Source of the DNA: Apophysomyces variabilis | Lineage: Eukaryota; Mucoromycota; Mucoromycetes; Mucorales; Mucoraceae | Length of the DNA: 64,000 bases | NCBI GenBank assembly: GCA_002749535.1 | Contig: MZZL01000137.1 | Coordinates: 208,345-272,344 of the forward strand | Direction of reading: 5' to 3' | Shown here: in pieces, positions 1-64,000 of the stretch | Numbering within the stretch: the first letter of the stretch is position 1 | Layout: every line of letters begins with the position of its first letter | Notes under the pieces: model-generated | Seen by the model: the letters and a program-made list of their open reading frames with translations, nothing else | What the model was told of the DNA's origin: nothing | The model's database searches: none | Program-made: the position numbers and the translations under genes

Positions 1-1889
1 ATTCTGTCATCTCTACTGCTAATTGGCCTTTGAGAGACTCGTTCCCATGTTATATCCGTATTTAACAGGCTTTATATCCATTGATTTGCATCGATCCATT
101 TAGAATTGCTTCAATTATTTTCTGATACTCCTCAGTGAATACATCACATATCTGGTATAGACTCTTTATGTGCAGTTAGCATGATAAAGCTAATAATTGC
201 TGTTTACACTGTAGACGGCCTACAAGCTACACACAAGTGCTCGTTTGATAGATAGAGAAAAGCTAGGAATTAGTGAATCATGAAAGCAAGGAGCCGAAAG
301 AGGATTGGAATTTCGAAATACAAAGCAAACAATTCCTTCTACCCCGGATATGTTACCCGAGCAAAATGGTTGTTGTTCAACTGCTTTTTCGTTCTAATAT
401 TAACGGTACAAAGTGATATTTCTCCGCTTTTCCCTGGCAGAAAGATTACAAGCGACTGTATGTATCAAGTTGAGACTCTATGCTGGAAAAGCATAGATGT
501 CCGCAAACAGCAAGCAAATAATGACCGGCCCATTTTAAGACTTTCTGAATATGTCCATTTTATCCTGCTTTACTTAGACTTGGATCTGACCTTAGTTTTG
601 CCACGTTTCGAAGTCCCTGTCACATTTAAGTTAGTCTCGGATATGATTTCATATGCAAACAAACATGGCACAATGGGTGAAAAGCTACCTGTACCTTATA
701 GCTTACTGCTATTGGCAAAAATTTGCTGACCAGCATGGTAGGAATGATAACATTCTATCATGGACCGAGAGAGAGAAAGATCAATAACGCCAAGTTTATA
801 CAAAACGATGATGGAATGTGTAAAGGAATATCACAGCTGCCTTGCATGATTTACAATTTTTTTTTTGATTTCATATGCTCGCCAATAACCCAACTCGATG
901 AACATGTTTTGTGTAGAGAAACACCTTATTCCAGTGTAAAACACGTAATCAAAATTTCTGGTTTAAAAAGATAGAAATAAACTAGCATCAGAAACTGCTT
1001 ATTATTGTCACTTATTCCGCTTAAAATACCCAATATATAAACATTGGGTCTGTATGGTTATTTTTCCTCATATTCCATACATTAAGCCCCTCTAGCTTAT
1101 GTTTTCGTTCATCAACTACCATGACATAAATGTATTGGAGAGTCTCGGATACATAACCGCATATCAATCATAAAAACTGCTTAATACGTTCGGACTTTTT
1201 AAAGGATACAATTTAGCCGTCGACTTTTCTAAGGCTTCCTTATAAATGAGCTTTAAAATCAGTACTAAGTTTAATATGATCTATCCGAGCGCGTAGTCTA
1301 TATATCATACATGTGTACATATAATATGGTTTAATCCTCTTTGCCTTCCCAGTTACCAATCAATATCTATTTCTAAGCTTTTGTGAAAATGTTTTTATTT
1401 GCGATGGTTCTGAACTTAAGGGTATGGAATTCAATGACTGATAGTAGTAGCTATGTGTGGCTTTCATGCTCAGAGATGATTAATTCTGCAAAAAATGCAT
1501 ATGAGGTTCGTTCACGGTCCCAACTTTCAGTGTTCCTTCTTGGGAACAATATAGTACCCAAGTTCAAGTATGGCTATCAATATACTCACAGTTTAAATCT
1601 CGCAATCCAGTATAAATTTCTGTTATAATTTGTTGTTGAATTGGACAACTTCTTTGCTAAGGTATACTATATGACCGATTATCAAGCTGTTGATAAATCA
1701 GTCAATGTTATCATGGATATAAAGCTAGCTTGTCTTCTTTTATTTCTTGTTACAATGAAGGCGGTATGAGGAGCGGTCTAAAAAGTTATATTACCCTATT
1801 TAGGTGCATTCCCAAGAGTGTATCTACCTATTAGTGCTATACAGAGTTTGTATAAAAAGAGATTTTCGTGTTTAACTGGCAAATTCCTC
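1..1889. other. Region without a recognised gene
   Basis: AT-rich DNA upstream of the beta-glucosidase gene. The longest open frame is an ATG-started 149-codon frame at 280-729 (+) with one hydrophobic stretch near residues 31-44; I recognise no family in it and AT-rich chance ORFs of this size are possible. Smaller frames at 723-974 and 1383-1628 show nothing recognisable. The last 150-200 bases presumably hold the promoter of the downstream gene, but I see no clear TATA element. Confidence 0.5.
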
Positions 1890-4537
1890 ATGCTTCTCTC
1901 TTACTCTATTTGTTCTTTGCTTTTCCTTTTGGCCACCACGCATGCCGAACCGGTGGCCATACTGTCATGGGAGGAAGCTTACAAGAAGGCGGATGCTCTT
2001 GTGAATCAGATGACGCTTGAGCAAAAAGTCGATTTGACAACGGACATTCCTGTTCCTACAGCCAAATGCTTTGGTTCTACAAAAGAAATACAAAACCCTC
2101 ACTTTCCATCACTTTGTCAGGAGGATGCCTCACTCGGTGTTCATTACACGAAAAATGTCAGTGTATTCGTTGCAGGGATTAACGCTGCTGCTACATTCGA
2201 CAGAAAGTTAATGCGGCAACGCGGTGAGCAAGTAGGCGAGGAGTTTCGCCGTAAGGGTGTCAACATACAACTTGGGCCCGTTATGGACATTATGCGGGTT
2301 CCTACAGCCGGCAGAAACTGGGAAGGGTTTGGAGAAGATCCTTATTTATCCGGTGTCGCTGCTGCAGAAACTGTCCAAGGAACTCAAAGTCAGGGTGTGG
2401 TATGTTTGTTATCAAGGGTTTGTTGGAATGATTTAACATGATTGCCGCAGATATGTGTGGCTAAACACTTCATTGGGAATCAACAAGAAACAAATCGCAG
2501 ATTCGTAAGGACAAAGCCGGATTTTTAAACAAGCCATTAAAAGAAAACAAAAAAACCGTAGGCATCAAACAACATCGATGACAGGACATTGCATGAAGTA
2601 TATCTCTGGCCGTTCGCACGCAGTGTCGAAGTTGGTCTAGCGGGAATTATGTGCAGTTACAATAAAGTGAACGGACAGTACGCATGTGAAAATGACAATA
2701 CGCTGAATACAATCCTGAAAGGCGAGCTTGGCTTCAAAGGGTTTGTCATGACAGACTTTTTGGCAGGAGTATCGACAGTTCCATCGGCATTAAACGGTTT
2801 GGATCTGGCCATGCCAGGTATTCATCCTATTAAATAAGAACCTCATTGTAACTATTCGGTGCAAAGGTGGCGTCAGTTTCCTTGTAGTGAATGTTCCGGC
2901 AGTGTATGGAAGAAGTCTACTTAACGCTGTTCGCAGCGGTCAAGTTCCAGAGTCTCGCGTAAGGTTTACTGATTTGAGGTTCTTGCAGTTAATCTTTGAC
3001 CGAAACAATTAGGTTACAGATATGGCACGCCGCATCGTCGCGGCCTGGTACAAGCTTGGGCAAGACAAGGTATGACAGTAAGATTAATCTATTGGAAGCT
3101 AACTTAGCATCATCATTAGGATTATCCTCGCTTGAGTTTCGACGCCTATCGACGTGATAGAGATGAAGCTATTAATGTTCAAGGCGACCACAAGTATCTG
3201 ATTCGTGAAATAGGTGCTGCCTCGGTTATCCTTTTGAGAAATAGAAATAATATACTGCCTCTACAAGACACAACAGCCAAAATCGCATTGATAGGAAGTG
3301 ATGCTGGGCCAGACCCAGAGTAAGGGAATTGACTTTTAACTTGAACTGGTCTGCTGAAAATTTTTTCTCTTGTATAGTGGACCTAACTTTTGCTTTGACC
3401 ATGCTTGTGATCGTGGTACGCTTGCTCAAGGATGGGGAACAGGAACTGCCGATTATCCTTATCTGATCACTGTAAGAGTGTGTTGGTAAACTAAGAACTT
3501 ATAACAAACGCTCTCTCTGTTGCAGCCTTACGAAGGAATCCAAGCTCGTGTTTCAAACAGCACAAATATTCTATTTAGCTTAGATAATTGGGATCTGCAA
3601 GAAGCTACAAGAACAGCACGCGGTGCTAATGTAGCCATTGTATTTGCGACCGCTGACAGCGGGGAAGATTATTTACTTGTTGACAACAACATAGGCGATA
3701 GGAAAAACATGTCATTATGGAATAACGGCGATAATCTGGTACTGTATATATGCTAATATTTTTTCCCAATTTCCTTGCATTTCCTAACATGAACTGTAGA
3801 TCAAAGCAGTTGCCGATGCCAATGAAAATACTATCGTTGTTATCCATTCTGTTGGTCCTGTGTTGATGCCTTGGATAGACCATCCAAACATCAAGGCTAT
3901 TGTATGGCCAGGTTTACCAGGTCAAGAGTCAGGAAATGCTCTTGCTGATGTTTTGTTTGGCGATGTAAACCCATCCGGACGATTACCTTTCACACTCGCA
4001 AAGGCGGAAAGCGACTATCCTGCAAGGCTCCGATACTCGTTTATTGTAAATAACATAAAAATCCTCGTTCAATCATGTGCTAACCTGCAGAAATAGAACG
4101 AGTACAAGGAAAAACTACTTGTTGGTTATCGTTGGTTTGACGCAATGAATATTGAACCACATTTTGAGTTCGGCTTTGGCTTGTCCTATACCAAATTTGA
4201 GTATGAAGGTCTTTCGCTCGAGGTTGGTGGACACAAAGTGAACGCTTCTATATCTGTGATGAATGTTGGCGATCGAGACGGTGCTGAAGTCGTTCAAGCT
4301 TATCTCTCATTCCCAGATTACGTTGGAGAGCCTCCAAAAATCTTGCGTGGGTTCGAAAGGGTCTTTGTGAAAGTAGGAGACAAGGTCAACGTGAGCTTCC
4401 AGTTCGGCGAAACTGAGCTCAGCTACTGGAATACTGATAGCAAAACTTGGGTCATTCCCAAAGGCAGATTTGTACTTCATATCGGTGCCAGCAGTCGCGA
4501 TATTCGCATGACAACCAAGTTTGATATTACTGACTGA
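1890..4537 (+). CDS. Secreted GH3 beta-glucosidase
   Basis: Retaining exo-acting beta-glucosidase of glycoside hydrolase family 3, which removes terminal beta-D-glucose from cello-oligosaccharides or other beta-glucans outside the cell. The ATG at 1890 gives a hydrophobic signal peptide ending in a THA|EP-type cleavage site; the frame is open further upstream but without another ATG. About eight exons separated by short introns. Seen in order: N-terminal barrel with GPVMDIMRVPTAGRNWEGFGEDP, the AKHFIGNQQETNR substrate-binding block, MCSYNKVNG, then GFVMTDFLAG where the Asp is the expected nucleophile (family motif SDW); the alpha/beta sandwich domain with GANVAIVFA and the WPGLPGQESG block; and a C-terminal fibronectin-III-like domain (FEFGFGLSYTKFEY) ending at 4537. 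The splice joining the nucleophile exon to the next (near 2817-2895) is the least certain. Substrate specificity cannot be read from sequence. Confidence 0.9.
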
Positions 4538-5762
4538 TTGATCTGTCTAGTATATGATAATGCGATAAAGATCCTCGAAATCGATGCAACTACTTATCTA
4601 GATTCTGATCTCTGTTGTCAATAATAAATAGAAGTTAACAAAGTCTTTTACTACACGTTTTAACTGCTATTAGCCTGTTTAAAGTTTGGTTACCAGGCCT
4701 CGTACCGTAATTCCGTTGCGTTGATATGATAATCAAATAGGTAACACTTTGTGAATTCAGTAACAGCAATGTATACGAGCCCTTACTTGGCTTGCATAGC
4801 GTGATTGCAGTTCTCTGGCAAAACGTAATGTGCATCTACGATTGCTGATGTATGGGGAATATGTGATACTATGCTACCATCGCCGTTATTTTATTGTAGG
4901 TTTTCGGGCAATACATTGTGTCATTTTCAGAAAGAAAAACCCCAACCCGAACCAAATGATCTTTGCCAAGTTGATTTGCATCAGAGATTATTCCAATAGA
5001 TAATCGTGGAAAGCATAATCGTTCGGATTAGATAAAAATAGTCATTCTCCTAAAACAAACTAATTTCAACGTGTAAATCATGATAAGGATTTGCCTAACA
5101 ACGAGTGCATTTACCATTGAAAAATTCTTTCCAGTTTTATGCATAAAAAATGCTGATAGTCATTTTACGGACATCTCTGTAAATGTCTTGATTGGTTAGA
5201 GACTATGCCAACATAGGATTGATAACTTCAGCCTTTGAAGCGGAAGGAAATAAAAATAAGTGCTGTTCTGTTTGGAATAATGGTGGTGGTATGGCTAATA
5301 CAATGCCCAATGGGAAAGTGGTTAGTGCTAAAGGTTTGTAAAATAAAGCGTGTATTATTTTAGGTACCTATATAGACTCCATACATATTTTTTGGTTATG
5401 AACTAGTATCTCCTTCAAACCATCGATCGACTTATGTATGAACGGTGATCAGTGATGATGGCAATGTTCTGAAAATCGGAGCTTGCATTTGCAAATGTGT
5501 GACCGATGTTTCCACTCTTCCTAATGTCCTCGCCCTCTTTTTTCTTTTTTGTCTCAAATTCCTTTTCAGACCCCCACTGTTGTTGTCATCACTTCGGAAC
5601 AAAACGTCTCCTCAAAGGCTGGTTTCCCTGACACATCATCTACTACTCTTCTTCTTTTGACTTTCCGCTTTTTATTTTTCTCATTAAATACATCTCTTTT
5701 TTCTCTTTCTTTTTCTCTCTCTTTCTCTCTCTTCTTCTCCTTCTTTTATAATTTTGTGACTT
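4538..5762. other. Intergenic, with pyrimidine-rich tract near the PP2A start
   Basis: No coding region recognised. About 5500-5755 the plus strand is strongly C/T-rich (runs of CTTT and TCTC), ending a few bases before the PP2A start codon. Such CT blocks are common in promoters and 5' leaders of highly expressed fungal genes, so I read this as the PP2A promoter/leader. Small open frames in the tract are low-complexity artefacts. Confidence 0.5.
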
Positions 5763-7048
<1,286 letters not shown>

Positions 7049-7680
7049 AAAAAAGTACTTTAACTAAGCAGAGTAGTAACAGTGCGTCTGCCATCACTTG
7101 AATCTCTTTTAGACCAATCAGACTGTCTATCCATTTGTTGTGTTGTATAACTTTTTTTCCCTTATTTTCGATGAGACCTTTTTTAACCAGTGAAGTAAAT
7201 TCATGGTTCTCAACACTATTTCTAATGGTGAATCAGGAACATAAAGAACAAAGGAAGCAAGCATGTTGAATTTCTTTTAAGCCGAGTTAGATTATAGATT
7301 CAATTTTAGTCTGTGGGCGGGTCAATCGCACCATGTTTTCTACCCGACCGTGTTGATCGCTTGCCAAATAGGTGTAAATGTGCTACCAAGCTATCTGAAA
7401 TTTGTTCGTGCATTTTTTTTTCGGTACCCCTTTTCCACTCTTCTTTCCTTTTGCTCCTTCAGCTTTTTCTTACCCCGCAAACACACTCATACACACATAC
7501 ACTCTCATCCACCCATTCACCCAACCCCCCCTTTTCGAATACTCTTTCGTTTTAAAGCTTGACTTTGATATTCCCCCTTCCACTTCCTTTTCATCTCTTT
7601 CGTGTTTTAGTCCCTCATTCCACAGCCGCCTTATTTCTTCCTTTTTCTATACATTATAATCGTTAAACAATTCAACAATA
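7049..7680. other. Intergenic; CT-rich promoter/leader of CDC11
   Basis: No gene recognised. From about 7410 to 7660 the plus strand is almost pure pyrimidine with CA-rich interruptions (a CACACAT stretch near 7490). It ends about 20 bases before the CDC11 start codon and mirrors the tract in front of PP2A. Apparent ORFs here are low-complexity. Confidence 0.5.
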
Positions 7681-9615
7681 ATGGCTCATGTAAGAAATCC
7701 ACGAAGCTGACTTTATCATGCACCAAAGAAAACTCATCATCTATCTATCTACAGAGATTAGGTGGTCGTAGAAAAAACGTTAAAAAAGGATTCCAATTCA
7801 CTCTGATGGTCGTCGGTAAGAACATCATTTCCGCACATACCGCACTTTTTTCTCTCTCTTTTATGGTCTACCCAAAAATAACCATATTATTCTTCAGGCG
7901 CCTCTGGTACTGGCCGTACCACGTTCGTGAACACGCTCTGTGACTCCAATGTTCTTGCCAAAAAGGTATGCGATAATCCCGAAGAGGCGCATAACGAAGA
8001 AGGCATTACCATCAAACCTGTGTCTGTCGGTAAGAAAAAAAGACCCGCTTGATGATAGTCTCTCTAAAAAGTATATGTGTATATCAGAATTGGATGAAGA
8101 TGGTGTCAGGTAAAGTTTTCAAGAAAAAAAAATCACGGATCCAAATACTAGGGACCAAGGGGAGACCTAGGGGACGCAGAAAAGAAAGGCACAGGGGAAA
8201 GAGAAAAAAAGGCTTTTCGAAGGACCCTTGATGCTCCCTATAAGCTACAGACAAAATACCACATACAGACGCTAACTTATTTGCTATGTTCATTTATTCA
8301 GAATTTCATTGACTATCGTGGATACTCCAGGTTTCGGTGACAACATTGACAATGAAAGATGGTAAAGTCCATAACATTATGCAAATATCGTGTTCTAATG
8401 ATTTCGCGTCATACCTTTAGTTTCCAAGAAATCGTTGGTTATTTGGAACGACAATACGATGATATCTTGGCCGAAGAATCCAGAATCAAACGTAACCCTC
8501 GGTTCCGCGATAACCGTGTTCATGCATTGCTTTATTTCATTTCCCCTACAGGCCACGCGTAAGTCTGTGATTCATTGTTTCCAACAGACCGTTGAGTTTA
8601 TTATTCCTAAAATAGTCTTCGCGAGATCGACATCGAACTGATGCGCCGATTGAGTCCCCGTGTGAATGTTATCCCAGTTGTTGGACGTGCTGATTCTCTC
8701 ACACCCCAGGAACTGAAGGATTTCAAGAGAAGAGTATGATACCAATGTCTACTTTCACTCGACATCTCATAAATGGCAATATAGATTATGGAAGACATTG
8801 AACATTATAATATTCCCATCTATAACTTCCCCTACGATGTTGAGGAAGATGATGAAGATACCATCGAAGAGAACAGTGAATTAAGGGTAAATGCTCACTT
8901 CCTTTTTTTAATGTTGGAAGCTGAAACTTCAGATCTATCATAGGCACTTCTACCGTTCTCCATTATTGGAAGTGATGAAGAAATCGTCGTGAACGGACGT
9001 ACTGTGCGAGGTCGTCAGTATCCCTGGGGTGCCGTTGAAGGTAGGTCGACAATTATGATAGAGACGCATAGTATACTGAATCTACTGGTAAAATAGTTGA
9101 CAACCCCCAGCATTCCGATTTTGCTAGATTGCGATCAGCGCTCTTGAGGTAATAACTTGGCTTACTGAGGTTGTTAACATGTGTCTAATGGTTATGTACG
9201 CAGCTCTCATTTACAGGATCTTAAAGAAATCACCCATGACTTCCTGTACGAAAACTACCGTACTGAAAAGCTTAGTCGCACTGTCAGTGGTGGTGATGCA
9301 GAGTAAGTCTCTTGTTGAGCATAAATAATGAGTACTAAGCCGTATCTTAGGGATGCTGCATTGAACGCCGAAGATATGGCAAGCCAGAGCGTTCGTCTGA
9401 AGGAGGAACAGCTGCGAAAGGAAGAAGAAAAGGTAAACTTGCTTGTAAATGATCTTTTGATTCGAGGATATTCATCGATCACAATCTAGCTTCGTGAGAT
9501 TGAATTGAAGGTTCAGCGCGAGATCCAAGAAAAGAGAGCAGAGCTTTTGAGCAAAGAGGAAGCGTTGCGTAATTTGGAAGCGAAATTAGCACAAGCTCAG
9601 TTATCCGATGCTTAA
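7681..9615 (+). CDS. CDC11: Septin Cdc11
   Basis: Septin GTPase-fold protein that polymerises into filaments and rings at the cortex, marking septation and branching sites. In yeast Cdc11 caps the hetero-octameric rod. The first coding exon is only nine bases (Met-Ala-His) before an intron at 7690; about ten short introns follow. Seen: a basic stretch [11 protein letters not shown] (polybasic lipid-binding region), the P-loop [10 protein letters not shown], the switch/G3 block [14 protein letters not shown], the septin unique-element YPWGAVEV, and a charged C-terminal coiled coil ([15 protein letters not shown]). The P-loop carries Arg where active GTPases have Lys, and the G4 position reads GRAD rather than AKAD; both agree with the Cdc11 subgroup, regarded as catalytically inactive. 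[15 protein letters not shown] and [11 protein letters not shown] closely resemble yeast Cdc11. Confidence 0.93.
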
Positions 9616-10202
9616 GCAGATTCAAAGAAAAATGAGGTTGCATAACCGTTACTTTTAACCTTATCATTTTGCCTAGAAAGTTATGCTAATTTCAACCATT
9701 TTTTTATAATTCTATTCTTCATTATTTCGCAAGTTTTTCTCTCTTTCTTTTCAGACTTTTTTTTAATCGCTTTTTTATAGCTTCTTTGACACACTGATAA
9801 ATCAAAAGAAGTGAACGAAGAAAAAAAGGAGCATTTTAGTTTCTCAGACGATCATTTGATAGCACTACGATTTACCGGATTTCGAAATCTTTTATTTGCG
9901 TCTGTTTCATAACACTTCGCGTTGATGCATAAGATAGATTTACACTGTTGAATAGCTATTTTAGATCAATTGCCTCTTGATATATGCGTGTCGTTTAAAG
10001 ATGCGTAATGGTTTGAAGGGGTGTTCTGTTTAACTTTGGTTTGGACATGTCGTCTTCCTTTCATAGACCACCCATTTACATAACAAGCCCATGTTCTCGT
10101 TTTCTTCGTAAGTGTATTTGCTCTATTGTAAATCATTAATCTAGAGTAGCGTAAAAATTTGTTTCAATACAGAGTGCTTTACTGAGTTGTCCAATAAAAA
10201 CT
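9616..10202. other. Intergenic between CDC11 and the GNAT gene
   Basis: Nothing coding seen. Holds the CDC11 3' untranslated region (T-rich, 9690-9780) and the upstream region of the acetyltransferase gene. No clear TATA box or repeat. Confidence 0.5.
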
Positions 10203-10631
10203 ATGACGATCCAGGTCCAGTTATTATCCACGCCAGACGATGATTCTGTAGCGCAAATCACCAAACTTGTGAAAGAGCTTTCCTCAGCCGCCAACGATGA
10301 ATATACTAGAGATGCTATTGAATCCGCATCCAACCAAATCTTAATTGCTCGAGCTGACGATGGAACGATTGTCGGAACCGCTACCATGGTCATGGTCCCT
10401 TGTCTGAGCGGCCGACGAGTGCATATTGAAGATGTCGTCGTGACCAAGGACTATCAAAAACAAGGTATCGCCACCATGCTTTTGAAAGAAGCTGTAGAAC
10501 GCGCAAAGAAAGAAGGCGCCCGAACAATTGACATGACGAGTCGACCTGAACGGGAAGCAGCCAATGCCTTGTATAAAAAGTTAGGATTCATTCAACGTGA
10601 TACCAATGTTTATCGATATAGCGAAAAATAA
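10203..10631 (+). CDS. GNAT-family N-acetyltransferase
   Basis: Single-exon 142-residue protein with the GCN5-related acetyltransferase fold, which transfers acetyl from acetyl-CoA to an amine. Residues about 50-60 form the beta3/beta4 core (ILIARADDGTIVGTATMVM). VHIEDVVVTKDYQKQGIATML holds motif A, with Q-K-Q-G-I-A as the pyrophosphate-binding loop. EREAANALYKKLGF near the C-terminus is motif B with the usual Tyr. The length fits a stand-alone GNAT of the small prokaryote-like type. The substrate cannot be told from sequence. Its stop lies 34 bases from the stop of the convergent GCP5 gene. Confidence 0.88.
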   Translation: MTIQVQLLSTPDDDSVAQITKLVKELSSAANDEYTRDAIESASNQILIARADDGTIVGTATMVMVPCLSGRRVHIEDVVVTKDYQKQGIATMLLKEAVERAKKEGARTIDMTSRPEREAANALYKKLGFIQRDTNVYRYSEK

Positions 10632-10665
10632 ACATTATAGATAGCGTCTAGTTTATTGAGTCTTC

Positions 10666-13600
10666 TCAGTAATTGATTGGGGAACTTTCACGCCCCCTCA
10701 AAGGGTTTTCATCCGCACGGTTTGGCTCCAAAGACAAAGATAGCGCTTCAACTGCATTATATCACGTTAAGTTTCTTCTCGTGACAAAAACATAAACGAA
10801 ATTTACTTACACCATGGAAACCCTCCCTTCTGCCCTAAAATGAAGAGACTCTTGGAAACAAACTGATGGATCCGACTGAAATACATCTCCAGCTTCGCTA
10901 TCGTCTTGCTGTTGCTTTCACAGACATTCGCAGGCGTATCATCGACTGAGCTCATCTGGTCAAACAGAGTGGCCAGCGTCTCCACCATATCAAGGACTTG
11001 AACAATCGCATTCATAATGGATTTTGTCTACGTGGTTCCATTAATACAAAATCACGCATTCTCATTTCTTTTTCTTTTTACCTTTTCGTTGAGCAAGCAT
11101 CGGTCTACAATTCGTCGTACATAATTTCCATGTAATACTGTAATCTCGTCCACATCGTTAGTTTTACTCAGATTTTCACGGAACTTGATAGTCTCTGCAT
11201 GCAGTATCTAAACAATCATATATGAGAAAGATCGCTTGGTCCCAGTCTAAGGAGCTTTGATCCCCTTACTGTAGTCATAATATAGCGCCAGAATGTGTTA
11301 ACAAACCACATCAACCGTATACGCATCGAATAGAATTGCATGGGGTTATCTATAAGTGGCTGCCCGTAGAAAATGGATCTTTTTTCAAGCACGTATTTGG
11401 CGCGCTTGAGTCTCAGCAGCAAAACAGCAATCTTATTATAATCTGGCAAGGTTGCATCGCTGATAAAATTATTGATTGGCCAGGGTGTCTACAAACAAAA
11501 AAGATCAGTGCTTCAACCATATTATGTACACAGTTCGTTACATTGCACTCGAAAACAATATAGTCCAAACCCGATGCGATAGAAGTTGGCTCTGTCTCTT
11601 GAGGGACGTTGATGCGGACTTGTATTTGATCATCGATGAGTGATTGACTACAAGCGTCCATAAACATTTTTTGGAGCTCTCCCTGTTGCCATAGCATTTT
11701 TTGATCCATCTGCATTGTAATATCAGTGAAATGCTTACAAAAATAGAAACATACATGTGCAAATAAAGCTTCGCAAAAAGAATGCATACAGTCGCCTTCT
11801 AGCATCAAGTACACTGAAGCGAGGGACAAAAGATGCTGTGATAAACCGCAATCGTTCTGTAATATCTGGTTCATTTCATAGCAAGAAGTCTCATATGGAA
11901 AGTCTATGTAGGTTTCCGTGCAGCGGATCATGGCCTGTTGAAACAGAATGCCATCAGGAACTTTCAAAGTTCCATCTTCTGTAGTATGATGCTGAGCATC
12001 TGCTAATGGAAAAAGTGTGCGTGCAAAAAGGTCGCTCTTTCTAACCGTAGGGCAGGTTTCCACCATCTGCAGGTTTTCTGGTTCAGTGAACATGATTTGA
12101 GAGAAAATTTCACCAAACGGCCGGTATTGCTGCTCGCGCTCCTGTGAAAAAGAAAAGCATTACATCAAAAATACGCATTTATAATCTGCAAACATACATT
12201 GGACTTCTGCAGACGGGACATAAGATATACCGCCTTTCCAGTATAAAATGCCCGAGCTGTAAAGCGCTGTTCAAACAATGGACACGCATGATCGTACTTA
12301 TCGTTGACCCATTGACTTTGAAACCCGGATGCCCAGAATGAGGAACTGTCTTCATCCACGGATGGACTTCTGTAATGTATGCAATGTAGTGTTTCAGGAT
12401 GGATATCTAACGCATACTATGTCTGGTTATTTACCTGGATACGAAGAATTCGTTAGCCAAATCGCCTAATAGCGATCCATGAAAAATCCAGTCATCCATC
12501 ATACGCCCGTAAGGTACCAATGTTTTCTGAAAGATACGCAAGAGCGTCAAAAATGTGGCTCTTTCGTTAGCCATCTGAGCTTCATAGACGTGATTGTATA
12601 AAACTGATAATATTTGCTCAGCTATTTCTTTAGGAGTACTCGATGAATCTAAACAATAGTTAGTTACATTTTTGTTTCAAGTTCTCTCTATTACCTATGG
12701 ACATGTCTTTCATAATTATTTCGTGCAGATTTTCAAAGTATTTCATAGGTTCGTTCAGGCACATTTCAAGTTTCAAAAGCGATGACACTTGTTCGTTTCC
12801 TACTTTCTTCGGCTAAGCGAAATGAAGAAGACTAATTATACTTATACCATGTGACGGATTTAGATAGTTCCATTCCATTTGAGTAATAGTACTTTCGAAC
12901 TCCTGCAAGGTATTTGCCACAGCGACAGCAAAAGCTTGGTATATTTGACCGTAGGATTGTGTAGGTAATCGGAGAACACTTTCAAAAGTTTAAAAGAGCA
13001 TCCATGAATTCTGCAGCCAAACCTTTCTACATGACACCTCAGGACAGAGAGAGTGTTTCCTAGCTTGCAAAATTGTTCCCATAACTTTCGTATCGCTGCA
13101 CCACTTAAGTGCTTGATCGCAAAGCTCTCATCAATCTGTTGCTCTTGACGGTTAGTGGACAATTTTGGTAATTGAATGCTTTACCAGAAAGTATCTTTGC
13201 ATATGATCTTCTTCAAGCCTGAAAATAGCTCCTTCACAGCCGCGCAATAAAAATATTACTTCTCGAATAGCGTCTATCTCGTCTATATTAAACGGTGCGT
13301 AATCTGCACTATCATTGTTTTGATAAGCATGGACAACCGCTCCTAAAAATGCAACAATTGGTTTCTGAATGCTCGCCTTGAAATAACATCAACATACTTA
13401 AACGACACGCATTGCGCATGATAGGTTCATCGGAGGTATCAACTATTCCAGAGATGTGTTCACTAGTTAGATATCATAAATCTTCGATTTTTTCGTTTTT
13501 ACCTATTTTCATACTGTTTCCTTCTCTCCAATATTGCCGGGATTTTACTCGATCCAACGCGTTTGGGTCTCCTTGAACATCCATGTCCATCAGATCAGTG

Positions 13601-14400
13601 TTCTCTTCGAACAATCCCTCCCCTAACTGGTTTTCAGCTTGTCGCATCTTAGGTTTCTTCTATTTTCTGCATTAGAGCGAACAAGCACACTACAACATCT
13701 ACCACCAGCCTGCTGCTTTATGTGTTCTTTATCAAGTTCGAAATCTTCCTCTGACCAATCATCTTCGGAAGACATATTGTCCGGCTCTAACCAATGTTCT
13801 CCTGTGAAAGGCTCTTCTTCCGTAAGCTCTTTCCACACATTTTTGCGCACCACAGGCGTAGATTTTGGTTCTTTGTATTCTACGGACAGAGGAGACGATG
13901 ACAGGGCAAGCAGCAACGATAACACATCGTATTTAAGAACACGTTGCTAATGAGCGTGAAAAGGATAAAAGAACAAATAAGATGCTTAGAATCTCTGGCT
14001 TCCTGTGCTTGTTACATTTGTCTCTGCTGGGCTGATAGGTCTATCTGTATCTAAGAATGAACTTGTATATGTTTTCAGCAAATCAGCTCGCCGATCATAA
14101 CCTTTGATAATAAACTTTTCTTGTAAACTTGATATACAGAATATGTCATTAAAAGTCCGTTTATAGCAAACTCATTACTTTGTTATTCGTTTTACGATCT
14201 CATGTTCATCGGTGCTGGTAAAACGATGTCGTCCCAACCGTTCTTGGATCGTTTTAAACCAACGTGCCCATTCGACAGATCCTTCCTGGAATTCGAACAA
14301 ACTTTAGACGAGTAATAACAGCAACAATCGTAGAAACCTCTAACTGCGTAAAGTGCTGTAAGATTTCACGCGTAGCCTGTGTAGTAAGTCTGATTGACAT
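10666..14400 (-). CDS. TUBGCP5: Gamma-tubulin complex component 5 (Spc97/Spc98 family)
   Basis: Subunit of the gamma-tubulin ring complex that nucleates microtubules at the spindle pole body. The ATG at 14400 opens a short exon (MSIRLTTQATREILQHFTQLE), followed by EGSVEWARWF and FIIKGYDRRADLLKTYTSSF exons. The block VLSLLLALSSSPLSVEY followed by a W-rich acidic linker (13623-13948) resembles the GCP5 linker between GRIP1 and GRIP2. The C-terminal GRIP2 region is clear: YNKIAVLLLRLKRAKYVLEK, MRIRLMWFVNTFWRYIM, then DEITVLHGNYVRRIVDRCLL, the gamma-tubulin-binding part. At least ten introns, most about 50 nt. The last exon, ENPLRGRESSPINY, ends at 10666. Closest counterparts are human GCP5 and S. 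pombe Mod21; GCP4 or GCP6 is the main alternative. Exon borders between 12100 and 13600 were not all fixed. Confidence 0.78.
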
Positions 14401-15124
14401 CTACCAAAGGCAGCAGACGTGGAAAGGGTAAGCAATATTTAAATGTCCGCTTCCTTTTTTCTAAAATGTGCTGGTCCAGCCTACTGTATCCCGTAGCCAT
14501 TGTAGCTTTTAATGATATGATTGATCAAGCCGCAAATATATGATATAAAGAGAGAGAGAGAGAGAGACATCTTGCATATGTCATGGGTACAAACATGCTT
14601 TATCTCTGTGTTGCTTGATAATAGCAAATCTTTCTATCTGTACCTCGTTGAAACACAGGATAAAGCGTAGCTACCTTAGTTATGTCCTGCCCATTACACT
14701 GTATCTTTCACACTGAATATTCATGTCCGCATTAACCATTGTACTATAAGGACTTTCAATTAAAGCAATAACAAACCTCTTGTCTTATGATGCATAGGAA
14801 CGAGACATCTTCACCTGGCACTTCTGCTGCAGAATATGCTATAAGTTTAATATCTGCATTACGCAATTATCCCTATACGTCGTCACTTTGATTATAATTT
14901 AATGTTCAGAAATTTTGACCTGTTCAAGTCCACATTGAATACATCTTTGAGCACGAGAAGCTTTGATAATGATCAGATCAGGTACGTCTCGACCATCCTT
15001 GCTATTCGATCCCTCCGTACTGTGGGGAGCGTCAGTACTGACATACAGTATAGGAACATTGGTGTAGATACATCCACTTTTTCTTTTCTACGTTATGTGT
15101 TTATCTTTATTTTGCTGACAATGT
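14401..15124. other. Intergenic between GCP5 and uL30m genes
   Basis: No gene recognised. Contains the GCP5 upstream region and a short dinucleotide repeat (listed separately). An 80-codon plus-strand frame at 14902-15144 has no recognisable features and runs antisense into the uL30m stop, so it is probably chance. Confidence 0.45.
14549..14567. repeat. (AG)n microsatellite
   Basis: About nine perfect AG units in intergenic DNA upstream of the GCP5 gene; a simple dinucleotide repeat with no other visible meaning. Confidence 0.9.
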
Positions 15125-15421
15125 CTACAACAGGCTTTCGATGACCTTAAAACCTCGATCGGGTTTCGCGGCTTTGAGTTCTTCTTTTGTTGGGATCGAA
15201 TCGACATTTTCGACCTTGACTAGTTCCTTGAGCTTAAGAATGAGGCCTGCTGAGCTTGGGCTGACAGGCTGGTATGTTGTTTGATGGAGGCGATGCAGGC
15301 CCAAGGTCTTTGCAGCTGCACGATAATCTTTTGACAAGCCAATGGTTGATCGTGTGAGAGTGACTTTGAAATACTTTGCTGCTGATGCAGTGCTTGTGCT
15401 GAATAACCGGTGTTGATGCAT
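15125..15421 (-). CDS. Mitochondrial ribosomal protein uL30m
   Basis: Large-subunit protein of the mitochondrial ribosome (yeast Mrpl33, human MRPL30). The chosen ATG at 15421 gives 98 residues starting MHQHRLFSTSTASAAKYFKV, whose first 15 or so residues look like a mitochondrial presequence (Arg/His/Ser, no acids). The frame is open further upstream to 15559 but that part lacks conserved features. The core KVTLTRSTIGLSKDYRAAAKTLGLHRLHQT is the L30 fold, with the SxIG...TLxxLGL pattern typical of uL30. A short C-terminal extension (VDSIPTKEELKAAKPDRGF) is as in fungal relatives. Single exon. Confidence 0.9.
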   Translation of the reverse strand: MHQHRLFSTSTASAAKYFKVTLTRSTIGLSKDYRAAAKTLGLHRLHQTTYQPVSPSSAGLILKLKELVKVENVDSIPTKEELKAAKPDRGFKVIESLL

Positions 15422-15840
15422 GATTGTAATGAACAATAGGTGTATATGTGTGGGTCTGTCGCTGACAGGAAAAGAAATGTTGTTCCGGGAATCACCAAAG
15501 GAAAATAAACATCGGTGTTTCAATTTATGAATTTTGGCGGGGAAATGAATGGTGCACAAGGGGGCAAAACCTTACAAGATGTGTCAGGTAATACTTACGC
15601 CTTTGTAACGGAACGATGCAAACCGAATAAAGACAAGAAATTTTCAGAAAACGTCTAAAGTAAATATACTAAAAGATCTCTTGCATAAATTAAAGTGCTT
15701 TTATTTTCGTCTGCTAAATCTACATAAATACATATATGTCGCTTTTCTCTGCGACAACAATAAGGAAGACGCCAAATCAAACAGAATAAAGAAAAACAAT
15801 CCAAATCAGGCAATGTATAACACGGAAACCAAGCGAAGTT
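15422..15840. other. Intergenic between uL30m and CCCH genes
   Basis: Upstream region of uL30m and 3' flank of the CCCH protein gene, both on the minus strand. A/T-rich; nothing coding recognised. Confidence 0.45.
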
Positions 15841-16549
15841 TCATAACCACATCTTCAGGTAAACAGCATCGGATACGTCGGTCATCCTTCCCAGTGAGTC
15901 TTCCATTGTTCGGCTGCTCGTACTGCTTCCACTACTGCTGCAGCTGCTGCTACCCAAACTACCACGCCGGTTATGCGCAGTGAGGTAACTCATGGTCAAA
16001 CCAAGTTTAGAATTCCAAACGCCAAATGGATCAAGGTTTTTGGCGTGGTATGGAACGGGGCTGGAGATCGTTTTGGTTGGTTGTGTCTCCGTGTCATGAA
16101 TAAAGGTACACCGCATCCCATATGGACAGGTCCCTTGGAGATGGTAGGCTCGACATATTTGAGTCTTGTATCGATTATGTTTAGGTGCTACACGTAATTC
16201 GCCTTCGCCATGAGCATATCGGCATTTCTTACCGTATCTATACCAAATTTAACGATTGATATGGTGGATGAAGTGGACTACATCGTTACCTGCAATGGCC
16301 CAATTCAGTCCAGTTACGACAGTATTCTGTCTTGTACAGAGTAATCTGCTTTGCTTTAGTTTTGTAATAATTTTCTTCTTCCCTGACCATATGTCGTGTA
16401 GTTGGTTTCTGGAAAACTTCGAAATGATTAGGTATAATGGAAGTCCTTTGCCAAGACGAAGACAAAGAAGGTGAAGAAGAAGAGGGCATAGGGTAATATA
16501 TCATGGGCTCATCAGTGATCTTTGACAAGGGTATACGAGAAGCCTGCAT
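15841..16549 (-). CDS. Tandem CCCH zinc-finger RNA-binding protein (TTP/Zfs1 type)
   Basis: Predicted AU-rich-element mRNA-binding and decay factor of the tristetraprolin/TIS11 family (yeast Cth1/Cth2, S. pombe Zfs1). Starts at ATG 16549 with a Ser/Pro-rich N-terminus. One intron (about 16245-16285) splits finger 1. After splicing, both fingers are exact C-x8-C-x5-C-x3-H: YKTEYCRNWTELGHCRYGKK continuing CRYAH, and YKTQICRAYHLQGTCPYGMR continuing CTFIH, each led by the YKT lead-in of this family and about 18 residues apart. The C-terminal part has a Ser-rich patch (SSSCSSSGSSTSSRTM) and ends at 15841. The short total length (about 220 residues) fits fungal members. Confidence 0.9.
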
Positions 16550-16927
16550 AGTAGAAATGCGACGATGGAAGAAAGGAACAGAGACAAAGATATCCGGAAC
16601 GCGAATAGAGGCTTTTTATCACATTTTCAAAGTTTAAATGTTTTGACTTGCGAATAATCAAACACTTTTGTCTCCTGAGTAAAAAAAAATTCCTGTTTCG
16701 CATTGAAAATCCAAACAACGGAAACATCAAGCCTCCGAATGTTTTCTCCAAATCTTTAACCCTTTATTATTCATACGTTCAGGCGATCGCTCTCTTCTTT
16801 CGTAATACACGTGATGTCTGTCACCATATTGTGATTCATACTTGACACAGCCAAAACGTACCCGGGTGCTTAGGAGGTTCATAGTATCTTTTTCATGTTA
16901 CGTGCCACGTGTTCCCCGTCAAGCTCC
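16550..16927. other. Intergenic between WDR83 3' end and CCCH gene start
   Basis: Contains the promoter side of the CCCH gene (minus strand) and the 3' flank of WDR83. A/T-rich. Overlapping short ORFs on both strands show no conserved features. Confidence 0.4.
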
Positions 16928-18191
16928 TTAACTCCAGATACGGATACAGCCATCTTCGCCAGCAGATAGCATGGCAACGTCTGAGGGATGATAGTCCACC
17001 GAAGTCACCACTCCTTCGTGGGACGTCAACGTCTTAACGGGCGAATCTTCTAACACGTCCCAAATATAAATTTTACCATCTTCTGATCCGCTTATAACAT
17101 GAGCATCCGTGTTTGCTAGCGTAGACTCAATCTTGTATTCAGTGTGTCGATGGCCCTTAAATCTGTCATAATTGCGTATTAGTACATATCTAGTTGGCGA
17201 CAGTACCTACTCATTTAGGAGCGTGCCGTTCGCTTTATCCATTAATCGTATTGTATTATCCAACGTACTCACTAAGATGCAGTTGCCATCCTTGGATATC
17301 CGTGCCGAAGTAATCGCGGCTAAGTGAAGAAATAATTAACTTCAGCTAATATATCGCATACAGTAATCATACGTCCAATATAATCTTCAAGCATTTGCCC
17401 CATTCTTATGTCAAAAACCCGTAGCTTTCCGTCGGCAGAACTGTCATGTGTCAATGATTTTTTTTTTTCTTTGACATGGTTAAAACCTTATTACCCTGCC
17501 ACGATTTCAACGCCTCTGACTTGAACAGACATTACGCTGTCCTTACAATCCTCGATCACTTGTATCGGTGAAAAATTCATTGACCTGTTCTTGTATCATG
17601 AACAATAATGAAAGCAGTTGCCACGCGTCCCGGTTACCTGCAATCCCATATTCGGATAGTTGCATCAAATGACCCTTGAATGCATATGTCAGCCATAGAA
17701 ATTAAACAAACTGTATGTGTTCATACCACTAGCGAGAACAGTTGCCTCTTCATTAAAATCTACTGTGTTTACTCTCTGGAAAAATGAGCGACTCAAAGAA
17801 AAAGAAAGCATTTCCCTTTAACTAGATTACCTCCCAATGAGCTGTATAGCGACGTAAGATCTCTCCCGAGCCTACATCCCAAAGTAGTACCGTGCGATCG
17901 ACACCACAACTGGCAATCTTTGCGTTATCTGAAGCACTAACAAATATCCAAATGTCAGCAAGTTTTCATTTCTTAGCTGTTGTGCGATACGAACACTGCG
18001 ACACCCAGCACTTCACGACCATGACCGGTATAAGTGTGTAAATGCATACCAGTCAAAGGATTCCATAGTTGTACAGTGCGATCGCGTCCTGCTGATAAGC
18101 AGTATTGACCTGATTTATTGTAACAAACGTCATTCACCGGGCCTTTATGTCCTTTGAGTGTGTGATTGCATTCTGTGGGATAGGGTGCCAT
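16928..18191 (-). CDS. WDR83: WD40-repeat protein WDR83 (MORG1)
   Basis: Seven-bladed WD40 beta-propeller scaffold. In animals it is linked to MAPK modules and is found with spliceosomal complexes; in fungi it is best treated as a nuclear/cytosolic adaptor. Starts MAPYPTECNHTLKGHKGPVND at 18191. About seven introns. Seen repeats: GQYCLSAGRDRTVQLWNPLTG, GREVLGVAVSHNS...CGVDRTVLLWDVGSG, then SAGEDGCIRIW at the C-terminus before TAA at 16928. The LWNPLTGMHLHTYTGHGREVL block and the short length (about 310 residues) match WDR83 well. Generic WD40 proteins are the alternative. Confidence 0.82.
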
Positions 18192-18708
18192 AGCTAGATT
18201 TGGTTCTCAGGAAACAGCGAGCTGTAATTTTTTGGCATAGAAAAATTATGTCTGCCCGGTTTTGCTGTTATAGGAAGGCAAGCTATCACTATGCATCCTC
18301 ACTCCAACATCTACCGCTTATTGAATGCAAATCATATTCAATTAGACAGCTGTAGTTTCTCAAGGAGAACCAACGTTCCAGAATGCTGAATAAATAAACA
18401 ACCATTCAACATCAGCGCTGTTCACTAACACATCTAACTATGTTGCGTTGAGCACTTATTTGCCTTGTTATAATATACTTTAAGCCAAATCAAACCATGA
18501 TTTATAGGTTTGCTGCGCCATTCTCGAATTTTCTTTTGAATGATGAAACGGAACAGTGTAACACCATGTTGGCCGTGCTTTCAATTGTGGTTGCTATAGC
18601 TACCGTATAGAACGTTTTTCCTCCGTCAAGGTTTATCTCGTGTAACGCGATCTATTGGTCCCTTTAACCTATATAAAGGATCCAATTCTGAAGTTTTTTG
18701 CTATAACA
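18192..18708. other. Divergent promoter region (WDR83 / F-box)
   Basis: Divergent intergenic region between the WDR83 start (minus) and the F-box gene start (plus). No coding signal. It holds the TATA-like element listed separately. Confidence 0.5.
18672..18677 (+). promoter_or_regulatory. TATA-like box of the F-box gene
   Basis: TATAAA 32 bases before the chosen ATG at 18709. Its position inside the longer open frame that begins at 18655 argues that translation starts at 18709. Functional status is inference. Confidence 0.4.
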
Positions 18709-20472
18709 ATGGACTTCCCCACCGAAATCTTGAACAACATACTCGGTTATTTATCATCATCTGACCTGTACATATGCTTATATTTGCGCCGCTCTTGGAA
18801 ACAGATTGCATGTCTCTTCTTATACGAGAAAATCACTATTTCATCACGTCGTCAGTTCAAACTGCTTTTCCGTACCCTTTCCGAATCGCCAGCAGTAACA
18901 GATACTCCTCTTGGCTACCACGTCCGTGAACTACTGCTTAAGGACACAGTTGGTTTCTCGCGCGAGGAGTTCGAACACCTTCCGAAGCTTTGTCCATTTC
19001 TCGTTGTTCTTGATTTTAATCAAAAACTTTGGAGGCATCTACGCTACACAGAGGAACTTGCAAGCTGGAAAGCTCTTCAGCGTTTGACACAGCCGCCAGA
19101 AGATCTTGGAAATTTAAGAAGATCACTACTTTCAGTGTTTCCACCGTCTTTTACCAAGAAGACAATCAACGTAGAGAAACCAACATGGCCCAGTCAATTG
19201 GACGATGAAACGTATCTAAACAACTTAACAATAGCAGCATTCTCCTTTTCTGAACAAACTCCATTTTCAATAATTGAGGAAATTCATGCAAGGCTACCCT
19301 CTTTGCATCGCCTTTCAATATCGGACGCGCCTATCCTCACGTACGACAGCCTGACAGACATAGTTCCCTGCAAAGCTCTGCGTACCCTAAAAATCGCGGT
19401 ACAATGCGGAAATCTGCACATGTGGGCTCGCTATATTGCGCATAAATATCCTTGTTTAGAAAAGCTGACCATATTATACATTGGTGTTACATCAGAACTC
19501 TCTGATGTGTTATATAGAGAGACCAACGCGGCTTTCCTCTTGTTGGCGAGATCTTGTCACTGCCTACATACTCTAAAGCTTCTGGACATATTTTTATACG
19601 GTTGTCCTTCGCTTCAATACGACTTGCCGTTTGAGGATTTCGTAAAGAATCTATACGAAGTAGGTGGTAGGCTGCGCAAGCTAAAGATCCCTTGCCAAAA
19701 CACAGGATGGTATCAGCCGCAATCGCTTTGCAAGTGTATCAGCTATCTGCAAGGAACACTGACAGAAATTGTGATTGAAATTAATGATGAGTCGTTTGAA
19801 TCAACACCAGACATTCTTAAGGCACTGCGAGCTTGCGAAAGCCTTATTCAGCTGAAAATGACAGGGTTTGGTGACGACGAGCATTACACATTCAACATCG
19901 GCGATGTAACGAAGTTCTGGCCGCGGTTAAAGGTCTTGGAATTGTTTCTGGTTGATATCATCATGCCCAATGCTGGTATCCAACCGAATAGCACGTCTCA
20001 TGGATTAAAGTCCCTCCGACTCTGGCAAGCACGCGTGCAGAGAGAGTTTTTCCTTTATATATCAAGAGCTTTCCCTGAACTTTCCGACGTCCAATTTATG
20101 GATTGCACAGACGGGTTTGCTCACTGCGATCAACGGGAAATAGTGGTGGATATGGGTGAATTGAGGCTTCAAAGATTGGATATAACAAGTAGAATTGGCG
20201 AATTTGGCGCACTGAAACTGACGCAAACTGGCAAAAAGACAAGGCCTCTGAAGCGGCGAGAGAAATTGTGTACAGCAGCAGAGAACCAGGAATCGTTCCA
20301 GTGGTCAAGATGGTATTGCACTGAAAGCGAACCTAAACGTGCTTATATACGACGTCTACGGCGTTTATCAAAGAAAATCATACAAGATGTACAGCAAAAT
20401 GAGCGTTATATATCAGTCTACTGCCATTCCTTAGATAATTTGGAACTTGAACTACGACGAACTAAGACGTAG
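18709..20472 (+). CDS. F-box protein with LRR-like C-terminal region
   Basis: Probable substrate receptor of an SCF (Skp1-cullin-F-box) ubiquitin ligase. Single exon of 587 residues from ATG 18709; the frame is open from 18655, but the later Met begins directly with the F-box (MDFPTEILNNILGYLSSSDL), which sits at the very N-terminus in this family. After it come degenerate leucine-rich elements (LPSLHRLSISDAP, CKALRTLKIAVQC, CHCLHTLKLLDIF, WPRLKVLELFLVDI). The C-terminus is basic. Such F-box/LRR genes are strongly expanded and fast-evolving in Mucoromycota, so orthology and target are unknown. Confidence 0.85.
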   Translation: MDFPTEILNNILGYLSSSDLYICLYLRRSWKQIACLFLYEKITISSRRQFKLLFRTLSESPAVTDTPLGYHVRELLLKDTVGFSREEFEHLPKLCPFLVVLDFNQKLWRHLRYTEELASWKALQRLTQPPEDLGNLRRSLLSVFPPSFTKKTINVEKPTWPSQLDDETYLNNLTIAAFSFSEQTPFSIIEEIHARLPSLHRLSISDAPILTYDSLTDIVPCKALRTLKIAVQCGNLHMWARYIAHKYPCLEKLTILYIGVTSELSDVLYRETNAAFLLLARSCHCLHTLKLLDIFLYGCPSLQYDLPFEDFVKNLYEVGGRLRKLKIPCQNTGWYQPQSLCKCISYLQGTLTEIVIEINDESFESTPDILKALRACESLIQLKMTGFGDDEHYTFNIGDVTKFWPRLKVLELFLVDIIMPNAGIQPNSTSHGLKSLRLWQARVQREFFLYISRAFPELSDVQFMDCTDGFAHCDQREIVVDMGELRLQRLDITSRIGEFGALKLTQTGKKTRPLKRREKLCTAAENQESFQWSRWYCTESEPKRAYIRRLRRLSKKIIQDVQQNERYISVYCHSLDNLELELRRTKT

Positions 20473-22014
20473 TGCCAAAATGCCCACACAGAAGGTCAAA
20501 GATAAACAACGTTCATAAAAATTTTAGAATAGCCATATCTCTGAGGCAGTTTTGATTTAGCCATTGTCTCCAGCGTTTGCTTGTAGTTTGCAAAGGCGAA
20601 ATCGCTTTCAAATAAATACCTTGTTGCTGCTTTACTACTTGTGCTAATCCAGCCGATATCGTTTTATGCTCCATTAATGATCAATTTTTCTGCTTGTTCC
20701 AATGCGATTCATCATTATTTCCGATGCCACTGGTATGTTTGTAGCACCCTAAGCACTCACCCTTTTAAAACCTCGATTTGGCTCTGCTTGCACGCTCCCA
20801 AGTATCTTTTTAACCTTCTTGAGGTAACAGCGATCCCTCGTTAACTCAAGCCCTCAATAACTTCGGATGCATTTCTCAGACCTAAAGAAAAAAGTTAAGG
20901 TAAAGCATGTTTCCCCTTGTTACACAGTCGTATTAGCTATCAATCCCAGCTAGGCCATCTCTTCAAGAACATTACACTCGTAGGAGCAAAAGAACAAAAG
21001 GATAAGCAAAATAAAGAAGCAACAAACAAGGGGACAGACAGAATGGTGATGAACAAAGAGATCCAGTACTTTATTTCCAAAAATTAGTCGCATCTAACAA
21101 ATTTACTTGTCGCATTTTGGAAACTGGACTTGACGCTAACAAAATATTAATTGTCGTGTTATAAGAGTTTGGATTGACAATTTTACGTACCTGTCAGAAA
21201 ACTGAAGACGCCATACCCAGCTACCCCGCCAAGTGAATGCAAGATACATATATAAATTTCAATGTCATTGGCCCGCGACTTTGATCTTCGTAGTTTGTAA
21301 AAATGTTTTTGGGAAATACCGAGTGGGTATTCCCTCAGTCCTGAGACTCAAGCGGAGTGAGATCCAGAGGGAAATCATCTCTTCTGTCGAATTCTGATAG
21401 AATGGACAACAGTAGAGTGATAACCAGGCTAAAATATGGTTGATACTTTAGTACAATACTTGGTATATTCCATATCTGAATAGATATGATAAGAACTACG
21501 ATCGTGAGATAATACAGCAGGGATGAATCAGACAAGTTCATGTGTTAATGATTTGGTAATTATATCTCAGACAGGCACCGGTACTCTAACTCAATGATCT
21601 GAATACAATGTCAGAGTCATGAAGGTTAATCATGGTCTTGAATACCATAACCTGATACTATTAGAAGAAAGTTCGTAGCTGGAGTCGACCAGAGATTAAT
21701 TGTTGGTTCATTTGCAGCTGATCCTACGAATGATTATAACATTTTCTGCTGTCCTGTGCCTTGGCTTTTATGCATTTTCAGTTTCCTCCTCAAATGACTA
21801 TACATAAAAGACCTGAAACTTCTTTGTTCAAATGTTTATCCAGTCAGAGTTGCTCATCTAAAAATAGACTAGTTACAAGATCATCATGCCGAACTGACTT
21901 CACCAATTGACAACTGAAATTGTTACACTGCTCTTTCTCTTATGATAACAATATTTTCGTTGTTTGAGGTGAATTCCCGTTGAATGAGATGTACATAAAC
22001 TGAACTAACAAAAC
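20473..22014. other. 1.5-kb region upstream of the Fanzor gene
   Basis: No gene recognised; short ORFs (20641-20844, 21335-21541) have no conserved features. It holds the 3' flank of the F-box gene and whatever drives the Fanzor. I compared it by eye with the Fanzor 3' flank (26231-26371) and found no convincing terminal inverted repeat or target-site duplication. Confidence 0.45.
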
Positions 22015-25000
22015 ATGTTCCGTTTGTCAGCCATGCAAGTACCGCACCCGCAAATACGAGAAAACAAACGCAAAAGAAAGAGAGTAATTCAATCAAATAT
22101 ATCCTTGGACAAGGCGATTGAAGCCTTGCACGACGTGTTTCAGAACCAGTTAGTTACAATCATTTCAAAAGAACTTGAGGATAAACCAAGGAAAAACACG
22201 GCAAAGAAAGCGAGATTTCAGTCAGAAGTTGAAAAACAAGCAAAAACCAACAAAATCCTGCAAGAGCTACGAACGCGTTTAGAGAAAGCGGATCGTGTCC
22301 CAAGAACTTCACTCGAGCAAGCCGATGACTCAATAAATGTAACACGGGGAACGATTCGTAGAACCCTCTGTTTTCACTATCCTGAGCCAGCATCAATCGG
22401 CAAGCTTTGGAGAGATTACGCTGCAGCTCATTTCAATGACGCCGTGGCGGAAGCACGGGCGAGACTTGAGGAGCACGGAGAAGTAGAAGAAGCTGGTTCC
22501 AGCAAAGAAGTTACTGTGAATGACGACAGTAAAGAGGAAAAAGAAATAATACGAACATGTTCCGTTAGATTATCAAAAATCTTACGAGAAGACCTTGACA
22601 ATCAAGTGAAGCAGACATTTCTTGAGACCATTGCTATCACATCCGAACAGGCCACCAACTACGCTTCTGAGCTGGGAACCGCAGTACATGCAACCATGCT
22701 CAAGTACGCATCCGGCTCGGTAGTCTTGGATGCAGAGTCAAAGCAAGCGCACTATCAACAAGATGGCAAGACATTTAATGTTTTGGATGTCATACATGAA
22801 GAGTGGATTCGACATCCAGAATTTTTGAACTCAGAATTGGCAATAGCTGTGGCCCCAATGCCTGATAACATCAAGAATTATGTAAAAGCTTTGTCGAAAA
22901 AACACAATGACGAATTCCTAAACCTCTTTACCGAAGCACATCTACAGTTCCTTCATTCAGACTATTTTGGAAGACAAAGCTACAAAGCTCAAGGAAAATC
23001 TTTCTGGTCTTCCTTACAGCACCAAGGCTTGAAGGACTTGCCAAAACCACCTGCAGGCTTAAGCACCGTCATGCACTTCCAGTTGAAGCAGTATGCCACA
23101 GACCTGCAGAACATGTGGGCAGGCGGATTATTCCACAAATCAATTAATCACTTGCTTCGTATCCTGCTCAGGATCAATCTTGCCTCTGAACGAGAAAAGA
23201 AGATTCAGGAAATTACCGAGAAAAAACTACAAGAAAAGGAAAAGCAGCGGGAAGAGAGCTCCAGAACGATGCGGAGAAAAAAAGAATGGCGCAGACGCAA
23301 GATAAAAGGTAGACTAAAACAAGAACGCAAAAGTTTGCGACGGCTGGAGAAGCGCTTGGGAATAGAAATGGATGGGAATCAAAGAGCCAATCTTTTGCAG
23401 CGGAAGAAGTCATGCGTCGAAGCAATCAGACGACTGGAGAAACAGGCAAAGGAAAAGTACAGGCCTAAAAAGGCTGATAACCAGCCACATCAAAAAGATG
23501 AAGAGGTGAGAATTACTTGTCATAACGTTGATATATGAGCTGAACAAACGTCAATTAGGCAAGAGGCGATATGGACAAGTTAGCTATTTCAGCCGATATC
23601 AGTGTCATGGATGATGAAGGAATCGAAGAGACGATAGAAACAGCGATCGAAGAGGCACAGGACGAGTTGGAAGAAGTTGAGATAAAGACACTGAAGAAAG
23701 AACCCAGCAGAAGAAGGTTGATAAGAATCCAAGCTATCACCAAGAAACTACTGCTGTCAACAGACATCGACGGGAACGTACAAGCTAGTGATGTGTCGGA
23801 TATATGGAACGACAACGATGAGCTCCAGAAGGTCGAGATAGATATCGTCGTGAAACTTGCAAACGCACTTAGACCATACGTGCCGAAAGGTCGATTAAGC
23901 AGCGCAATATCTCTTCGTTTGCGATTTGTTTTGTTATCAAATGCGATTCTTCATGCGACAGGATATTCCAAGTTCACTGCAAATATCTGCCCAACTATCA
24001 GCCCTGCCTCAATCCATGCTCTACCTCTCGATGCGGCGTCCATGTATGAGATGTTTGGTTCCAATTCTGCAAAGTTCAATCTATACAAAGAAGATGGAAG
24101 CACAATCGACAATATCAGAGAAGCTCGTACGAACAAATCTGCTGTGATTGGTTCCTTCTTTGATCAAGAAAAAGTTAAGCATATTTGCAATACTCGAGGT
24201 TTGGAACCGCGGTGGCGAATCACCATTACACCTCATCAAATGGCCGTGATTGACGGTGATGTAAAAAAAGGGAGGGTTATAGATACTTCTCACTACGAAG
24301 AAAGAAAGAAAAAGTCGAAAGGAAAGCGTGCAGATAGCGCAAGTAGTCAATTTGAAGATAAATCCGGCTTAGACATCGCCAATATTACATGCTCATTAGA
24401 AGATGCAAAACAGAGGGTGAAAGCTCTGGAGTCGGCTGAAAAGCAGATAAAAAACGCGTTGCGGCAGAGGGAGGAAGTCGTCGAAAGCCGAATGGAGAGT
24501 TATCGGAGAAGCAAGGACGTAGCTCGAAGAAAAGTCCGCGATAAGCGTAAGAGTGAGAAATTCGATATCTATGATTCCAGAGCGAAACAGAAACAGACCG
24601 ACATATATAAAGATTTAAAGGCGGCTAAACTCGAGCGCGCAAAGAGCCAATCTGAACTAAGCAAGATAAGGTCACAGCTCGCGGATCAACGAAGACTGCG
24701 ATACATATATCAGAAGGTAAGTGAAGAATATCATATGCATTAGCTAAACAAGAAAATAAACGAAACTATAGCAGCTGGATATTCTGAAGAAGCAACAAAC
24801 GAACAAAGAGACGAAACCAAAAGATGATGAACAAGAACAGGAGACTAAGCTATGTAAAGTTGCGAGTTGGAATCGCCCAGGTTGCGAAGCCAATACAGAG
24901 TTTCTGGACATCTCAGAGCTGCATCAAGAAGTCAAGCAGGATCCCAAGAAGACTATTACTTTTGGCGGAACGGACTATGGCTTGAGGACTTTGGCGACAA

Positions 25001-26230
25001 CGGTGCCGGTCACTATGGAACGCGCTCGTCTACATTTCGACCTGTATAATCGCCAATTTGGTGACGGGCAGACGCCTGTGTCTATTCCTAAAGAAATGTC
25101 TACGCTTCCTAAGCCGATGAGAATCACAGCTGGTTATCTGGAGGAGAAAACCTTATGTAGGAGTTTTCGCAAAAAAAGAGAGAGGAGGAAAAAGGTATGA
25201 TAAAGATAGCCGCTAAGTTTTAGGTTGACTCACTTTGTCTTTAGAATAACCCTGCGGTTATCAGTGCAGAGAAGACGCTATCGAAAAGATCATCCGCCTC
25301 AGCAACCACGGTGGAGCAAGTTTTAGAGTCGCAAGCGGTATTATCCTTCGGCTTCCTTCTGCCTCTAACTCATAATAACATACATGTAGGTAAAGAGGAA
25401 CTGCCGAAGAGAATTGCGAGCTTTCTATCATTCGAATCGGGCAGAGCATGAAAAGCGCACACAAAAACTGTATACGGATCGCATCTATGATCAAGTGGCC
25501 GCCCAAGAGCGCAAGTTTATTAAGGCTGCAGCGACGACACAGACCGATGGGCGCCAAAAGGCTTTACCGATTATGGCCATCGGCACTCAAGGAACTGGAG
25601 TCGGTCTACGTCTGAAAGGACATTTAAAACGAGGGGGAAAATGGCTCCGTAAACGTCATCGCCGATATGTGCCTGTATCCATGACCAATGAACACAGAAG
25701 TTCCCAGTTATGCGTCTACTGTTTTGAACGAGTTGAACGAGCTAAAGCACGGCGAAGAAAGAGCAGACAGTGGAAGACTGTGAGAGTAAACGGTGCCTCA
25801 CAATGCGTAAACCCCTGCTGTCCGGCGTACCAGTCCGGCCATGCCACGCAAAACAGAGATGTTCAAGCGGCTGTAGCAATAGGTCTGGCATCTGCCAGTA
25901 ACATCCTATCAGCAAACAGAAGCACGTTGACCCCATTTGACCCCAGCATATTCTCGGCTGGAAAACCGTTTGTTCCCGGCGCCACCAATTTTTGGTAAGT
26001 CGGCTTCTATCAAATAATTATTGCGTATTCATCATGTGTCCTGACGTTAAAGGTGCGTGAATTCTTCTCGGAAGCTCTGTGAAGAGTAAGTAGTAGTTCT
26101 GCCCTTGCGATAATAGTTCTTATGACAATGAAGGTTGAGAGAACCGGGACCTGTCGCTATGACAGGAGTTATCAGGACCTATGCCTCAGGTAAGAGAAAC
26201 AGGTACTCTGAGACTGAGAAACAATTTTAA
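22015..26230 (+). CDS. Fanzor: eukaryotic TnpB-like RNA-guided nuclease
   Basis: Seven exons by reading frame and GT-AG sites: 22015-23505, 23559-24716, 24772-25194, 25245-25337, 25390-25994, 26053-26085, 26134-26230. They sum to 3,900 bases (1,299 residues) with no stop or frame break. Residues about 1-880 are basic and helix-rich, with an NLS-like Lys/Arg run at 18-23 and a long charged coil just before the nuclease. The RuvC-like domain follows: TFGGTDYGLRTLATTV with Asp near 951 (RuvC-I); VSMTNEHRSSQLCVYC with Glu near 1156, in the alternative RuvC-II position described for Fanzors; a zinc ribbon with Cys near 1163/1166 and 1194/1198; and QNRDVQAAVAIG with Asp near 1212 (RuvC-III). Fanzors are homologues of IS200/605 and IS607 TnpB that cut DNA guided by an omega-RNA. 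Length is far above typical TnpB (about 400). Activity is inferred from intact motifs, and no transposase partner lies next to it. Confidence 0.82.
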
Positions 26231-26371
26231 CGCTTTATTTGAGTCACAGAGGAGTTTTAGAGTTCAGATACCGTATGAGATTTTTCTTTTACAAAGAGAC
26301 ATGTCTATCTGTCTTAGCAGGCTTATAGAACGAAAAGTAAAGACGAGCATTTAGTTTAACTTTGATGTTGA
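26231..26371. other. Gap between convergent Fanzor and ABC transporter genes
   Basis: Only 141 bases separate the two stops. By analogy with known Fanzors and TnpBs, a guide RNA could start in the 3' end of the coding region and run into this gap, but I see no diagnostic structure by eye. Confidence 0.35.
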
Positions 26372-29300
26372 TTAGAAGGTAGTTTTACTCTTGCTTTTCT
26401 TCTTTTTCTTCTTATTTCTCGATGAAGTCTGAGATGGTTTCTTTGTTGCTGACGACTGCTCAGCCTGAGGTCCTGCTTCTTCTGCAGCCTCTATTAATGG
26501 TTGGTCGATTGCTTGTTGGGATTTCTCTACCAAATCTGCTGATGGCACCTCCGCTACTTCTGTGGGCGAACTCACCAGCTGTGTAGATTCTCCCGGAATA
26601 TTCGTGTCGATCTTAGGAACAAGTTTTTTCTCTGCTTTGTCTTCTCCTGTTTCATCAGAGCTTTGACTAGGCACAGCCTGAGTCTCTACTTCTTCACGTA
26701 CGACGTTATTGTGAAAACTCTCTGAAACTTCTTCGATAGCCGTATCGTTCTCATCACGAAGCTGTTTCTGCCACATTTCATAATACACACCTGTAACCAA
26801 TTTTAAAAACAATACCGTTTTGTTTGTTTTTTACCTTGTTGACCGTTCTCTACAGCTTGTTTGATTAATTCATCATGACTTCCGGATTCGACTACTTTTC
26901 CATCCTTGATACTAGAAGTAAGAAGAAACGAATCAGCCTTTTGCTTTATAACACTTGTGATACGCACACTAAAATCTTGTCGGCATTTACAATAGTAGAT
27001 AATCGATGCGCAATCACAAGAGTGGTGCGATCTTTCGTCATCTCAGATAAAGCTTGCTGAATGTGCCGTTCAGTCGTGCTGCTTTTCGAATGAGTACAGC
27101 AAGCTCTAAAAATGCATGTACTTACGTATCCAGCGCACTGGTCGCCTCGTCCAACAGAATAATTGGTGGGTCCTTCAGCATCGTTCTCGCAATGGCCACG
27201 CGTTGCTGGAGTAAATGTCAGTTTAAACTACAACCCTTATGATCTATTTACCTTTTCGCCTCCACTCAGACGAAGACCACGTTCGCCCACTTTCGTGTCG
27301 TAACCTATAATTTAACTTGTTAACGAATTGTAGTTGTAAATGTTAATTACCCTCTGGGAAAGATAAAATTTTCTCATGAATTTGAGCTGCTTTAGCTGCA
27401 CGGAAGACAGCATCATCATCAGCGTCTACATTTCCATACCGAATATTGTATAAAATAGTGTCGTTAAAAAGTACAGTGTCTTGTGGAACTACACCGATAT
27501 TTTTGCGCAACGATGCTTGGCGGACCTGTCGGATATCTTGTCCATCGATGTAAATATGACCGCTCAATGGGTCGTAAAATCGGAAAAGTAGCCGCATAAT
27601 TGTTGATTTGCTTTGAACCATGTTACTTTTGCCAACCATAACGTCAAATCACTTACCCTCCTCCAGAAGGTCCTACTAAAGCAACCGTGGAACCCTTAGC
27701 AATACTGAAAGATATGTTACTTAATGCTGTTTGACGATGATCATAAGCAAACGTGACATTATCTATATAAACACGAGTGATAAATACATGTTTCGGCGGA
27801 CAATCCTCTTACCAAAAACAATATGGCCCTGCTTAACGGTCAGGTCCTTTGCGTCCGGATGATCTTTGACCGATTGCTGTTCCTCAAATAGTGCCAGCAT
27901 TTTTTCCATATCGATAAAGTTTGCTTGAATCATACGGTAATAAGTCCCGAACCAATGAAGCTTTCAGAAGCCCTTATGAGTAAAGTTCAATGGTATGCCC
28001 GAACTTACCGGTGTGTAAAGTTGCATTAAATACATAACAAACGTAACAAAGTCACCGGCTTTCATACGCCCTTCCGATACCTCATATGCAGCCAATAAAC
28101 AACCAACAAGCAATCCTCCAGACATAACACCATTCTGAGCCAGGTTGAGGAGATTCAACGAAACCGAACTCTTCCAATCTGCGACCTGATATTCTAAGAC
28201 TGCGTTCTTATATCGGTTGATTTCAAATCCTTCAGCACCATAATATTTCACGGTCTCGAAGTTCAAAAGAGAGTCCACGGCTTTGGTACGAGCAAAGTTG
28301 TCCAGGTCGATCATGCGACGTCTAAACTTGGTACGCCACTCAGTCATTGCAATGGTAACGAAAAGATAGAACGCCATTGTCACAAAAACGATGAATCCAA
28401 ACACTGGTGAAAATGCAATGGTGAAGTATACAACGGCCACCAAAATCTGAGCTATCGCAGGAAATATCTGAAACAGAATCTGGGATAACAACTGGACGAT
28501 GCTACTCGTTCCTCGGTCCATGACCCGAAGAACTTCACCTGTCTTGCGATTGATATGGAAATCAAGTGATAAACCGTGAAGATGAGCAAACATTTTGACT
28601 GAGATCTCTCGAGTAGTGTATTGACCGATGGGGATCCATAACCAGTTTTGCACCGTTTGGATGAGACCCGACTACAGAAAGCTATTAAAAGCAACATCTC
28701 CTTACACAATATGCTTACCCCTCCCTGCAGGAATCGTAAACCAACATACACTAGCACTGCTGCCCATGCAAACTTTCCTGTTGACAACTTGTCAGAGATC
28801 TGTATTTATTTATCTTACTGAAATTACCTGTGCCTTCACCCATATTGTTCACAATGACACCAATCTGATTAGGTAGCGCTACACTTACGACCAAACCGAG
28901 AAGCATAAGTGCAAAACAAAGAATGACATAAACCTGTAGCTGTAAGGACTTCTTTGGCCAGATGTAAGGTAAAAGCTTTCTCATCTTGCCAAAAAAGTTT
29001 GCAAAGGCACTTGGTTCTTTTTCGCGGGATGTCTCACAAGAAGCATCAGTTGGTGGTACCGAACCATACGAGCTTCTTGGCTCTGATGTAAGAAGCGGTG
29101 TAGCATCTTCGGATGACGACGAAAATATATGCACAATAGACAAAACGACAACGGATACTTCGAAGATGAAACGTATAACAAAGAAGGCAAGTAGGGTGTG
29201 ATCATAGCTGGTAAATAATGTGTCTGTGCTTGGGAAATTAGATAGATCACACTAATTAAGTCATCGCAGCCCTTTACCTGGATTCGCACGGTAAATGCCC

Positions 29301-29794
29301 ATCGCCCAGAGCCATCCGATGACAGTATCTCCCAGTGTAGCGACTACCCAGAACATGTATTGCACCCAATGCCATTTTGCGAACTTCTGTGTCTCGTCCA
29401 GAAGCAGTACGAGACTGAGAGCCCACGCAAGCCAGGACACACCAGTGTAATACGCGAGCATGGTTGAGGTCCATTGACCATTAATAAGCGATCGTGCGGC
29501 GATGACAATAGCGTCGGCCAAAAATGTGGCGAGGATCAGCACATTTAATACGACGATGAGTCTGGACAAAGGAGACATTCGCTTATTTCTTCCTCCAGCT
29601 GCTGACATGCAGTCTTCATTCGTCCAGAGCTCCGAGCGCGTACGGAGATATCTAGCAAGGCCGAAGAGGGAGATAACCGTGAATAAGATAGTGGGGACAA
29701 GAAAGAATGGAGTGGCCCATGTAAATGGTCCTGAAGAGTAGAACGGTGGAAAGGGACTCGATGTATCCCCTTCTCCCGTTAACATATGCATCAT
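26372..29794 (-). CDS. Hmt1/ABCB6-type half ABC transporter
   Basis: Half-molecule ABC exporter of the heavy-metal-tolerance group (S. pombe Hmt1, human ABCB6), expected in the vacuolar or a related membrane and exporting metal-phytochelatin, glutathione-linked or porphyrin-like substrates. Start ATG 29794. The N-terminal exon encodes the extra hydrophobic domain of this group (several segments, e.g. [16 protein letters not shown] and [18 protein letters not shown]). Then the core six-helix domain ([39 protein letters not shown]). The ATPase domain is complete: Walker A GPSGGGKST split by an intron near 27655, Q-loop VPQDTVLF, signature LSGGEKQR split by an intron near 27250, Walker [13 protein letters not shown]. 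The C-terminus is an acidic tail ending in a Lys-rich run ([13 protein letters not shown]). ATM1-type mitochondrial transporters are the alternative, but they lack the extra N-terminal helices. Confidence 0.88.
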
Positions 29795-30802
29795 TGTTAG
29801 AAAAGAAGTAAAACAAAAAAAAATCTGCTTCCCCGCTTAATTAGATGCTCCTTTTATGTTTCTTCGGAGTCAAAAATTGGCTTGATTTCCTTAAACTGCC
29901 TTGCGAACCCTTCGTTGCCTAAAGTGAACGTCCATATACTTTTAATTGCCCTATTTTCTTTTCAATCCTGTAAGTAACCATGATTACAGACTTGCTAACA
30001 GTCATGGCCTAGTAGACTTAGCAACATGTGCCTGTAATGCTTCTGACAACCGAGCACAGCATTATCTTTAGTGCCTCTGTTGGCTGTCTAAGATGAACTA
30101 TTCAAAAGTATTCTCAACGCTGCCTTTTGTGTTGCGTATTTTTGGCATATCTGGGAGCGCAAGTTCTCTCGGCCATTTCCCTCAATAGTTGCTTAGCTAT
30201 AACATAACGTAATCCACAATTTAGAGCCACTTGCATTTGTTTGCTTCGCTCCATGTCTCTCTCTCTTGTTTTAAGGATTTGCTCTGTTTCGGAATTCGAC
30301 TTGAAAAACTTGTAGTTTGGTAAGCAATAATCGCTTGTTTATTTCCGTCTTCAGATTCCTTCGCTGGGTTCAATATGAACGGCATGGACTTTGCCCAATT
30401 CCTCCCATTATCCATCAAGGCAGGCCTACCTGCAACTTCTCTGATGGCAACCTTACTATCACCTGCGCGTGACATATGCCTCTCAGTCAAAAGTCTTAAT
30501 CCAAACCAGGGGTTACTTCGCTGACTTTACGTACAATGAATTTCTTGTGTACTTAAGCCTCTCTTGCCGTTACGAAATCCCTTTTGTTTCTCCTTTTCTG
30601 TTCGCTCGACGGCATCTGTAAAATACATTTGCTATTTTTCTATTTTCATCTCTTTTTCTTTCTGTGTCACCGAGAATTTTTTTTTTAAATCCAAATTAAA
30701 CAAACTTGCAAATGGCTATATGGTTATCGGTGTGACTGTTGGCCTAGCACGATCGCTTCAGCTCAAATCCGCTCCGGTGGCAAGTTGATTGATCTTGCAA
30801 GG
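29795..30802. other. Intergenic between the ABC transporter and URM1
   Basis: Divergent region about 1 kb long. The only notable frame is an ATG-started 89-codon ORF on the minus strand at 30221-30490, hydrophilic and Lys/Ser-rich with no recognised family; I do not call it a gene. The rest is A/T-rich with CT-rich patches at 30565-30680, probably the URM1 promoter. Confidence 0.4.
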
Positions 30803-31224
30803 ATGGCAACGGTTGCGATCAAGGTGGAGTTCAGGTATTGATTGAATACAGTGTTTTTACGTTTGTTACTCAATTTCAACTTAGCGGAGGAATGGAGTTG
30901 TTGTTCAACAACGTCCGTGAACATACAGTTACGCTTCCTGCTAACTCACCAAACGATTCGTCAAAACCGACAAATCTTCAAGACTTGATATTTTATATTC
31001 GTGACAATATGATGACGGACAAGAAAGACCTATTCGTTGATAAAGATACAGTGTAAGCGACGACTACAATATGCGAACTAAGATCATTGATAAAACACGA
31101 TGATAGCCGTCCAGGTATCCTCGTCTTGGTAAACAACGTCGATTGGGAGTTATGTGACGAATTGGATTATGAGTTGCAGGATAAAGATGAGATTGTATTC
31201 ATAAGTACATTGCACGGAGGATAG
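30803..31224 (+). CDS. URM1: Ubiquitin-related modifier Urm1
   Basis: Small ubiquitin-fold sulphur carrier. Its C-terminal glycine is thiocarboxylated by Uba4 and supplies sulphur for 2-thiolation of wobble uridine in tRNA; it is also conjugated to proteins under oxidative stress. Three exons: 30803-30834, 30885 to about 31051 and about 31110-31224. The spliced N-terminus reads [18 protein letters not shown], the family start. The C-terminal region [20 protein letters not shown] and ISTLHGG with terminal Gly-Gly followed directly by the stop is diagnostic. The length (about 105 residues) fits. The stop is 15 bases from the stop of the convergent Gemin8-like gene. Confidence 0.95.
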
Positions 31225-31239
31225 AATAAAGGAAAAAGG

Positions 31240-31877
31240 TTATAAACGGATGGGTAGAACAGGCCATAATGCAACTGCATCATCATCTGTCTCAGTCAGG
31301 CAAGATTGAAGATAAGCAGAATCCAGCAGATGTTCTTGTACACGCAATTCGTTTGATTGGGGTAACGAAGTCCGCGTTCGTATGAGACATGTCGCTGGGG
31401 CTTCGATACCATTGTGATGTACGACAGAAGACTCGTTAAAATCCCAGTTTTCCTCGTCTTCTTCGATGTCATCCGTTTGCTTATCCAGCAGTTCCCCTAT
31501 AAAAGGTCAGCTACTTTGAATTAAAGTGCTATTTTCGGCGACATACGTTCTTTCTTGTATGCTTCAGAAAATCGGAATATCTCAATGGCTTCTTTCGAGA
31601 GCGTCGCAGGACCGGGTGCCTCTGTTTGTTCCTCACCGCTTTCTTCTTGCGTAGGTATCTTCGCATCAGCAATCTCGGTTTGACATGGTTCTTCAACATA
31701 TGCTTCATTCTCGGCATCACTCGGACTGTAATTCTGCGGATAGTAATAATATGGGGTTGCGACATTACTGCTGTACAATGAATGTTGGTTTTGTATGCCA
31801 AGGATATGATTCCAGTGAGCAATCTGTTCTTGACCAAAATGCTTTGCATGGAATGATCCAAAAGGTAGAGAGTTCAT
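31240..31877 (-). CDS. Gemin8-like SMN-complex protein
   Basis: Candidate Gemin8, the adaptor that joins the Gemin6-Gemin7 pair to SMN in the complex that loads Sm rings on spliceosomal snRNAs. Two exons (31877-31547 and 31496-31240) give 195 residues. The chosen ATG at 31877 directly precedes an N-terminal His/Trp-rich helix (FHAKHFGQEQIAHWNHILGI), comparable with the N-terminus of Gemin8. Mid-protein FRFSEAYKKERELL resembles the Gemin8 block with Phe followed by a charged helix. The last residues, LWPVLPIRL, closely match the animal Gemin8 end (YWPVIPLKF). The frame is open upstream to 31964, but an AG acceptor-like site and lack of conserved residues argue against that start. The call rests on short motifs plus size, so it needs a profile search. 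Confidence 0.62.
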
Positions 31878-32555
31878 GATCTCTATGTTTTTGAGCGCGT
31901 TGTGCCAACAAGAAAGCCAAATTTTTTTCTGTGCACACTGATCATTTAAATGAAAAGATTTCATCTGCCGTTAGCAGAAACTGCTGACGGTAGTCGAAAC
32001 ATCGACATCGGGCGAGAAAAGTTCCATCAGCAATATAGCATTCCTATCGGACATATCAGACGGAACTTACGTAGAGAAGCCCTTAGGTTTGATATCGGTT
32101 TATTCATCTTCAACAAGCGTTTTAGCACACAGCAGCAGAAATTACTTTCGGCCTCTAAAGTTGCAGGTTGGCGTATATGGATAGTATAAATGAGTTATAA
32201 TGTTCTTTGAGGTTGTAACCATAATTCAATAGAGCTTGCTATTAATTTGTAGGGCGCTCTCAAGCTCAAGATAGTGATAACAACAGAACATGGTCAATAT
32301 CACACCAGTCTGTTACCTGCTAAAGCTAGCTGATCTGTATTTCCCAACTATGTAACAAGCAGAAGGGAATAAGCGTATAAATATCTACTCTAACAGGGAG
32401 CTATAAACAGATCATAGGCTTCTTACAACGTTGAAGAGCTATCGCATGGCAGAAAGAGAAAAGAGGTGTGACGGGTAGGTTGCACAAAGACCACTTATAT
32501 TTCCATTTACGAACTTCTAATGCGGCCCAGTCCGCACCTTTTGAGCAGCACGATA
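31878..32555. other. Divergent intergenic region (Gemin8-like / SEC15)
   Basis: Upstream regions of the Gemin8-like gene (minus) and SEC15 (plus). A plus ORF at 31950-32189 and a minus extension of the Gemin8 frame overlap here without recognisable features. No repeats seen. Confidence 0.4.
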
Positions 32556-35500
32556 ATGTCAACCACAGCCAACGGCTCAGGACTTGGCCGCTTTCCTGAT
32601 TCCACAGTGAAGGCGGCATTGGGCGACACTAGCATTTCGACAAGCGGATTAGAACTCACTTTCTCGGCAACGCTGGATGATGCTGAAAATCTAGAACAAC
32701 TAGGACCCGTCATCAAGCAGATTACAGAAAATGGAAAGCAGAGAGCCTTCTTAGAACAACTTGATGTTCTCATCAGAAAGAAGGATGGTGAAATAGAGCG
32801 CATGTGTAATGCACACTATCAAGTGGGTTTAAGGTGACATTAGACCCTCATGTCGTTGACTATCCTCGTCAGGAATTTGTCCATGCCGTAGATCAGCTGT
32901 TAAAAGTTCGCCAAGGTTCTATATCTTTGCACCAAAAAATTAGGGACGTCAACAACACTTTGCAATCGAAAGGAAAGGAACTGGCCGAAAAAGTAAGCAC
33001 CGAAGAATACAGTTTAACGATTCTGACCAGGCACAGAGACGCGAACTGACTGAAGCAAGACGGGTGCAACAAAACATAGACGATGCCATTGAAGCTTTAC
33101 AAAACAGTCTTGTAGTGTTGGAATTGGCAAACAAAGTGAACCATCAATTGGACCAGAAAATGTATTATCCTGCACTCAAGGTAATCCTCGTTTGACTGGG
33201 TTAGTAGTATGGTAACAGAAGGTAGGCCTTAGATGATCTGGAACACGAGCATTTACGGCAAATATCGCAATACAGCTTCGCAAAACATTTAGGTGCGTTT
33301 GAAAATATATATGAGGATATACAGATAGATTAAATATTGTACAGTACAGGGCGTCCCTGTAATGCAGAACACGATCAAGGAAATTGTCACTGTGGATCTT
33401 AAAGAATGGCTGGCAAGGTAATTGGTTTCGGAATGGTTCAGCAGCTGAATATGGTATTTGTCTGTTAGTGTAAGAGAGATTTCGCGAGAAATTGGTTCAC
33501 TGGCTATGAGACGCATGCAAGAGAGGCAAGATCGTTGGCGTACGAAAACAGCAGAAAATCCGAAATTGAAAAATTTACAACATCATAATGTGAATTCAGC
33601 TATCGAGATGGTTGTCAATGAAGGCCTCGAATGTATGTTAGCTGTTTCAGTTCGTTGGCTCACTGCAAAGTTATAGCAAGCATCATTGATGAAGTCAATA
33701 TTGACTTTGGGCCACTGTATCGGTGCATTCACGTGTACGATACACTTGGCAAGCGACACGAATTTAAAACGTCGTACGAAGAGGATAGGAGAGTAAGTAT
33801 TACTATTACATTCATATCTCGTCTGACGAACATAGGCACAAGCAAATCTCGCTTTATCAGCACCTATAAACTTGCGTGACGGCAATTTAGTGCCGTTTGA
33901 GACCCTGTTGCAGGATATTGTTGGGTTCTTTATTATTGAACATATTATCTTGCACAACACACGGGAGTTTAGAAGTCAGTCAGAGGTAAGCAGAAAATTC
34001 CGGAGTACTTGTCTTAACTTGTGTGAAGGTGGATGCTCTCTGGGAAATGGTTACATCTAAGGTCATGCTGGTGGTATCGGAAAGCTTAAAAGGCTGCAGA
34101 GATCCGGAACTATTTTTAAGGATCAAGTTTTCGCTTTTGATCTTTATCCAAACGCTTGAGGTAGCAAACAAACGGTCGACTGTTGTTCACAACTTGTTGT
34201 AGGGATTCGAATATTTTGTAAAGCCGCTTCAAGAAACATTATTAGCACTTTTTCAACGTTATTCTGAATTGTTGATCAACCAATATAGTGAAGTTTTCGA
34301 AAAGGTATAGTTTTTTTTAGTATTGCTGAAAGAGACACTAATCACTCAAATTATGTACTAGATTGTTCAAGAGGATGAATGTATGCCTATGACCGTAATG
34401 AACGAAGGTGAACTGGAAGAGGTCATGCAATATACCCGATTTCGTCCGGATAGAGAGTTCTTGCGAAGGCATGGGTAAGTATTTTGGAAAGGATATGCAT
34501 AGAGATTTACAATTTGTAGCTTCCCGCTGCGGTTACCGTTTTCGAAGGTCTTTCCCACTTGTTGTCATGATGTGAGCGCATTTGTACATCAGTTCTATCA
34601 ATTTGCAGAAGGCTTTTCTCAGACACATGGAGAGATGGATGATATTTTGAAGAAGGTTAGTGGTAAGAAAGTATTCGCAATCTAACTGTGTCATTAGGCA
34701 GTGGACAGTCTACTCATACAAAAGGTTAATGCAATCCTCCTGAAGAAATTGCAGTCCACGAATCTATCACAAATTGTACAAATCATTATCAATATCGAAT
34801 ATTTTGAGTCTACCTGTCCCGACTTTGAGATGTTGCTGATGGAAACAAGATCATTCCATCGTTCGGGACGTATTCACCTTAAAGCTACATCAACATTTAA
34901 GGACACTCGACGTAAGGCAGAAAAACGCATATTTGAGCTGGTCAATTCCAAGCTAGATCAGTTTTTGGAGCTTTCGGATTACGATTGGTAAGCAGCCTAT
35001 TCTGGCTTGTTTGACGTTGTGGTATAACATTATGCTATTAGGTCTTCCCAAGAGCTTCAGAAACATCCTAGTCCAAACCTTCAGGACCTTGTATCGTATC
35101 TAACGAATGTGACAAACGCAGCATTGCTTAACCTACCAAAATCAATCAAAAGCTTGCTGTATTTTGATGCATTAGAGCATTTAAGTCAATGCATGAAGGC
35201 GAGTGTAGTTAGCCTTGCTCATTGTATTCTTATCGATGGTAAAATAGAACCTGGTACTCGATCCTGATCAAAGAGCTATCACCGAGATCTCTTTGCGGAA
35301 CTTTGATACTGACGTCCGGTTTTTGGAAGACTTCGTGCACAACTTGGACGACCCAACCGTAGACGAAACCTTCATGGAATTGAGACAGGTACAAGGCATT
35401 TTTTTATTCAAGTTGCTTAAACATATGATTTTAGATTCTTCAATTAGCCGAATGTGAACGTCCTGAGGAATACCTGACACCTCAGGTTAGGAATAGGAAA

Positions 35501-35763
35501 TATGGCCGTGTGAAAGCCCAAGACGTTATCATATTGTTTGAAAAGTGAGAATTGGAAAAGGAAAACGACGGTTTGTTCACATTTTAATTTAGGCTTCTTC
35601 GTGATACGTTCCAACCGGTTGCAACAAATGTACAACATAGAATGCGACGCAAAGAAATGGAAAACGTAGCAAGGTGCGATTATCAACATGAACGATTAAC
35701 CTATCTAACTTCTAATGTCTCATTAATAGAGTACTTCGAGCTACCCATATACCAAGAAGCTAG
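32556..35763 (+). CDS. SEC15: Exocyst complex component Sec15
   Basis: Subunit of the octameric exocyst that tethers secretory vesicles to the plasma membrane at growing tips; Sec15 is the effector of the Rab Sec4. The ATG at 32556 (MSTTANGSGLGRF) is preferred to one 36 bases earlier. A dozen or more short introns. Seen: N-terminal coiled coil (EFVHAVDQLLKVRQGSISLH, RELTEARRVQQNIDDAIEAL), the Sec15 hallmark YYPALKALDDLEHEHL, DLKEWLASVREISREIGSLA, YRCIHVYDTLGKRHEFKTSY, and C-terminal helical domain blocks ELLINQYSEVFEK, FHRSGRIHLKATSTFKDTR, DFVHNLDDPTVDETFMELRQ. The last exon ends ATHIPRS at 35763. All parts are collinear and in frame after splicing, so the gene looks intact. Confidence 0.93.
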
Positions 35764-35967
35764 TAGCCAGTATAATATAGCAATACGAAGCGGAATAATA
35801 GACTAAATCGGTTAAAAATAAAGAAAGCTTGAATTGGTCTGCATCGTCTGCAGAAAAACACAAAAGGTAAAAAAAAATTATCAGATTTTATGCATACATA
35901 TGTATATGAATCAAGGTTATCGAATTTTGTAACGGGCATTTAGCAAACATCCTTGTAATTAAGATAG
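35764..35967. other. Short convergent gap (SEC15 / RhoGEF)
   Basis: About 200 bases of A-rich DNA between the two convergent 3' ends. Nothing else seen. Confidence 0.4.
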
Positions 35968-38350
35968 TTATATTTCACAATATGAGAAAAGTTTAGTTAC
36001 CTTACGGTTTTCTATATCCCTGTTACGTTCTGTCATGTTAGTGCCCGCTCTTTTACGTTGTTTTCTAGCGCAGCATATCATTGACCTAAATAAAGAACGG
36101 GATAAAACTTTCTACGCACCAATACTGTGGTAAAATCGCTTCTGCTTTTTCCCCGCAATGGTGTGTAAGCCGTATAAAATGGAATGGTTTTTGTCCCATG
36201 GAGAAAGTCTTTGATATGTCGTAACAAGCCCCGATGTAGCGAGAATCAATATAAACCTGCTTTCTCTGCTTAAACAAGACCTTTTTTTGCCAATCCGTAG
36301 AAAGTGGAATTTTAGCGCGAAAGGACTGGTTTCTAAATCGTTCTTTTAATATTAAATATTTATAATACAAAGATTAATTAAACATGTACATATGCCTCTG
36401 TTGCGGCATGAAGCTGAAGAGACCGTTTTGGGTTTTGCGAGTAATTCATCGCCGTAGCCAGACTAGAAATAATTTTCCGTGCAATGACGATATTTTCATA
36501 ATCATTGTTTGTAGGCTCAGTATGTTTCTCTAGGTCTTTAGGATGCCTTAGTTTTTCATAACCTTTTTGCACTTTTGATTATATTACCAGTTAGTAATAG
36601 CTCGTAGCGAGTAACACGCTGGATTGGGATGATTAGATAGTCATATAGAGTGAAGTGTCTTGTCTCTTTTCTCATTTCAAGTTTCTATAACCAATTCACG
36701 AGTGAATAACAGGAATAGAAACAATGTTCATTTTTCTTACCTCTCTGTATAATGCATATGCTTTGTTATCCTGAGACTGGTCCAGTATTCTTCTATTTTC
36801 CTTGTAATCGAGAGCACAGCGAAGGAACACAATGAGCATTTCGGCCATATCTCTTATAATTTGGCCTAACGGGATTTCAGAATAGCACGACGCGCCCATC
36901 AAGTCCTTATCCGCGTCCATCATGGATTCTGGCAAACTATCAGAACATTCGGCACGGTATCGAAATCTTCGTATTAACCGAGACGAAAACTGCATCAAGT
37001 CATAAAGGTTAGCGTACTTATCCGCAGCGGTGGTGCGAATAAACAGACTGCCTCTCTCTACGGCTTGACAAAATGGATCATTAAACATCTAAAGCAAATG
37101 AAGATAGTTGGAAAATATTCTGTACTTAGAGAGAGACCCTACCACTTTAACAAATAACAGCTGATTCCAGAATGTAATCTCAGTTGTGTAGAATTCACGC
37201 AAAATAAACTTGCGGGTAAGAGAGTATTTTTCTCGTTTCTCTTGAGACTAATAGCAAGTTTAAAAAACACGATATTAGTTACTATGACTTCAGGTGTTAC
37301 CATATTCGAAAGGTCCAGTTTCTTCGCGTCTTCCTTTTGCAGTTCGTCGAGCAGAGCTTTTCGCCAAACGTCCAAAGCTTTGGCCTGTCTTTTTGGATTT
37401 GTTCGCCGCAGTAATGGTTGTGTTCGTGCTTTCATTTGAGAGAATTTCAAGACAGGTTTCTTACTGGTCGGATGATACACATCAGGCGGGACATTCTGCT
37501 GCGTCAGATTTTCTGTGGTAGCAGCAACCGTTGTACCAGTGGACATCGGGGCCACAGCACTTGAAAGCTTTTTACCAAATATTGTTTTGTAACCTTTCTT
37601 TTCGTTTAACACGACTGCATCCTGTACAGCCTCGTCATTTCCCTTGCTGCGCTCCGAAGCATCAAGGACGGGGCAACTCAAGCGACGTCGTAATACGCGG
37701 TTAGGTCCGATTGACAGCATGTAGAGGTCATCGCATGTTTTCTGTACGTTCTTTTCTGGAGCTGTATCGCTTGGTAAGGAATCTCCTGCCCAACGCTGGC
37801 TTCCACCACGATATGGTGACGTGTCGTGGGTCGATGGGGTCGGCTCTTTCCAGCTGAGGTTAGCTGACAGTTGCGCTGGTGGATCCGGGGGATCAATTGG
37901 TTTGTACACATTTCTTCCGGAACGGCGACATGGTGGGCTGGAAGAATGTCTTTTTCCGTTACCCTGGAGCCATTTCTTTCTGAAAGGGGTTGCTTTTTTC
38001 TCTTCTTTTCCAGGATTCGTTCGAACACCTGGAGGTTGAGTAGGAGCACTATTGATGCTACTGCTTCTGCTACGACTACGTTCTATTGGCATATCTACAG
38101 GCCAGGCCATGATGGATGCACTTGTATACTTTGCGCCTTGAGGGTGTAACCATAACCATTGGCACTGACGCCGTCTTGTCCTCCCTCTAACATTTTCGAG
38201 CTCTCTACCCTCGTCTTCATCCTCTTCACCCTCTTCGCTTATTTCATCGTTGTTAGATAATAATTTAGTTGGAAGGATCAATTTCTCGTAACGATGATCG
38301 GCTGATTCATGGGGAGAGAAAAGCGATATTTTTTGTTTTAATCTCTGCAT
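35968..38350 (-). CDS. Dbl-homology (RhoGEF) domain protein
   Basis: Probable guanine-nucleotide exchange factor for Rho/Rac/Cdc42 GTPases. ATG 38350 (MQRLKQKISLFSPHESADHR). Residues about 1-330 are low-complexity: an acidic run (ISEEGEEDEDEGRELE), Ser/Pro-rich and basic segments, probably a regulatory region. After introns near 37282-37245 and 37135-37085, the DH domain reads EKREKYSLTRKFILREFY, TTEITFWNQLLFVKVMFNDP, YANLYDLMQFSSRLIRRF, DYKENRRILDQSQDNKAYAL, then YEKLRHPKDLEKHT and ARKIISSLATAMN, matching the CR1 and CR3 pattern of DH helices. Downstream exons (36380-35968) are joined by inference; I see no clear PH domain, which normally follows. The 3' end is therefore uncertain. Confidence 0.6.
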
Positions 38351-38932
38351 CTTTTTAAAGGCTCGTTGTATAGGTATGAAAACAGAGAATAAGGATCATT
38401 GCCTAGACAATCCAAAGGCCTAGAACTTTTTTTTATCTGCGTACCCGTCTTTGGGTTTCACTTGCAAGTTTCATATCATTAGAAGAAAAATGCAGGCTCC
38501 GCAACCACACAACTCAGCACCCTTTGTCCACTATTCTGTCATTTTCACCTTTCCCTTTTGGATAAAAAATAGCTTCCTTTGGTTTATTTGAATTTCCAGA
38601 ATAAAGAACTTCCGTGGTATTCCCATGCAGCCAGTGAACAATATGAAATAGTATGTTTGTTTTGGATCAGGGTCTATAGTTTGCATGGCAATGGCATACT
38701 ATATTCGCATTTTCCGCTATATGAAAAAAGAGCAACAAACAATAAAATAAGGAGCACTTGTATATTGAAAACAACAAAATCAAAAGCAGAAAATGACTCA
38801 AAGCGTTTGTCATCAACAATAAAGTAATCTATCCAGAGAAAATGTCATACCCAAAGCGGGAAAAACTATTGCCTTATATAACAGTCCCAAGTCATGCCCA
38901 GGAGCCTTTGACCCATTAAGCAAAAACTGATA
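38351..38932. other. Divergent promoter region (RhoGEF / TPR protein)
   Basis: About 580 bases between divergent starts. No coding region recognised; the 82-codon ORF at 38579-38827 has no features. It contains the TATA element listed next. Confidence 0.45.
38875..38881 (+). promoter_or_regulatory. TATA-like box of the TPR gene
   Basis: TATATAA located 52 bases before the ATG at 38933, in good position to start a short leader. Function inferred. Confidence 0.4.
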
Positions 38933-39670
38933 ATGGCACTCGTCCGATCGCTGTTAAACAAGAGGCTCTTTAAGCCCACGCTACCAGCGTTGCGCTTGGC
39001 CACAGTTACACCCTCAAAAACAAGATGTAAAACGACATGGCGTTTATCTGAATATTGCGTCTTTAACCCGTAACGCTGTAGCATTCTTTGCTGGTGCCCC
39101 CCGGCTCGATCGCGTTTCGGATGCAGAAGAACAGATCCGATTGGGAACCTCCTACCTTAACAGCGGCTCTTTGGATATGGTAGGTTTGCATTTGTTGTGG
39201 GATTATTCATCATCGATTAATACAATATCAGGCCATGAATAGTTACCATCGCAGCGTTCAAATTGCGCCAAGTGGTAAGGAATATAAGTTAAACTTCTGG
39301 TTATCCTATGCTTACATCTGCCACAGGTGCTGGTTATTTCAATATTGGTGTTTGTTATTTCCAGATGGGAAAACATAGGGATGCCATCAAGGCATTTGAG
39401 CAATCCCTTGAATACAGCCCAAACTCAGCTGATGCGCATACTAACATTGCTTCAGCTTATTTAATGCTCAAAAACGTTTCTGAAGCTGTTAAGCATCTAG
39501 AACAAGCGTCCAACTTCAACCCCCTGGATGGAGAGGTTCAGTACAATCTAGGATGTGTTTATGAGGCAACAGGCAATTTGGAAGGTGCAAAAACACGGTT
39601 CGAGCGTGCCAAAGATCTCGGTATCGCCAAAGCCGATGATGCACTCACAAAATTAGCTAAGAAAATGTAA
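38933..39670 (+). CDS. TPR-repeat protein, probably mitochondrial
   Basis: Small tetratricopeptide-repeat protein. Four exons. The first encodes MALVRSLLNKRLFKPTLPAL and onward to TPSKTR, rich in Arg/Lys/Leu without acids, a likely mitochondrial presequence. A 55-nt intron at 39027-39081 restores the frame to SFFAGAPRLDRVSDAEEQIR. Two more introns follow at about 39180-39231 and 39275-39327. Three or four TPR units are visible: LGTSYLNSGSLDMAMNSYHR, FNIGVCYFQMGKHRDAIKAF, IASAYLMLKNVSEAVKHLEQ, YNLGCVYEATGNLEGAKTRF, each with the usual small residues at positions 8 and 20. The C-terminus is DALTKLAKKM. About 220 residues. TPRs bind proteins; the partner is unknown. Confidence 0.8.
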
Positions 39671-40233
39671 TTTTTGAATACAATAATACTTTTAGATCTT
39701 TTGCACGTTGTTCCAGTAAAGTGATCATTCTTGTGAATACATAGAAGAATAATCACGATACCAAGGTGTATCTTCATCACGAAGGCAGATTATGATGATT
39801 ATTGGAAGCGAACGATACACTTTACTGGCTGGTATGGGAAAACAGATAGTGGGCTTTTGTTAATCATGTGCGGGTGGGGGAACACGGCGTTTGTTGCGTA
39901 TAAGCAAGGCATACGGAAACGTATATGTGTGACTATGCTGGTCGTTAAAGAGGTGCGAAGAGCTAATAACGGAGCATCATAAGAAATAGGAGATTTCATA
40001 TCGAGTTAAGGTCGCAGTAGTGGCTCGAACGGGTCAAAAATGGATTACTTGGTCTCTTTTCATGGAACAGATGCATGATTGGTAAATAGAATCTTTCGCT
40101 CTTCGTTTGCGTCAGTTGCATTCAGTCCATGATATCCGACGTTGATGTCAAGTCCACCAAAGTTCTTATTGTGGGAATGATCATGCACGCCTTGTGAAGC
40201 GAATCATAATTTATTTTCGATACATATGGTAAT
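39671..40233. other. Convergent intergenic region (TPR / permease)
   Basis: 3' flanks of two convergent genes. No gene, RNA or repeat recognised. Confidence 0.45.
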
Positions 40234-42412
40234 TTAGTGAAATTCTTTAGTTACTTGCTCGGCTGCAGAATCGTCATCCATAATAACGTGCTGTCCATCG
40301 ATAATGCGCACAGGCCCAGTAAACCATTTACGGCCCCAAATAAAGAAGTAGCCTGTAGATAAAATCATGATGAATGCGAAAGGCACAATGGCATAATTCA
40401 TAGTGTCCGGTGTCACAGGAGCTTCAGTAGGGCAAATAAACAGAAAGCAGGTAAACGTAAGCCAAGAAGCAGATATAACGCCCACAATTGTGCTAAATCT
40501 TCCCAGATTCCATGGTCCTAATGTAACGTTAGTCAATAAAGAGACTTGGCATTAAGACGTTTCCAAACGTACCGGGAACGAACTTCTTCCGAGATACCGT
40601 GATGCGAAGGACAATCGGTATAAGATAGGATAGCTGCGATCCAATGGTATTGACAGAAACTATAGCTTCATATGCAGTGCTATTGATCATGTAGAGAACG
40701 CCAACGATGCCAGCAACGATGATGTTAAACCAGACTGCTATTACCGGACTGTTTGTTGTTTTGTTTAGGCTGTGTAAATATTTTGAACATGGCATAGCTC
40801 CATCTCGAGCGAACGCATACACCATACGAGAGCTTCCAAGTGTAAGGGAAGCGCCACAACAGAATATGCTGACCATCACGAACACCAGAAATACCATGGT
40901 CCATTGTTGGCCAACTCCGTCGAGGAAAACCTGCACCATCTGGGGTTGGATTGCGTTTTCGCCAATGATTTGTTTGTCAAAATCTTTGACCAAAAAACTG
41001 ATACCGATTAGGAAGAATAAACCGGATACGACATTGGCTGCAACTGCCACAAGAATTCCAAAAGGAGAGCCTGTCTGGGAATTTTTGGTTTCTACGTTTC
41101 AGAACATCAGCATTCAGCTATATTACACATTGTCGAGATGTTATACCTTCACTCATGTGAGCCGCACTGTCATAGCCAGAAAGAGTGTACTGAGATTGTA
41201 GAATGACGAGCAAAAAAGCATATCCATTACTCGAAAATCCAGAGCCGTTGTAAAATTGTGTGAACTATCGAAAAATATGAGCCTAAACAACGTTCAAGAG
41301 AAAAATGGAAAAGTAAGAACGACTCACGACAAAACTGCCAGTAGCCAGCGGCTTTGTAATTGCCAATCCAGCAACAACAATTAGCAGGATTCCTATCATA
41401 TTTACATAGACTAACGATTCAGTAACATGAAAAGTTTGAGTTATTGTTGGCTTGCTTCCGTTATTGTTAATCACTCACAGGCGCCCTGATTCATGACACC
41501 GTTCCAGCTGACAGCAACTGAGTTCAGAATTCCATGGATTAATAAAATCGCAACAAAAATCCCATATTGCATGTAGACGGTTGTATTCACTTCCGGTCTC
41601 CTAGAAACGCACCTTGTTAAACGGGCACTTGAAAGGAAAAGAGTCTTACCAAACATTAATAATACTAGCGATGAATTGGGCAAGACCGAGGTCGACCGAA
41701 GTTATGCCAACTAGAGAGGAGTTAGAACTCGTGCGCCATAAACGTGTGTTACTTACACGCTAAGCCGATCCAATTACACCAACCTGTCAGCCAACATGCC
41801 AATGGAACCCATTCCGCGGTAGCCAAACGAGAGACCCAGAAATAAAGGCCTATATTGTGATATACGTTATTGAACTGCTCTTGATGGCGAGTACTGATGT
41901 GTACCTCCTGTTGTCGGATATGCACTGCATATCTCCGCTAGAGACATGGCGACGGCCATCGTGAACAATCCGGTGATAATCCAACCCTTTATAACAAAGG
42001 TTAGTAAAACAAAATAAAGTATTCATTATCTAATGATTTACAAAGATGACACCAGAAGAACCAGAATCGCTCATTGCATCACCCCACATCTAAAATTAAG
42101 ATTGATTAGGATTCCTTTTGGTCTAAAAAGTACACAGATTTGTTTGTGTTGTAATTTTTGGTCTCACAGGTGTCAGTCCACTCAAGACAGAGCAACAAGA
42201 AAATGCAATGGCAAAATTAGAAAAGGCCGAGATTGAACGGCTAAGGTCCTGTTTTTTTTGAAGAGAAAAGATTCAGCAAGCTCATATGAGTCCTATTTCT
42301 CTACCTGACTGTAGCCGAGCGATTGAAGCAAAAGCTCATCAGGATCAAAGCGACGTTGTCCCGCTTCAAGAGGTTTTTCAGATGGTGATTTTTCTTTATC
42401 TAAGGCATTCAT
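40234..42412 (-). CDS. APC-family amine/amino-acid permease (GABA/choline type)
   Basis: Twelve-helix proton-coupled transporter of the amino acid-polyamine-organocation superfamily, in the amino acid/choline group that includes yeast Uga4 and Hnm1. ATG 42412 (MNALDKEKSPSEKPLEAGQR); the longer frame upstream is not needed. About ten introns; two short exons between 42030 and 42240 supply DLSRSISAFSNFAIAFS and WGDAMSDSGSSG, so helix 1 is complete. Other landmarks: AMSLAEICSAYPTTGGTYFW, LTGWCNWIGLA, GIFVAILLIHGILNSVAV, QSQYTLSGYDSAAHMSEE (family motif), NVVSGLFFLIGISFLV, SRMVYAFARDGAMPCSKYL, and the last helices SASWLTFTCFLFICPTE and AIVPFAFIMILSTGYFFIWG. The substrate (GABA, choline, polyamine or an amino acid) cannot be told from sequence. 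Confidence 0.9.
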
Positions 42413-43899
42413 ACGTTGTGTTGTAGAAAAAGGATAAACACTGTCAAGGAAGGTTGAATCGAAAAGCGAGATTTTTATACAAGTACACAGTCTCAAAATG
42501 GAAACAACGTCCTGATGATAGGATTCCGTTGGCCAAGATAACAGTAGTACGACCTTATCAGTTAAGAAAAATAACCATGTGTATATAAATAACATTGTGC
42601 CCACTACGAATTGAAGAAATAAGAATCATGTACTCCATTGCATAAACTATATAGTGAACTCAATGGTTTAAGTGTACGCCTTAGACACATGCATAGCGAA
42701 CAATCCGGGCGCGCCTCAATCTTTTTTCCCTTGTCGATCGTAGCACAACTGATTACAGTTTGATTCACTCGCAAGGGTAAAATTAGTCATCCGCTGTAGG
42801 TTCATTGGTGAATTACTGGGATCTTTCCCATTTCCATTGTGAGACTTTCTCCAAACAAAGTAAAAGAGGTCATGTGCTAAAAATCCTCAATAGGTCTGTC
42901 CGCTAGAACGAAATAGAGACAGCTATATTTCTTTATGACTAACATCACCGTTGAATACTCTAGATGCTTGAGGTAACGGTGTAGTTTTGGTACTACTATT
43001 TGACGAGTGTGACCTATCTGTCTTGGAAAAGGAGCACATAGATACACCGATGCATAGCCTGTACCGTCTTGCAAACTCAACCAAAAAAAAAATATCCCTG
43101 ATTACACTTTTTCCACGGTATCCAAATCCGAGTATCTCTCCGTGGACATTTACTTTTCCAGTAGTGAACCAATTTTTACTTTAACAACTGGTCGACAGCA
43201 AGTTTAGTCCATTCTTTCCCCTCCTCCATCTGTACTATCCATTCATCCGTTTCGTTTGACCAACAAGTGTAAATCCCATCTGGACTGCCGCCTGCATGAC
43301 AGACTCAGCATAGCGAGTTGCTACAATGCATTCCTTTAATTTATTATCGACTTTATTCGAACAAAGCCAATTTTGGCCCAAGACACTGTAAATTGACACA
43401 GAGGTAACTTAGAGATTGTGCGCAAGTATTTTTTCCACTTCGTTACCTCTTCCACTCAACTTGGCCTAACCAATCAAGATGTTACACTCATCCAGCAAGA
43501 GATCACTGCGAATTACTTTAATTCTACCTTAATCGGTTCCTTTCTAACCTATTGAGATCGCCTTCTGTTTTAACTGATCCATGGTGATCAATATCAAAAA
43601 GGACCAGGAATAGTCAATAAGATATATTTGCCCAACGTTTATCTTGAATATTCTTAATAAGAAGCAATACTCTTGGTTATAAAACTCTGAAGGAACACTT
43701 GCTGCTCACTTTTATTTTGCCTTTTGCTTACCACAAGCCTTAATTAACGAACACGATCGTTATTCTGGCGCGCATAGTTTAACCTGAGAGCAAATCAAAA
43801 ACTATTCGTTACAGCAGATTGGCGCCAGTCCAACTCCGCTCACATACGAGGATTCCAGCCTGTTTTTGGCTTGCACTGTTGGCTTAAAATTCTTTGTAC
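42413..43899. other. 1.5-kb divergent intergenic region (permease / PPR)
   Basis: No gene recognised. Short ORFs at 42877-43080 (minus) and 42987-43184 (plus) overlap antisense and lack conserved features. No inverted or direct repeats noticed. It presumably carries the permease promoter at its left end and the PPR promoter at its right end. Confidence 0.45.
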
Positions 43900-45033
43900 A
43901 TGGCGTCAAGAACGGGCATACGCCTGCTAAAACTGGGTGCCTTGCATACCAAAAATAAACTATGCTACCAGTCAACTTTGCGGATCCCTACCTGTTATCG
44001 TCGCTACGCAACCGCATGTTCCAATTGGTCGCGATGGTACTCATCACGAACGCCAGATGCAACAATGCATGTCAAGGATACGGCGCATTACAATCAGTTG
44101 TTAACTGATCTTGCTGAGAAAGGCGAGGCAAACAAAGCACAAGAGCTTTACGACAAAGTGTTTAGATACCGAGAATGCGAGGCCGACATGAACACGTACA
44201 CGCAGCTTATGCTAGCCTATCTCCGTTCTGGCCAGCTTGACAGTGCCATGGGTATATATTATGAGCTACTGAATCATCACGAAGAGGCAGTAGCAGAGAC
44301 TCGGAAATCCCACCTCAAATTGGATAGCTTATTTTACCATACACTCATTGCTGCGCTGACCAAGAACGTTGTTAATACTAAAATTTCGGGAGAGCAGGTC
44401 ATTTACGCGTACACGGTTGATGACGACGCCAATGAATGGCTTAGCACGGATGAAGATGATCATCCCGCACTACGAGCAGCCCTTGCAATGTTCAAGGACA
44501 TGCGGCAGCTGGATATCCAACCCAGCAAAGAAATCTATCGCGATTTATTACGAGCCTGTGGCGAGCATAAGGACAGTTATGTCTTGGAACACATTCATCG
44601 ATTACTCCGCATGGACATTTTTTTTGACCCGGATGCCATTATGGATGCTGAACTGATGAAAGCATATCACCGAATTGGCAATAATGAGCAGGTGCTGCAA
44701 ATTTGGGATACGACCCAATCCGGGGATAGCGTGGATCAAGATATAGTCACGGTTCTTTTGGAGAGCACTAGGCACAACGTTCATCAAGCAAGGAGTATAT
44801 GGAAGCTGCTAACTGAGGAAGGCTATGCTTTTAATACCAAACACCACCATATGTACATCGAAATACTATGTCGACATTCAAAAGAAGGCTGGGAAGAGGC
44901 ATGGAAACTGGTGAATTCAAAATCTCTTGCAGACGAAGGAACTGTAAATATATTGACCCGTTTTTCTGAGCAAAATCACCTCTCAGAAGAAGATGCAGCA
45001 GCCTATGAGGCGTGGAAACAAATAGTACTTTAA
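43900..45033 (+). CDS. Mitochondrial pentatricopeptide-repeat (PPR) protein
   Basis: Single-exon 377-residue protein. The chosen ATG at 43900 (MASRTGIRLLKLGALHTKNK) starts an Arg/Lys-rich N-terminus of about 50 residues without acids, typical of mitochondrial import. Several 35-residue helical-pair repeats follow: YNQLLTDLAEKGEANKAQEL, NTYTQLMLAYLRSGQLDSAM, FYHTLIAALTKN, AALAMFKDMRQLDIQPSKEI, each with the Y/N-x-x-L...G...A pattern of PPRs. PPR proteins bind organellar RNA; the likely role is processing, stability or translation of a mitochondrial transcript, target unknown. An acidic insert (VDDDANEWLSTDEDDHPALR) sits near residue 190. Confidence 0.82.
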   Translation: MASRTGIRLLKLGALHTKNKLCYQSTLRIPTCYRRYATACSNWSRWYSSRTPDATMHVKDTAHYNQLLTDLAEKGEANKAQELYDKVFRYRECEADMNTYTQLMLAYLRSGQLDSAMGIYYELLNHHEEAVAETRKSHLKLDSLFYHTLIAALTKNVVNTKISGEQVIYAYTVDDDANEWLSTDEDDHPALRAALAMFKDMRQLDIQPSKEIYRDLLRACGEHKDSYVLEHIHRLLRMDIFFDPDAIMDAELMKAYHRIGNNEQVLQIWDTTQSGDSVDQDIVTVLLESTRHNVHQARSIWKLLTEEGYAFNTKHHHMYIEILCRHSKEGWEEAWKLVNSKSLADEGTVNILTRFSEQNHLSEEDAAAYEAWKQIVL

Positions 45034-45191
45034 TAACAACAATAAATCGCTCGATCTTATGTTGTATCTCTGCTCTAATGTCATTAAAAGAATCACAAAC
45101 TGGTATTTGAGCGCAGTGGTGATACCTGGGGAAACAAAAAATTGAGAAGGTACCATGATGGCATCCAAGAAAAAGAAAAAGGAGGGACATG

Positions 45192-47785
45192 CTAAAATTC
45201 AGGAAACCGGTCTTCAAAAGTCGGGTCTGCGTCTGGTGCCTGTGCAACGGCGGTTTCAAATGATAGCTCTTGGATAAACGCCTTGAGATCTTCTCCAGCA
45301 GCCGTGCCATGCTCAAACCGATTTCTTTCTTCAATTTTCTTCAGATCGTTTTCATGCTTTCGGATATCTAACCCGATTAAACTGATTTCCATATGGATAC
45401 TGTTGACATTGTCTTCGATATCCCGCAAAGATTTTTCAACCGTATCAGCATAATCCTTGAAGTCAGCACGCTCTTCATCAATCTTGCGACATTCAGCGGA
45501 AATATCCACCGTACTTGTTTTTCCGGTAATCTTCCCCATCCTGGCGGCAACCATGGCTTTAGCCTTCGCCCGGATTCGGTCGCTTTCTGTTATTTCGCCA
45601 TTGGGTCCAGTCCCTACAATTTCCAGAGTCGGGGCTGACGGATTCGTAGCCTTCGCAGCTTTGGCTTTAACTAACTGCACTTTCTTTTCTGCAAGATCAT
45701 CCTCTGTCTCTTTCAATTGCCGTATGAGTTCCCGGACAGTGTTGTCTAACAGGTATTGTATCTCTGATTCTAGCGATTTCTCTTGTTCCGCAAGGCTTGA
45801 TAGCTCATATGTCTTTTGAATGTACTCATCCCACAGGCGATTGGCATCACCACTTGTTGAGTTGCTTATTTCTTTCTGCAGCTCTTTAATTTTGTCTTTT
45901 AGATCCTCTATGTCTTTCTGCTCGGTATAGGAGAGTTCGCTGAAACCTTTGGGCTTTCTATGCATCGATTCGTACTCGATTGTTGCGATGCGTTCTTTAT
46001 GCTCTCCTATCTGTTTTCGAAGGTCAGATATTCTGGTTGCTTTGCCTCGATACGCATAACTAGAAGTGGTGGCAGAGCGTGATGGCGATGGGGAGACGGA
46101 ATCATCACGAGCTTGTCCCCACCGGCTTCTATCGGGTCCCATTCTTCGAGCGCTTGATACATAACCTACATCCGTGTCTCTGTCCTCCACATCTTTCTTT
46201 GCATGTCGTGATGGGCTAACTGACCGAGCTCTTTGGGTTACCCGAGTAGGCGGCGATAACAACGAAGGTGAGGATTCACCGAAACTGGATATACTTTTCT
46301 TTTGAGCAATTCCTTGCAAAATAGATTGCTTCAAGGCGCTCACGCTTTCCTTTAGCTCACGAGTTGACGGTGGTATAAGTTCCGGAGGAAGTGTTGTTGG
46401 GACATCGTATCCATTCAATTTACGGTAAATAAGGTGCATTGCCACGGAAAATTCATCGACATTAAGCTTTCCTTGATTGTTCGGATCTGACAAATTCCTG
46501 CAATAACCCATACATTAGTTGATCAGTCTAGTATGTCATCATCAAAGCGGAATACAGAAACTGTTTTTTTACCAGATCTGCATTAACACGTTTTGCGATA
46601 GCCCTGACTGTGTAAATATCTCTTTTGCCTTTTCACCGGTTAGAAAACCTTTCTTGTCAGAATCCCAAGCATCAAAGATCTTCTTGTAACGCTTCTTCTC
46701 TTCTGTTGTCACAGCCCATGGTATCTTCACTTTACTTGACATACTTTGGAACTGTGTAGTTGGTTGAAAGCTGGCAGAGCTTTGAGGCATCATGCGGTTC
46801 GCAAAATCCAAGTTATTTCCGTGCATTCCCGTAGGCATTGGTACATTGGTTCCCGAAAAAGTAGTAGCTCCCGTCATCATAGGTACTTGCAATCCAGTCG
46901 TCATAGGCTGTTGATATCCCGTCATTTGAGCTTGCAGCGGGTGGCCGCCAGACATTGTATTTAACATGGATGACGAGTATGATCGTGGTTGGAATCCTGT
47001 CGCTGAAGGTTGCTGAATAGCTGGTACGATCCCTGTTGCTTGGGAGGCAATTCCTCCCCCAGACTGTATCATTCTTACAGCATTCTTTATCTCGTTGCTA
47101 ATTGCTTCTGGTAGAACTTGAGGAATATCCCTGCCTGTCATTTTCATCGATGTCAGGTACATGGCAAGAGCAAATTCGGGAAATGTTAGTTGTGGCGTCT
47201 GGGTCACATTGGCAAGGTCCCTAAAGGAAGCATTTAAAATCAACCCATCAACTAATAAATTAGAATGGGTACCAAATCTGAGCCAGTGCTGCATCGCCGA
47301 GATTGGATCGAGAGAGGACATTTTTGGCTTCGGCAGCTGTATATGCAGCGAGTTTAGGTCCCATCAATCAAGCAAGGAAACATACCAGATAAATGTTTGC
47401 TATCTGTAGAAGCTTGAACAAAAAGGGATTCGTATCTATTCTGATCGGCTTGTGCAAGGAAACTGAGTCGAATGCCTACAAAGTTAAAGGACCTACATTA
47501 GTGCTTCATTAAAACAGGAAGAATCAACTGGGAAATGGGCTGTATATGACAGACAACTTTGAGTCAAAGGTGAATTTTCTCCAGATGACCCCCAAAATGC
47601 TAAACAACTAGTAACTTGCCTGCTGATGGACCTGCCATGCCTTCTTGCAATACTTGTGCGTTAGACAAAAACCAGTCTGTCTGGGTAGTGAAGTCCCCTC
47701 CCGAGAACGTGTGCGGAGACTTAAATCACAAATAGTGCACTGAGGAACCGAAAGAGTCAAAAATCACGTCGTAGCTATTGTTCAT
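45192..47785 (-). CDS. PAN1: Pan1-like EH-domain endocytosis scaffold
   Basis: Scaffold of the Pan1/End3/Sla1 actin-regulatory complex at cortical endocytic patches. The gene start was traced to ATG 47785 (MNNSYD, then SPHTFSGGDFTTQTDWFLSN). Two EH domains: the first from RLSFLAQADQNRYESLFVQA through AAEAKNVLSRSNLGDAALAQ and TFPEFALAMYL; the second from WAVTTEEKKRYKKIFDAWDS, with the DSDKKGFLTG EF-loop, through KLNVDEFSVAMHLIYRKLNG. Between them is a linker with repeated Q-x-T-G motifs (QATG, SATGF, QMTGYQ, PMTTG), resembling the phosphosites of Prk1/Ark1 kinases. A long coiled coil follows (45250-46030). It ends FEDRFPEF at 45192, so the proline-rich and WH2-like C-terminus of yeast Pan1 is absent. 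One intron is GC-AG (donor near 47617). Confidence 0.87.
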
Positions 47786-48183
47786 CTGCCTTAATGGGCA
47801 AATACGATCTGCTAAAGCAATAGGCTTTAGCATTATTAATATTTGGGGATTTCTAAGATTTTGAAGCTACCCTTAGAGATCGCAGTGATAATACTACCAT
47901 ACGGGATAAAGTATGACTAGGCTCTGTGCTTTAGCCCTCCCGATCTTGGTAAAGCTGGTTTAACGATACCGCGTATTCAACAGAAATTTACAGCGCTTTG
48001 TCACAGATAGAATAACAATATGAAGAAGCAATAAGACTATTTCATCGTTTTTACCCGTCTTTGTCTGCACGGATTACAACTCGTCGAAATCATAAACGAC
48101 AATCGCTCGCCTTACATTGAAACTCCGAAATAAATGGGTGGCATGCATTCGTGCTTGACCCTTGACACGGCGCTAACAATACC
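47786..48183. other. Divergent promoter region (PAN1 / OCT1)
   Basis: About 400 bases between divergent starts; no coding signal and no clear TATA element. Function as shared upstream region is inferred. Confidence 0.4.
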
Positions 48184-50688
48184 ATGTTAATGCAGGTACT
48201 GAAAGCTGTATCAAACAGTAATCTGTACTGCTCTCCCATACGAAGCAAATTTTCTGGTGCCTCATTACGACTTTCACACCGCCTAGTTTCGACAGTTAAT
48301 TCACACAATAGCCTCAGTCCATGCGGCTCAGGACAGGATCAAGACAACGATTACCTGCGTTTACTATTTGATGATAAAGATATATGGCGACAACACCGTG
48401 AAGCAGCCTTTCTTTCCACGCCTACCAAGTCTTCGTTTTATAATATCAACCGATCGAATAAGATCGGCTTATTTCAGAATCCTAACTTCGTAGATGCTCA
48501 AGGCTTCGATTATGCCACAAAGCAGGCCATTCAAAGAGCACAACTAATCGTGGAAAGGATATGCAAGGCACCAGAAAACGGACCGGCAGAAATGCGCAAG
48601 GTCGTGAAAAACCTTGATCGCCTTTCTGACACGCTTTGCAGCGTAATCGATATGGCTGAGCTCATCCGTAACGCCCATCCAGATGAAAAGATCATGGAAG
48701 CCGCCAATAAAACATACTCTGATTTATGTTCTTATATGAACACATTGAACACAGACGTTCGCATTCATCAGGTATCGAAATTACCTCAGAAAAATCAATT
48801 GCAAACCATATCTTTACGATAACCGAACCGCAGGTTTTGGCACAAGTACTAGCCGATAAGTCAATTGTACAGAAGTTTGGTGCGGACGAACACACGGCAG
48901 CAATTGTTTTCATGCGTGATTTCGAAAAGTCCGGTATTCATCTTCCGGAGGAGCAACGCGCTAAGTTCGTGGGACTCTCCGACCGTATCATCCTACTTGG
49001 TCGCGAATTTATCCAGCGAGATCCACGCGCAATTGATAATGTTAAAGTTCCAAAATCTTTGTTAAAAGCCATCGGACACAGTACTTCGGGCTCAGGCAGG
49101 GTAAACGCAGACTATACACTTGTCCCTACGGATTCGTCAACTTGTCAGCTTTTGTTGAAATATTCACCAAACGAACAAGTCCGCAAACAAATTTACGAAG
49201 CGGTGAATTCAGCCAACAAGGAAAGCATCTTGATTTTGGAGCAGCTTATGAAAACACGAGCAGAACTGGCCAGACTTGTTGGTAAGAGCTCTTTTGCAGA
49301 GTTACAACTTCAAGATAAGATGGCAAAGAATCCACGTAAGTCATCCTCGCTATCTGGACTGGCCGTTAGCTAAGTTGCGCTTAGAAAACGTGGATGCTTT
49401 CTTACAGACACTTTTACGCCATCAACGACCTGCTGCCGAAAAAGATATTTTAAAGCTGCGTGAAACAATGATGCGTGCGGAACAATTGGATTCTTTACCA
49501 GTTGTAAACGCCTGGAATCGCGATTACTATATGCAAATGCACAATACATCAGACGCAAGCTCAAATCGGATGGTTGCACCGTACTTCTCCGTCGGTTCAG
49601 TAATACAAGGGCTTTCCACTCTGTTTAAGCATTTATACGGCGTACAATTTGAAGCAGCGCATCTGCTGCCTGGTGAATCATGGCACGAAGATGTCCGCAA
49701 ACTAAACGTTATATGTGAACGAGAAGGAAAAATCGGTACTATTTATTGCGATTTATTTGATCGTCCTGGGAAGACTACAAATGCAGCTCACTATACCGTA
49801 CGCACATCTCGCCGAGTGGACGATGACGACGAGCGTAACGATGTACGTTATGCATTTCCGGGTGAAGACGTGTCAGCTGCGGATTTTCTGCCTCCCACAG
49901 TCCAATCCGCTGAACCTATCAGGGGCCGCGAAGGGCGTTTCCAGCTTCCTGTCATAGCACTCACATGCGATTTTGTCAATAGGGGCAATAACCGCTGCTT
50001 GCTTTCCATGTTTGAGGTGGAAACCTTATTTCATGAAATGGGTCACGCTATGCATTCTATGTTGGGGCGTACCGATTTTCATAATGTGGCTGGCACTCGG
50101 TGTGCAACAGATTTTGTGGAACTTCCCTCTATATTAATGGAGCATTTTGTGTGGCACCCAGATGTACTTCCGCTCTTTTGTAGAGACTATATCACGAACC
50201 AAAAGTTATCCCCAGAGTCAATCCAAGCATATTTACAACAGAAACGTCGATTCAGCGCCATCGAAGTTAACAGTCAGATTTTGATGGCATTGCTGGATCA
50301 GCAGTACCATTCTATGAAAGCTATGGATCCAGCGTTCTCGAGTGCAGACATATGGTATTCAATTCAAGATCGTTTTGGATTATTCCCTAGTGTGCCCGGT
50401 ACCATGTGGCCCGTCCAGTTTGGGCACCTCTTTGGGTATGGCGCAGGGTATTATTCTTACCTGTTTGATCGAACACTTGCTCGCCGAGTATGGGAGAAAT
50501 GCTTCCAGAAGAATCCTTTAGATCGAGAAAAAGGTTTAGCTTTTAGAGACAATCTGTTGAAATGGGGAGGAGCGCGTGATCCATGGAAATGTGTTGCGGA
50601 AGTATTAGGCGGACACGATGGCGAACGGATAGCCGAGGGTGATGAGGATGCTATGAGAGTTGTTGGTGACTGGGGTATTGACGTGTAA
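48184..50688 (+). CDS. OCT1: Mitochondrial intermediate peptidase (Oct1/MIP)
   Basis: M3A-family zinc metallopeptidase of the mitochondrial matrix that removes an octapeptide from precursors already cut by the processing peptidase. Three exons (48184-48771, 48834-49335, 49385-50688) give 797 residues. An N-terminal presequence (MLMQVLKAVSNSNLYCSPIR) is followed by MIP-specific FQNPNFVDAQGFDY and GFDYATKQAIQRAQ blocks. The catalytic site is VETLFHEMGHAMHSMLGRT (HExxH with metal-binding His and catalytic Glu), and the third zinc ligand is the Glu in FVELPSILMEHF. Further family blocks: QLPVIALTCDF and FGHLFGYGAGYYSYLFDR. Length and layout match yeast Oct1 and human MIPEP. A second Met three codons in could also start it. 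Confidence 0.95.
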
Positions 50689-50977
50689 ATACAGATGTTA
50701 TGCCCTTAATCATGTTTGAAACACTATAGACTATAGAAAAATGTATCAACTGCACCTGTAAGTAAAAAGAACGATAACAGCACCCAGCTCCTGTAAAACC
50801 CAAGCATTGGTAGAAAGCAAGAAGATCAAGTATAAACAAAACTGTGTAATATTTCGCTGAGAAGTGTGCCTGCCAATGACCAGATACATTTCGGCGTCCT
50901 AAGTGAGTGACGATGCTTAAAAACCACTTCCATTTTAAGTTTGCACCTGCTGTGCTCTGTCGAATTGAACATCAGAC

Positions 50978-53940
50978 ATGACAAACGTACTTCAGTCAAG
51001 AAGGTGAATAAGAACACCTGAGGCATATTGGTCAAATAGTGAAGCATGTTTCTGTAGTAACTAATCGCCCTCTTGTCTTAGACGAAGCTGGGACGTCATC
51101 TTCAGTGACCCGAACATATCCATCAATTCTCTCCGTCTCCGAGCCATTGCAGGAAATGTCTGTCAACAAGGTCTCCGGTCGGTTTGTTGGAAGGCAAGCT
51201 AACTGTGGTCTATATAATTTAACCATAACGGATCCTATTTCAGATATTTCTTGGATACTTGCCCGCACTGGACACTTCTTCATGGTCCGCAACACATAGC
51301 CAGCAACGGCAACGCTATGCAGATTTAAAGAGAGTTTATATTGATGAACCAGCTGAAAAAATCTCAGAGAAAAGCGGAAATCAAGAGGACTTGAGTGACA
51401 ACAACCCCTTGGCGCTCAACGAAAGCGTAGGATACTGTATTCTTTGTTAGCATATATTATGCTGAAATCCAGGATTTTAGAACCCATGGCAACAATATTT
51501 TGCTGATCTTGAGCTCCGAAAAGTGATTCTCCAGGATGTTGAACGGACGTGAGTTTTTTGGTGTATACAAGGCATTGCTGATATGTGTACATGTAGGCTC
51601 CCTGATGTTGATTATTTCCGTTCAGAAGAGGCACAGCACCGTATGACGGATATCTTGTTTATCTATTGCAAACTCCATCAGAACGTGTCTTACAGACAGG
51701 GAATGCACGAGTTACTTGCACCGCTGTATTTTGTCGTAGCAACAGAAAGTATGGACCCTGAGGGGATCAACCCAATAGAGTAAGTCCACTAGAATCAGGA
51801 GAACCAAACATCTTACCAAGTGCATTTGGATTTAAGTCCCGTAGTACAAACTATGACCAAAACGTTGGATGCTAACTACGTTGAGCACGACTCTTTTATA
51901 CTGTTTGAGAATTTGATGAAGTATGCAAAGACGTGGTACGAATTTAACGCGAATGTTCCCATGTCAAGTCAAAATCAAGTAAGCGGATATTTGCTGCTTG
52001 CTTCATTTTTGGTAACAATTGTAGACCCAAGCTGCCCGATATTCTTCGGAAATTGTGGCAGAATCACATGCAGTACGTACCTCAGAATACAAAGTGGCCA
52101 TCGCTGATAACTTAGTAGACTTCCCGTCAGAATCCTGTTGTTTCTGCATGTCTCCGCATACACCAGCAATATCTTCAAAAGGTCGATCCGGTGCTTCACA
52201 AGCATCTGGAGTCACTAGGGATCGAACCGCAACTGTATGGAATGTAAGTTGATATCGCGAAGCTCAACTACAGCTCATTGTATGTATTAGACGCTGGCTA
52301 CGGTTGCTTTTTGGAAGAGAATTTGATATAAATAACTTGCTCAAGTTATGGGACGCCATCTTTGCACAGGATGCCACGTTGAGTATTTCTGAATTTATTT
52401 GTCTTTCTATTCTTCTACGGATGCGCGACCAATGTAGGATAACACTCGGTACATAAAGTTTGGACCAGCTAACCATTTCTGCATTATATAGTGCTGTCCA
52501 AAGGGTATTCCGAATGTCTTAGCATGCTGATGAGACCAATACAAACCGACAATCCCGTTTCATTCGTCGAGCAGGCCAGATATTTACAAGAAAATCTGGG
52601 GTCAGACGCAGGGTTACATATTCTAAAGCAGAATGATATCCGTGCTGGCAAAGAACCTCGAATTTCCCTCTGGGATGGCGTGGATCTACAAAGGCACAAT
52701 CAATCACCAATAAATCGATTAAGTCATCGACGATCTCACGGTACGAACTTGGAAAGTTTCACAAATATGACCCGAGGAATGATGAAAAGCCCACAAGTCC
52801 AAGAACTAAACAAGGCGATTGCTGGTATGGTGGACAGTGTGCAGGTAGGCAGAGCAGAACGATTAGACATGGGCAGCTTATATTACTATGTGACAGAAAA
52901 ATGTCGGTCTGTTGGGGAGCTCATTCGATATTCCTAACAATAGTCCGCGCCGTCGGTTGACAGCCCCGTCCGAATTTACAGCAGATATTGATAGATTTGC
53001 TAGTTCCGGATCTTTTCATAAGTATGACTCGCATAGGAGGAGCGAGCAGCGAGAAGTCCTACCACCAAAGAATACGCTGGAAAACTCCGATCTTTTACGG
53101 TTGCAATCCGTGAATCGGCAAATGGGCGATCTGGTCGCCAAATGCGTCGATGTGCTGGAAAAAGAACTGTTTGGCACACCCGAAAGTTCTCAAAACCCAA
53201 GCACAAACAACGAAGCTGACCAACAATCTGAGGAACAACTAGTAGGAGAAGCTGCTGCGTCAGTCAAGGAAGACCAGGAAAACGGATCTACCAACAAGCA
53301 AAGCGAAGAAATTACTGCGACCGCGGTCCCTGCAGGAACATCCGAAAGGAAACTAGATGAGGCATCGCTCATTATTGCTCTTGTTGGATTGAAACATGTT
53401 AGAGATGTTCTCACAGGGCGTCAAACGGAATTCGATCCAAGCGTTGTGGATGTGAAATATGACCGCACTATTGCCGATACCAGAACAGAAGAACCTGAAT
53501 CTCTTGAAGAATCTGAAGACTCTCATCAGAAGCCTGAATCGTCACCAGGTCTAATGGTAGACAAGCCGCTACCTGCTCTTCAGGAAGAAGACGTTAAGCC
53601 CACAGTACCCACAAAATATTACCCTGCCAACCCCCCTCCTCGGAAGCCAACAGTGAAATATCGAATTGAAGATATATTAGCCGACCCTGAATTGCAGACC
53701 AATGCATTCAGATCGTCTCAGACTAGTAAACTGGAATCCATACTTCAAGGGGATAACAAGGTTGAATCTACGCCTGAACCGTCATTAACACGAAAACGCA
53801 AGAGTGTATCACTGAAGCGAACCGAAAATGACAGCAGTGCGGTTGATGCAGCATCTAAAATTTTGTCCGACAGTGGCAATGATCCTTTGGATGCAAAGAA
53901 CCTAGACAACAAGAAGACGTACGAGTATGATGTGTTCTAA
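50978..53940 (+). CDS. TBC-domain Rab GTPase-activating protein, TBC1D5-like
   Basis: Predicted Rab GAP. The human relative TBC1D5 acts on Rab7 with retromer and in autophagy. Traced start ATG 50978 (MTNVLQSRR spliced to RSWDVIFSDPNISINSLR), then AIAGNVCQQGLRSVCWK, a GC-AG intron (51194-51243), and IFLGYLPALDTSSW. The TBC domain has the arginine finger ILQDVERT and the glutamine finger NVSYRQGMHELLAPLYFV. DNNPLALNESNPWQQYFADL, ACLRIHQQYLQKVDPVLHKH, LGIEPQLYGMRWLRLLFGRE and DINNLLKLWDAIFAQD follow in order and match TBC1D5. The C-terminal third (52700-53940) is hydrophilic, Ser/Glu/Lys-rich and probably disordered. About ten exons; splice sites around 51990-52150 were chosen to keep these conserved blocks in frame. 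Confidence 0.85.
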
Positions 53941-54174
53941 CTTCATATAATCATCTAAATTAAAGATTTCATTATAATTCATTAAGAATTAGCATATTAA
54001 ACTCTTTTCTATTGTATCTTCTTTTGTACAGCTTAAGAAAATAGGATGGGGAAGCTGCTTTACTTGAGATGCTGTACACCTTTTGTATTTTTGGTGGTGT
54101 ACGAATGTGGTGCTCAGAACTTTGCTGTTATCATGAACTCTACAGCTCCGCATGTGTGTTCCACTTTGTTCAGC

Positions 54175-55161
54175 ATGGAGTCGCCAACAACAACGGAAAA
54201 TGTTCCTAGCTATGCACCAACGTTTTCGACCAATACAAAAAGTAGTACAGCTGTATATACTTGATATAGCTGACTTTAGTTCTTTAGGCATTAATCTCGA
54301 TGAGGTTTTCGATTTGCATAAATGAGTTATCAAGAAGTCATGCTAAATATATTGCCTTGATTGTAGGAAGTACGACTGTTCTCTAACAATAAGGACAGAG
54401 AAAAATATGATAACATGGCCGATCTGTTTGCTATTATTGTGCTAATGGAACATCTCGAGAAAGCATTCATCCGTGATTCCATCACACCAGAAGCGTATGA
54501 CAGGAAATCCGGCTATAGCATCACCTATACTCAAATACTGTTTAGATATACTCCACAATGCTCCAACTTAATCGCCAAATATAAAACAACGATGAACTTT
54601 TTGTCGAATAGCATAACCAACCTGGAGACTTTTATGAACGACTACAAAGTAAGTATAAATACGATCTCAATCAATCTTAGACCCTATGATGTAGTTGAGC
54701 TGTCCTGCAGCCGTTAATCGCTTCAAGATTGGTGTTCCCGCGACATATGAACACGCAGTAGGTCATAACACCAACGATGTGGGAAATTCTGCAAAACATG
54801 TGGCCGATATCGTCACGGTAATGCTTACCTACAGAGGAAAAGAAGATAATAACCAAATATTTTCATCAAGTCGTTTGTCACTTTGACGGATACACTGCAG
54901 TTACGCCGGTTTGCGGTGGACGACCTTTATCCGATTTTATCCGATTTGATCAAAGCTCTTAATAAGATGCCCTCACTACCGGCTGATTTCGGTGGCAAGG
55001 TAAAAGTACGGGAATGGCTTATAACGCTTCACTCCATGCAAGCAAGTGACGAGATTACGGAGAAGCAATCACGGCAGATGCTGTTTGATATGGAACAATC
55101 TCATAACGAATTTTATCGACTACTGAGTGGGGAACACAAAGCAGAAGATGTGATGGATTAA
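54175..55161 (+). CDS. VPS28: ESCRT-I subunit Vps28
   Basis: Subunit of ESCRT-I, which sorts ubiquitinated membrane cargo into multivesicular bodies and recruits ESCRT-II through its C-terminal domain. Traced start ATG 54175 (MESPTTTENVPSYAPTF), then short exons giving INLDEEVRLFSNNKDREKYD and NMADLFAIIVLMEHLEKAFI. An intron inside an apparent open frame (54491-54543) must be removed to obtain ITPEAYTPQCSNLIAKYK, as conserved. Then CPAAVNRFKIGVPATYEHAV, the core end HVADIVTLFITFMDTLQLRR, and the C-terminal four-helix domain (LPADFGGKVKVREWL, ITEKQSRQMLFDMEQSHNEF). It ends at 55161. Full length and intact. Confidence 0.93.
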
Positions 55162-55537
55162 TATGTAACGCTCGATGTTCCATTCTCTTTTATATCCTCA
55201 AACAGATGTAGAAAATACCAACCGAAAAAAGACAACAATAAAATGGTTTTCGGATTTGGGATCTTTGTCGATTTGGGGAATTTGCAAGAATATTTCTGGT
55301 TATTCACTTCAACCTCCATGCGATCATCTAATATCTCTATTGTAGAAGCGGGACAGACTTTATATCTTAAAAGCATGTACGCCGTACGGATAGGCGATAT
55401 ATGATGCTGGAATAACCGATGCATTCAGAAAACACGCCTTGCAGTTTGACCGATTCTCCTTGCTCTCTCTTTATCGAAAGAACAGAGATATGTATACATT
55501 AGCTAAAACGGAATATGTGTATTTTACAAGCTGTATA
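55162..55537. other. Convergent gap (VPS28 / ORC6)
   Basis: About 375 bases. Contains an 88-codon minus-strand frame (55158-55424) with one hydrophobic stretch (TILLLSFFGWYFLHLF) that I cannot assign and do not call a gene. No other feature seen. Confidence 0.35.
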
Positions 55538-56560
55538 TTAAACTAGCGATGCTGAATTGATCTTCGCGGTAATATTATCTTTCCACTGCTGATAGTCTAA
55601 GTACCTTTTCGTCATTTTGTAATGCTGCCTGTTAATCATGGACACGATTCCCGATACAGGTGGCCGCTGTTGCTTCATGGAAACAGTGGCTTCTCCAGAT
55701 CCTTTCGCTTGGTTTTCTTTTCCTTTCTTTCCAGTTCGTTCATTGTCAGTATTATTGTTTAAGGCTGTCCTAGTCCTTCGTTTTACAGTACGTTCTTCCT
55801 CTTTCTTTTCATCCGTTTTATCTTGCAACTGCCGCTTACGAACGGACCTGCTTGGTTTGGTGGAGACTTTTTTTAGATCGGTAATGGGACCAGGACATGT
55901 GTCCTCTACAGTCTTAGTCGTTTTCTTTAGCTCCGCCTGGCTACAGGCGCAGAGAGATTGTAACCTTGATTTGTCGATGTGTTCCTACGACAACGTTCAC
56001 CAAAAGCTGGTTACACGTGGTTATCAATTACCCCTAGAGCCTTTGCGCATATATAGAAAACACCTCCTTTCCACACGGGTAGCTGTAGTTCTTCTTGTGC
56101 ACTCACTCGTTTGCCGATACTTAGTTGTGATATATATTGCTCTGTAAATGTTGTCCATAACTGTTTTACATGTGAAAGCATAGTAGTACATCCAAAAGCG
56201 ACTGATAGCGTTTCTAAAGTGATGGTGGGTTGTATATTTAACTGCTTTCGTACGACGTTTATGGCAGAATCATAGGCTGATTTCCGACATGCTGACAGTT
56301 GTACGGCAAGTTCGTTATTCCAGCCGTAGCGCCCTAGACTTTACATCGACTCAGTTTCATTACAGTTTATCACCGTAATACCTCTCATGAGCGATTTGAA
56401 TGCTTATGACTGGTTTACAGTTTGGACCTTTTGCAAACACTTTGGCAGGTACCAAGTTAGTGCATTGACTGTAGAAATGTTCTGCTCGCTCTCTAAGTTC
56501 GTTATCATCGCTGAAATGCAGTCGTTCAAGGCAGTGAAGAAGTGCATTTCGATCTGCCAT
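55538..56560 (-). CDS. ORC6: Origin recognition complex subunit 6
   Basis: Smallest ORC subunit, with a TFIIB-like fold, needed for MCM loading at replication origins. ATG 56560 (MADRNALLHCLERLHFSDDN). The first exon reads FAKGPNCKPVISIQIAHE; an intron of about 45 nt leads to LGRYGWNNELAVQLSACRKS, then YDSAINVVRKQLNIQPTITL, the conserved helix block VAFGCTTMLSHVKQLWTTF, and QEELQLPVWKGGVFYICAKA. A second intron joins this to HIDKSRLQSLCACSQAELKK. The C-terminal half (RTVKRRTRTALNN, KKGKENQAKGSGEA) is basic and disordered, followed by a short helical end (SMINRQHYKMTKRYLDYQQW) near where yeast and metazoan Orc6 bind partners. The long plus-strand frame over 55638-56147 is an antisense shadow of this gene. 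Confidence 0.87.
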
Positions 56561-57238
56561 TTGATATCAGCACAAATTTCGTGGCGGTCGCTACAAGTTC
56601 TGTTGAAGGAAACAAAAAAACCTGCCAAGCTGAGATTGCCTGGTCCCCGCTCATTACCAAAAGAAGAAATTGCTCGACAGACTGCATACCATTACCCTAA
56701 TTCAACAAGGTTGCGTACAAAAGTAATCTATTCAGCATATTGTGTCCGCAAAGAATAGTGGCCAAGGGCCATTCTGTAGACAAGATAATGAAATGCTCCA
56801 TTCTCTCTCTCACCATTGCAGAATGTACTAGAGGAAAAGCGATTTGTGCCTTCTACGTACCTAGTATATTTCTCTGACGCCAAAAAAAATTGGAACTTAT
56901 AGATGTCAAGGTTGTTCAAGGACGACGTTCCGTGTGCAATGAGGTTATATTTATATCTCGTCGACCCTTCAATATCTGCTATATATGCTGCTAATTTTGC
57001 CCTTGTAGCAAATAATGCAATTGGAAAGGCCTATATCCGTGCTAGCGAAAAAAGATGCTAAGATCGTTTTCGTCCACATTTAGTATCATCTACAACACTA
57101 AACAACATTATAGACATCGTTGCCTTACTGGATGAACCATTGTGTGATGCCCAACTTTCGATAAAGCATCATAAAGTTTTTTGCGGGAGTGATTTTACAG
57201 GAGACATCGTACGAACACAATTGGTAATCTCTCTAAAA
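56561..57238 (+). other. Possible unassigned or decayed gene fragments
   Basis: Between the ORC6 start and the bHLH stop, the plus strand carries coding-like stretches in shifting frames: LRLPGPRSLPKEEIARQTAY (about 56628-56690), EEKRFVPSTYLVYFSDAKK (about 56833-56889), LELIDVKVVQGRRSVCNE (about 56890-56943), NNAIGKAYIRASEK (about 57011-57053) and NNIIDIVALLDEPLCDAQLS (about 57101-57165). GT-AG introns could join some of them, but I found no start codon, a run of eight A near 56882 shifts the frame, and I recognise no family. It could be a pseudogene, or an intact gene I cannot splice. Confidence 0.25.
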
Positions 57239-58267
57239 TTACTCGGAGGCATCTCTTATGTGTAAATTGCCAAACTGCTGTTGAAACTGTAATGACCCAG
57301 CACGTTCATGGCGTGAGTGCACAGTTTCCATAGCCCGCACTGGTTGGGTTGATGAATAAAAATTATCCGTAGAACGTTGATTGTTCTGGAGACGCTGTGA
57401 GGAATAGCTCCCCTTCTCGCTGATGTATTCTCCTCGCTTGGCTGCATTGATAAGTTGTTCAAGTTCCATAACTCTGTCCTTATAACGCACGACTTCTTCA
57501 CGAAGTTCCTTGATGTGATCAACCGATAACTTGAGAATAGTACCTTTGTTGACTGCTTTCCCGTTTGGAATATTTTGGTTACCAGCGATGGCCATAGCAT
57601 TGGAGCTGGTAGGTGCAGTTTCGAGCATGTGCTCTGGTAATAATGTCGATAGTTCTGGATATGGAAAAGCATGATCGGTCATCTTCGTAATATCTGGTGA
57701 CCCAAATGCTTACTCACCTTGGATGCGCTCGTTAATATTATCCCTTCTTCTACGTTCTACAGCATTGTGTGATTCCCGGCGTCGACGTCGCTTTTCAAAC
57801 ATTTCCTGTAAGCTTATTACAAAAGTTAGTACGTTTACAATCGGTAGATTGAGCGTGCTTTACTTTCTCTGCTGTGATTCATCATCCTCAGTCCCTGTGT
57901 ATGCGTCTAAGTGGCCAGTGGACGTAGATGGAGAAATGATCATGTCTCTCCCTACGAAAATAGGCGATTGGCCAAACGACGATCCAGTGGAGTCAAGACT
58001 GGTCCCAAACCAATTTTGGGCGTTTTGTTCAGTAAATGGAATAGCTCGTCCACCTGCTGCAGCAGTGCTTGTAGGCGGGCTCATTGCGATAGATACTGCG
58101 CCAAAGCTGTTATGGCGTTGGTGTATTTGATATGGATTCACTCTATTGTTGCGCGCGACAGGAACAGCACCAACAGTAGTATGTGGGGTACCCAGCGTAG
58201 TCATACTGGGAGGTGAAAACTGATCTGTAGATTCCAAATTGAATTCCTGTTGTATTGGTGAGTACAT
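57239..58267 (-). CDS. bHLH transcription factor (USF/MITF-like basic region)
   Basis: Nuclear DNA-binding protein of the basic helix-loop-helix class. ATG 58267 (MYSPIQQEFNLESTDQFSPP) opens a Ser/Thr/Pro-rich N-terminal exon of about 130 residues. After an intron, FEKRRRRRESHNAVERRRR gives the basic region with His, Glu and Arg at the E-box (CACGTG-type) contact positions, followed by DNINERI. Another intron leads to helix 2 and its extension: ELSTLLPEHMLE, a loop of about 30 residues longer than usual (NIPNGKAVNKGT), then ILKLSVDHIKELREEVVRYK and DRVMELEQLINAAKRG, a leucine-zipper-like helix. It ends at 57239. Class B (USF, MITF, Myc-like) is clear; the orthologue is not. Confidence 0.88.
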
Positions 58268-60180
58268 GAGTGAGAAAGCGGAAAGGAAAGGAGCCTTGTC
58301 GTTTTTAAGATTTCTTTTTCTAGTTGCTTGTGACCTGCTGACTCCTTGTATTCAACTTTTTGAGTTTAACTTTTTTGGAACTAGACAAAAAGGGCCTGCA
58401 GTCAAGGTTTGAATATGTGGACTTCATCTATTTGCAGTTTGCTACTCAAAGAAAAGCGAAGGAAGCTGTATTCTGTTGAACTCAAAGAAGAAAAAGCGCA
58501 AGATTGCAATCATATTAATCCTTTCAACGAGTGGAAAGGAACAAAGCAACCGCTGCATGCACCAGATTTGAGATATATGCCCAATGCGTAACACAGTTGA
58601 ATCAAGCCCGTCTTGATTATTGGAAGCCAGTTGCCGCCATATCCTCCGCTTCAGGCCGCACTCGTTTTTCCACACATCGCGTCTTGTATTGCATGGTGCC
58701 TAAGAATACGAAAATTCGTCCAGTATATGCATCGAAAAATCCATGCAACGATAGACGCGTATCTGGACGCCATAATCAAATCATTCCATTACTCTGCAAG
58801 CCAAATCACCCATTAAGCTTAGTTGACTGTTCCGATGGTTAGATTACTAGTAGCGCTAGTAAACCCACTCATAGAATCTAGAGCTACAGTGGTTTTTGCT
58901 GACAAGATTGGTCAGCATTATAACCTTTCTATTAGAGAGGGTTAACTTAATGTTATCCGTAAAGCAAAATAGGAGTTATACGACATGTAAGTCTAGCACG
59001 TAAATATTTCTTAGTTGCGTTTCCAGACATTGCGGGACAGCAAGTGTCGGCAAGTATAGACTGGGTTCAGTGCGTGCACAGACAGTGTAAGCGGCGTCCT
59101 GCAGGATAAGGTTCATACAACAAACAATTTTACTGATTCTTCTGTTTATGTAGAGCAATAATTCTTCTTGTTATTTACGTCATTTTCTTATTAAGCTTAA
59201 ATGACATCTAGGGTTGAAAAGGCACTGATCGATCGAAAAAGGGAAAGAATGGCCCCAAAAACTGTTGCATGTTTTTTCCCGGTTTTCTTATTATTTTCTC
59301 TGCATGCGAAGACATGGTAAGTTTGTAATGGAAATTGCAAACAATTCAAGCTAAAATAGAAAGTATATCTAAGCATGTGTAAGAGCTAGTTTGCTCCTTG
59401 TACCGGTGCGATTTGTATCGTTACTTTCGGTGATCTGGATTGGTGCATGGCTGCAGTAAGGCATGATTGAGTTGGGTATGCCATTCTAAACTAAGTTTCC
59501 TGTGTGTTTGGTAGTTTATTGGTTTGGACTTTTACCCTCTAATGGTTTAGTTATGGACTACACTACTTTTTGTGGGGTTAGGCCGTCGATCGACTAAACA
59601 CGCATTGCTTATTGTGGTCCTCGGTATCGTACAAGAGCGCAAAGGCAATATCAACTGCTGCAACGTTTCGTGTAAAGCTCCTTGGACGTTGGAGCTGTCA
59701 AATATGCTCTCTCTTGGAAAGGAACACTGACCACTCATTGATGTGACTTCCTTGTTCTCATGAGAGTACCACTGATAATGATGTTTTTGGCAGTATAAAG
59801 GGATTTAAGCTTTATTCAGCTCTATCTGCGTGTTACTATTTCTGTTTTGAAGCAGTTATAAATACGCCATATGTTTGTCCATAAAATGACAGGCTATATT
59901 ACCCATTGCTTTTCATTGTGCTATACTAAATGTTCGAAATCTGGAACTAGCAAAGATAGTTTTCAAATATTGCCGGTACTAAAGCTTGTACGGTGTGATA
60001 TACTGACATTTTATGCATCCATCAATCATTACTACGTTAGGGAACATAGCGAAAGATACTCTGGAAAAAATAAAGGTTAACGTTGATATTTACGCAAGCA
60101 TGGTTAAGTTTATTATTCCGTGCTGTTTATGTCCAACTTTGGGGCACAACTTTTTTTTAAAATGTACAAAAAAATCGTTT
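58268..60180. other. Gene-poor region between bHLH gene and tRNA
   Basis: About 1.9 kb. A plus-strand open stretch around 58590-58816 encodes a partly hydrophobic peptide (QLPPYPPLQAALVFPHIASC) but begins without ATG, and its upstream exons could not be identified; I do not call it a gene. Other ORFs (58976-59158, 59547-59738, 59871-60080) show nothing. No repeats recognised. Confidence 0.4.
60168..60174 (-). terminator. Pol III T-run terminator of tRNA-Glu
   Basis: Seven A on the plus strand (seven T on the tRNA strand), six bases past the tRNA 3' end; the standard RNA polymerase III stop signal. Confidence 0.75.
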
Positions 60181-60252
60181 TTCCCCAGCGGGGAATCGAA
60201 CCCCGGCCGTCGGTGTGAGAGACCGAAATCCTGACCACTGGACCACTGAGGA
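60181..60252 (-). tRNA. tRNA-Glu (anticodon CTC)
   Basis: Seventy-two-base cloverleaf on the minus strand. The acceptor stem TCCTCAG pairs with CTGGGGA (one G-T wobble). D arm GTCC/GGAT with loop AGTGGTCA; anticodon stem TCGGT/ACCGA with loop CTCTCAC, so the anticodon is CTC; T arm CGGGG/CCCCG with TTCGATT. The internal A and B boxes (TGGTCCAGTGG and GGTTCGATTCC) are intact. No intron. The sequence follows eukaryotic tRNA-Glu closely. Confidence 0.95.
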
Positions 60253-60937
60253 AGCTATATTATAGCACAAGGTGTCATACTTTTTCTGGCCTTACCACCC
60301 GAGTAAATGCAACATGGAAAGAATGAAAAGATGGAGCCTTTGGGAGTAAGAATGGTGGAAAGTTTGTCTTGCTCTTCAAGAAGTACATGGCTAGGTACAC
60401 TACACGTTGGCTTAGGTGTGCGACCTTTGCTCTTGGTTTGGTGCACACCTGCCTTGTATGTACACAACTCCTACAGACCTGGTTGGTACACCACAAGCAA
60501 TTGTTTGTACACGCACATCCGTCTCAGATGTAAATGGTCATTTGGTGTAACTTGGAAAACACGACTGAATCCTTCCTTCCATTCTTTTCCAGTGATCGCA
60601 TGCCTTTTTCTAACCTATGTCCTTAGCATTTACCTCCATTTTGTATAATTTTAATTTTAAGTTAGTTTTAGTGAATTTCCCTCTTTGGTTGAATAGTTTT
60701 AGAAGAAATAAAGACACTGGGGAGGAAAAAAAAACCCTCTTTTTTGCAAAATAAGAAGAAAAGAAATCTCCTTGGCGGAACCTTTTGTACCTAAAGAGCT
60801 GGAACCATATTGTACTTGCAAACATCTTTTCTGGATATAGTAAATTTGAAGTGTCTTTAAGATTGCTTTTGAGAAAGGATCTAAGAAACTCATCTTTACT
60901 GCTAAGATCATTTAAAGTGATATTGTTTATTTGGTGA
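60253..60937. other. Intergenic between tRNA and first MITE
   Basis: No gene recognised. A 113-codon plus frame at 60307-60648 and overlapping minus frames have no conserved features. The plus strand at 60410-60530 repeats short GTGTAC/GTACAC-like words (TTGTACACGC, TGTACACAAC, GGTACACCAC), giving local symmetry that may be remnant repeat DNA. Confidence 0.35.
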
Positions 60938-61198
60938 TAAGGCTTGAAATGGGCAGGCCATAACTGGTCAGGTCATAACTGGGCCGGGTCAGGATATTGA
61001 CCCATGGCCCGCTGGGCTGGGCTAAGATCTTAACCCGGAACCTGATACATTAGGCCTATCACACTGGGATGGGCCCATTGACCTGTGGGCCAAGTTGGGT
61101 GGGCCATATCAGGCGGGCCAATTTTATGGCCCAGAACCTGGCCCACTAAGGCCTGCCCGGCAGACATCTGATCAGGCCAGGTCAAATTCTGAGCCCTA
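60938..61198 (+). mobile_element. hAT-type MITE, copy 1 (261 bp)
   Basis: GGCC-rich block with imperfect terminal inverted repeats: it begins TAAGGCTTGAAATGGGC and ends AAATTCTGAGCCCTA (reverse complement TAGGGCTCAGAATTT). It is flanked by an 8-bp near-duplication, TTTGGTGA on the left (60930-60937) and TTTGGCGA on the right (61199-61206). An 8-bp target duplication and TAGGG-like ends are typical of hAT elements. It has no coding capacity and many internal GGCC/TGGGCC words that can pair. The second copy lies 823 bp downstream in opposite orientation. Confidence 0.8.
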
Positions 61199-62021
61199 TT
61201 TGGCGAACTCCCTTTTGTTATCTTCCTTTCATATATTTTATTTTGTTTTCACTCTTTTCTACTATCCTTCATTATATCTTTTCCTTAACCTAACCCTCCC
61301 TCAATTGTATTTTGTTTGAACAGTGTCATATCTGACATGATTACATCACTATATTCAGTGGATAAAACATCAGGTCTAGACTGTCAGTGAACATATTGGC
61401 TATAATGCCTGTATGGATCAGGTTACACTAACATCTTCATAATCTATTCATCTGTTGCTGGGACCCTAGCGGACACAGAATATCAAAAGACAGAAGATTA
61501 ACGTGTCATTACCGATCATACAGATTTTACAAAAGATATTAGTAACTACCCTAACCCGCTTTTACCCACACGCGTTTCTAAAGATATTTAAAGAGAACAG
61601 TCATTCGTGAAATAAAGAACATCTTTTTCAGTCTCACTTATTCTTAGCGTCCTGTTATTTTCATTTTATACGTCAAACAGTTGATATTTTTCAAATTCAT
61701 TATTCATACTTATTGTTGTTGTACTTTTGTGTCTGGTACTATTTTATTTATTTTTACCCCCATCCTTCTTTTTGTACTTACTTGTCACAGTACATAAGCA
61801 CTGCACATATCATTATTACAGTTAATCCTGTATTTTTTTCTTTAGTAGAAATTGGCGATTTTATATCTATCTTATATAGTTAATAAAGTATTACATTTTT
61901 AACAATGACCTAAACTATTGTTTTTGATAATATAAACTAAAAAAGTCTTTGAAATTAATTTTTATTAAGGTTTAAAATTTAAACTAACTTAACTAGATAT
62001 TTACTAAAGAAGCTTTAGTGG
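61199..62021. other. AT-rich spacer between the two MITEs
   Basis: About 820 bases, very A/T-rich, no gene recognised. A single CCTTAACCTAACCCTCCC word (61283-61300) looks telomere-like but is not repeated. Apart from the flanking MITEs, no inverted or direct repeats seen. Confidence 0.4.
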
Positions 62022-62282
62022 TAGGGCTTGGAATTTGACCTGGCCTAACCAAGTGTCTGCTGGGTGGGCCTTAGTAGGCCAGGTTCTGGGCCATAAAATT
62101 GGCCTGCCTGATATGGCCTGCCCAACTTGGCCCACAGGTCAATGGGACCATCTTAGTGTAATTGGCCTAGTATGCTGGGTTCTAGGTTAAGATCTTGGCC
62201 CAGCCCAGTAGGCCATGAGTCAATATCCTGACCTGGCCCAGTTATGACCTGACCGGTTAAGGCCCGCCCATTTCAAGCCCTA
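62022..62282 (-). mobile_element. hAT-type MITE, copy 2 (261 bp, inverted)
   Basis: Same length as copy 1 and aligning to its reverse complement over the whole 261 bases without gaps (hand alignment, about 35 mismatches, nearly all transitions). On the minus strand it starts TAGGGCTTGAAATGGGC and ends AAATTCCAAGCCCTA. Flanks TTTAGTGG and TATACAAT do not match, so no target duplication is visible for this copy. With copy 1 it forms a large foldback structure of about 1.35 kb. Confidence 0.8.
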
Positions 62283-62503
62283 TATACAATATTACTTATA
62301 GACATTTAAAGTAAATTTTCTTTTTACTTCAATAAGTGCGATTATACAAGTATACAAAAGCTTCATTGCTTGCAAGATTTTTAGTTTCAGTGTGATTTAC
62401 ATTACAGATTAAGAGAAGCAGTTCATGTAATAAGAAAGGTAAATGCAATGCATCATTTATTAACTGCTAATTTAACTCAATTTATTTCAGAGAATACTGT
62501 ATA

Positions 62504-64000
62504 TCAATTCTTTAGTTCCTGTCGTAGCCAGCATTTTTCAAGCATATAAGCACGAATGGTTTCTACAGCGAGTGAAGCATGATTTGGGCTTATAATAGCC
62601 TTGCCAGCAAAGAAGACTCGTTCTGATGAAGCACTTGTACCTGAGATAACAACGTCAATCAGAACACGAATATGGGGTGAACAAAGACACTAACGTAGAA
62701 TTGCTAAGTAATCGCGCGCCATTCCAGCTAAGGATGGATACTTGCTAATTTTTATAGTCTGCCAACAGCAAAGTGGATCGCAGTTTTCAGCATCAGTTGC
62801 GAGATATTTAGAGAGCTTATCTTCTTGTCATGCCTTCCCTTTGTCGCGCAGATGACCAAACAGATGCTGTAACAGTTCATCTTTTTCCATCTCTGTTTGT
62901 GCCGAGCTAGTAGCAATATTCTCACCAGTATGCTCAACTTCAGGGACGCCATAAACACGGTGCGCACTTGCTTCTCTACAAACTGTACCCATTCAGTTTC
63001 CCATTTGTGTCGCTTATGGTAAGATAGCTTCAGTCGAGGATCTAGTACTGTAAACGATCGTTTAGCTTAAAAAATTTATGTTAGAGTGTTACCTGTTGCT
63101 ACTGAGCAAATGGGTGTGAAGTCAGTCATGTTATAGTACTTCTGCAGTTTTTCGAAGCATGCAACTGCTGCCTCCTGAAGCTCTGAATTGCTAGTGGTGT
63201 AGTTATCCAGCTTGTCCATCAGAACGTTATATGTAGATATAACGATCCCCATGGTTGGGTAATTGCTAGGATTTAACATGGTTGTGCTCTTTTTGAAGAT
63301 CTATCATTAAAAGGTGGGCAATATATATTTAGAAATCAATATATCTAATAGTAACTTTACCTCTAGAAGGTCTTTCAAGTGAATTAAGATTTGCCACTCA
63401 TTCTCAGAAAGCGACCATTTGTTCAGGTGGCTTTCAATGCTTATCAATACAACGAGTGGATCTTGGATACGCAACGCGGAATCGATCATATCATACGTAG
63501 AATTCCACCATGTTTTAACATCAATTACTGACTGGTAATGTCGCACATTCATGTTTGCACAGCACTGCTTCAGTTTTTCATGGAGTTGCACAGAACGGCG
63601 GATCGAGACAACGACATTTCGAAGCTATAACTGTGCTAAGTATAATATATATGTAGTAACCGATTACCTTGACTAAAATAGAAAAGTTTTCGGTCGTGCT
63701 CCGATCAAAATGGATCTCTTCGTCATATACGTTGTTCGTTGCTTCGGGAATTATTTTGATCGTTGCCAAAAGATCCTGCACCGCAAGGTTAATAACATGT
63801 GCAAGACAGCGGTTATGCTGTCTTTTAGCACTGAAGAAGCCGCCATATTCGGGCCAGGTTTCTTCCAGATATTGCATAAATGTATCATTACTTGATGCAT
63901 TATCGGTTGTTATTGCTAAGATCTGTTGATAGTGGACACTTAAAACTGGTAAACGGTATCAAACCACCTACCTTCGAATGTATATTAAGATCGTGCATTG
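62504..64000 (-). pseudogene. hAT-family transposase, decayed, 5' part outside window
   Basis: DDE-type transposase of the hAT superfamily, truncated by the right window edge. Spliced blocks in order: ILAITTDNASSNDTF (first catalytic Asp region), RCLAHVINLAVQDLLA, VIDVKTWWNSTYDMIDSALR (second catalytic region; families usually have T-R-W-N), PSNYPTMGIVISTYN, then ATVLDPRLKLSYHKRHKWE. The C-terminal dimerisation domain follows: LSKYLATDAENCDPLCCW, YPSLAGMARDYLAIL, SASSERVFFAGKAIISPNHA, ending RQELKN at 62504. Short introns are needed near 62630-62692 and 63050-63090. Decay: an in-frame TGA at 62828-62830 (minus), in a context where CGA would fit, and a frame change near 62950. The catalytic His/Cys region is otherwise readable, so it is a relatively young copy. 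Confidence 0.82.

Follow-up and report, generated by a model that had tools for sequence, protein, structure and literature searches.

The locus at 22015-26230 of a 64,000-nucleotide stretch of the Apophysomyces variabilis genome (the window; all features described here lie on its plus strand) raises the question of whether a gene for a Fanzor, a eukaryotic RNA-guided nuclease, stands there as a host gene or travels with a mobile element. An earlier note, made from the sequence alone, had placed the gene by itself between housekeeping genes, a description that misses a young element with twelve copies and many relatives. A block of ~4.96 kb (21314-26273) occurs in 12 copies in the 38.7 Mb genome; across it, the 11 other copies are 99.80-99.98% identical to the window copy (one of them, L012, aligns from 21347 only), and their flanks are unrelated. 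These near-identical copies identify the object as a transposon rather than a solitary gene, and a lone host gene is thereby ruled out. The common block 21314..26273 was taken as the whole mobile element (model boundaries 21321-26272), and it is recently multiplied. The Fanzor-like gene is its sole recognisable gene and is thus encoded by a transposable element with distinct flanks at each copy. Genome searches with exon 5 and exon 1 gave 126 and 82 matches, respectively, and the same genome harbors, in addition to this family (family 1), family 2 with 15 copies and family 3 with about ten. Seven of 11 relics are internally deleted with the right end kept. A search of viral contigs gave 30 pattern matches, of which none was confirmed.

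A former Fanzor element might still have turned into a host gene at this particular locus, as the window copy is intact and lies with an F-box-like gene on one side and a gene for an ABC transporter on the other. However, 11 other copies in different flanks are almost identical to it, it has only one private residue and is otherwise without any special feature relative to the others, and we consider such a conversion extremely improbable. Taken together, the window element probably belongs to a young transposon, present in 12 intact copies, that carries a giant, divergent Fanzor1-type nuclease gene.

The seven-exon frame of 1,299 residues proposed previously stood in its main part. Five frames between 22015 and 25998 are joined through four GT-AG introns, all of phase 0, into 1,257 aa and a stop: exon 1 (22015..23505, 497 aa), exon 2 (23559..24716, 386 aa), exon 3 (24772..25194, 141 aa), exon 4 (25245..25337, 31 aa) and exon 5 (25390..25998, 202 aa and TAA). 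This frame and the same four introns are retained in 12 of 12 genomic copies, and the gene is intact, as the note had supposed. The public model EC973_007782 (P0001, Apophysomyces ossiformis, 1,285 aa) has identical joins and starts at the second Met (22033); it differs from the window protein by few substitutions, fitting another copy. Residues similar to those of exon 4 continue in P0010 (Apophysomyces sp. BC1021). The extra 3' exons appear to be optional. The main frame is closed by TAA at 25996-25998, which sits within a donor GTAAGT. A possible exon 6 (26053..26085), present in P0001, is plausible because family 2 has comparable splice signals at the equivalent positions (a GT donor and an acceptor AG followed by GTGCGT) and because the exact GTAAGT occurs at the equivalent donor place in 5 of 11 relics. 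Exon 7 (26134-26189) overlaps a conserved hairpin, and its annotated frame is not carried over to family 2; on our reading, the last short exon of P0001 lies at about 26244-26260. Between families 1 and 2, identity at the three codon positions is 0.62/0.75/0.35 in exon 5 (199 codons) and 0.57/0.66/0.32 in exon 2 (355 codons), a pattern indicating that the protein has been under selection.

Concentrating on the nuclease part, the C-terminal ~340 residues read D...E...C2C...C4C...RD, which bears out the RuvC motifs and zinc ribbon noticed earlier. The RuvC-I motif, GTDYG, lies in exon 3, and the displaced catalytic E, the zinc ribbon and the RuvC-III NRD lie in exon 5. The Fanzor motif given in the portion of Bao and Jurka drawn on here (PMC3627910), D-X(125,275)-[TS][TS]XX-[C4 finger]-X(5,50)-RD, is found in the window protein with a D-to-SS gap of 207, the finger CVYC...CVNPCC and 11 residues to RD; a relative, L039, deviates from it (IS, RE). 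Yoon et al. 2023 located the RuvC-II glutamate of Fanzors six residues ahead of the zinc finger, and six residues separate E from the first C in all five families. They also described RuvC-I as near exclusively DPG; the window protein and four of the five families have DYG, with DPG in family 3 only. As this signature is near-exclusive rather than absolute, the window protein was called a variant.

Profile searches gave a divided answer. As a single sequence, the whole protein had one Pfam match (DUF2963, E=0.012, under the cut-off), none to a nuclease, and one PDB match, to an unrelated sensor (E=0.059). Its C-terminal piece matched TNB (PF07282) at the right place but below the cut-off (E=3.5, 8.3 bits), and the TNB match of family 3 (E=3.3e-5) reached 24.4 bits against a Pfam cut-off of 26.3. 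By contrast, a profile of four related families from A. ossiformis and P0009 (A5), searched against the PDB, found SpuFz1 first (E=5.4e-6) and PpFz1 second (E=0.086), followed by an unrelated entry (0.56); the same two Fanzors were the top matches of another profile, in which PpFz1 had E=0.0034. Similarity to known Fanzors is therefore seen with the A5 profile and not with the single sequence. The earlier note had itself named a profile search as the check on its assignment, to be given up if no significant TnpB/Fanzor match appeared; that is the outcome for the single sequence, whereas the profile of related families does find Fanzors. We regard the protein as Fanzor-type and a probable RNA-guided nuclease, with support that comes only through its relatives. 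The element would broaden the sequence space of Fanzor1 (DYG, about 1,250 aa, under the Pfam threshold).

The right end of the element is a candidate scaffold of an ωRNA, for which the statistics are mixed. Its element-derived terminus, CAGATACC (26265..26272), is present in 12 of 12 copies, the next letter being G in 11 and A in one, and the right flank differs copy by copy. A conserved hairpin, CCTGTC-GCTAT-GACAGG (26150..26166), may form part of the ωRNA. It shows two double-sided changes relative to family 2 with pairing kept, both from a single family 2 row; sliding it by +2 gives a covariation of 0.136 vs 0.103, yet with 45.5% of cells paired. A terminal stem ending at the right junction (26202..26272) is a candidate 3' scaffold: 12 of 500 shuffles equal the fold of the element's final 84 nt, z is -2.21, and families 1 and 2 both have terminal stems at this place, the family 2 stem being a different one. 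Family 3, which folds worse than 443 of 500 shuffles, and most relics, which mostly fold otherwise, are without it. The whole 276-nt right end folds no better than shuffles (49/200), the covariation term of RNAalifold is unfavourable (+0.92), and an Rfam search of the right end returned nothing. The right ends of families 1 and 2 are alike (score 52 vs 37 for the best of 200 shuffles), and comparisons with family 3, L039 and L040 fell within the shuffle range. In deleted copies, a 45-nt conservation peak is mild (17/2000 permutations; 16/2000 in blocks). Genome-wide, GTCGCTATGAC occurs 50 times vs 8 for a reversed control. Of these, 37 are at Fanzor loci (12 in family 1, 15 in family 2, 8 in relics and 2 others, at C94:1833157 beside a further family and at C112:47634 downstream of a family 2-like exon 1), and the remaining 13 lie elsewhere, near chance.

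On the left, the copies are inserted 3' of AAATACC (21314..21320), a target-derived motif and predicted TAM, present as such in 10 of 12 copies and as AAACACC in L009 and AATTACC in L019. Just inside lies GGGTATT (21325..21331), which in family 1 repeats the ATACC motif imperfectly in inverted orientation; family 2 has GGGTATAAC in this position. The left motif and a fixed right end are present in both families. Similarity between left and right ends is no better than shuffles in family 1 (108 and 93 of 300) and weak in family 2 (direct, 4/300 shuffles as good; inverted, 21/300). No long TIR was found, and the TIRs and 9-bp duplications of MuDR-type Fanzor1 elements are absent. Constant, short direct repeats flank the element without TIRs, as in MCi-5 of Mucor, and would suit cut-and-paste of the DDE type with duplication of a specific target sequence, the mechanism proposed for MCi-5. 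However, the left and right repeats are unequal in L009, L013 and L019 of family 1 and in L021, L022, L024 and L027 of family 2, and this already weakened explanation is unlikely. To judge from their letters, no plain target duplication accounts for the junctions. A search with 12 joined flanks, in which 40 of 150 candidates were scored, found no empty site spanning a junction; the flanks matched their own halves 24 times, the left flank of L013 matched a repeat 16 times, and that of L009 had one partial match.

In four of four cases (L009, L024, L025 and L026), altered left-end letters match the right-flank letter at that place, although this was read after the fact. Such letters would be expected if a Crypton- or DIRS-like tyrosine recombinase recombined a circular form at a short core, so that the left side kept target letters and the right side those of the element. 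The direct repeats of ~5 bp, with the right copy element-fixed, point the same way, as do the ends of family 2, which if joined would read GTTATAC-TATTAGG-GTATAAC, with inverted arms around a 7-bp spacer, and a partial Crypton transposase in one Fanzor1 family of Mucor mentioned by Bao and Jurka (PMC3627910). Against this, family 1 has only imperfect arms, and the element has no recognised recombinase, Pfam searches of exons 1 and 2 and the full protein giving no Crypton match. Elsewhere in the genome PF00589 has 18 matches, of which eight were fetched and represent two families. The two members translated are, by eye, what we take to be DIRS retrotransposons, which also tells against a tyrosine recombinase, a reading we hold as possible but tentative. 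A PF12012 search was uninformative, as all controls were silent. A serine recombinase partner, as for IS607-type Fanzor2, was rejected: PF00239 had no match in the genome, and a control search was positive in 10 of 14 genomes.

Helitron/HUH-type mobilisation in trans was also considered, as Fanzor1-bearing Helitron2 elements are described in Chlamydomonas (PMC3627910). The right-end hairpin and insertion on the 3' side of a fixed motif, with no plain duplication, resemble it, and Helitron_like_N has 28 matches in the genome. Nevertheless, the element ends lack the T or TC start and the CTRR finish, and the letters varying within the left end fit a clean HUH joint poorly; among Helitron2 features (hairpins at both ends, asymmetric TIRs, 5' T), the right-end stem is present and the left end is not T. 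Such mobilisation is rather doubtful.

No transposase was recognised inside the element or adjoining it, in agreement with the earlier note on the gene's neighbourhood. Our best reading is a non-autonomous Fanzor transposon whose predicted ωRNA would target its own empty sites; the RNA, the cleavage and the mobilising enzyme are what we infer. The right end would be transcribed into an ωRNA with a scaffold ending at the junction and a guide of flanking DNA; following the TnpB/Fanzor layout, the predicted guide of the window copy is 26273..26293, the end being chosen for illustration. The Fanzor complex would recognise and cleave an empty site (TAM AAATACC and then flank) on a homologous or sister chromosome, and repair would copy the element back. 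The occupied site might be spared, as its left motif is followed by element DNA rather than the guide target and its right end presents CAGATACC instead of AAATACC. Strand transfer would be performed by an enzyme that most likely acts in trans and is recombinase-like, which we propose because insertion is sequence-specific without plain duplication. Alternatively, the giant Fanzor might be its own mobilising enzyme, its N-terminal part of ~880 residues (exons 1-2) carrying out sequence-specific strand exchange in a one-protein transposon that moves and polices empty sites with a guide RNA. This part is conserved along its length between families; neither exon has a Pfam domain, and these exons and the upstream frames of families 2 and 3 gave nothing above the Pfam cut-off. 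We give this only a slim chance.

The many intact copies of the element provide a natural test of what Fanzors do for their transposons. Since each of the 12, in 12 different flanks, yields a prediction of its own guide and of a TAM common to all, expression, cleavage and copy-back are directly testable.

The view that such nucleases are sparsely sampled was half right, as Fanzor1 families in Mucor, Rhizopus and Phycomyces were listed in 2013; the statements on them here follow the parts of Bao and Jurka (PMC3627910) consulted. The Mucorales elements MCi-2, MCi-5, MCi-4, ROr-4 and PBl-3 are likewise multi-copy and carry a Fanzor1 protein, but in other species and with other repeats (ATAATTNNNN(N), ATTTAT), being set apart by description, not by sequence. 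MCi-2 and MCi-5 (the latter with ATTTAT duplications) have short constant flanking repeats without TIRs, like the window element. Unlike it, MCi-2A and MCi-5 include transposase genes or parts of them, and MCi-4, ROr-4 and PBl-3 show TIRs of the MuDR type together with 9-bp duplications. SpuFz1 of Spizellomyces punctatus (8gkh), whose match to the family profile covers the RuvC/zinc part, is element-borne, with deleted 'ghost' ωRNA loci reported and a TAM, CATA, that differs from the predicted AAATACC (both in the part of PMC10432273 used); SPu-1, in contrast to the window element, has 33-bp TIRs, a TA duplication and a 633-aa protein (PMC3627910). PpFz1 of Parasitella parasitica (9cf0), a Mucorales Fanzor1, has the TAM ATN, again unlike the predicted AAATACC, and a RuvC insertion domain according to the part of PMC11423790 used. 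Compared to TnpB of IS200/IS605 and IS607, the window element has a displaced glutamate, eukaryotic introns, no TnpA and no serine recombinase in the genome; it nevertheless shares the RuvC-I of the D-hydrophobic-G type and the layout of a specific left motif, a nuclease gene and a putatively structured right end.

The object in the window (G000:C29:208345-272344, from a genome of 38.7 Mb on 126 contigs) is a real, recently mobile Fanzor-type transposon. Exon 5 of its gene, used as a query against the genome, gave 126 matches, 12 of them (the window's own included) full-length at 100%, and exon 1 recovered those same 12 loci. Aligned as DNA against each of the 11 other copies, the window copy shares a single block, 21314-26273, at 99.80-99.98% identity and with unrelated flanks; in copy L012 the block begins at 21347 and the left-end detail differs. 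The earlier note had described a lone gene, which was mistaken given 12 near-identical copies in unrelated flanks, and this multiplicity makes the element more useful than was then supposed. Copies L012, L016 and L017 lack 7-13 bp inside the left terminal ~40 bp and are otherwise almost identical, so this stretch would seem to be dispensable or unstable.

The five main exons of the Fanzor-like gene (22015-23505, 23559-24716, 24772-25194, 25245-25337 and 25390-25998) translate into 1,257 aa. This frame and its four GT-AG introns are kept in 12/12 copies, with coding parts 0-6 nt away from that of the window. At residue 270 (gene 22015-25998), phenylalanine is found in the window copy only and leucine in the other 11/11. 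Searched among the 8000 candidates sharing most words, the full protein had a sole match, P0001 (hypothetical protein EC973_007782 of the Mucorales fungus Apophysomyces ossiformis), with identical joins and a longer tail, and the C-terminal region as a query found no protein other than itself among 6201 candidates. A profile search (A1) found nine proteins: three further ones from A. ossiformis, one each from Apophysomyces sp. BC1015 and BC1021, and four others. To the left of the element lies an F-box-like frame (18646-20472; E=6.4e-4, below cut-off), and to the right lie minus-strand ABC-transporter frames (26372-29251), with 99 bp between the element and the end of the closest open frame; a tRNA-Glu (ctc) occupies 60180-60253 on the minus strand.

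Related families are also present. Family 2 (9/15 copies fetched) shares a block of about 6.6 kb and has 58% identity to family 1, that of the window, in the RuvC part; agreement between the two at codon positions 1/2/3 is 0.62/0.75/0.35 (exon 5) and 0.57/0.66/0.32 (exon 2). In the family 2 copy L028, about 540 bp of unmatched sequence (about 984-1523) stands where the family otherwise has about 600 bp of 5' region. Family 3, from which two of roughly ten copies were fetched, is about 5.6 kb long and more distant. Its copy L037 carries a 217-aa frame (2388-3038) upstream of the nuclease part; this had no Pfam match and by eye presumably resembles a cysteine-protease-like domain.

The window protein is Fanzor-like, a link made at the sequence level through its relatives. 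Against Pfam, the full protein matched DUF2963 alone (E=0.012, below cut-off), and its C-terminal piece matched the TNB domain at the correct place with E=3.5; against the PDB, the full protein gave an unrelated match only (E=0.059). Family 3 reached E=3.3e-5 for TNB, still below the curated cut-off, and 0.0043 for the Spizellomyces punctatus structure SpuFz1. A five-family profile retrieved SpuFz1 (5.8e-7), the Parasitella parasitica structure PpFz1 (0.0034) and then Cas12f (0.55); a control profile lacking family 3 retrieved SpuFz1 (5.4e-6), PpFz1 (0.086) and next an unrelated entry (0.56). The window protein has the Bao-Jurka motif and a glutamate six residues before the zinc finger, matching the description by Yoon et al. 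As a point against it, one further related family, L039, has RE where RD is expected. The Fanzor identity originally proposed is upheld by relatives' profiles and by motifs, although the single protein has no nuclease profile match.

The left flank of family 1 reads AAATACC in 10/12 copies (AAACACC in L009, AATTACC in L019), while the right end reads CAGATACC in 12/12, the next letter being G in 11 copies and A in L013. Family 2 shows GTACT (7/9) or TCACT (2/9) on the left and TTATACT on the right in every copy where this was seen (8 of 9). The right end is constant and the left end variable; therefore, the right repeat is element-derived and the left repeat target-derived. In four copies (L009, L024, L025 and L026), the unusual left-end letters after the core equal the right-flank letter at the equivalent place (4/4, a post hoc observation), which would fit the exchange of a short overlap as heteroduplex. 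L020, L021 and L027 carry the usual left form next to a deviating right flank, so the repeats are not a plain target duplication. In family 3, the two copies examined are bordered on each side by CGGTAT, the reverse complement of ATACCG, and no long TIR was found in these elements. Beside the L013 insertion, 52 bp of left flank recur at at least 16 places among scored matches (90-94% identity), the matches ending at the junction or just short of it.

The last 276 bp of the element recur at 11 further places with 71-85% identity. In seven of these relics (L041-L045, L047 and L048), about 22186-22189 is joined to 25691-25714, the two pieces abutting or lying no more than about 20 nt apart, which marks these relics as an old internally deleted derivative; L049, L050 and L051 retain larger stretches of coding sequence, and L046 is a shorter copy. 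A right-end hairpin, CCTGTC-GCTAT-GACAGG, is conserved, and in family 2 (TCCGTC-GCTAT-GACGGA) two double-sided changes preserve pairing. Across the 11 sequences aligned, pairing holds in 92.4% of 66 cells, and the covariation score was reached by 13/500 shuffles, but both double changes come from the single family 2 row; sliding the hairpin by +2 raised covariation and halved pairing. The last 84 nt form different stems in families 1 and 2, each ending at the junction (12/500 shuffles each); family 3 has no such stem (443/500), and the relics mostly fold otherwise. The whole 276-nt right end folded no better than shuffles (49/200), and the covariation term of the relics' consensus fold was unfavourable. 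A candidate ωRNA likely lies at about 26150-26272.

By analogy with TnpB/Fanzor systems, as described in PMC10432273 and PMC10711439, the Fanzor complex would be guided by the flank, recognise AAATACC as its TAM and cut the empty site, with repair restoring the element. AAATACC and the right junction CAGATACC have ATACC in common but diverge immediately before it, and the ends of family 2 show a like difference (GTACT vs ATACT); on this prediction, such a difference could spare occupied sites from cutting. As regards mobilising enzymes, the genome contains 28 matches to Helitron domains and no match to a serine recombinase. Two families of near-identical elements (L029-L036), each combining a tyrosine-recombinase frame with another long frame, look DIRS-like by eye.

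Among the literature matches listed (20 of 442 in a broader search, 40 of 82 for Fanzor alone), none gave an account of the window element; survey supplements, in which the protein may be listed, lay outside the search. The word Apophysomyces was absent among the Fanzor matches listed (best 10 of 12), and Fanzor combined with Mucoromycota and transposable element gave no match. Bao and Jurka 2013 (PMC3627910) describes Fanzor1 in Mucor, Rhizopus and Phycomyces; some of these elements lack TIRs, and one Mucor family carries part of a Crypton transposase. The deleted derivatives recall the 'ghost' ωRNA loci described by Saito et al. (PMC10432273). A point against the Fanzor assignment is that RuvC-I, near-exclusively DPG in Fanzors according to PMC10711439, is mostly (4/5) DYG in the families here.
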